Under the pieces are notes generated by a model that saw nothing but the letters and a program-made list of their open reading frames with translations, searched no databases and was not told the origin of the DNA. From IMG/VR virus record IMGVR_UViG_3300027821_000021, positions 1 through 30,167 of that record: DNA of 30,167 nt, one strand, 5' to 3'. This DNA is from a virus. Below, piece after piece: positions 1 to 30,167 of this stretch; positions within the stretch are counted from its first letter, which is position 1, and each line of letters begins with the position of its first letter. The position numbers and the translations under genes are program-made.

Positions 1-253
1 CTTGCCCAGCCACAAAGCCAGTCGTTTCGTCACTGGTTGCCCCCGTAGCCCAACGCTGACGCGTCTCGGCGATTATCGTTTCGAGCCGGTCGCACTCAGC
101 CAGCAACGCTGTGGCAATTTCCCCCTGCCGCGCCGTTGGTGTGCGCCCGGATAGCCAGACCTTTGCGGTGACGACCGCGATGCCGAAGCGCCGCGCGATC
201 TTCTTGGCGGCGTTCGGGCCGTAGACGACGCGGAGGTCGGTAGCCGCCGTCAT
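1..253 (-). CDS. Partial small HTH-like phage protein
   Basis: The gene reads leftwards from an ATG at 251-253 and is still open at position 1, so at least 84 residues are visible and the C-terminus is missing. Residues 13-40 (AAKKIARRFGIAVVTAKVWL) look like a helix-turn-helix, and the rest is helical and charged. It is on the same strand as the Cro-like gene and about 170 bases downstream of it. If the window is circular, the frame continues through the right end and into the start of the small terminase gene. Function is unknown. A DNA-binding role is inferred from the HTH-like stretch alone. A longer overlapping frame in this stretch is Arg-rich and is treated as a shadow. Confidence 0.55.
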   Translation of the reverse strand, partial: MTAATDLRVVYGPNAAKKIARRFGIAVVTAKVWLSGRTPTARQGEIATALLAECDRLETIIAETRQRWATGATSDETTGFVAGQ

Positions 254-422
254 CGAAATGTACTTCTGGGATAAGGACACGCGATTGCCTCGCTGTGTAT
301 GTGGACCGCCTGGACCACGGACACGGAGGCAAGAAAGTGCAGGGGAGGCCGGCAGCCGCAGCCAAGGGGGAAGGATCGTCCGGTGGGTGGACGAGGCTGC
401 GACTGCCGGTTCGGGGAATAAG

Positions 423-626
423 TCATGCGGCGTCGGCTTCGTGATGAACGAAGTCGTTTGCGGTAACAGAGCCGTCCGTGCCCTCTCGTATTTTCCGCAT
501 CATCTCAGGCGACGGCATCCGAGTGCCGCGCCGGATGCGGGAGATGGTCGTGCGGTCGACCTCTAAACGAGCGGCCAGCGCTTCATCCGTAATGCCGGCC
601 GCGTTCATCCAATCATTAAGCTTCAT
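423..626 (-). CDS. Cro/CI-like XRE-family regulator
   Basis: This encodes a 67-aa protein that is mostly one helix-turn-helix domain. The core ITDEALAARLEVDRTTISRI (residues about 10-29) matches the XRE/lambda-repressor type, with the recognition helix around VDRTTISRI. The start chosen is the ATG at 624-626, which gives the domain its normal N-terminus. An in-frame upstream start would read through the operator region and is unlikely. The gene is divergent from the 101-aa XRE gene at 721, and the 94-base gap holds several copies of the dyad TGTGC-N7-GCACA. From its size and position it is the best candidate for the Cro or antirepressor side of the switch. Which of the two proteins maintains lysogeny is inference. 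Confidence 0.8.
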   Translation of the reverse strand: MKLNDWMNAAGITDEALAARLEVDRTTISRIRRGTRMPSPEMMRKIREGTDGSVTANDFVHHEADAA

Positions 627-634
627 AGGCGCAA

Positions 635-651
635 TGTGCCACGAGGGCACA
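635..651. promoter_or_regulatory. Operator dyad, perfect copy (left cluster)
   Basis: TGTGCCACGAGGGCACA is an inverted repeat with 6-base arms, fitting TGTGC-N7-GCACA. It lies 8 bases upstream of the minus-strand Cro-like start at 626, where it would cover that gene's promoter or leader. The same dyad recurs at 716-732 and 1112-1128. Confidence 0.7.
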
Positions 652-669
652 ACAATCATCAACCCCGTT

Positions 670-710
670 TGTGCCCCAGCAGCTAAAGACAGCTGTGGCG
701 CCTGGGCGCA
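670..710. promoter_or_regulatory. Two imperfect operator copies
   Basis: Positions 670-686 keep the left half TGTGC, with GCTAA as a weak right half. Positions 694-710 read TGTGG-N7-GCGCA, with one mismatch in each half. Both fit the spacing of the perfect copies at 635-651 and 716-732. Together they suggest a graded operator array between the two divergent regulator genes. Confidence 0.4.
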
Positions 711-715
711 GCCTT

Positions 716-732
716 TGTGCATGCACGGCACA
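716..732. promoter_or_regulatory. Operator dyad overlapping the repressor start codon
   Basis: TGTGC (716-720), 7 bases, GCACA (728-732). The symmetry extends to 8-base arms, CTTTGTGC (713-720) and GCACAAAG (728-735). The ATG of the plus-strand XRE gene (721-723) lies inside the spacer, so binding here would directly repress that gene. This predicts autoregulation. Confidence 0.7.
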
Positions 733-1026
733 AAGCGGACTTACATCCGGGAATGGCGCCAGCATCGTGAGCTGACCCTCGAAAAGCTTGCCGAGCGCAT
801 CGGCATCACGCATGGCGCGCTTAGCAAGATCGAGCGCGGACAACGACCCTACAGTCAGGCTCTACTTGAAGCCCTGGCTGGAGAATTGGGGACTGACCCG
901 GCATCGCTACTGATGCGCAATCCAGGCGACCCCGAAGGGATTTGGTCGATTTGGGATAGGGTGCCGCCCGCTGATCGGCCGCGGGCAATTAACGTACTGA
1001 AAGCGCTGACCCGCACAGGCTCCTAG
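721..1026 (+). CDS. XRE-family phage repressor (CI-like, small)
   Basis: This is a 101-aa DNA-binding protein. The HTH spans residues about 10-40, with LEKLAERIGITHGALSKIER as the two helices and turn, followed by a short helical C-terminal part. It has no LexA/CI-type peptidase domain, so if it is the lysogenic repressor it cannot be inactivated by RecA-stimulated self-cleavage. The start is the ATG at 721, and an upstream in-frame extension would run through the operator array. Perfect operator dyads lie over its own start (716-732) and upstream of the early operon (1112-1128), so it probably controls itself, the divergent Cro-like gene and the early genes. The repressor role is inferred from domain and context. 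Confidence 0.8.
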   Translation: MHGTKRTYIREWRQHRELTLEKLAERIGITHGALSKIERGQRPYSQALLEALAGELGTDPASLLMRNPGDPEGIWSIWDRVPPADRPRAINVLKALTRTGS

Positions 1027-1076
1027 CTCACTTTATCCACCGCGGAACACCGCAGAAACTTTAGCCCGGCGGCCAT

Positions 1077-1093
1077 TGTGCCACGGGGGAACA
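1077..1093. promoter_or_regulatory. Imperfect operator copy (right cluster)
   Basis: TGTGC-CACGGGG-GAACA matches the dyad with one mismatch. It sits 35 bases before the perfect copy at 1112-1128, the same start-to-start spacing as between 635 and 670 in the left cluster. Confidence 0.45.
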
Positions 1094-1100
1094 CTGTGAC

Positions 1101-1129
1101 TTGACGCGAAGTGTGCCTGCGTGGCACAT
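1101..1129 (+). promoter_or_regulatory. Candidate early promoter overlapped by an operator
   Basis: TTGACG at 1101-1106 is a good -35 box. A weak -10 (GCACAT, 1124-1129) follows at 17 bases. The perfect operator dyad 1112-1128 fills the spacer and the -10, the classic position for repression. The first early gene starts at 1200. Confidence 0.4.
1112..1128. promoter_or_regulatory. Operator dyad, perfect copy (right cluster)
   Basis: TGTGCCTGCGTGGCACA has the same 6-base arms and 17-base length as the copy at 635-651, but it lies downstream of the repressor gene and in front of the early operon. Confidence 0.7.
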
Positions 1130-1199
1130 TCCCGCTGCGACCCGGCATAAGCCGACCGCGCACCAACACGGGCATTGTGGCCCGTAGAAAGGGACTGTT

Positions 1200-1610
1200 A
1201 TGGCCGCTAGCGTAAGGCATGTGATGCCTCCACCGCTCCCCGAACGGATCGAAGAATGGCGGCGCTTCCTGAAGCAGGAACGCACGCTCAACGATCTCGT
1301 CGAGGACATCCATCGCATCCTCGTCGCTGACGAGGAGGACGGCCCAACCTACCGGGCGCTGCTGCGCGCGGTCTATGACGAGCAAGCGAAAGAAGGCTCG
1401 CTTTCGGCCGACAACATCTTTGCCGCGATCATGATCCGCGACAAGGCGAAGGCGCTCGACGCGGTACACGAGCTGGCCGACCAGAAGGCGGCGACGATCT
1501 CCAAAGCGCTCAACATCGTCATGCGGCGTTACCACTCCTCGCGCAAGGAACGCCGCTACATACTCGAAGGGGAAGCCGTGCCCGCAGAGAACAATGGCGA
1601 CAACGAGTAA
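1200..1610 (+). CDS. Unknown early protein, first gene of the early operon
   Basis: This 136-aa soluble protein is predicted to be almost entirely helical and is rich in Glu, Arg and Ala. No family was recognised. The ATG at 1200 is preceded by AAAGGGA at ribosome-binding distance. It is the first gene behind the repressed early promoter and is followed by a strong hairpin terminator at 1617. It may therefore be expressed alone unless transcription reads through. Position suggests an early regulatory or host-takeover function, but nothing in the sequence proves this. Confidence 0.7.
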   Translation: MAASVRHVMPPPLPERIEEWRRFLKQERTLNDLVEDIHRILVADEEDGPTYRALLRAVYDEQAKEGSLSADNIFAAIMIRDKAKALDAVHELADQKAATISKALNIVMRRYHSSRKERRYILEGEAVPAENNGDNE

Positions 1611-1616
1611 CGCGTT

Positions 1617-1645
1617 GGGCGGGGTTTCGGCCCCGCCCGCCTTTT
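1617..1645 (+). terminator. Rho-independent terminator
   Basis: An 8-bp GC stem, GGGCGGGG (1617-1624) with CCCCGCCC (1631-1638), closes a 6-base loop and is followed by GCCTTTT. It lies 7 bases after the stop of the 1200-1610 gene and before the ParB-like gene. Partial termination or antitermination could set the level of the downstream early genes. Confidence 0.75.
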
Positions 1646-1660
1646 GGTCGAGATCCTAAA

Positions 1661-2716
1661 ATGTCATTGCGCGATCCCTTTAATCCGCAGACCGGCGCGT
1701 TTGCGAAAAACATCCGCGAGGAAGGCGACCTTTCCGATCTGCGCGAGTCGATGACTCTGCACGGTTGGGTCGAAGAATTTCCGGCACTCGCCGACGAGCG
1801 CGACGTTGTGCTTGTTGGCCACCGCCGTCTGGCGGTCGCCAAGGAACTCGGGATCGCCCCGGTCATTAAAAAACTGACAATTGGTAGCGGGGATGCCGCC
1901 GATGCCAAGCGGTTCCAGCTTGCCCTTGTTTCCAACATCGGGGCCAAACCTCTGACCGCCGCCGACCGCCAGCGCATCGCCGAATATCTCTACGGCGAGC
2001 GTGAATGGACGATGCAGCGCATCGCCGAGGCGCTCGGCGTATCACAGAGACAGGTTTCAACAGACCTGGCGAGTTTAGAAGTAACTTCTAAACCTTCCCG
2101 CCCCAAAGGTGGCCGCCCAAAGAAGGCCCGCAAGAACGAGTCGGCGGCGGCCACAATCGCCGCCAAGCTGATCCTCGATGCAGGGCATTCTTATCCGGCC
2201 GTCGAGAAGGCGACCGGCCTCACCAGCACCGTCCTTCGGTCGGCCGTCGCTCGTGAAGAGGGACGCCGCGAGCCAGTCATAACTCGCGACATGCTCTCGG
2301 TGACAGCGCAGGGGAAGTTCGATAGGGCGATCAGCCAGTACAAGGCCGAACTGGCCGCATCCTTTCAGCAAACCGTCGCCGCCCGCATCAAGGAGATGCT
2401 GGAGGACACATACATGCCCCGGCACCGAAAGGAGCAGGCCGAGGCCAAAGCCGTAATGAACCGGCGCCACGGGATTATGACCAAGGCCGTCTTCAATGCA
2501 ATCCGCCGCGGGCTGCATCCCGACAGCCGGCGTTCGATCAGCGACGAGATGCTGGGCGCCGCGTTCGATGCCTTCATGGCCCTGGAGAAACACCTGCTGA
2601 AGGAAGAGGACTCGCCGACGACATTCGTCGACATCCCCTCCAGCCTCGCTGAGTGGGACAAGAAAAGAACCACAAAACGCCCGGGAAGCGCCAACGCGAT
2701 GAGGAGGCGCGCATGA
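1661..2716 (+). CDS. ParB-like DNA-binding protein
   Basis: This 351-aa protein has a ParB/Srx-type N-terminal domain. The phosphate-binding motif VGHRRLAVAKELG is at about residues 51-63. A downstream HTH follows at about 117-136 (MQRIAEALGVSQRQVSTDLA). After a basic linker (PKGGRPKKARK) comes a helical region with a possible second HTH. ParB proteins bind CTP and slide on DNA from a specific site. No ParA partner is encoded in the window, so plasmid-type partition is unlikely, and a transcriptional or replication role is more plausible. A near-perfect 19-base palindrome lies within the coding sequence just after the HTH codons. The stop overlaps the next start (ATGA). The family call is firm and the role is inference. 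Confidence 0.85.
   Translation: MSLRDPFNPQTGAFAKNIREEGDLSDLRESMTLHGWVEEFPALADERDVVLVGHRRLAVAKELGIAPVIKKLTIGSGDAADAKRFQLALVSNIGAKPLTAADRQRIAEYLYGEREWTMQRIAEALGVSQRQVSTDLASLEVTSKPSRPKGGRPKKARKNESAAATIAAKLILDAGHSYPAVEKATGLTSTVLRSAVAREEGRREPVITRDMLSVTAQGKFDRAISQYKAELAASFQQTVAARIKEMLEDTYMPRHRKEQAEAKAVMNRRHGIMTKAVFNAIRRGLHPDSRRSISDEMLGAAFDAFMALEKHLLKEEDSPTTFVDIPSSLAEWDKKRTTKRPGSANAMRRRA
2074..2092. repeat. AT-rich 19-bp palindrome inside the parB-like gene
   Basis: TTTAGAAGTAACTTCTAAA has 8-base arms around a 3-base centre. It stands out as AT-rich within GC-rich coding sequence. Its ends, TTTAG and CTAAA, are those of the KorB operator TTTAGC(C/G)GCTAAA recognised by another ParB-family protein. 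It may be the binding site of the encoded protein. That is inference. Confidence 0.5.
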
Positions 2717-2952
2717 AAGAATTGATTCCCGACGCGATCGCCTACCGCGATCTGCCGACGATGCAGCCGCCGACTCACGAGCTGCGGATCATCGCCGATC
2801 GCATCGTCGAGCGGCTCGGCTGCCTGTCAGTCCACGACGCGCGGTGGCTGCGGTTCGAGATCGTCATGGCGCTGGTCGAGGTCCAACGCATCGCCAGCGC
2901 CCACGCCGCCGACAAGGCCCGCGAGTATTACGACAAACGGGCGGCGTGGTGA
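2713..2952 (+). CDS. Small early protein of unknown function
   Basis: This 79-aa acidic, helical protein shows no recognised motif. Its start overlaps the stop of the ParB-like gene as ATGA at 2713-2716, so translation is probably coupled. Its own stop overlaps the GTG start of the next gene (2949) in the same way. It is the first member of a chain of small early genes. An upstream in-frame ATG at 2653 exists but would lie inside the parB-like gene. Confidence 0.65.
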   Translation: MKELIPDAIAYRDLPTMQPPTHELRIIADRIVERLGCLSVHDARWLRFEIVMALVEVQRIASAHAADKAREYYDKRAAW

Positions 2953-3158
2953 GCAACCACTTGCCGGCCGCAAAGCGGCGGCGCTGCGGCTGCGGCTTGC
3001 TGGTGCCGGCGAGCGACATGGCCGACGGCGTCTGCAGCCACTGCCGGGACGGTGACGATCCCGACCGCGCGCCGCCGGGCCCGACCGACGCCGAGATCGA
3101 CCGCGCTCTGGCGAGGCTGGATTACCTCTTCGGGCGCGATTGGTTCGAGGCCAAATGA
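2949..3158 (+). CDS. Small zinc-ribbon-like protein
   Basis: This encodes 69 aa from a GTG that overlaps the preceding stop (GTGA at 2949-2952). The N-terminal half has RCGCG followed about 18 residues later by CSHC, a four-cysteine pattern typical of a small zinc finger. The C-terminal part is an acidic helix. The stop overlaps the next ATG at 3155. Nucleic-acid binding is plausible but unproven. Confidence 0.6.
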   Translation: MSNHLPAAKRRRCGCGLLVPASDMADGVCSHCRDGDDPDRAPPGPTDAEIDRALARLDYLFGRDWFEAK

Positions 3159-3547
3159 TGCGTACGGCACCTTGGCGCCATCTCGACCGATACCGGCTTA
3201 TTGCCGGTCCTATGGCGAGCCCGTTAGGCGCGACGTTTGGCGCATTCCGGATACCGCGGCCACACGGCGGCTTAACGCTGGCCGTCATTGCAACCGATGG
3301 CGATCAATCCGATACCGGATTAGGCCCAGAGTATGCGTGGGAGCATGTCTCGGTGTCGCTGCCGGGTCGCTGCCCGAACTGGGCCGAGATGTCGTTTATC
3401 AAAGACCTATTTTGGGACGAGCACGAGACGGTGATGCAGTTGCACGTGCCGAAAGCAGACCACCGCAACCTGCATCCGAACTGCCTCCATTTGTGGAAAC
3501 CGGTGGGAATTGAATTACCCCGCCCTCCAACGGACACCGTCGCGTGA
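3155..3547 (+). CDS. DUF7694-like conserved phage protein
   Basis: This 130-aa protein has a recognisable phage pattern: WEHVSVSLPGRCPNWAEM, then SFIKDLFWDEHETVMQLHVP, and a C-terminal HPNCLHLW. This combination is common in small phage proteins grouped as DUF7694, whose function is unknown. The family name is from memory and was not searched. The start at 3155 overlaps the preceding stop, and a second ATG follows immediately at 3158. The stop overlaps the GTG start of the next gene at 3544. It belongs to the coupled early operon. Confidence 0.7.
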   Translation: MMRTAPWRHLDRYRLIAGPMASPLGATFGAFRIPRPHGGLTLAVIATDGDQSDTGLGPEYAWEHVSVSLPGRCPNWAEMSFIKDLFWDEHETVMQLHVPKADHRNLHPNCLHLWKPVGIELPRPPTDTVA

Positions 3548-3828
3548 AACCGATCTGCGTTCCCTGCGAACGCTTCATGCGTCCGAAGAAGAATGGCTAC
3601 TACTTTCTTGAAGGAATGCCTGTGGTCGAGCGCCCAGCAAGAGGCAAGGGAGCCGAGGGCTGGAAGCCCTACAAGCTATGGGTGGGCGACCTGTGGGAGT
3701 GCCCGACCTGCCACTACCAGCTAGTGAGCGGTGTCGCCATGAACCCGATCGCCGAACACTACCAGGCTGACTTCAAGCAACAGGTCGAGGCGTTCGGAGC
3801 CGGGCGTCTCTTGGTCAAGGATTGCTGA
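3544..3828 (+). CDS. Small Cys-containing protein (zinc-binding candidate)
   Basis: This encodes 94 aa from a GTG overlapping the previous stop. It carries CVPC near the N-terminus (residues 5-8) and CPTC at about residues 53-56, two CxxC knuckles that could share one zinc ion. The segment between them is basic and aromatic. No named family was recognised. A nucleic-acid-binding role is possible from the zinc-ribbon spacing. Confidence 0.65.
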   Translation: MKPICVPCERFMRPKKNGYYFLEGMPVVERPARGKGAEGWKPYKLWVGDLWECPTCHYQLVSGVAMNPIAEHYQADFKQQVEAFGAGRLLVKDC

Positions 3829-3829
3829 C

Positions 3830-3910
3830 ATGCTGGACGCGATCGGGATCTTGGCGTGCGTGCTGTGCGGGATGCTGACCACGGTGTTGCTCTCGCTGGT
3901 GCTGTTGTGA
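3830..3910 (+). CDS. 26-aa single-pass membrane micropeptide
   Basis: The ATG at 3830 lies one base after the preceding stop and opens 27 codons ending at TGA 3908-3910. The peptide is one hydrophobic helix (ILACVLCGMLTTVLLSLVLL) with no charged residue after Asp3. It couples to the next gene through TGATG at 3908-3912. It is too short for homology, so the call rests on operon spacing and hydrophobicity. The role is unknown. Confidence 0.45.
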   Translation: MLDAIGILACVLCGMLTTVLLSLVLL

Positions 3911-4029
3911 TGATCGGCGTCCTCTCGTTGACCCTGTGCCGGCGTCGCTGGCGCCCGCGTTTGATCCCGACGCTGCTCGCGATCCTGGCGGTTGAACTCG
4001 TCACCATCCGGTGGTTGCTGTGGCAGTAA
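3910..4029 (+). CDS. 39-aa membrane peptide
   Basis: The ATG at 3910 shares a base with the preceding stop. The 39-aa product has a basic patch (CRRRWRPR) followed by a hydrophobic helix (LIPTLLAILAVELVTIRWLL), suggesting a single-pass membrane peptide. Its end overlaps the next gene's likely GTG start at 4020. The function is unknown. Together with the 26-aa peptide it forms a pair of coupled micropeptides in an otherwise soluble-protein operon. Confidence 0.45.
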   Translation: MIGVLSLTLCRRRWRPRLIPTLLAILAVELVTIRWLLWQ

Positions 4030-4265
4030 CGCTCGGCGACCGCGGGCGTCACGAGCGTATGGCTATCGACGAGGCGCTCGCCAAGCGAGCCGCCGACGAC
4101 TATGTCGACACCGCGGTGACGGCCGAGATGTCAATCCCGCGGCTGCTCGGCGACGAACTGATCGATGCCGCCCGCGAGACGGTGGGCGCCTATTACACCC
4201 ACCACGACGAGCGCCTCGATCGCGCGATCCGCTGGCTCGTGAAACTCGTAGGAGGTACACCGTGA
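4020..4265 (+). CDS. Unknown small early protein
   Basis: This is an 81-aa helical, acidic protein. The start is uncertain. GTG 4020 is used because it keeps the operon's usual short overlap. GTG 4011 and ATG 4059 are in the same frame, and the ATG would give a 68-aa form starting MAIDEALAKRAADDYVD. The stop overlaps the GTG of the next gene at 4262, after a GGAGG that can serve as its ribosome-binding site. No motif was recognised. Confidence 0.55.
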   Translation: MAVTLGDRGRHERMAIDEALAKRAADDYVDTAVTAEMSIPRLLGDELIDAARETVGAYYTHHDERLDRAIRWLVKLVGGTP

Positions 4266-4480
4266 AGATCACCCATAAGTATATCCCGTCGCGGTTGGTC
4301 ACCTACGCAGATATGGGTGACTATCGTTGGAAGTACCTTGAGTCACCAAGATCGCTGGCTCACAACATGGCCGGTCTGCCGGTATCGGAGCACGAATTCG
4401 GCGTCATCGTGACCGATAGATTTATCCTTGAATCCGCGCTGGAAAAGGCCGGCTTGCAACGCTGCGTGCGCGATGCCTGA
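4262..4480 (+). CDS. Unknown small early protein
   Basis: This encodes 72 aa from a GTG that overlaps the previous stop (GTGA), with GGAGG at 4250-4254 as a good ribosome-binding site. The product is mixed alpha/beta with several aromatic residues (YADMGDYRWKYLE). No family was recognised. It overlaps the HNH nuclease start by 8 bases at 4473. Confidence 0.55.
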   Translation: MKITHKYIPSRLVTYADMGDYRWKYLESPRSLAHNMAGLPVSEHEFGVIVTDRFILESALEKAGLQRCVRDA

Positions 4481-4970
4481 TCTGCGCGCGCTGATCCCCG
4501 CCCACCGCGAGATTGCCGAGCGACCCGGGAAAGGGCGAAGGGGAATTCCGAGGCCGCGGCAAGACTTGATGGACCGGCTATGGGACCGAAGCGTCACGAT
4601 CCCATTCAGCGGTTGCTATATTTGGCTGGGCCGAATTGGCAGAGAAGGGTATGGGCGGATAAAACTTGGCTACGCCGCCGAGAACAACCGGCACCTTGGG
4701 TATTGCCATATAGTCGCCTATGAGAACGCGCTCGGACCTGTCCCGCATGGATTGGTCCTCGATCATAAATGCCGCGTTAGATCATGCTGGCGACCTGATC
4801 ATTTAGAGCCAGTAACCATGGCCGAGAATGTAAGGCGTGGGGCAATACTAAGAACGCGTTGTCCGCACGGACACGAATACAGTCACATTCGTAAGAGTGA
4901 TGGTGCGCGAGCTTGCATTATATGCCATCGCGCGGCCAATCGGCGGCGATATTACAAGGCCAAGAAATGA
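4473..4970 (+). CDS. HNH endonuclease
   Basis: This 165-aa protein belongs to the HNH_3 type. The core HIVAYENALGPVPHGLVLDH is followed by KCRVRSCWRPDHLEPVTMAE, giving the conserved His pair, the central Asp-His and the later Asp-His-Leu. A C-terminal CPHGHEY...CIICHR segment adds a CxH/CxxC zinc site. Such enzymes nick or cut double-stranded DNA and in phages are often mobile homing enzymes or packaging helpers. It is embedded in the coupled early operon (8-base overlap before it, ATGA overlap after it), so it is probably a settled operon member. Its base composition looks more AT-rich than the neighbouring genes, which suggests separate acquisition. The start at ATG 4473 avoids a long overlap. 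Confidence 0.8.
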   Translation: MPDLRALIPAHREIAERPGKGRRGIPRPRQDLMDRLWDRSVTIPFSGCYIWLGRIGREGYGRIKLGYAAENNRHLGYCHIVAYENALGPVPHGLVLDHKCRVRSCWRPDHLEPVTMAENVRRGAILRTRCPHGHEYSHIRKSDGARACIICHRAANRRRYYKAKK

Positions 4971-5464
4971 CCAATTTATCTCAAGCTCTCGCCAGCCATC
5001 GGGCGCTGGTCGCACATATTAAAGATTTATTCCCCGACGAAACCGACGAAACTCTCGCCGACACCATCGAGGGCGAGAGCGATCTTCCCGGCGCGATCAT
5101 CGCCGTCCTGCGCGCCGCCATAGAACGCGAGGCTAACGGTAAAGCGCTGGCCGAGATCATTGAGACGATGGTCGGGCGCAAACGCCGGCTCGAAGAGGGG
5201 GCGCGCAATCTTCGGCTTGCCTCCTTGCATGCGATGGAAGCCGCGGGCCTGAAGAAACTCGCCGCGCCAGACATGAGCGTGTCAGTCGGCGTTGGTAAGC
5301 CCAAGATGCTGATCGTTGATGACGCCGCGGTGCCGGACGATCTGTGCCGGGTCACTCGCACGCCGAGCAAGACTGATATCGCTAAGGCCATGATGGAGGG
5401 GCGCCAAGTGCCCGGCGTTACGCTCGGCAATCCCGAAACGCATCTGACGGTCCATCGCCGATGA
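4967..5464 (+). CDS. Siphovirus Gp157-family protein
   Basis: This 165-aa protein starts at an ATG overlapping the previous stop. The family signature is visible as an N-terminal helical segment (DETDETLADTIEGESDLPGA), a charged coiled region around GRKRRLEEGARNLR, and a C-terminal VPGVTLGNPE. Gp157 proteins were first described in Streptococcus phages and usually lie next to single-strand annealing proteins, as here. Their biochemical role is not settled. The stop overlaps the ERF gene start (GATG, 5461). Confidence 0.8.
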   Translation: MTNLSQALASHRALVAHIKDLFPDETDETLADTIEGESDLPGAIIAVLRAAIEREANGKALAEIIETMVGRKRRLEEGARNLRLASLHAMEAAGLKKLAAPDMSVSVGVGKPKMLIVDDAAVPDDLCRVTRTPSKTDIAKAMMEGRQVPGVTLGNPETHLTVHRR

Positions 5465-6141
5465 CCACGAACGGGATCGGGCAACTGATAGCCGCGCTCG
5501 CCAAAGCCCAGGCTAAATTCGAGGTGCCTCGGAAAACCAAAGTCGCAGAAATCAGATCGGAAAAGGGTAAATACCAATATCACTACTCTGATTTGGCAGA
5601 CCTCATCGCAGCAGTGCGCGGGCCACTGTCGGAAAACGAACTGGCTTTCACGCACTGCCTAGTAGCGGCTGAACGCGGGACAATGGTCCGCGCGATTCTG
5701 GCCCACTCGTCCGGGGAGATGCTGCAAAGCGAATACACTCTCCCGCACTACCAGCGGCCCCAGGAATTTGGCTCGGCGCTGACTTATGCCCGGCGATATA
5801 CGCTATCGAGCCTGCTCGGCGTCGCGGCAGACGACGATGACGACGGCGAGGCGGCGGCACACCCCGACCAACGACAACCGCAAGTCCGTGCCCAACAAAG
5901 CACTGACGATCCCGGTCCCGCATCTCGTTCTGATAATCCACGCAAGGTGGAAGCGGAGGACGCCTACAAGCGGATACGTACCGCCATCCAGCATGCCGGG
6001 ACACCCAATATGATCGACGAATTGATCCGGGCGAACAGCGACTCGTTTTTGCCGCTGATCAAGGAGGTGAGCGAGGCGCACTACGATCGGTTGATGACGC
6101 TCGCCAACGCCCGCAAGCAGGAAATGTACGCCAGTGCCTAG
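5461..6141 (+). CDS. erf: ERF-family single-strand DNA annealing protein
   Basis: This 226-aa recombinase of the ERF family anneals complementary single strands and so supports recombination or circularisation of phage DNA. Diagnostic segments are YHYSDLADLIAAVRGPLSEN near residues 40-59 and GSALTYARRYTLSSLLGVAA at about 103-122, followed by an acidic run (DDDDD) typical of the end of the domain. After a low-complexity linker a C-terminal helical domain completes the protein. It is preceded by Gp157 and followed by another conserved gene and the integrase. No exonuclease partner was recognised nearby. Confidence 0.88.
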   Translation: MTTNGIGQLIAALAKAQAKFEVPRKTKVAEIRSEKGKYQYHYSDLADLIAAVRGPLSENELAFTHCLVAAERGTMVRAILAHSSGEMLQSEYTLPHYQRPQEFGSALTYARRYTLSSLLGVAADDDDDGEAAAHPDQRQPQVRAQQSTDDPGPASRSDNPRKVEAEDAYKRIRTAIQHAGTPNMIDELIRANSDSFLPLIKEVSEAHYDRLMTLANARKQEMYASA

Positions 6142-6628
6142 CCCGCCAGCGATGGCCTTCCGGTGGACCGGCATCGGTATGTTGCCGCTCAATCCGCGCG
6201 CCGCCGAGAAGGCATTCGAGATCGGCCAGACTTACCGGCTCGAACCGTGGATGGATCGCTCGCCCGCCAGCCAGGCGCATTATTTTGCGGCGATTAACGA
6301 TGCGTTCGACAAGCTTCCGCCGCACCTCGCCCAGCGCTTCCGCTCACCGGATCACCTGCGGAAATATGCGCTCTGCCAGACCGGCTATTGCGAGGAACGC
6401 GTGATCGTATGCAGCAGCAAAGCCGGGGCTGGGCGCCTCGCCGCCTTCATTGGTTCGCTGGATGAATACGCGGTCGTCACCGCATCAGGCCCGGCCGTCG
6501 CCGTGCTGACCGCTCGATCGCAGAGCGCGCGAGCGATGGATCGGAAGACATTTGCCGCCAGCAAGACGGCGGTGCTCGAATACATCGATTCGCTGTTGCA
6601 TATCCCCAAGGGAGCGGCGGCGGCATGA
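6134..6628 (+). CDS. Unknown protein of the recombination module
   Basis: This encodes 164 aa from GTG 6134, which overlaps the ERF stop by 8 bases. AGGAA at about 6118 is upstream. ATG 6152 is an alternative start. Recognisable blocks are AHYFAAINDAFDKLPPHLAQ, SPDHLRKYALCQTGYCEERV, and a small alpha/beta part with VVTASGPAVAVLTARSQSAR. The layout suggests a conserved phage protein found with recombination or replication genes, but I cannot name its activity. The stop overlaps the next ATG at 6625. Confidence 0.65.
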   Translation: MPSPPAMAFRWTGIGMLPLNPRAAEKAFEIGQTYRLEPWMDRSPASQAHYFAAINDAFDKLPPHLAQRFRSPDHLRKYALCQTGYCEERVIVCSSKAGAGRLAAFIGSLDEYAVVTASGPAVAVLTARSQSARAMDRKTFAASKTAVLEYIDSLLHIPKGAAAA

Positions 6629-7029
6629 AAACGCTTTCCGAAGTCGCCGAGGATTTCCAGATCACCGCGCGCCATTTGCGCCGGCTGATCACCGAGCACA
6701 ACATCCCGGTATTGCGTGCTTCGCAGCGAACGATCCGGTTCGACGCCCTCGCTATTCGTACTTTGGAGGAAGCCTTACGATGCCCGCCAAACCCGCCAGA
6801 CAGTCAAACCGACGACCGCGTCAGCACGGCCTCTACGTCACGATCCGGCCGGACACCGGGGCGCTCCAGATCACCGGCTACATCAAAGGGTACGGACGGG
6901 TACGACAAAATGCTTCAACTGCTGACGCCCGCCTCGCCGACGAGGAAGCCAAGGCGCTCGAACTCCAACTCCTGCGCGGCCAATGGCACGGCGAACGTCG
7001 TGGTGTTAGGCCCCTCTCGGACGCGGTGA
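6625..7029 (+). CDS. Excisionase-like HTH protein
   Basis: The frame encodes up to 134 aa. Residues 1-50 form a MerR/excisionase-like winged HTH: LSEVAEDFQITARHLRRLIT, then a beta-hairpin stretch VLRASQRTIRFD and an ending helix. This type binds DNA next to the integrase and directs excision, and its position just before the integrase fits. After about residue 52 the frame overlaps the integrase gene for 250 bases and becomes Pro/Ser/Thr/Arg-rich. Only the N-terminal domain therefore looks selected in this frame. The stop position is as read. The tail may be a passive extension. Confidence 0.65.
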   Translation: MKTLSEVAEDFQITARHLRRLITEHNIPVLRASQRTIRFDALAIRTLEEALRCPPNPPDSQTDDRVSTASTSRSGRTPGRSRSPATSKGTDGYDKMLQLLTPASPTRKPRRSNSNSCAANGTANVVVLGPSRTR

Positions 7030-7886
7030 CCTCTTATCTCAAGGCTGACGAGCGCAACGAGAGGACTAAATCGTTCCTGATGCGGATCGCGCGGGCCTTG
7101 GGCGATCCGCCGCTGGCGTCGATCAACCAGCAGACCATCAACCAGCTTCGCGACGTCGTGATGCGGCCCGGCGTGAAGGGATCATCGGTCAGCCGCACCC
7201 TGATCGCACCGTTGCGCGCCGTCCTGATCCACGCCAATGCGCAGGGCTGGTGCGACGTCCCCAAATTTGTCATGCCGAAGCAGACGCAGGGTCGCACCAA
7301 GTTTGTCCGCCCCGACCAGATGGAGTTGCTGATTGCCGCCGCCGCGCGGCACCTACAGCCGGTATTGACCTTTCTAGTGACCACCGGGGCGCGGATGTCG
7401 GAAGCAATCGAACTCGACTGGAACGATGTAGATCTCCAGGCCAAGCGGGTCAATTTCTGGAAGACCAAGAGCGACAAGCCGCGCCTCGATGTCGAACTGC
7501 CGATGCGCGCCGTCCTGGCGCTTGCCGCCTTGCCGCACCGCCAGGGTGCGGTGTTTCTGACCGATCGGGGCCTGCCCTATGCCGACAAGGGTCGCAACGG
7601 CGGCGGCCAGATCAAGGTCGGGTTTCAAGGGGCGCTCGACCGTGCCAACGAGAACGGGGCCGGGATCGATCCCGACCTGACGCCGCACGATCTGCGTCAT
7701 ACCTGGGCCTCGTGGCATTACGCGGTCCACAAGGACCTTCTGCTGTTGAAGAGCGACGGTGGCTGGTCGTCGGTCTTGTTGGTCGAGCGTTACGCGCACC
7801 TGATGAAGAGCGGCCAGCAGGAGGCGATCGAGGCGTTTAGGTACGGTTTAGACACGGGCCGCGACCGGAACCGCGCAAATGGTTGA
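6780..7886 (+). CDS. int: Tyrosine-family phage integrase
   Basis: This 368-aa site-specific recombinase catalyses integration and excision through a 3'-phosphotyrosine intermediate. All catalytic positions are visible: Arg205 in TTGARMSEAIELDW, Lys228 or Lys230 in FWKTKSDK, His303 and Arg306 in HDLRHTW, Trp329 (in place of the second His) in GGWSS, and the nucleophile Tyr338 in ERYAHL. An N-terminal arm-binding domain precedes a SAM-like core-binding domain (about 85-170). The ATG at 6780 follows GGAGGA at 6765-6770 with good spacing. A longer frame upstream is rejected because it would lie inside the preceding two genes. Direct repeats just downstream look like attP arm sites. Confidence 0.93.
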   Translation: MPAKPARQSNRRPRQHGLYVTIRPDTGALQITGYIKGYGRVRQNASTADARLADEEAKALELQLLRGQWHGERRGVRPLSDAVTSYLKADERNERTKSFLMRIARALGDPPLASINQQTINQLRDVVMRPGVKGSSVSRTLIAPLRAVLIHANAQGWCDVPKFVMPKQTQGRTKFVRPDQMELLIAAAARHLQPVLTFLVTTGARMSEAIELDWNDVDLQAKRVNFWKTKSDKPRLDVELPMRAVLALAALPHRQGAVFLTDRGLPYADKGRNGGGQIKVGFQGALDRANENGAGIDPDLTPHDLRHTWASWHYAVHKDLLLLKSDGGWSSVLLVERYAHLMKSGQQEAIEAFRYGLDTGRDRNRANG

Positions 7887-8079
7887 CAGATATAGGGAAA
7901 AACCCACAGCGGCATTTCCTCAACAAGGAAGTGCTGGGCGGTTTTGTTTCCGCCGCGAGCGCCTCAAAAACCTAGCATTCCCGCCGGTTTCGGTCCCTAG
8001 CAAGCGGACCCGAGCCGGCCTCATCCGACAGAACAAAGCAGCAAAATACCCGATCTTTAGACACGGTTTGGACACGGGC
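7844..8079 (+). repeat. Direct repeats next to int, candidate attP arm sites
   Basis: The 11-mer TTT(A/G)GACACGG occurs at 7847-7857 (within the last int codons), 8056-8066 and, in tandem, 8067-8077. A wider 16-base match, CGGTTT(A/G)GACACGGGC, links 7844-7859 and 8064-8079. Tandem short repeats flanking the end of int are what arm-type integrase sites look like. The attachment core was not identified. Confidence 0.4.
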
Positions 8080-8108
8080 TTTGGCGGGGGTTGCCGGGGC
8101 GTTCTTTG
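7887..8108. other. Non-coding region after int (probable attP region)
   Basis: Two hairpin-forming stretches are visible. The first is an imperfect one, CATTTCCT-CAACA-AGGAAGTG, at about 7911-7931. The second is GGCGG...CCGCC around a T-rich loop, 7938-7955. It also holds the tandem 11-mer repeats at 8056-8077. An open frame crosses it but lacks coding character. Its position beside int makes it the best candidate for the attachment site. Confidence 0.4.
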
Positions 8109-8330
8109 ATGGCGCCGATGTCTAGCTTCCCGCCCTGGCTCGACCGCGCGACGCTCGCGTGGGCCGCGGACTATTGCCACGCGATGGCGGTCCGGCTTGC
8201 CGATACGCGAGGGCCGGACGTCGGCGCCGACGTCTGCGCTCGCGGCCTGCGCGAATGCTGTGCGGGAGTGCCGCCCCAATTAAGCGCACAGAGGGAGTGG
8301 GGTAGGCGGCCCGCGGCTCCCGATGGCTGA
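8109..8330 (+). CDS. Unknown small protein
   Basis: This encodes 73 aa, with possible starts at ATG 8109 or ATG 8118 (MSSFPPWLDRATLAWAADYC). The N-terminal half is an amphipathic helix with Trp residues, and there are five cysteines in total, including two adjacent ones (ECC). There is no clear ribosome-binding site, and no family was recognised. It overlaps the next gene by 8 bases, which supports both being translated. Confidence 0.45.
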   Translation: MAPMSSFPPWLDRATLAWAADYCHAMAVRLADTRGPDVGADVCARGLRECCAGVPPQLSAQREWGRRPAAPDG

Positions 8331-8544
8331 GACACCGATCATCGACGCCGCGATCCGCGCCGGGTGCAATGCGTTGTTTGATGCTCGGTGTTGCGTCTAT
8401 CCAAGATGCCACGAAAACTGCCAGAGCAGGCTCAGCTTGTTGCCTGCCCTCCGCGCTGCGCTGCCGTGGTCATCCAGCGATACTGCCAAGCTGGGCCACT
8501 ACAACAGGTTGATGCGCGAGCTATACCCGGAGCGCTTCCGGTGA
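8323..8544 (+). CDS. Unknown small Cys-containing protein
   Basis: This is a 73-aa protein starting at ATG 8323, eight bases before the stop of the preceding ORF. Cysteines at CCVYPRCHENC could bind a metal. The C-terminus (HYNRLMRELYPERFR) is a basic helix. The function is unknown. The call rests on the coupled overlap and a normal coding look. Confidence 0.45.
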   Translation: MAETPIIDAAIRAGCNALFDARCCVYPRCHENCQSRLSLLPALRAALPWSSSDTAKLGHYNRLMRELYPERFR

Positions 8545-8723
8545 CGACCCGTTGATGCCACGGTTCACTGACCGCGAAAAGGCGCGCTGGCCGCTGAAAT
8601 CAAGTTTTTGGCCGGCGTTATCAAGACGCGCGCGTGCTTGTGGGCAATCTTGAAAGGCGGCGCCGAGCGGGGGTGAACAACCCGCCCGACGCCTCACCAC
8701 AACCGAACCTATGGAGTTCGATC
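8545..8723. other. Intergenic region with interrupted inverted repeats
   Basis: No convincing gene was seen. A 32-codon ORF (8555-8653) has no ribosome-binding site. Nested complementary arms, AGGCG 8655-8659 with CGCCT 8690-8694 and GCGGG 8667-8671 with CCCGC 8681-8685, could fold in the leader of the secreted-protein gene at 8724 and may end upstream transcripts or shape translation. Confidence 0.35.
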
Positions 8724-9017
8724 ATGGCGTACCGTGTTTTATCAGCCGCTGTCTTCGCCTGTCTCGCCGGCCTTAGCGCCGCGGCCTCTGCTGCCGAAAC
8801 CACGACGGCAACCTCGCAAACCCGCATCTACGGGTATCGGGGACACTACGAAAGCGAACACACATACGACGGCAAGTACTCGACCCAAACTACCCGCTGC
8901 GCATGGTCTAGAGGAAGCCACGTTTGCGAAACCGAGACGGCATCAAAGCGGCAACCCGCCCCGATCGTGCAAGATCCCCGCTCCTCGCGCATCATGGACG
9001 GGCACGGTCCTCGCTGA
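8724..9017 (+). CDS. Small exported protein
   Basis: This 97-aa protein begins with a signal peptide: a short N-terminus with Arg4, then a hydrophobic core (LSAAVFACLAGLSAAASA) and an Ala-x-Ala cleavage site near residue 23. The mature part is polar, with one possible disulfide (TRCAWSRGSHVCET) and Tyr/His-rich repeats. GGAG at 8713-8716 precedes the ATG. It is the last plus-strand gene and is convergent with the late operon. A lysogenic-conversion or periplasmic lysis-helper role is possible, but no family was recognised. Confidence 0.7.
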   Translation: MAYRVLSAAVFACLAGLSAAASAAETTTATSQTRIYGYRGHYESEHTYDGKYSTQTTRCAWSRGSHVCETETASKRQPAPIVQDPRSSRIMDGHGPR

Positions 9018-9062
9018 TTTAGCGGCTGACTAGCTTCGCGGCGATCTCGCGCGCCGCCGCGC

Positions 9063-9356
9063 CTAGTGCAGCGCCGTCTGCGCGTTACCCGCACCGAGAA
9101 TGTAGCCCGCTATTGCCGACAATGCCGCCAGCGCCGCCTCGCCGCTGATTTTCTCCTGAACGCACAGCAGCGCGATCGTGGGCACGATCAGGAACAGCAC
9201 AATGCCGCGCGAGATGATCCGGCCCTCGATCATCGTCGCCAGCGCCGTATCGCTCGTCGGGCTAAAGACGATCGTGGAAAAGACCAGCGCGCCGCTGATC
9301 GCCACGAGGACGCCAACCATCGCAAACGTGGCGCAGATCAGGCGATCGGCACCCAT
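9063..9356 (-). CDS. Small membrane protein, holin candidate
   Basis: This 97-aa protein has about three hydrophobic segments: residues about 5-31 (ICATFAMVGVLVAISGALVF), 50-65 (GIVLFLIVPTIALLCV) and 75-90 (AALAALSAIAGYILGA). Its size and topology fit a class I-type holin. It is the last gene of the late operon, directly after the SPRY-like tail gene (TAA then ATG with no gap). No endolysin accompanies it, so the holin call stays tentative. It could equally be a structural membrane protein. Confidence 0.55.
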   Translation of the reverse strand: MGADRLICATFAMVGVLVAISGALVFSTIVFSPTSDTALATMIEGRIISRGIVLFLIVPTIALLCVQEKISGEAALAALSAIAGYILGAGNAQTALH

Positions 9357-10007
9357 TTACCCCACGACCATCACCCGCCGCCGCACGGCTGCTGCGTCGA
9401 TACCGACAAACCCGGCGGGAGGCCCGAAAGCAAACGCCGTCGCCCCGCCATTGATCGTCGCGACATCGCCGGTCCAAGCGCTAGAGAATGCCGGGTAAAT
9501 CGTGCCGGTAGTCGGCGAGATATCTAGCCCGTTGGTGCCTGCCGCGGGATCGACCGGAACCGAGCCGCTGCCGTACCAGATATTCGACGTAGACCAAGTG
9601 AATGCATTTATTGCCCACCACATGCGGTTAGCGGCCCGGTCGATCGCCACGCGAATGACATTGCCGGTGGCAAAGTTGCGAAAAGCGGCGACAGTTTGCG
9701 AGCCATTCCGCAGCGCGACGGTGGTGGTCCCGCCGCCGGCCAGCTTGTTGACCAGGCCGGAACCGTTAGTTGTGCCGATGTTAGCCGTCAGAGAAGCCGA
9801 GCCGTTGATCATTCCGACGCTGCAATACTGGCCGGTCGTGCCAGTGATCGTGACCTCGAAGTATTGCTTGACCGTCGCCGAGATCGCCACCGTACCGTAG
9901 ACGGCTGCGTTGACCGTCCCGGAACCGGCCGAACTCGTCGCGATCAGATTGCCGCCCGACAGCGCTATGAGCGCGGCCTTGTGCGCGGGATCCCAGGTCA
10001 GCGCCAT
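9357..10007 (-). CDS. SPRY/B30.2-like tail protein
   Basis: This 216-aa beta-rich protein resembles the SPRY-like jelly-roll domain found in phage receptor-binding proteins. Segments supporting this are YFEVTITGTTGQYCSVGMIN (about 49-68), RVAIDRAANRMWWAINAFTW (about 120-139), and TIYPAFSSAW near the C-terminus. It lies at the distal end of the tail gene run, after the two fibre genes, so it probably decorates the fibre or tail tip and helps bind the host surface. Its start overlaps the preceding stop (TAATG). The receptor role is inference. Confidence 0.7.
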   Translation of the reverse strand: MALTWDPAHKAALIALSGGNLIATSSAGSGTVNAAVYGTVAISATVKQYFEVTITGTTGQYCSVGMINGSASLTANIGTTNGSGLVNKLAGGGTTTVALRNGSQTVAAFRNFATGNVIRVAIDRAANRMWWAINAFTWSTSNIWYGSGSVPVDPAAGTNGLDISPTTGTIYPAFSSAWTGDVATINGGATAFAFGPPAGFVGIDAAAVRRRVMVVG

Positions 10008-10618
10008 TAGGTGCGCGTGCCGGCCAGGTTGATCCCGAGCTTCGCGAGCGTCGTGTCGGCGGTCGCTGGCCCGGTAAGCGTGATGACGTCCGACGTGCCG
10101 TTAAACGTCGTCGTGCTCGACAGCGTGACGGTGGCCGCCGTGCCCGACGCGGCCCAGACGAAGGTGGCAAAGGCGGTGCCGTTCTTCGCCATCGTCAGCG
10201 TTGTCGAACCCGTCGCCGCAGTGCCGGCGGTGCCCGAGCTTCCCGCCCCGCCGGAGGGGAACGAACAGGCCGGCGGGATGAAGCGGGCCAACTCCTCGGT
10301 GTTGGTCATGACCTGTTCAGCGGTGAATATGAAATTCACCGGCAGACCGCTGCCGGTGCCGTTGGCTGCCGAGGTCAGCCGCCCCTTCGCGTCGACCGTA
10401 ATCGCGGCGTGCGTGTAGCTGCCCGCCGAGACCGCTGTTGCCGCCAGCGTCGCGGCTTGGCTGCCGCTCCCCGGTCCAGCCGTCACGTCGCCGCTCAGTT
10501 GCGTGATGCCGCCGCCGCTGCCCGAGGTCGCGACCCATTTCGCGCCGTCCCAGGTCCACGAGGTGGAGCCGACCGAATGGACCTGGCCGAGGGTCGGCGC
10601 ATCGGGGAAATTGATCAT
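10007..10618 (-). CDS. Tail fibre-like protein
   Basis: This 203-aa protein is low in charge and rich in Gly, Ser, Thr and Ala. A typical phage-fibre module is visible: WTWDGAKWVAT near the N-terminus, then the sequence ITQLSGDVTAGPGSGSQAAT and HAAITVDAKGRLTSAANG. The C-terminal half has STTLTMAKNGTAFATFVW and other beta-strand patterns. It lies between the long S74 fibre gene and the SPRY-like gene and is coupled to a 26-codon mini-gene upstream through TGATG. It is probably an accessory fibre or adaptor. Confidence 0.65.
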   Translation of the reverse strand: MINFPDAPTLGQVHSVGSTSWTWDGAKWVATSGSGGGITQLSGDVTAGPGSGSQAATLAATAVSAGSYTHAAITVDAKGRLTSAANGTGSGLPVNFIFTAEQVMTNTEELARFIPPACSFPSGGAGSSGTAGTAATGSTTLTMAKNGTAFATFVWAASGTAATVTLSSTTTFNGTSDVITLTGPATADTTLAKLGINLAGTRT

Positions 10619-10698
10619 CAGCGTCGCCCTCTAGCCTTGCGGCGCGGCAGGCGCAGCTTCACCCGTGGCCGCGGCTCGTCCCACACAGTCAGGGTCAT
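10618..10698 (-). CDS. 26-aa very basic mini-gene between fibre genes
   Basis: On the minus strand an ATG at 10696-10698 directly follows the stop of the long fibre gene (TGA ATG). It opens 27 codons ending in a TGA that shares a base with the start of the next gene. The peptide begins MTLTVWDEPRPRVKLRLPRR and is 9 Arg plus 2 Lys in 26 residues. Perfect coupling at both ends supports translation. A pure linker is the alternative. No function can be assigned. Confidence 0.5.
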   Translation of the reverse strand: MTLTVWDEPRPRVKLRLPRRKARGRR

Positions 10699-13350
10699 TC
10701 AGCCGGCCGCCTTCAGCTCGTCGATCTGACGCTGCAATTCTTTGATGCAGTTTATCGTTGCGAAGATCAGAGCGGTCGCCTCAAGGGTCAGGATCTCCGA
10801 CAGCTCGGTGTCGTCCTTGTCGAGTTTATCATGCGTGATCCCGACCATCTCCGGCATCACCTCGCGCGCCTCGTTGGCAACGAGGCCGACATAGGTCTTG
10901 CCGTCGCGCACCGTGCCGCCGCGCCCGTTCTTCGCGAAGGTGACCGGTCGCAATTGCAGCACCGCTTCCAGGCCGCGCGTGTAATCGGCGACGTTTTCCT
11001 TGGTGCGGATGTCGGAATTGTCGACCCACGTACCGCCGCCGGCCTTGTAGCCGCTGGAGCCAGCGTGGACGAGGTTTAGATTGCCGCTAGTGTCGATCTT
11101 GACGAGGTTGCCGCCGCTAGAATGGACTAAGTAGGTTTCGGTTGCGTTGCCGTACCAGGAATATGTGGCCGACGAACTGGTGCGGTCCTCGTAGGTCAGC
11201 GAATTGCTCGACCCTGCCGAGCGTATAACACCGGACACGGTCAAGGCCCCGGTCATCGTGTCGCCGGCAATGTTGACGGCGCCCAGCGCGGTCCTGGCCG
11301 CCGCTGCGGTCGTGCTGTTCGTGCCGCCCATTGAAACCGGCACCGTCGCCATGCTGGATGTGACCGTAGTGGCCGAGGCAGCCAGCGGAATCTGCCCCGC
11401 CGTCATGCCGGACATATTCGCCGATCCGGCCGGACCGGTGGCTCCTGGCTGGTTGCTCGCCGGCACCCACTGAACCGAGGTGCCGTCATCCATCCGAATG
11501 TAAAGCTGCCCGCCGACGCTATCGAACCAGGCATCGCCGGGGCTCGGGCTGCTCGGTGGCGTGTCGCTTACCGTGATGCTGGCGCCGCCGGCCGTTGCGG
11601 CCCAGTGCGGATCTCCGGCCGTGCCGCCGGTCGTGAGCACCTGCCCGGACGTGCCAGCCGACAATGCCGCCCACCCGCTGGCGCCGCGGTAGACCAGCAT
11701 CCCCCGGCTGCTGCCGAGGATGCTGTCGAAGATGTCGCTTAGGGTGTTGGCGATCGGGACAGCGGTGCTGCCCGAGATGTTGGCGAGCAGGCGCTGGTTA
11801 GCAATCGGCGCGCTCGCCGGGGCGTTGGCCCACGCCGGGTTGGCCGAGGCGCCGCCCGTCGTCAGGATCTGGCCGCTCGTCCCTGGCGACAGCATCACCC
11901 ATGTGGTGGCGTTGCGGTAGAGCACGGCGCCCTGCGTCGAGCCGAAGACGCTATCGAACAATCCCGACACGGTTGCCGGCACTGGCGCGGCGCTACTGCC
12001 GCTGATGTTCGCGAGGACCGAGGCGGTGGCAATTGCCGCCAGCGATACCGTGCCCGCTCCGGTGATCGGCGCCCCGCCCGTGCTGATGCCGGTGCCGGCC
12101 GAAATCGAGGTGACTGTGCCCGACCCCGATGGGCTGCTCCATATCGGATCGGCCGTCGCGCCCTGCGTTTGCAGATAATAGCCGCTGGTGCCGGGCGCGA
12201 GCGCGACCCAGCCGCTGCCGGCGCGCGTCAGTATGGAGCCGCGGGTGCTGCTCGCCACGTGGTCGAGGATCGCGGTTAGGGTCGCAGCGGACGGCGCGGC
12301 AGAGCTGCCGGTGATATTTGCCAGCAGGGAATTATCAGCGACCGAGGCCAGCGCCACGGTGCCGGTCGCGGTGATCGGCGAGCCGCCCGTGCTGATCCCG
12401 GCGCCGGCTGAGACGGAGGTGACCCCGGAAGCACCGACCGCCCAGGTCGGATCGGCCCCGGCGCCGGCTGTGCGCAGGAATAACCCCGCCGTGCCCGGGG
12501 CCAGCGCAACCCACCCCGTGCCGCTGCGGTACAGCAGGGTACCGCGGACGGTGGTGAATAGCGCGGCATCGAGAAAAGCGGACAGCGTGTTCGGGATTGC
12601 CGGCCCCGAGCTGCCCGAGATGTTCGCCATCATCGTGCCGGTGGGCGAGGTCATCCCGGCCGGCAATGCGTCCACGTAGGCTTTGGTGGCAACGTCGCCG
12701 GGCGATACCGGCGCCGGCATGTTGTGGATCTGACCGCCGTTGATTAACACGTTGGTCGAGAACTGAAACGCCATGTCGCCGAGCGTTTCGTTGTGCCAAA
12801 GCTGGTCGTCCTCGTGCCAGACCAGAACGTCGCCGTCGAACGGGTAGGCATTGCCGTCGACCACTGTCCCGGTGATCGATACGTCGCCGAGGGTGCGCAG
12901 CAAGGTGTCGACCGCGCCGAACAATTGTGTGTAAACCGGCTCGCCGTCGATTGCCGCGTCGGGATCGAAATTGCCCGGCGGCATTGCGATGTTGTGCATA
13001 AAGATGCCGTAGCGGATGTCCGCCGTCGGCACGTAGTACGGGTTGAAGCTGCTGAAGGTGAAAACGTCGAGCACCGCATAGGGGACCAGCGGGTCGAACT
13101 CGCCGCGCCAGCGGAAGGTCAGCACCGGCAGGTCGAACGGGCCCATCACAGTGCCATCCGTTAGGTAGATGGTCATCTGCGTGCCGCTGACGGTTATGCT
13201 CTCGATACCGTTGGGCTGCTCCGGGTTGTTCTGGATGTCGACGATTGCCTGCGCCAGCGAGTAGAAATTCGAGTCCACCTCGGAGGGTTGCAGGTTAGCG
13301 CCCTTGCCGGCACCCCAGGCGCCAAGCGTGCGGTAGGTAATGGCGACCAT
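10699..13350 (-). CDS. Long tail fibre with S74 chaperone domain
   Basis: This is an 883-aa trimeric-fibre type protein. The order is an N-terminal attachment region (1-230, including FRWRGEFDPLVPYAVLDVFT), four repeats of about 64 residues (240-584) interleaved with Gly/Ser-rich TSVSAGAGISTGG segments, a short collagen-like patch (GATGPAGS), beta-rich shaft, and a C-terminal intramolecular chaperone of the peptidase S74 type. The S74 block starts at Ser779 (SDIRTKENV), continues with YVGLVANEAREVMPEM, and ends in a coiled-coil helix. S74 domains help trimer folding and cut themselves off just before the conserved Ser. The mature fibre would therefore end near residue 778. It binds the host surface. 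Confidence 0.88.
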   Translation of the reverse strand: MVAITYRTLGAWGAGKGANLQPSEVDSNFYSLAQAIVDIQNNPEQPNGIESITVSGTQMTIYLTDGTVMGPFDLPVLTFRWRGEFDPLVPYAVLDVFTFSSFNPYYVPTADIRYGIFMHNIAMPPGNFDPDAAIDGEPVYTQLFGAVDTLLRTLGDVSITGTVVDGNAYPFDGDVLVWHEDDQLWHNETLGDMAFQFSTNVLINGGQIHNMPAPVSPGDVATKAYVDALPAGMTSPTGTMMANISGSSGPAIPNTLSAFLDAALFTTVRGTLLYRSGTGWVALAPGTAGLFLRTAGAGADPTWAVGASGVTSVSAGAGISTGGSPITATGTVALASVADNSLLANITGSSAAPSAATLTAILDHVASSTRGSILTRAGSGWVALAPGTSGYYLQTQGATADPIWSSPSGSGTVTSISAGTGISTGGAPITGAGTVSLAAIATASVLANISGSSAAPVPATVSGLFDSVFGSTQGAVLYRNATTWVMLSPGTSGQILTTGGASANPAWANAPASAPIANQRLLANISGSTAVPIANTLSDIFDSILGSSRGMLVYRGASGWAALSAGTSGQVLTTGGTAGDPHWAATAGGASITVSDTPPSSPSPGDAWFDSVGGQLYIRMDDGTSVQWVPASNQPGATGPAGSANMSGMTAGQIPLAASATTVTSSMATVPVSMGGTNSTTAAAARTALGAVNIAGDTMTGALTVSGVIRSAGSSNSLTYEDRTSSSATYSWYGNATETYLVHSSGGNLVKIDTSGNLNLVHAGSSGYKAGGGTWVDNSDIRTKENVADYTRGLEAVLQLRPVTFAKNGRGGTVRDGKTYVGLVANEAREVMPEMVGITHDKLDKDDTELSEILTLEATALIFATINCIKELQRQIDELKAAG
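11599..12633 (-). repeat. Four diverged 64-residue repeats in the tail fibre
   Basis: The units start at protein residues about 240, 342, 445 and 521. The shared pattern is L(L/M)ANISGS-x-AP near the start, a FDS/ILD helix, then RG-x-LLYR-x2-GW-x-ALAPGTSG-x3-LTTGGA-x-ADP-x-WA. Such coding repeats let fibres change length by recombination. Confidence 0.75.
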
Positions 13351-14127
13351 CTATCTTGACCTACGAGGCGAAACCGGCGGCGGCAGCGGCGATAACAGCG
13401 ATGAACCCGGCGGGCAGGTAAAATCAATTTGCAGCCAGATCCCGGACACGGGTTCCGGTGCGTCTCCGGGCATCCCGTAATGCGGCGGCACCCCGGCACG
13501 ATCCGGGGGAACGAACTCGGCGGCTCCGGTCACGACCTCGCCCAAAGACCCCTCGCGGGTGGCGCCGACAACGACGGTCGTATTCAGCCAATCACTTACG
13601 TCAAAACCGATAAACTCGCCGGCGCCGCCGCCATTCATGTATTGAGACACGTCCGGGCCGTTCGGCGGAAGGTTGGCCGGTGGTGGCGCGGCCGGATTGT
13701 TAAGAAGCCGATAGGGATAGATCGGGCTGCGGTTGCGATATATCCAAAACCCGATCGAGTAATCATTGGCGCCGCCAATCAGATCTGCCCACTTCAGGGT
13801 GATCTTGAGGCGGGTGGCGTTGCCGCCGGGAACAAAGTAGTTGGTGTCGAACGTGCCGTCGGCCGGGTTGAACCCGATCGGCGTAGCGGGACAGCAGGAT
13901 GTCGGGTTCCACGCGACGCCAAGCCCGCCGGCCGTAATCCCGGCGGGACCGTCCTTTCCTCGTATGTCACCGAGCCAGAGACGGACATTATCGCCAAACG
14001 CATTTGGCCCGATCAGCCAGCCGCTGCCGCACGGCCCACCGCCCGGCCCGCCGCCGCCATCCGGCGGCCGATCCGTCTTGACGTGAAGCGTGACAATGCG
14101 GTCGAACGGAAACTCAACATAGGTCAT
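13351..14127 (-). CDS. Unknown distal tail protein
   Basis: This 258-aa protein begins with the beta-strand MTYVEFPFDRIVTLHV, followed by a Gly/Pro-rich linker and a beta-rich middle (TRLKITLKWADLIGGAND, about 104-121; IGFDVSDWLNTTVVVGATRE, about 173-192). It has a few cysteines (CGSG, SCCP, FTCPPG) but no recognised catalytic motif. The gene is overlapped by its upstream neighbour at 14124 (ATGA) and directly precedes the long fibre. It probably belongs to the tail tip or fibre attachment, an inference from gene order. Confidence 0.6.
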   Translation of the reverse strand: MTYVEFPFDRIVTLHVKTDRPPDGGGGPGGGPCGSGWLIGPNAFGDNVRLWLGDIRGKDGPAGITAGGLGVAWNPTSCCPATPIGFNPADGTFDTNYFVPGGNATRLKITLKWADLIGGANDYSIGFWIYRNRSPIYPYRLLNNPAAPPPANLPPNGPDVSQYMNGGGAGEFIGFDVSDWLNTTVVVGATREGSLGEVVTGAAEFVPPDRAGVPPHYGMPGDAPEPVSGIWLQIDFTCPPGSSLLSPLPPPVSPRRSR

Positions 14128-14615
14128 GCCGCGGCGGGGTTAGGCTCGGTGGTGTTCGGGTTCAGCTTCATCGTCTGGCGGCACGCGGCAGCGGCGCCCG
14201 CCGGCAAGAACTCCTTGTCGGAGGCGTGGATGGCGTCGGCCAGCCCTACAAACGACTCTTTCACGCCCGCGGCGACGTATGAGTTTTTCCGATACCAGTC
14301 GTCGCAAGTGTTTTCCTCTTTCTTCTGCAACTTAACCTCGGTGGCGCGGTGAACCATGATGTAGCTATCGGGATCGTTCTCGGCCTCGATGCGGTGCGTG
14401 TCCCCGGTGCGCGTGTCTTCGGTCAATGTCTCGTTGCAGCACTTCATGTTGACGCCCATCGTCGTCGGTGTGGGCAACGTGCCGGGCGGCAGCAACGCCG
14501 ACGAACCCCAGGTTAAGGTTGCACGCTCGGTGCTGTTGCCCGGCGTCGACGGCAGGATGACTCGGCCGAAGCTGTCGCGCGATTGGAACGGCCTGACAAA
14601 ATACTCAAACGGCAT
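14124..14615 (-). CDS. Duplicated tail-region protein, copy B
   Basis: This 163-aa protein starts at ATG 14613-14615 (MPFEYFVRPFQSRDSFGR), not at an in-frame start further upstream that would lie inside copy A. It is a paralogue of the gene just upstream. The first 55 residues (to VNMKCC) and the C-terminal block (CDDWYRKNSYVAAGVKESFV, then EFLPAGAAAACR) align closely, while the middle 40 residues differ. It overlaps copy A by 11 bases. The conserved CC and CDDW cysteines suggest metal binding or disulfides. The function is unknown. Position suggests a tail-tip component. Confidence 0.65.
   Translation of the reverse strand: MPFEYFVRPFQSRDSFGRVILPSTPGNSTERATLTWGSSALLPPGTLPTPTTMGVNMKCCNETLTEDTRTGDTHRIEAENDPDSYIMVHRATEVKLQKKEENTCDDWYRKNSYVAAGVKESFVGLADAIHASDKEFLPAGAAAACRQTMKLNPNTTEPNPAAA
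14436..14530 (-). repeat. 95-bp direct repeat, copy in gene B
   Basis: This stretch matches 14908-15002 with about six differences over 95 bases and no gaps, offset by 472 bases. The mismatches are clustered in one 8-base block plus one single change. The near-identity points to a recent tandem gene duplication or to gene conversion. Confidence 0.8.
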
Positions 14616-15087
14616 CTGAAGCCCCGTCGTATTTGAACGTGGTCTTCTCCCGGCACGCCGCTGCGGCGCCGGCCGGCAGGAACTCCCTGTCGGAAGCATG
14701 GATGGCGTCGGCTATCCCCACGAATGACTCTTTTACGCTCGCGGCGACATAGGAATTGTGCGCCAGCCAATCGTCGCAGTGGTTTTCGTCCTGCTTCTTG
14801 GCAAGCACGACGTTTGATCGTTTTACCGGAATCTCGATGGCGCCCGGCCCTTGCACCTGGACGTTGACCGGCTCCATCTCGGCGCCGTCCTGGGTGCGGA
14901 TTTCCTGGCAGCACTTCATGTTGACGCCCATCGTCGTCGGTGTCGGCAACGTGCCGGGCGGCAATGAGGCGGACGAACCCCAGGTTAAGGTTGCACGCTC
15001 GGCCGCGCCTGATGGCGTTGACGGCAATATGATCCGCCCGAAGCTGTCTCTGCTTTGAAACGGCCGGACGGCATATTCAAAAGGCAT
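14605..15087 (-). CDS. Duplicated tail-region protein, copy A
   Basis: This 160-aa protein starts MPFEYAVRPFQSRDSFGRII and is paralogous with the following gene (copy B). The shared N-terminal block runs to MGVNMKCC (about residue 57). The middle (EMEPVNVQVQGPGAIEIPVK) is unique, and the C-terminal block resumes at CDDWLAHNSYVAASVKESFV. No family was recognised. It follows the baseplate hub-like gene with a 3-base gap. Retention of two divergent-centred copies suggests different partners for the variable middle. Confidence 0.65.
   Translation of the reverse strand: MPFEYAVRPFQSRDSFGRIILPSTPSGAAERATLTWGSSASLPPGTLPTPTTMGVNMKCCQEIRTQDGAEMEPVNVQVQGPGAIEIPVKRSNVVLAKKQDENHCDDWLAHNSYVAASVKESFVGIADAIHASDREFLPAGAAAACREKTTFKYDGASDAV
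14908..15002 (-). repeat. 95-bp direct repeat, copy in gene A
   Basis: Partner of 14436-14530. It encodes the conserved part of the N-terminal block ending in MKCC. Confidence 0.8.
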
Positions 15088-15090
15088 GGC

Positions 15091-17826
15091 TCACCCTACC
15101 GCGGCTGCCAGGTCGATCGTCTTCGGCAGCCACACCTGGGTAACGGCCGGGTAGAAATCGGTGTGGAAGCTGGTCCCCGTCACCGGCCGCATGTCCAACG
15201 TCACGGCGGTGGACATCTGCGCCATCGCCGAAACCGGGTCACCGCTGGTTGGCGTCACGGTGTTGTTGAACGCCGCCAGCGTGTTCATTTGCTTGGTTAG
15301 GCCGTTGACAACGGTAAATCCTTCAACCGCTTGCCCGGTTGTGATGTTGGTGAGGTCGAGCCCGTCGTCGGCGATGACGAAATCGTCGAGGGTTTGATAC
15401 GCGATCTCGTCGGCGACCAGCATCGTCTGGCCGCCCGATATGACCTGATAGAAGAGGTCGACGTAATCGTCCTCGACATAGCTCGGGACCCCGACCGCGG
15501 CGATTGGCACGTCGTCGTTGCCGATGCTACAGCCGATAGTGAACTCGCCGAACATCGTCTCGCCCGCGGTCAGCTTATAGCTCTTGACCTTGCCGGTTGC
15601 GGTGCCGCCCGGCAGACGCCGGTCCAGATAGGTCACACTGTGGCGCAGGGTGATGCCGAGCGCGGTGCGCCAGTCGACGGCAAAGGTGATATCCACCGAG
15701 CGCGCCCGCGCCCGCAACTTCGCCCGCGCCGCCAGCAGCAGATACTCAAACGATTGCGTGCCGCGGCCGGTCTGGAAATAGCTGCGCTGCGCGGCGCTGC
15801 CGAGCGGCACCTGGCCGCCGGGGTCGACCCCCTGCGCGACATACTCGGATGTGAGCGCGATATCCTCGTGGTCGCTGTCGGCCGTGTCGGAAAGCTCGCG
15901 CTGCACGTTGGCGGTGAGCACAGCCGTCACCGTCTCGGTGCGTTGCCGGCTGGCGCGCCAATCCAGTACCATCCGCACCTTGTAGATGTTGATCGGGAAC
16001 GAGGTGTAGGTCAGCCCGTAGGGTTGAGCGAACCGCGCCAGCCCGGCGGCATCCGATGTCATCGTCGAGGTGTCGATCGGCGCGCCTTGGGTGGCCTGGC
16101 TGATGTAGAGCTTGTTAGGCTCCATCCAGCCTTCCGGGGCGGTGGCGCTGATGCAGTAGCACAGCGCCTGCCCGCTGGCCTCGTTGTCGGTGGAGAGCGC
16201 CCAGCCGCCGCCGATGCTGGCGCCGGGCGCCGGCCATGACGTGCGCAGCCCGTCGCCGCACAAGCACGAGATCAGCCCGCCGCCGCTGGTCGGTTGCCAC
16301 GACTGCTTGGCCCGCTTGTCTTTTGGCGGAAGGCGCAAACCGAAGGCAGCGTTGTAAGGCGAGCCGGCGTCGGCGAATCCCTTGACGATTGTCTGGGTGA
16401 TGTCGATCGCACCATCGCCTTGCTGCTCCCAGCTTACCGTGCCGGACACGGTGACGGCGGTGAGCGGCGGAGAGCCGTAGGCAAGCGAGAATGCGTCATA
16501 GAAAGCGGCGTCCTCACCGATGCTGACGATACCGGCCTCGCCTTCGAGGATGTCGCTGGTGTTGAGCACCAGGCTGGTGCGGTGGACGTGCCACAGCGAC
16601 GACATGGTTTCCAGCACCGTGTCGGGGTTCGGGTTGCTGGCGAGCCATACCGGGTCGTAATACGGCAGCACGGCCAGCGCCGAAACCAGCGCGTCCTTCT
16701 GCCCGTTGTAGTCGTCAGGCCGGGCCAGGAACTGGAGCTGCACGATCTCGCCGGCCGAGAGCCGCGGCACGCCGATCAATCGGCCGTTGAACAGCGGCAC
16801 GAGATCGGGCTCGGCGCCGCCTTCCGGTGTCCATGCCTGGTCCCAACTCAGCCAGCACCAGAGGTTCCGGCCGAAGGCCAACAGGCCGATGTTCGGGTTC
16901 TTGATCTCGATCGTCAGCGTCGCAAAGCCGCCTTCCTCCTGGCTGATGTCGAGCCCGACGATCTGCTCGTCCTCGCGGTCGTGCAGCACCGGGTCGAAAT
17001 CGGCGTTCGGGGTGCGCGGCCCGGTGATCGTCAGCAATGAGTTGATCCCGGTTGCCGTCACCGGCTGGTCGACGGTGATTGTGGTGGCCGCGGGCGCGGC
17101 GACGAAGGTCGAGCCTACCTGGAGGCCGTTGCCGCTGATGTTGTAGCGCAGTCCCGCGGTGAGGGTTGCCAGCGCGCCGGCCGGGATAGCGGTGATCGTG
17201 TACCAGTCTCGATCCGGCATGCCGTTGAGGGCGAGCGAGTGCAGCCCCGTGGCGGTCGCCGTGACCGGCTGCGCCGCGACGCTGCCGGCGATGTTGCACA
17301 GCACCAGCAGCTCGGCGGTGCCGCTGCTGCCGTCGTGCTCGAAATAGGCCGAGGGTACGGCCAGCGGTGTCGCGTCGGGCGCTGTCGTCTGGCCGATGCC
17401 AGGGCCGAAGATCACGTAGGGGCCGGGCGGCAGGTCGATGCTGCCGAGGTCGACAACGTTCGAGCCGGCGGCGAGCGTGGCGGCAACGGCGCCGACCGAG
17501 ACTGCTTTGGTCGCGGTGAAGTTCGCCGCCTTGACCGTCGCGGTAGCTGCGGCGCTCAGGTTGATCGAGCCGGCGGCGTTCAATGTGCTGATGTCGTGGA
17601 TGAAGAACGTGCCGGCCGGCAGCCCCGACCCGGCGATCTCGTACAGCTCGCCCACCGTCAGCCCGGTGTTGCTGGCAATGCTCCCGAGAACATGCGACCC
17701 GGCGGTGATGTCGCCAACGATGGTCACGGTGGCAATCGTGCCGCCATGCGTGTTGCCGTTGGTGACGACGGTCTGCTGCTCGGCGATGGTGCCACCGCAC
17801 CACGCAAAGCGGAATGGTCCCGGCAC
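15091..17826 (-). CDS. Baseplate hub-like tail protein
   Basis: This 911-aa protein starts with GTG at 17824-17826 directly after the preceding stop. The first 300 residues are Ala/Thr/Gly-rich beta repeats. A hub-like segment then follows: ADFDPVLHDREDEQIVGLDI and GGFATLTIEIKNPNIGLLAF (about 275-320), and further on SVDITFAVDWRTALGITLRH (about 690-710) with a conserved loop RRLPGGTATGKVKSYKLTAG. This resembles the central hub or tail-associated protein at the tip of siphovirus tails. No lysozyme or peptidase motif was seen in it. It follows the tape measure and one small tail gene, the usual place for tail-tip proteins. The repeated N-terminal part could be an insertion. Confidence 0.7.
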   Translation of the reverse strand: MPGPFRFAWCGGTIAEQQTVVTNGNTHGGTIATVTIVGDITAGSHVLGSIASNTGLTVGELYEIAGSGLPAGTFFIHDISTLNAAGSINLSAAATATVKAANFTATKAVSVGAVAATLAAGSNVVDLGSIDLPPGPYVIFGPGIGQTTAPDATPLAVPSAYFEHDGSSGTAELLVLCNIAGSVAAQPVTATATGLHSLALNGMPDRDWYTITAIPAGALATLTAGLRYNISGNGLQVGSTFVAAPAATTITVDQPVTATGINSLLTITGPRTPNADFDPVLHDREDEQIVGLDISQEEGGFATLTIEIKNPNIGLLAFGRNLWCWLSWDQAWTPEGGAEPDLVPLFNGRLIGVPRLSAGEIVQLQFLARPDDYNGQKDALVSALAVLPYYDPVWLASNPNPDTVLETMSSLWHVHRTSLVLNTSDILEGEAGIVSIGEDAAFYDAFSLAYGSPPLTAVTVSGTVSWEQQGDGAIDITQTIVKGFADAGSPYNAAFGLRLPPKDKRAKQSWQPTSGGGLISCLCGDGLRTSWPAPGASIGGGWALSTDNEASGQALCYCISATAPEGWMEPNKLYISQATQGAPIDTSTMTSDAAGLARFAQPYGLTYTSFPINIYKVRMVLDWRASRQRTETVTAVLTANVQRELSDTADSDHEDIALTSEYVAQGVDPGGQVPLGSAAQRSYFQTGRGTQSFEYLLLAARAKLRARARSVDITFAVDWRTALGITLRHSVTYLDRRLPGGTATGKVKSYKLTAGETMFGEFTIGCSIGNDDVPIAAVGVPSYVEDDYVDLFYQVISGGQTMLVADEIAYQTLDDFVIADDGLDLTNITTGQAVEGFTVVNGLTKQMNTLAAFNNTVTPTSGDPVSAMAQMSTAVTLDMRPVTGTSFHTDFYPAVTQVWLPKTIDLAAAVG

Positions 17827-18291
17827 TCAGACCTCTTCCAGGGAAATTGTCCAGTTTATGGACGCCGTCCATTCGTCGCTGTCGGTCTGCATGTCGACGA
17901 TGAGCATTTCTAGGGATGGCCTGTAGTAGGAGTACGCGCCCTCGGTGCGGGTGCTGCCGGTGACCGGGGTACGGCCAGGCGTGCCTCCCGCCGTCAGATA
18001 GGCAAGCTCGACGTGGCAATCGACGGTGACCGCCATCCCGACCCATAGCCCGTCGAGCGCGGGCGGCGCCTGGTCGCTGCCGCCGATCTCCAGCGAATAT
18101 TTGCGCATCTGCGGCGCCGAGATGTCGATCAGCGTGCCGTTGACGGTGCGGCGCAGCTTGTCGTTGCCCTTGGCCGCGTCGATCGGTGACAGCGTGCCCT
18201 TGAGCCCGCGCGCCGAGTACGGGTTGACGCCCGGCGCTGCGGAACTTGGGAGCCGGATATCGAAGACGGTCGGGGTGCTGGCGGTGATCAT
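17827..18291 (-). CDS. Small tail protein of unknown type
   Basis: This 154-aa beta-rich protein contains VFDIRLPSSAAPGVNPYSAR, RKYSLEIGGS, WVGMAVTVDCHVELAYLTAG and a C-terminal strand WTASINWTISLEEV. It overlaps the tape-measure stop (ATGA) and is followed immediately by the hub-like gene. Distal tail adaptors sit in this position in many siphoviruses, but the sequence has no clear signature. The function is inferred only from position. Confidence 0.6.
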   Translation of the reverse strand: MITASTPTVFDIRLPSSAAPGVNPYSARGLKGTLSPIDAAKGNDKLRRTVNGTLIDISAPQMRKYSLEIGGSDQAPPALDGLWVGMAVTVDCHVELAYLTAGGTPGRTPVTGSTRTEGAYSYYRPSLEMLIVDMQTDSDEWTASINWTISLEEV

Positions 18292-20012
18292 CGCCCCGGC
18301 GTGCCGCCGTACCAGCTCGGCTTGGTGCCGGCCGAGCGGATCTTGTGCCGGTGCGCCTCGACCACCAGCGCGTCGACGACGTTCTGGTTGCCGGCGAGCG
18401 CGAAGGACTGGCCGCCGAGGTGGAGGTGGACCGGGGCGCCGCCACCCGCCGCCACCAGGCCGCCGGCCGCATACTTGCCATTGCGCGGGATCAGGCTGCC
18501 GCCGCCGTTCATCGAGGCCAGCAGGCCGGCACCCCAGCGCTGCACCGCACCGGCGCTCATGACGAACTCGCCGTTCGATAGCCGCGCTAGGATGCTGTCG
18601 CTGGTCGGGCCGCCGGGGCCGCGCACCATGCCGCCGGTTGCGAACGCAGGCATTACGCCGCCCGGCATTGCCGCAACCGCGTTGGCGATACTGCTCGCGC
18701 CGCTTTTAATGCTGTCCCAAAGCCCAGCAAAGGCCGCCTTGGTGCTTTCGATCCAAGCGCTGAAGTCCGGCAGGTGGAATTTCCACTGTGCCATCCCCTG
18801 CGCGAAATCGGTTTCAAGCTGCGGCCAAAAGTCAGCAAAGGCCGCTTTCGTGCGCGCCATCCAATCCGGCAAGCTCTTGGTGAGAAAATTAGTTATCGCG
18901 TCATTCGTTGCGGCAACGTTCGGCGCCAGAAAATTAAACACCGCCGTGTCCATTTCCTGCCAAGCCGTCAGCAAGCGGCCTCGCGAGGCGTCAAGTTCTT
19001 TCAGGTTCGCCAGCCGCGCCTCGGTGGCGCCGCGTTCCGACTTCTCAAGCTCGGCTATTTGTTGGGTAATCTTAGCGATTTGATCGGGAATGGCTTCCAG
19101 CATTGTCGGCGCGGGTGCTTTGAACAACACCCTCGACAAGGCATCGAGCCGCTGTGGGTCCAGTAATTTCTGCTGGGCTTGGAAGCCCCGCATGATCGCC
19201 ATCTGCTCCTCGAGCATCCCCTTTTCGGTCGCCGGGAAATTCTTTGTTTCCACCCCCACCTGTTTGAGCGCATCAGCCAGATCGAGCACGATCTTCGAGT
19301 CCCCCCGAAGTACCTCGACCATCTTGCCGGCGCTCGTGGTGAACTGGCTAACCCCGGCCGCGGCATCGCCGGCCGATCCCTTAAGAACCTGGACGCCAGG
19401 AACACCGACGCCGCCTGCACCGCCACGCGACACCCCGACCTGGCCGATCGATTGTCCGGCCTCGACGCGCGCCTGCCGGATCGCATCGCCCATCGTCTGC
19501 ATCGCGGTCGTAACCGCGTCGGCGGAGTTGCCGGCATTGCGGGCGATCTCCTGCGCCGCCTGCACCGCGATCGGCTTGATCCCGATCTCCCGGCCAAGAT
19601 CCCGCAATTTGACGAGCCGGTCGTGGACCTCCTCGAATTGCGAGGCCAGCTTCTCCACCGCGAGCGTCGCCGCGAACCCCGCGAAGCCAGCTTTTAACCC
19701 GCCGAGGCTTTGGGTAAGACTGACGATTGAGCCTCGAAAGGTAAGCAAACTCCGCATCGTGCGGGTCGAGGCGAGACTAAACCCGCCCATCGCGCCGGTT
19801 GTCCCGCCCAGGGCCTTGTTCAGCCCGAGGAGTTGGGCCTCCAGGCTCCCGATGTTCTGGGAGATAGCTTGCGCGCCAGCGGTGTCGCCGGCTTTAACGG
19901 CGGCACGCAGCGTGCGGCCGAGGTCTTGGATCTGCGCCTTTAGGAGGCGGATCTCGCCGAGTGCCTGACCGGTGTGGGCGACGACGTTAAAGTCTAGATT
20001 GGTGCTAGGCAT
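18288..20012 (-). CDS. Tape measure protein
   Basis: This 574-aa protein sets tail length and fills the tail tube. The N-terminal 130 residues are helical and Ala-rich, with the typical tape-measure opening (VVAHTGQALGEIRLLKAQIQ; GRTLRAAVKAGDTAGAQAIS). Long helices follow, including a coiled coil at about 310-345 (IAKITQQIAELEKSERGATE). A Trp-containing helical section and a Gly-rich C-terminal part (FATGGMVRGPGGPTSDSILA) follow, a motif common near the end of tape-measure proteins. At roughly 0.15 nm per residue the tail would be near 85 nm, an estimate. It starts at ATG 20010-20012, overlapping the chaperone gene by 8 bases. Confidence 0.88.
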   Translation of the reverse strand: MPSTNLDFNVVAHTGQALGEIRLLKAQIQDLGRTLRAAVKAGDTAGAQAISQNIGSLEAQLLGLNKALGGTTGAMGGFSLASTRTMRSLLTFRGSIVSLTQSLGGLKAGFAGFAATLAVEKLASQFEEVHDRLVKLRDLGREIGIKPIAVQAAQEIARNAGNSADAVTTAMQTMGDAIRQARVEAGQSIGQVGVSRGGAGGVGVPGVQVLKGSAGDAAAGVSQFTTSAGKMVEVLRGDSKIVLDLADALKQVGVETKNFPATEKGMLEEQMAIMRGFQAQQKLLDPQRLDALSRVLFKAPAPTMLEAIPDQIAKITQQIAELEKSERGATEARLANLKELDASRGRLLTAWQEMDTAVFNFLAPNVAATNDAITNFLTKSLPDWMARTKAAFADFWPQLETDFAQGMAQWKFHLPDFSAWIESTKAAFAGLWDSIKSGASSIANAVAAMPGGVMPAFATGGMVRGPGGPTSDSILARLSNGEFVMSAGAVQRWGAGLLASMNGGGSLIPRNGKYAAGGLVAAGGGAPVHLHLGGQSFALAGNQNVVDALVVEAHRHKIRSAGTKPSWYGGTPGR

Positions 20013-20157
20013 CGAGCGCCTTCATGAACTCGCGGATCGCCTTCTCCTCGCCGCGCGCCGCCAATGTGTTGACGTGGAGCTGCTCGCCGAGGTCACGTTG
20101 CCGGCGCTTCTCGGCGATAAACACGAACGCCTGCAACTGCCGCGGCGTGTAGTCCAT
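20005..20157 (-). CDS. Tail assembly chaperone T-like part
   Basis: From the ATG at 20155-20157 this frame encodes 50 aa (MDYTPRQLQAFVFIAEKRRQ and on) with the helical basic look of tape-measure chaperone T segments. The ATG overlaps the stop of the G-like gene as TGATG, so coupled translation is possible. The same frame is open upstream to beyond 20331, and a -1 shift from the G frame at 20280-20286 would join both into a 201-aa GT protein, as in lambda. Both routes are open. The second matches the known siphovirus strategy. It ends 8 bases inside the tape-measure gene. Confidence 0.65.
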   Translation of the reverse strand: MDYTPRQLQAFVFIAEKRRQRDLGEQLHVNTLAARGEEKAIREFMKALDA

Positions 20158-20609
20158 CACTTCGCGGCAAGCGTGTCCGGCGGCGATAAGCTGTTCGGCG
20201 GCGGCGGCGCATTCGTAGCCGCTGCCCTGCCAGCCAGGCCGGCGACGGGGCCGCCCACGAGATGCGCCAGCCGGTCGAATAAAGGGCCGGGGCCGTGCGG
20301 CATGGTCAGGTCGCGGATCGCCACTAGGCACTCGGCGACGTCTTCCAACGGCATCAGATCGGCAATGGTGCCGGCAGCCTCGGGTTGCCCGGCCGATGCA
20401 GCGATGATGGCGCCGACCGCATCGGGCGCGGCGAGGAACAGGGCGTCGAGGTCGAGTTCCGGCGAACCCTCGACCAGCAATTTGCGCAACTCGGGGAAGC
20501 GCACCAGCAAGCCGGCGATCTGGCGCAGGCCGAGGCCGCGCAACTCGATGGCGCCGCCGGCAATCGCGACGGAGCGGGTCTGCGGGACGATGTCGACCAG
20601 CGATACCAT
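20157..20609 (-). CDS. Tail assembly chaperone G-like protein
   Basis: This 150-aa protein lies between the tail tube gene and the tape measure, the place of lambda G and equivalents, which keep the tape measure soluble during tail assembly. The N-terminal 110 residues are well structured (IELRGLGLRQIAGLLVRFPE; SPELDLDALFLAAPDAVGAI; DVAECLVAIRDL). After that the frame becomes low complexity (APPPPNSLSPPD). The change occurs right at a CCCTTTA heptamer, where a -1 frameshift would give the longer chaperone form. The start overlaps the tail tube stop. Confidence 0.8.
   Translation of the reverse strand: MVSLVDIVPQTRSVAIAGGAIELRGLGLRQIAGLLVRFPELRKLLVEGSPELDLDALFLAAPDAVGAIIAASAGQPEAAGTIADLMPLEDVAECLVAIRDLTMPHGPGPLFDRLAHLVGGPVAGLAGRAAATNAPPPPNSLSPPDTLAAK
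20280..20286 (-). other. Candidate -1 ribosomal frameshift site
   Basis: Read on the minus strand the heptamer is C-CCT-TTA in the G frame, an exact X-XXY-YYZ pattern. Slippage gives CCC-TTT and enters the frame that runs without a stop to 20005. The G reading needs exactly -1 to reach the T frame. The product would be 110 G residues plus 91 more. Confidence 0.6.
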
Positions 20610-21124
20610 CAGGGCACAGTCGTCTCGCCGAGCAACGCCAGCTTCATGTTCTCAAAGGTGAACTCGTCCATCGTGATGTTCAGCGCGGCCGATTTCTCGG
20701 TGATTACTTCGAGGTCTTTCGCGCGCACCCCGTAGCGCGAGCTGAAATGCGGCAAGGTGGTGACATTGGGCGCGAACTCAAACACCGGCACGTTGCCGAT
20801 ATCGCGGAAGGTGGATTCCGCTTCGAGCTGGATCGAAACCACGCCCTTGCCGATGTAGTACATATCGACCAGCGGCGAAACCAACGCGGTGTCCGGGTGG
20901 GTGATGGTGCCGAATTTCCCGGTGTCGTCGACCAGCACCTCGCCGGTAATCTGCAATTGACCCCACTCGTCTTGGATGAAGCCAACCGGATTGGATGGTC
21001 GAAACATCACCCTGTTGAGCTCGACGGTAAGCATCGGGCCGATGTCGTTGGCGCCGACGAACTTAACTTTGCCGATAAGCTCGCTGGCGGCGTAGATATC
21101 AAATGTGCCGGGTGTGGCGACCAT
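20609..21124 (-). CDS. Major tail tube protein
   Basis: This 171-aa protein is predicted to form the stacked rings of the tail tube. It is beta-rich with the usual tail-tube order of strands: TFDIYAASELIGKVKFVGAN at the N-terminus, LTVELNRVMFRPSNPVGFIQ, YYIGKGVVSIQLEAES and a C-terminal helix-strand unit (ALNITMDEFTFENMKLALLG). It is preceded by tail-completion genes and followed by the G-like chaperone. GGGAAAG lies before the ATG. The family call rests on position, size and fold pattern rather than on a specific motif. Confidence 0.75.
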   Translation of the reverse strand: MVATPGTFDIYAASELIGKVKFVGANDIGPMLTVELNRVMFRPSNPVGFIQDEWGQLQITGEVLVDDTGKFGTITHPDTALVSPLVDMYYIGKGVVSIQLEAESTFRDIGNVPVFEFAPNVTTLPHFSSRYGVRAKDLEVITEKSAALNITMDEFTFENMKLALLGETTVP

Positions 21125-21139
21125 AGCTTTCCCTTTCGA

Positions 21140-21643
21140 TCACTTGACGGTGCTAAAATCGAACTCTTTGATGGTCTGGCCGATCGCGGCCTCTAGCTCG
21201 GCCCTAATCTGCGGTCGCATCGCCGCCGCCGGCCCGCGCAGGAACCGCCGCGCCTTGATGCGGGGCTGCCGCCGCTCGTAGGCCCGAACCCGGCGTCCAC
21301 CGCCCGTGTAGCTCTTGACCTTAACCTTTTTGCCGGCCCGCCTCGCGCCCGGCCCGCCGTATTCGAGCGCGCCAAAGGCGGCGGCGATCTCCGACTTTTT
21401 GCCGGTTGCGAGAACCCGGACCCGGCCTCGGATGAAGTCGGTCCGCTCGTCGACATAGGCGTGGGTCGACCTGCGGAGCCGTCCGGTGCGCACCGGCTCG
21501 CGCGCCTTCACCCGCCCTAGAAGTTCGTGGGTGACCTTGTCGATTGCCGCTTTGAGCTGCTTTTTCAGCAGGGCCGGCATCTCGTCGAAGTGGAGGGCTA
21601 CCCGATTGGTGTTGCTCTCGATAGTAAGCCCGAGATCGTTCAC
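21140..21643 (-). CDS. HK97 gp10-like head-tail/tail completion protein
   Basis: This is a 167-aa basic protein. The arrangement of an N-terminal helix (LLKKQLKAAIDKVTHELLGR), the motif PVRTGRLRRS, and a C-terminal segment RRFLRGPAAAMRPQIRAELE is typical of HK97 gp10-type proteins, which act at the neck or tail end. Start is GTG at 21641-21643, overlapping the previous stop as GTGA. It lies between the tail terminator-like and tail tube genes, as in other siphoviruses. Confidence 0.78.
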   Translation of the reverse strand: MNDLGLTIESNTNRVALHFDEMPALLKKQLKAAIDKVTHELLGRVKAREPVRTGRLRRSTHAYVDERTDFIRGRVRVLATGKKSEIAAAFGALEYGGPGARRAGKKVKVKSYTGGGRRVRAYERRQPRIKARRFLRGPAAAMRPQIRAELEAAIGQTIKEFDFSTVK

Positions 21644-22086
21644 GTCAGATCGCCCAGCCGGAATGCGTAGGTGAACGCAAGCGCGATATCGAGCCGGTGT
21701 TCCTTCGCTTCGGCGTCGGGTTGCACGACCGTGCAGCCCTCGTAACGGATGCGGCCGTTGGTGCCGGTGGCGTCGTGCAAGGCACCATCCGACAGCACCG
21801 CGGCGACGATGCTGGTCCGGTAGCGCGACAGCAGCACGCCCGCGTCGGCAGCGCCGCCCGCGCGGACGAAGACCGACACCTCCGGCGACAGTTCCATGCG
21901 CTGGATTTCGCTGTGCCGCACCGTGTCCGGCGCGTCGACCAGCGCCTCGGCGCCGTCCTGGATGATCACCGCCGGCCGGGCGTTGGCCGGCACGTCGAGC
22001 GCGTTGCGGACGACGGCCGTGATGCCGCTGACCGAGGCGCAGAGCGCCGCCAGCCGGGACAGGATCACCTCGCGCTGATCAGCCAC
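21640..22086 (-). CDS. Tail terminator-like protein
   Basis: This 148-aa alpha/beta protein starts with GTG at 22084-22086 (VADQREVILSRLAALCASVS), followed by ITAVVRNALDVPANARPAVI, MELSPEVSVFVRAG and a C-terminal EHRLDIALAFTYAF. This strand-helix order is characteristic of tail terminators (lambda gpU-like), which cap the finished tail and join it to the head. It overlaps the upstream head-closure gene by 8 bases. Confidence 0.7.
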   Translation of the reverse strand: MADQREVILSRLAALCASVSGITAVVRNALDVPANARPAVIIQDGAEALVDAPDTVRHSEIQRMELSPEVSVFVRAGGAADAGVLLSRYRTSIVAAVLSDGALHDATGTNGRIRYEGCTVVQPDAEAKEHRLDIALAFTYAFRLGDLT

Positions 22087-22423
22087 GGCAAAGGAGGTTC
22101 ACGCGCACGAGTTGCCCGCCATAGCTGAGCGGCGCGATCTCGGTGATGTTCGACGGGTTGTCGTCGATCAGGATAACGTCGTCGCGGCCCGGCACGCCGA
22201 AGCTGCCGAGGCCGGTCGGGCTGAGCACCACCTTGATCTCGGGCGCCTCGCCGGGTTCCAGGGACTGCGGCCCGAAATTCCGTACCGCCGCCGGGCAAGT
22301 CACTTCGTCGGCAACCGTGGTGGCGCCCGTGGTCGGGTCGACCGTGGTGTGTTGTAAGGTCACCGACTGCCCGTAGCCGGCAATCGCCGCGTCGAGGCGC
22401 TCGATCAGCGTCTGCGGGGTCAT
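22079..22423 (-). CDS. Head closure/head-tail joining protein
   Basis: This 114-aa protein starts at ATG 22421-22423 (MTPQTLIERLDAAIAGYGQS), which overlaps the preceding stop. An in-frame TTG further upstream is less likely. The beta-barrel pattern (SVTLQHTTVDPTTGATTVAD; PEIKVVLSPTGLGSFGVPGR; DDVILIDDNPSNITEI) matches small stopper proteins located between the connector and the tail terminator in siphoviruses. The stopper closes the portal channel after packaging. Assignment is by size, pattern and order. Confidence 0.65.
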   Translation of the reverse strand: MTPQTLIERLDAAIAGYGQSVTLQHTTVDPTTGATTVADEVTCPAAVRNFGPQSLEPGEAPEIKVVLSPTGLGSFGVPGRDDVILIDDNPSNITEIAPLSYGGQLVRVNLLCRG

Positions 22424-23064
22424 ACCGTCCAAATCTTGTATGGCCCGAGCATGTCGCGGGCGCCGGCCGGGATAGCGCCGCCGCTCGAGCCGGCGCCGGT
22501 TTCGCCCGCGTAAACCTGGGTGATCAGGTCGGGGATGGTTTCGCTACGGAGTGCCGGATCACGTCCTACCGCGTGCCAGCGTAGCGTTAGCCATTCGAGG
22601 CAAGCGGCCTGGACATCGGCCGGGATCGTTACGAACCCCGCGGTGTAATCGACCGCAACTAGCGCCGCGCCCCACGCGATCGGCAATGCCGTTGCATCGA
22701 GCCGGAAGATTTGACCCGTCTCCGCGAACACCTCGATCAATGCCGGGTCTAGTGGCGAGCCGCCTTCGCTGACGAGTAGCGAAACTTCATCGGCGACGAC
22801 GATCGGATATTGCCGCGTCACCAGCGGTTCGCCGTAGCTGCCGCAAGCATCGCGCAACTGATCGCGGTAGGTCTGCACCGCGAATATGCGGTCGCAGTAA
22901 TTGTTGATCGCCATCGAGACGGCATTGATTTGGACCGCGAGCGCGTCGTCCTGCGAGGTGTCGCCGGCCTCGATGCCTAGCGCTACCTTGGCGTCGTCGA
23001 CGCTCACCAGCGCCATGCTCTCGGCGGGCGTCACAACCAGGGTGATCCGGTAGCCGTGTCTCAT
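22420..23064 (-). CDS. Head-tail connector (gp6-like)
   Basis: This 214-aa protein has the usual head-tail connector layout: SVDDAKVALGIEAGDTSQDD then VSMAINNYCDRIFAVQTYRD, a beta insert, and a helical VQAACLEWLTLRWHAVGRDP. These adaptors form a ring under the portal. The start overlaps the stop of the collagen-like gene (ATGA), and the stop overlaps the next start. The C-terminus (MLGPYKIWTV) is a plausible contact strand. Confidence 0.8.
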   Translation of the reverse strand: MRHGYRITLVVTPAESMALVSVDDAKVALGIEAGDTSQDDALAVQINAVSMAINNYCDRIFAVQTYRDQLRDACGSYGEPLVTRQYPIVVADEVSLLVSEGGSPLDPALIEVFAETGQIFRLDATALPIAWGAALVAVDYTAGFVTIPADVQAACLEWLTLRWHAVGRDPALRSETIPDLITQVYAGETGAGSSGGAIPAGARDMLGPYKIWTV

Positions 23065-23807
23065 CGCAGCTTTACGAGCACCGGGTAGAGATCACAATCG
23101 ATCGTGCTGCCGTCGCTCAGCCGGAGCCGCAACAACCCCTCGGCGTCGCAGTCGAGCGCCACCGGTGCCGCGCCGGGCGGGCCGGGATAACCGCGTTCGC
23201 CGATGGCGCCGGCCGGTCCCGGCGACCCCGACTTGCCGCGGCTGGCAAGCAGGCGCCAGCCATCGCCCGGACAAGCCCCTGGGGCGTCGCGCAGCGCGAT
23301 AAACGATGAGCCATCGAGCATAACCACGTCTAGCGCCTGATACGCACCAACGGGCTTCCATGCGCCTTTGGGAGCGAGGGTGCGGCCATCGTTTCCGGGC
23401 TCTCCCGGAGGCCCAGGAATGCCCGGTTCGCCCGGTGGGCCTGTGATAGCCTCGCCGGACTCTCCACGCACCCCAGCCTCGCCCTGTGGCCCCGGTGGAC
23501 CGTCTGCTCCGGGTGGGCCATTCTGCACCCCGGTAATCGCCCGCTCGATTCGCAGTTCCATCTCGGCAAGGGCGGCGCGCAACTCCAGCCGCATTTCGCG
23601 TTCCGCGCGGCCGACTATCGCACCCATTTCCTGGGCGATAATCTCAAGCGGCGATTGCAAGGCGATGCCCTGATCGGACACTGGATTCAAGTTGTTGTTT
23701 GCTGGGCTGGTTTGCACCGTCGCCACTCCCGTCAGCGGCATTGTCTGGTGGTGGCTGGGCATCGGCCGGGGTCGCCGATTGCGGCGAAGGTGGCTGTAGG
23801 TCGGCAC
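23061..23807 (-). CDS. Collagen-like putative head fibre protein
   Basis: The open frame gives up to 248 aa from GTG 23807. Starts at ATG 23762, 23741 or 23627 are also possible, and none has a clear ribosome-binding site, so the N-terminus is uncertain. After a helix (residues about 60-95) come collagen-type Gly-x-y triplets ([39 protein letters not shown]), a compact aromatic module ([17 protein letters not shown]...SSFIAL...[10 protein letters not shown]) that looks like a carbohydrate-binding fold, more Gly-x-y triplets, and a short C-terminal beta segment. Collagen-like phage proteins usually form trimeric fibres. Its place between portal and connector suggests a head or neck fibre, which is inference. 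The 5' part overlaps the portal gene. Confidence 0.7.
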
Positions 23808-25032
23808 CGTAGGAGAGCGGCACGACCTGCTGTTGAACTCGGGGCTGCTTGCCGTAGCCGCCCGGCACCGCCGGCAGATCTTCGGCCGCGCGCGCCTCGT
23901 CGGGCGAATAAATGCCGCTGATGACGCCGCGCGCCAGGCCCTCGATGCGCTCGCGGTAAGCGCTGCGCAGCAAGGCGCGGGTATCGAATTCGAGATATTC
24001 GTCGGGCACGCCGCGAAGCTGGAACAGTTGCCCGAAGGCTTCCTCGATGTGGTTGAGAGTGAAGCCGAGGCTCTTGGCGATCCACGATTGCATCAACAAT
24101 TCAGTGCTGGCGAATGTCGTGGTACCCATGCCGAGAATTTGCAGCGGCACCCCGAGCGCCAACGCTACGTTCTGTTCGTTCATTTTCAAGGCTTCGACCA
24201 GCTGCGCGTCGACGGCGCTAGTTTGGATCGGCTGCGCCTTTAGCCCGGACGTCAGGATCGGGGTCTTGCCGACGTTCTCGCGTTGGGACTGCTCCTCCCA
24301 CCACGCGCGCAGCTCCACCGCTTGCTCGCGCTTCATCACGACGTCGGTCGTCAGCAGGAAGCTCGGCCGTGACTGGTTGATGTAGAACTGGACCTGCTGC
24401 GTCAATGCCGCACCCGACATCGCGATATCAAGCGCGGCCGCAAGGATCGGGCTGACGCCTTTGAGCGCGTGCACTGGCGTGTGCAACCGCACATGCAGCA
24501 CGTCACGCGCCGGGACCAGCATCGTCAGATCGAGCCGCTGCTGCGCGACCTCATTTCCCGTCAGGCTATAGAAAATGCTGCCGTCTTCCGCAATCGTCGG
24601 CGTGCCGACGCGCATCAAGTGCAGTTCGGTGATCTCGAAGCGGCTGTTGCGTACAGCTACCGCAAAGCTCTCCCCGCGTTCATAGAGGCGCCGGGTCAAG
24701 TTCAGCATAAAATCGGAAATGCTCTGGTAGTCGTTCGGCCGCCGCAGGATGCGCGACAGTGCGCTGTTCGTCACGCGCTCGCGCCCGCCGTTATCCAATG
24801 TCCGCCAGTGATCGCCGGGGCACATCGGCACGGTCTGCGCATAAGCCGAGATACACGCCTCCAGCATCGCGCTCGGGCCACCGTAGGGCTGCACGTTCTG
24901 CCCGCTCTGCCAGTAGTTCCATGAGCTGCCGGCGGGCAGCCAGCCGTTCGACAGGAAATACGGTCCCGGCCGATAGGCGCCCTCGGGAGCCGGCGCGCCC
25001 CAACCGAGCGCGCGGGTCAACCAGTTCGCCAT
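23644..25032 (-). CDS. HK97-type portal protein
   Basis: This 462-aa protein is predicted to form the dodecameric DNA channel at one capsid vertex. Typical features are an early [20 protein letters not shown], then [20 protein letters not shown], the wing/stem region with [29 protein letters not shown], and the late helix block [20 protein letters not shown] followed by [20 protein letters not shown]. The C-terminal 70 residues are Pro/Gln-rich and disordered. The first codon follows the preceding gene's stop directly (TAA ATG). Gene order (capsid before portal) differs from the common portal-protease-capsid order. Confidence 0.92.
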
Positions 25033-25296
25033 TTAGCGGGTCATATAGCCCGCGGGCTGAGTGCCGGGCTTCACGTCGCGGGCCTCGCGCTCACGGCGCT
25101 GCGCGGCGGTCTCCCCCGCCGGACCTTCGGGCGCACCTTCCTTGAACGCGTCGGCCTCGGCCTGCGTCGGGGTCGGCGGTTCCGGCGGCGACGAGACGCG
25201 TTCGGCAATCTCCTTGTCGGTCGCTTCCTTAGCCGCACGCTCCTGATTGCGCCGGTCCGCTTCCGGCGATGCCGTCGTGCGTCGTGTGCTTTCCAT
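25033..25296 (-). CDS. Small disordered structural-region protein
   Basis: This encodes 87 aa from ATG 25294-25296. The ATG just before it (25297-25299) is too close to the GGAGG ribosome-binding site, so the second is chosen. The product is highly charged and Glu/Ala/Pro-rich, with no hydrophobic core (RNQERAAKEATDKEIAERVS). It looks intrinsically disordered. It lies between the Ig-like and portal genes, and its end touches the portal start. The function is unknown. A scaffold or assembly helper is possible but unproven. Confidence 0.6.
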   Translation of the reverse strand: MESTRRTTASPEADRRNQERAAKEATDKEIAERVSSPPEPPTPTQAEADAFKEGAPEGPAGETAAQRREREARDVKPGTQPAGYMTR

Positions 25297-25691
25297 CATT
25301 TCCTCCGGGACTGAGTTGATTCAGTACTTGCCGCCGGTATCGCGACCGCATTCGAGGGCGGCGCCTCGGTCGAGCCGGCGTCGTTGGTCGCGGTCACGAT
25401 GCAGGTGATGCTCTGCCCGGCGTCGCCCGCACCGACAACGTAGCTGTCACCGGCACCGGCAACATTCGAGCCGCCGCTGTTCCACTGCCAGGCATAGGTG
25501 CCGGTGTCCATGCCCTGCCAGTTGCCCATCGTGCAGGTGAGGGTGCCGCCGACCGTGGCGTCACCGCCGACATAGGGCACGTCGACATTGCGCGGCGGCA
25601 CAACGGGGCTGGTATCTCCGGTGTGAGCCTGCTCCTTGATGTGGTCGGCCCGCGCCTGCGTCGGCTGCGGCACCGGAGTTTCCTCGGCCAT
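25296..25691 (-). CDS. Ig-like domain protein, capsid decoration candidate
   Basis: This 131-aa protein has a disordered N-terminus (about 40 residues) followed by one bacterial/phage Ig-like domain: VGGTLTCTMGNWQGM, YAWQWNSGGSNV, YVVGAGDAGQSITCIVTATN, PPSNAV. The Cys pair (LTC and ITC) and the YAWQW tryptophan are the usual Ig-core positions. Ig-like domains in phages are found on capsid decoration proteins and tail proteins. This one lies directly after the capsid gene, so a head decoration role is most likely, by inference. GGAGGA precedes the ATG at good spacing. The tail ends TESTQSRRK. Confidence 0.78.
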   Translation of the reverse strand: MAEETPVPQPTQARADHIKEQAHTGDTSPVVPPRNVDVPYVGGDATVGGTLTCTMGNWQGMDTGTYAWQWNSGGSNVAGAGDSYVVGAGDAGQSITCIVTATNDAGSTEAPPSNAVAIPAASTESTQSRRK

Positions 25692-25711
25692 ACCCGTCCT
25701 CCGCAGGTTAT

Positions 25712-25731
25712 GGCGAGGCCGAAGCCCCGCC
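25712..25731 (-). other. Hairpin with UUCG loop between capsid and Ig-like genes
   Basis: On the minus strand GGCGGGGC-TTCG-GCCTCGCC forms an 8-bp stem with one G-U pair and a stable UUCG tetraloop. No T run follows, so it is not a strong terminator. It may stabilise or delimit the abundant capsid message, giving less of the downstream genes. Confidence 0.6.
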
Positions 25732-25745
25732 CGCCTTCAACGTGC

Positions 25746-27683
25746 TCAACCCCAGTTCACGCCCGTGCCGATGAACTGCACCATGCCGGTGCGCCGCATC
25801 GCCCAATTGACGTTCGCAATCATCCTGATCGCGATCTGCGCGGTCTGGAACATGCTCTGTGTCGGCGTCGCCAGCACGCCCGAACCCTGCGCGCCGGTCG
25901 CGATTTGCAAGGGCGTCGTGTCCTCCATGTGGATGGTCGCCACCTCGGACACGTCGAACTCGGGCGCGCCCGACACCGACACAAAATCCGCCGCGTCGAT
26001 CATGTACACCGCGCCTGCCGCGATCGAGGTCGAGTCGATCACCGTGAACATATCGGTGAACTGCGTCGACCAGCCGAACGGTGCCCCCGCCGGCCCCGGC
26101 GCATATAACAACTGGTTGCGCTGCGCCGGGTTCATCAAAAACGCCAACCGGCGGCCCGCGTTGACGGCGTAGAACGGCGCCGTCAATTTATTCATGTCAC
26201 CCAGGAACGCGGCATAGCCGCCGCCCGCCGTCGCGGTGAGCGTTGAGACGCCATTCGTCAACCCCGCCGGCCGGGTCGTCGATACCGCCACGTTGTCGAG
26301 CAACAGCGCGTCGATGTTGATCTGCGTGTCGTCGATGATGCTCTGCCGGATCAACGACTCGATGTCCGGGTTGGAGTAGGCGGCAATCTCTCGGCTGAAC
26401 ACGCTGATCCCGCCGACCTTGTGCGGGTAGAGCGTAATCGACGTAGTGCCCAACCTGCGAACCGGGATAGGTGCCGCTTCGGCGACGAACGATGCGCCGA
26501 TGCTGGGCGTCGCGGTGCGGCTCGGGATCTTGATCGCCCCCGAGTTCGGCCCGAACGTCAGTTGCAGCCCCATCGCTGAGAGCTTCGGAAAAACCTGGTT
26601 AGGCATCAGCGAATTAACGAACTCGCCCTGTCCGACTTGCACCAGTTCCAACGCCCAGCCGGCCGTCGTGGTGGTTGCACCGGCAATCGCCGCACGGGTC
26701 ACCACCGCGGTCTGCTCGTCGTCCGGGTAGCGCTCGCTCAGCGCCTGCTCGACCGAGATACCGCGAGCGTAGGCGATGAAGCGCGCGACGCAGTGGTTTG
26801 CATACAAGTCGCCCGGCGTGCGCTCCTTGCTCGGCAACCCGAGTGGCCGCCGGTTGATCGCGGGCACCGCCATTGGCGGCAATACCTGCTGCTGCGCGGT
26901 GCGCATGGCCAGCGACCGCTCGGTTGCCTGCAATGACGCCAGCCGCCGCTCCTGCTCGGCAATCTCGGCGTTGAGCCCATCGGCAATGTCGGGATCATGC
27001 TCCGGGTCCTGGGTGTGCTCGAAAAGCTTGTCGCGGGCCGCATTGAGCCGGGCCTGCCGGTCTTCGATCTGTTGACTGGTGGTAAGCTGTTGCATGGGGG
27101 GTGCCCTCAATCGGGGCTTCATCGCGGCTTGCTCGCCGGTTGTGGTCATGTCCCGTCGCCCGATTGCGGCATGCTCGCCGAAGGCCAGGGTCATGGTGTC
27201 GTCCGAGATCCCGAGGGACCGCGCCAGTTGCAGTGCCGCCGGATTCGCCGGCACTGATACGATGCTCGTCTCCAAAAGTTCTTGCCTGGTGTAGCGCGTC
27301 GCCCCGAAGGGCTTCTTCGGGTCGATCGGCTCGCTTTCGACGCTCTGAAAGCCGACGCTAGTCGCCCGCAGAATGTTCGCCTCAATTAGCCGCCGGACGT
27401 CGTCGGCTAGTCGTGTCGTGCCGGGAGGCGCCGGGACAAAGTTCGCCACCAGCCGGCCGCCGCGGTTCGATCCCGCCGCCGCTTCGATGTGAATGTTCTC
27501 CCAGGTGCCGACGACATTGTCCGGCTTGTGATTAAACAAGGCGATAGGGTTCGCCCGGAAGTGGTCGAGCATCCAGCCGTCCGGTTCGATAATGTCGCCG
27601 TAGCGGTCAACCGTGGCATCGCTCAGCACATAGCTGAGGCTCCCGTCCACCTTGCCGGCGGCGGTTTTACGAACAACTCGCAT
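25746..27683 (-). CDS. Fused prohead protease and major capsid protein
   Basis: This is one 645-aa frame combining two usually separate proteins. Residues 1-160 are an HK97-type prohead protease (S78): the opening DGSLSYVLSDATVDRYGDII, catalytic His52 in NHKPDN, and the Ser motif ETSIVSVPANPAAL (Ser140 likely catalytic). Residues about 200-262 are a charged coiled coil like the capsid delta domain. From about 290 to the end is an HK97-fold capsid protein (AGWALELVQVGQGEFVNSLM; GPNSGAIKIPSRTATPSIGA; ISVFSREIAAYSNPDIESLI; C-terminal MVQFIGTGVNWG). Self-cleavage between the parts would release mature capsid subunits. The fused form fixes protease at one per capsid chain before cutting. AGGAAA precedes the ATG. 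Confidence 0.9.
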   Translation of the reverse strand: MRVVRKTAAGKVDGSLSYVLSDATVDRYGDIIEPDGWMLDHFRANPIALFNHKPDNVVGTWENIHIEAAAGSNRGGRLVANFVPAPPGTTRLADDVRRLIEANILRATSVGFQSVESEPIDPKKPFGATRYTRQELLETSIVSVPANPAALQLARSLGISDDTMTLAFGEHAAIGRRDMTTTGEQAAMKPRLRAPPMQQLTTSQQIEDRQARLNAARDKLFEHTQDPEHDPDIADGLNAEIAEQERRLASLQATERSLAMRTAQQQVLPPMAVPAINRRPLGLPSKERTPGDLYANHCVARFIAYARGISVEQALSERYPDDEQTAVVTRAAIAGATTTTAGWALELVQVGQGEFVNSLMPNQVFPKLSAMGLQLTFGPNSGAIKIPSRTATPSIGASFVAEAAPIPVRRLGTTSITLYPHKVGGISVFSREIAAYSNPDIESLIRQSIIDDTQINIDALLLDNVAVSTTRPAGLTNGVSTLTATAGGGYAAFLGDMNKLTAPFYAVNAGRRLAFLMNPAQRNQLLYAPGPAGAPFGWSTQFTDMFTVIDSTSIAAGAVYMIDAADFVSVSGAPEFDVSEVATIHMEDTTPLQIATGAQGSGVLATPTQSMFQTAQIAIRMIANVNWAMRRTGMVQFIGTGVNWG

Positions 27684-27701
27684 GATTTGTTTCCTAGAGG
27701 G

Positions 27702-29255
27702 TCAGGCAACCATCGCCATGATGTCGAGCGGCTCTTCGGCATTGGCCGAGGCCCCCCGCGCCATCGTCAGCGCCACCATCCCGTCGATCCGGCCGGCACT
27801 GCGCGCCTTGTCCAGCTTGCGGTTGCCCGCCGGGTCGGTCTGCACCCGAGCGTTCGCCGCGCACGAGGTCAGCACCGGGTGATTGCCGTGTGCCAGCTTG
27901 CCGTTGAGCAGGTCGCTCTCCAGCTCGCGCAGCGCCGGACTCATGCTCTGCATGCCCTGCCCGAACTCGACGAATTTCGTATCCAGGTCACTGTCGCTGA
28001 AGCCCGCCTTCACCAGCCACGGGCGCAGATGCCGCCAACCCCACCTGTCGAACGCGAGCTTGCGAATGTCGTAGCGCTGAAACGCATCGCGCAGGTAATC
28101 CGCGACATACTCGTACTCCACCGAACTGCCAGGCGCCGCCTCCAGCCACCCCTCGCGGTGCCACTGGTCATACGGCACCCGGTCGGCCCGCGCCTTTGTC
28201 GCCAGCCCATCACCCGGCAGCCAAAACGTCGGATGCACGTGCCACACCCCATCGACTTGGCCGATAAGCACCAGCGCAGTGAGGTCACTCACCGCACTCA
28301 AATCCAGCCCGCCATAAACCGGCACGCCGTCGATCGGCTGCACCTCGCCGCCGCACGACGCCCATACGCTCGCCGAGACGAACGGATTGTTCGCCTCGAC
28401 CCTGCGATTGCAAATCAGGTTTTCATATTCAGATTGGCGAGACGGCATCCGCTTCGCGTCAGCCGCCATCGCCAGAACTTCGGCTTTGTTCATAAAGATG
28501 TCAAAAGCCGGATTTGCCGCGCGGATCGCTTGTTCCGAGAATGGGTCAAACTCTGCCGGCGCGGAATGGAACCGCAGGACCGTCCTCGGATCGTGACCGG
28601 CTGCCGCGTCATCGATCAGAATCGACAACAGATCATTATCCGTCGCTGCCTGCGTACTGATGATTATTGACAAAGGTTGTGCTTGCGCACCCGTCGCGGT
28701 TTCCAACGCCTCGTACAAGCTCGATCGTGGTCCGCGTACCTGCCCAAGCTCATCAAACAATGTCAGCACAGGACTCAAACCAAAGGCGGTTGTCACTTCC
28801 GCTGACAGCGCACGATATGCCGTCCCGAGGTCTCGGCAGATAAGCTGCTTCGCAGTATCCCTTACCGTGACGCAATCGGCTAAATCCGAATTGAGGCGAA
28901 CTATTTTTGCTGCCAGAGAAAAGATTATTGACGCCTGTTCTCTCGACTGAGCGGCGCTGTATAGCTGGCTGTTGGGCTTGGCTTCCGGCCCACATAGATG
29001 CAACAACAGAATTAACGCGCTCTCGGTCGTCTTCGCATTCTTTCTGCCGCGTGAAATGATCGCCCGTCGTGTTCCAACCGGGTTGTCGTAGATGGCGCGA
29101 AAATCGTCCTTCATAAACGCCGCCATCTTTAGCGGCTGGCCCACGAATGTCCCCTCGGGAACCCTGCAATAATCCTCTACCCATTTTATGTTTCTGCCAG
29201 CGCGCGTTTCCGCCGAGGCCGCCGGTTTACCAACTGCTCGCTTACCGTTGCCCAT
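27702..29255 (-). CDS. terL: Terminase large subunit
   Basis: This 517-aa DNA-packaging motor ATPase and nuclease starts at ATG 29253-29255 (an in-frame TTG lies two codons upstream). The N-terminal ATPase has a modified Walker A, SRGRKNAKTT (about 68-77), and a Walker B, VLTLFDELG, with Asp168 and Glu169. The C-terminal RNase H-like nuclease keeps Asp318 in YGGLDLSAVSD and the late Asp in RIDGMVAL. This is the Terminase_1 (PF03354) type seen in HK97-like phages. Its start overlaps the HNH gene by about 70 bases. It docks on the portal and cuts and pumps DNA. Confidence 0.93.
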   Translation of the reverse strand: MGNGKRAVGKPAASAETRAGRNIKWVEDYCRVPEGTFVGQPLKMAAFMKDDFRAIYDNPVGTRRAIISRGRKNAKTTESALILLLHLCGPEAKPNSQLYSAAQSREQASIIFSLAAKIVRLNSDLADCVTVRDTAKQLICRDLGTAYRALSAEVTTAFGLSPVLTLFDELGQVRGPRSSLYEALETATGAQAQPLSIIISTQAATDNDLLSILIDDAAAGHDPRTVLRFHSAPAEFDPFSEQAIRAANPAFDIFMNKAEVLAMAADAKRMPSRQSEYENLICNRRVEANNPFVSASVWASCGGEVQPIDGVPVYGGLDLSAVSDLTALVLIGQVDGVWHVHPTFWLPGDGLATKARADRVPYDQWHREGWLEAAPGSSVEYEYVADYLRDAFQRYDIRKLAFDRWGWRHLRPWLVKAGFSDSDLDTKFVEFGQGMQSMSPALRELESDLLNGKLAHGNHPVLTSCAANARVQTDPAGNRKLDKARSAGRIDGMVALTMARGASANAEEPLDIMAMVA

Positions 29256-29710
29256 CGGCAATTCCCAGGTTCATAATTCCCGTTGTTATCTATTCGGTCG
29301 AGGGAGAGGCCATCTGGCGGTTCTCCCATGTCGCGCAGAAAGTTTTCAAACTCAGCCCATTCCTCGCAAACCTTAATGCCCCGACCGCCGTAATATTCAT
29401 ACGCAGCCGTTTCCGGGTTCTGACATCTCTGCTTCATGCCATGCCATGTATTATAAGCCCGCGAGTGCGTGCGCTCCGTAGCGTGCCCGTGTCGCAGCCT
29501 CGATGAAAGACCAAGTCCGGCGACAACGTCCTTAACAAGACACCCGCACGATCGAGTGTGCCCGCTACGCAGATGCCCGCCACTAACATTGCGATACGTT
29601 CCGCAGTCGCACAAACACAACCACATTGGTTGTCCGTCCGCGGCATTCTTTAGCCGCGAAACAACGAGAAGACGTCCAAATCTCACCCGCTCCAATGGTA
29701 TCAGACGCAT
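29186..29710 (-). CDS. Free-standing HNH endonuclease between terS and terL
   Basis: This 174-aa protein starts at ATG 29708-29710, chosen because GAGG lies 8 bases before it and the known domain begins there. A longer frame from 29770 would overlap the terS end. The N-terminal part is a Cys-containing DNA-binding module (RFGRLLVVSRLKN; WLCLCDCG; HTRSCGC). The nuclease part has AYNTWHGMKQRCQNP, YYGGRGIKVCEEW, DRIDNNGNYEPGNCRWAT, and Asn/Gln-rich ending. This combination is frequent in phage homing endonucleases. It overlaps terL at its 3' end. It may be a mobile gene or may assist packaging-site cleavage, as some HNH proteins next to terminases do. Confidence 0.85.
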   Translation of the reverse strand: MRLIPLERVRFGRLLVVSRLKNAADGQPMWLCLCDCGTYRNVSGGHLRSGHTRSCGCLVKDVVAGLGLSSRLRHGHATERTHSRAYNTWHGMKQRCQNPETAAYEYYGGRGIKVCEEWAEFENFLRDMGEPPDGLSLDRIDNNGNYEPGNCRWATVSEQLVNRRPRRKRALAET

Positions 29711-29720
29711 CTTGTATGCC

Positions 29721-30119
29721 TCATTGCCAGGGCTTCCGGGTGAGGCTAACACCAGATCTCTTGTTGCCACGATGATTACTTAATGATTGAGGCGTTATCC
29801 GAAGCGATGTAGCCAACCTACGGACAGTCTCACTTTCCGCACGCTGTTCTCTCAGTAACGCAAGCAATGTCTCTGTATCCTCGCTCCGCTCAATCAACTC
29901 AGCAATCCTGTTGCCCATAACCACGTGACGGCACATCTGCGCAAGCAAGGGCACACTTCCCTGGTCAAACCAGTCGGCTGGGTGACCTGATACAATGGCG
30001 TGCCATACCTCAACCTGTTCATCGACCAGATGATGAGGTGGCTTGATGCGTTCGATAACATCGAGAGCTTGAGGTGTTGCAATCATCATCGATGCTGTAG
30101 ATGGACGACCACGCTTCAT
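29721..30119 (-). CDS. terS: Terminase small subunit (P27-like)
   Basis: This 132-aa protein recognises the packaging site and passes DNA to the large subunit. It shows the P27/phage-terminase pattern: a leading basic segment (MKRGRPST), then VIERIKPPHHLVDEQVEVWH, ADWFDQGSVPLLAQMCRHVV, and a C-terminal HTH-like TVRRLATSLRITPQSLSNHR. No ribosome-binding site is obvious for ATG 30119. An internal start pair at about 30089 is possible. It is the first late gene in the window and precedes the HNH gene and terL. Confidence 0.82.
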   Translation of the reverse strand: MKRGRPSTASMMIATPQALDVIERIKPPHHLVDEQVEVWHAIVSGHPADWFDQGSVPLLAQMCRHVVMGNRIAELIERSEDTETLLALLREQRAESETVRRLATSLRITPQSLSNHRGNKRSGVSLTRKPWQ

Positions 30120-30167
30120 TCAGACGGCGGGGGGGAGGTAAGAACCTGCCGGGATCGGCCGAGATAG
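30120..30167. other. Right end of window upstream of terS
   Basis: These 48 bases before terS hold a G-run (30127-30135 region) and no recognised promoter. Read on the minus strand, they continue the open frame of the partial left-end gene if the window ends are joined. That would make this the natural place for a cos or pac site. Confidence 0.35.

Follow-up and report, generated by a model that had tools for sequence, protein, structure and literature searches.

The lambda-type G/GT frameshift is a well-known phage device, a textbook kind of event. In lambda itself, a −1 programmed frameshift in gene G reportedly gives rise to GT, as described by Xu, Hendrix and Duda in 2004. A review of the field found G/GT frameshifting to be widely conserved, and CCCUUUN is absent from the sites it names as highly shift-prone in Escherichia coli (PMC5009743). 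The tape measure chaperones of the Caulobacter phages phiCbK and Colossus use AAAAAAC and GGGAAAC slip sites (PMC3556154), and UUUUUUC is another reported slip site (PMC6316719).

We analysed a candidate frameshift of this kind in a 30-kb virus record, referred to in its entirety as the window. The locus resembles lambda G/GT in its place between the tail tube and tape measure genes, in the −1 direction of the shift, in an X_XXY_YYZ heptamer near the C-terminus of G, and in its G and G-T products, which are here predicted from the frames. It differs in having CCCTTTN where lambda has GGGAAAG, and its G and T sequences are not evidently homologous to those of lambda. The tail genes run on the minus strand in the order tail tube, G, T (in the −1 frame) and tape measure, with the following features:

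20609–21124, minus strand: major tail (tube) protein, upstream of G (NF052337 phage tail tube protein, E=1.7e-27; phrog_807, E=2.3e-25)
20157–20609, minus strand: G-like tail assembly chaperone, zero-frame product, 150 aa (Pfam PF23789, AlphaFold/Foldseek)
20280–20286, minus strand: slippery heptamer C_CCT_TTA, predicted −1 shift site (phase and conservation)
20005–20286, minus strand: T extension, −1 frame after the shift, 93 codons from CCC, stop at 20007–20005 (conserved motif, phrog_13355, AlphaFold helices)
20005–20609, minus strand: predicted GT frameshifted fusion, 201 aa (both frames and the shift site)
20155–20159, minus strand: TGATG, in which the G stop shares bases with an ATG in the T frame, a competing restart (long-G class feature)
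18288–20012, minus strand: tape measure protein, 574 aa, downstream of G/T (several PHROG tape measure families, best E=1.4e-14)

G starts at the ATG at 20609, within a TGATG shared with the tail tube gene, and stops at a TGA ending at 20157, while the end of the −1 frame (20005) overlaps the tape measure ATG at 20012. Several other minus-strand features of the window were seen. Two adjacent overlapping frames (14124–14699 and 14605–15087) encode similar proteins (MPFEYxVRPFQSRDSFGRxILPSTP...), apparently through tandem duplication. A frame with collagen-like Gly-X-Y repeats (23061–23807) lies between the genes for the portal and the head-tail adaptor, and its 5′ part shares sequence with the 3′ end of the former. 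A 645-aa protein (25746–27683) with matches to phrog_80 and phrog_617 appears to be a fusion of head maturation protease and major head protein. An Rfam search of the window gave no matches.

Phase and conservation of the CCCTTT site

A sequence-only reading of this DNA had proposed that the G-like and T-like frames overlap with an offset of exactly −1, and its coordinates and phase proved exact. Minus-strand positions 20286–20280 read CCCTTTA, phased ..GGC CCT TTA.. in the G frame. The −1 frame has no stop from a point well before the heptamer until the one that ends at 20005. A shift at this site would join G residues 1–110 to 91 residues from the −1 frame, giving the 201-aa fusion that the same reading had predicted. 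In-phase X_XXY_YYZ heptamers are scarce in the window, with three in its 12 other minus-strand genes. Taken alone, a heptamer in a single sequence is mildly surprising and only suggestive.

Two scans of viral contigs returned 54 and 74 loci in mostly overlapping sets. No close prophage relatives came up in a first scan of genomes, and a broader profile then added two Aestuariivirga prophages; no close relative of G or T was found among phage records. Together with the window and 59 other viral contigs, these prophages make up 62 distinct sequences that reach the site. CCCTTT is present in phase and at the same place in all 62, with G identity down to 34%, and the few loci without it end before the site. 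A further locus found via Pfam (L142), from a genome in the order to which Aestuariivirga belongs, carries CCCTTTG as well. Aligning relatives was the check that the sequence-only reading had set in advance, and both the heptamer and the openness of the frame were kept in every one of them. This conservation settles that the site is more than a chance occurrence.

The constraint at this site acts on DNA rather than on protein. In a 60-sequence tree, the first six bases of the heptamer underwent no changes, whereas the other third codon positions of G changed 14.4 times on average, and CCCTTT was the sole run of at least three unchanged bases in the gene. The seventh base changed 11 times, and A, C, T and G all occur there. 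Proline at the site is encoded by CCT in 62/62 sequences (6% of Pro codons elsewhere in G), with a synonymous identity of 1.0 compared to the expected 0.36. The codon preceding CCT ends in C in 100% of sequences, versus 43% elsewhere, and encodes eight different residues across them. The codon that follows begins with TT in all sequences and encodes Phe in 41 and Leu in 21, with TTA used for 18 of the 21 leucines (1.1% of Leu codons elsewhere in G). Since the YYZ residue switches between Leu and Phe while the first six bases stay the same, it is the DNA that is conserved. Soil phages of this group thus appear to produce two forms of the chaperone from a single gene, by way of a clade-specific and uncommon slip site, CCCTTT.

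Candidate stimulatory elements were also considered. RNAalifold, whose model excludes pseudoknots, found no consensus pairs downstream of the heptamer, and folding energies were near shuffled values (z near 0). The 45-nt segment beginning 5 nt past the heptamer was the most stable locally on average, also after adjustment for G+C, with z near 0 against shuffles. We claim no downstream RNA structure as a stimulator, as conserved pairs were not found and the local stability minimum is mostly a matter of composition. In part of the clade (e.g. L017 and L045), a Shine-Dalgarno-like GGxGGTG or GAGGTG occurs approximately 5–12 nt upstream of the heptamer. Upstream anti-SD pairing was stronger than in synonymous shuffles for the clade average but not for the window, and we do not claim a Shine-Dalgarno-like stimulator, as it is absent from the window itself. 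Some phages frameshift without stimulators (PMC5009743).

T coding ahead of a possible TGATG restart

The −1 frame past the heptamer encodes a conserved motif, WQGSGYEYAAAAEQLIAxGH....VMDYTPRQ..AF, the first block of which starts at approximately codon 18, about 25 codons ahead of the ATG at 20157. Across T codons 18–42, before TGATG, substitutions were distributed 23/26/51% over T positions 1/2/3, and the amino acid difference was 0.28 in the −1 frame, compared to 0.52 in the G frame and 0.46 in the +1 frame. By this test, a second frame under coding selection overlaps G in −1. In two relatives (L013 and L107), a −1-frame stop lies immediately 5′ of the heptamer, so ribosomes must enter the −1 frame at or after the heptamer. 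In 22/60 sequences, the stretch of the −1 frame from the upstream stop to codon 19 contains no ATG, GTG or TTG.

The TGATG at 20159–20155, with its ATG at 20157, had been put forward as a competing way to express T. The relatives (L010, L012, L013, L018, L037, L040–L043, L046, L054 and others) split into long-G and short-G classes. In the long-G class, an ATG overlaps the G stop in 39 sequences, of which 34 of the 60 have TGATG and the other five have different overlapping ATG arrangements. The short-G stop lies about ten codons earlier, within TTGATC or CTGATC, which encode Leu-Ile in T, and some short-G sequences have Trp or Leu in place of Met. G stops early in 21/60 sequences and 20 of these have no ATG at the stop; 11 lack a nearby start codon, and nine have only an overlapping TTG. 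In the long-G sequences, TGATG is probably a by-product of T's Val-Met codons, because GTG-ATG itself creates TGA in the G frame.

Both routes might operate, with the frameshift giving GT and a restart giving some free short T in the long-G class, although we consider this rather unlikely. The 34 TGATG junctions and the overlapping ATG of other kinds in the remaining five long-G sequences would permit it, but conservation of the junction does not extend over the whole clade and a good Shine-Dalgarno sequence before 20157 is not evident by eye.

It is very improbable that T is made separately, as a 50-aa product of restart at 20157, with the heptamer a coincidence. TGATG also joins the tail tube gene to G at 20609, indicating that stop-start coupling is used in this operon, and all 39 long-G sequences have an ATG overlapping the G stop. 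However, the conserved −1-frame protein begins approximately 25 codons before this ATG, which is codon 44 of the extension, and includes a predicted helix (22–35) ahead of it that a restart would remove. The missing ATG in 20/60 sequences and the ability of GTG-ATG to create the G-frame TGA unaided further weaken this explanation. The TGATG is where the sequence-only reading placed it, but as the main route to T it is rejected on the −1-frame conservation upstream.

A shift elsewhere in the overlap, or by +1 or −2 slippage, with the heptamer conserved for its protein, likewise has very little chance of being correct. Escherichia phage 9g, whose G/T frameshift at CCCUUUUUUU was reported as −2 (PMC4276943), offers a precedent for such a route. 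Against it, the YYZ residue alternates between Leu and Phe over six fixed bases, the +1 frame is not conserved, and two relatives have a −1-frame stop right next to the heptamer. Finally, a sequencing error or degraded gene can be dismissed as the source of the frame offset, as 62 distinct sequences, taken from many metagenomes and from two assemblies of bacterial genomes, have the same −1 offset and heptamer.

Predicted G and GT products

G matched Pfam family PF23789, Pre_tape_measure (E=3.2e-11; 43.7 bits against a curated cut-off of 27). An AlphaFold model of G residues 1–109 had a pLDDT of 83, and Foldseek matched it to the Xylella phage Sano pre-tape measure frameshift protein G, the Serratia phage JS26 tail assembly chaperone and the phiAxp-2 tail protein, with a weaker match to N15 GT. 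The predicted fold is shared with annotated PF23789 members (E 1.2e-5 to 3.4e-4; TMq 0.68–0.80), and the FoX4 member of the family carries the annotation pre-tape measure frameshift protein. A G chaperone fits the gene order, the Pfam family and the predicted fold alike. G had been described as turning low complexity right after the heptamer; such a turn is present but not immediate, the protein becoming Ala/Gly-rich approximately 9 residues and Pro-rich approximately 23 residues past the site.

For T, phrog_13355 matched 11/13 members (best E=2.9e-10), and AlphaFold predicted helices at positions 22–35, 40–44, 48–78 and 81–92 of the extension. Likeness to other T domains was weak. PF09550 (Phage_TAC_6) matched 2/13 members below its cut-off (best E 0.0043) and did not match the T of the window, and membership of T in PF09550 or in the chi-like T family was dropped because the similarity is too weak. 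The T model gave nothing significant in a viral fold library, and neither G nor T had a convincing match among solved structures.

Collectively, these findings make it almost certain that the locus uses programmed −1 ribosomal frameshifting as in lambda G/GT, at a clade-specific slip site. The argument is drawn from sequence: the slip site is present and conserved, T is coded in the −1 frame ahead of any restart, and G has a fitting family and predicted fold; along with gene order, these bear out the lambda-type G/GT chaperone that had been read from the letters. Most ribosomes would read G through to its stop, and the 150-aa product would act as chaperone to the tape measure protein. In a minority of ribosomes, the tRNAs on CCU in the P site and UUA in the A site would slip one base back to CCC-UUU, presumably at low efficiency, and translation would go on in the −1 frame to produce the 201-aa GT. 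In this protein, a flexible linker rich in Arg would connect the folded G domain to a helical T domain. On the model of lambda, G may coat the tape measure protein and T may recruit the tail tube protein, with neither kept in the virion.

As the seventh base may be any of the four, the A site is served by four different codons and by two or more tRNA families. One speculative and somewhat doubtful idea is that movement of the P-site proline tRNA from CCU to CCC drives slippage, in a host-tuned alphaproteobacterial site that replaced the A-run and GGGAAAC sites of relatives and is linked to a not-yet-annotated T-domain family.

Comparison with known frameshift systems

The 62 distinct sequences provide a clean, clade-wide natural data set for a slip site outside the A-rich heptamers best studied in E. 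coli. They also put a name to the T coding sequence of this phage group, a sequence that gene callers will overlook or shorten to 50 aa. In mainly openly accessible literature, we found no report pairing CCCTTT with a tail assembly chaperone and slippery site. The locus is similar to those of phiCbK and Colossus in that the −1 shift lies ahead of the tape measure gene in a phage of Alphaproteobacteria, with different slip sites (PMC3556154). It shares with phage 9g a tail assembly chaperone frameshift on a CCCUUU-containing motif, that of 9g being reported as −2 (PMC4276943). The same heptamer, CCCUUUA, was proposed with a pseudoknot for a −1 shift between capsid and polymerase in Giardiavirus, where its role is disputed, but this is a eukaryotic dsRNA virus with unrelated genes (PMC8230311).

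Casjensviridae and similar phages (FoX4, phiAxp-2, SAP012 and Xylella phage Sano) share with the window PF23789, the predicted fold and a related tail tube family. The T domain of Casjensviridae-type phages is only distantly similar to T here (hhalign probability 12.5%). Cultured relatives have other heptamers: AAAAAAG in phiAxp-2 and SAP012, AAAAAAA in FoX4, and GGGAAAC in Erythrobacter phage R22L; an in-phase heptamer was not found in Ruegeria phage V16. Among bacterial genome loci, in-phase AAAAAAA (L140), AAATTTC (L139) and GGGAAAC (L143) were present. The AAATTTC, in a related G gene, is at the homologous place and is another uncommon slip site. The slip-site codon pairs of these phages and bacterial loci align in the columns of the window's Pro-Leu. 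Since these codon pairs share alignment columns while the heptamers differ, the place of the G/GT shift has been kept while the heptamer itself was exchanged between lineages.
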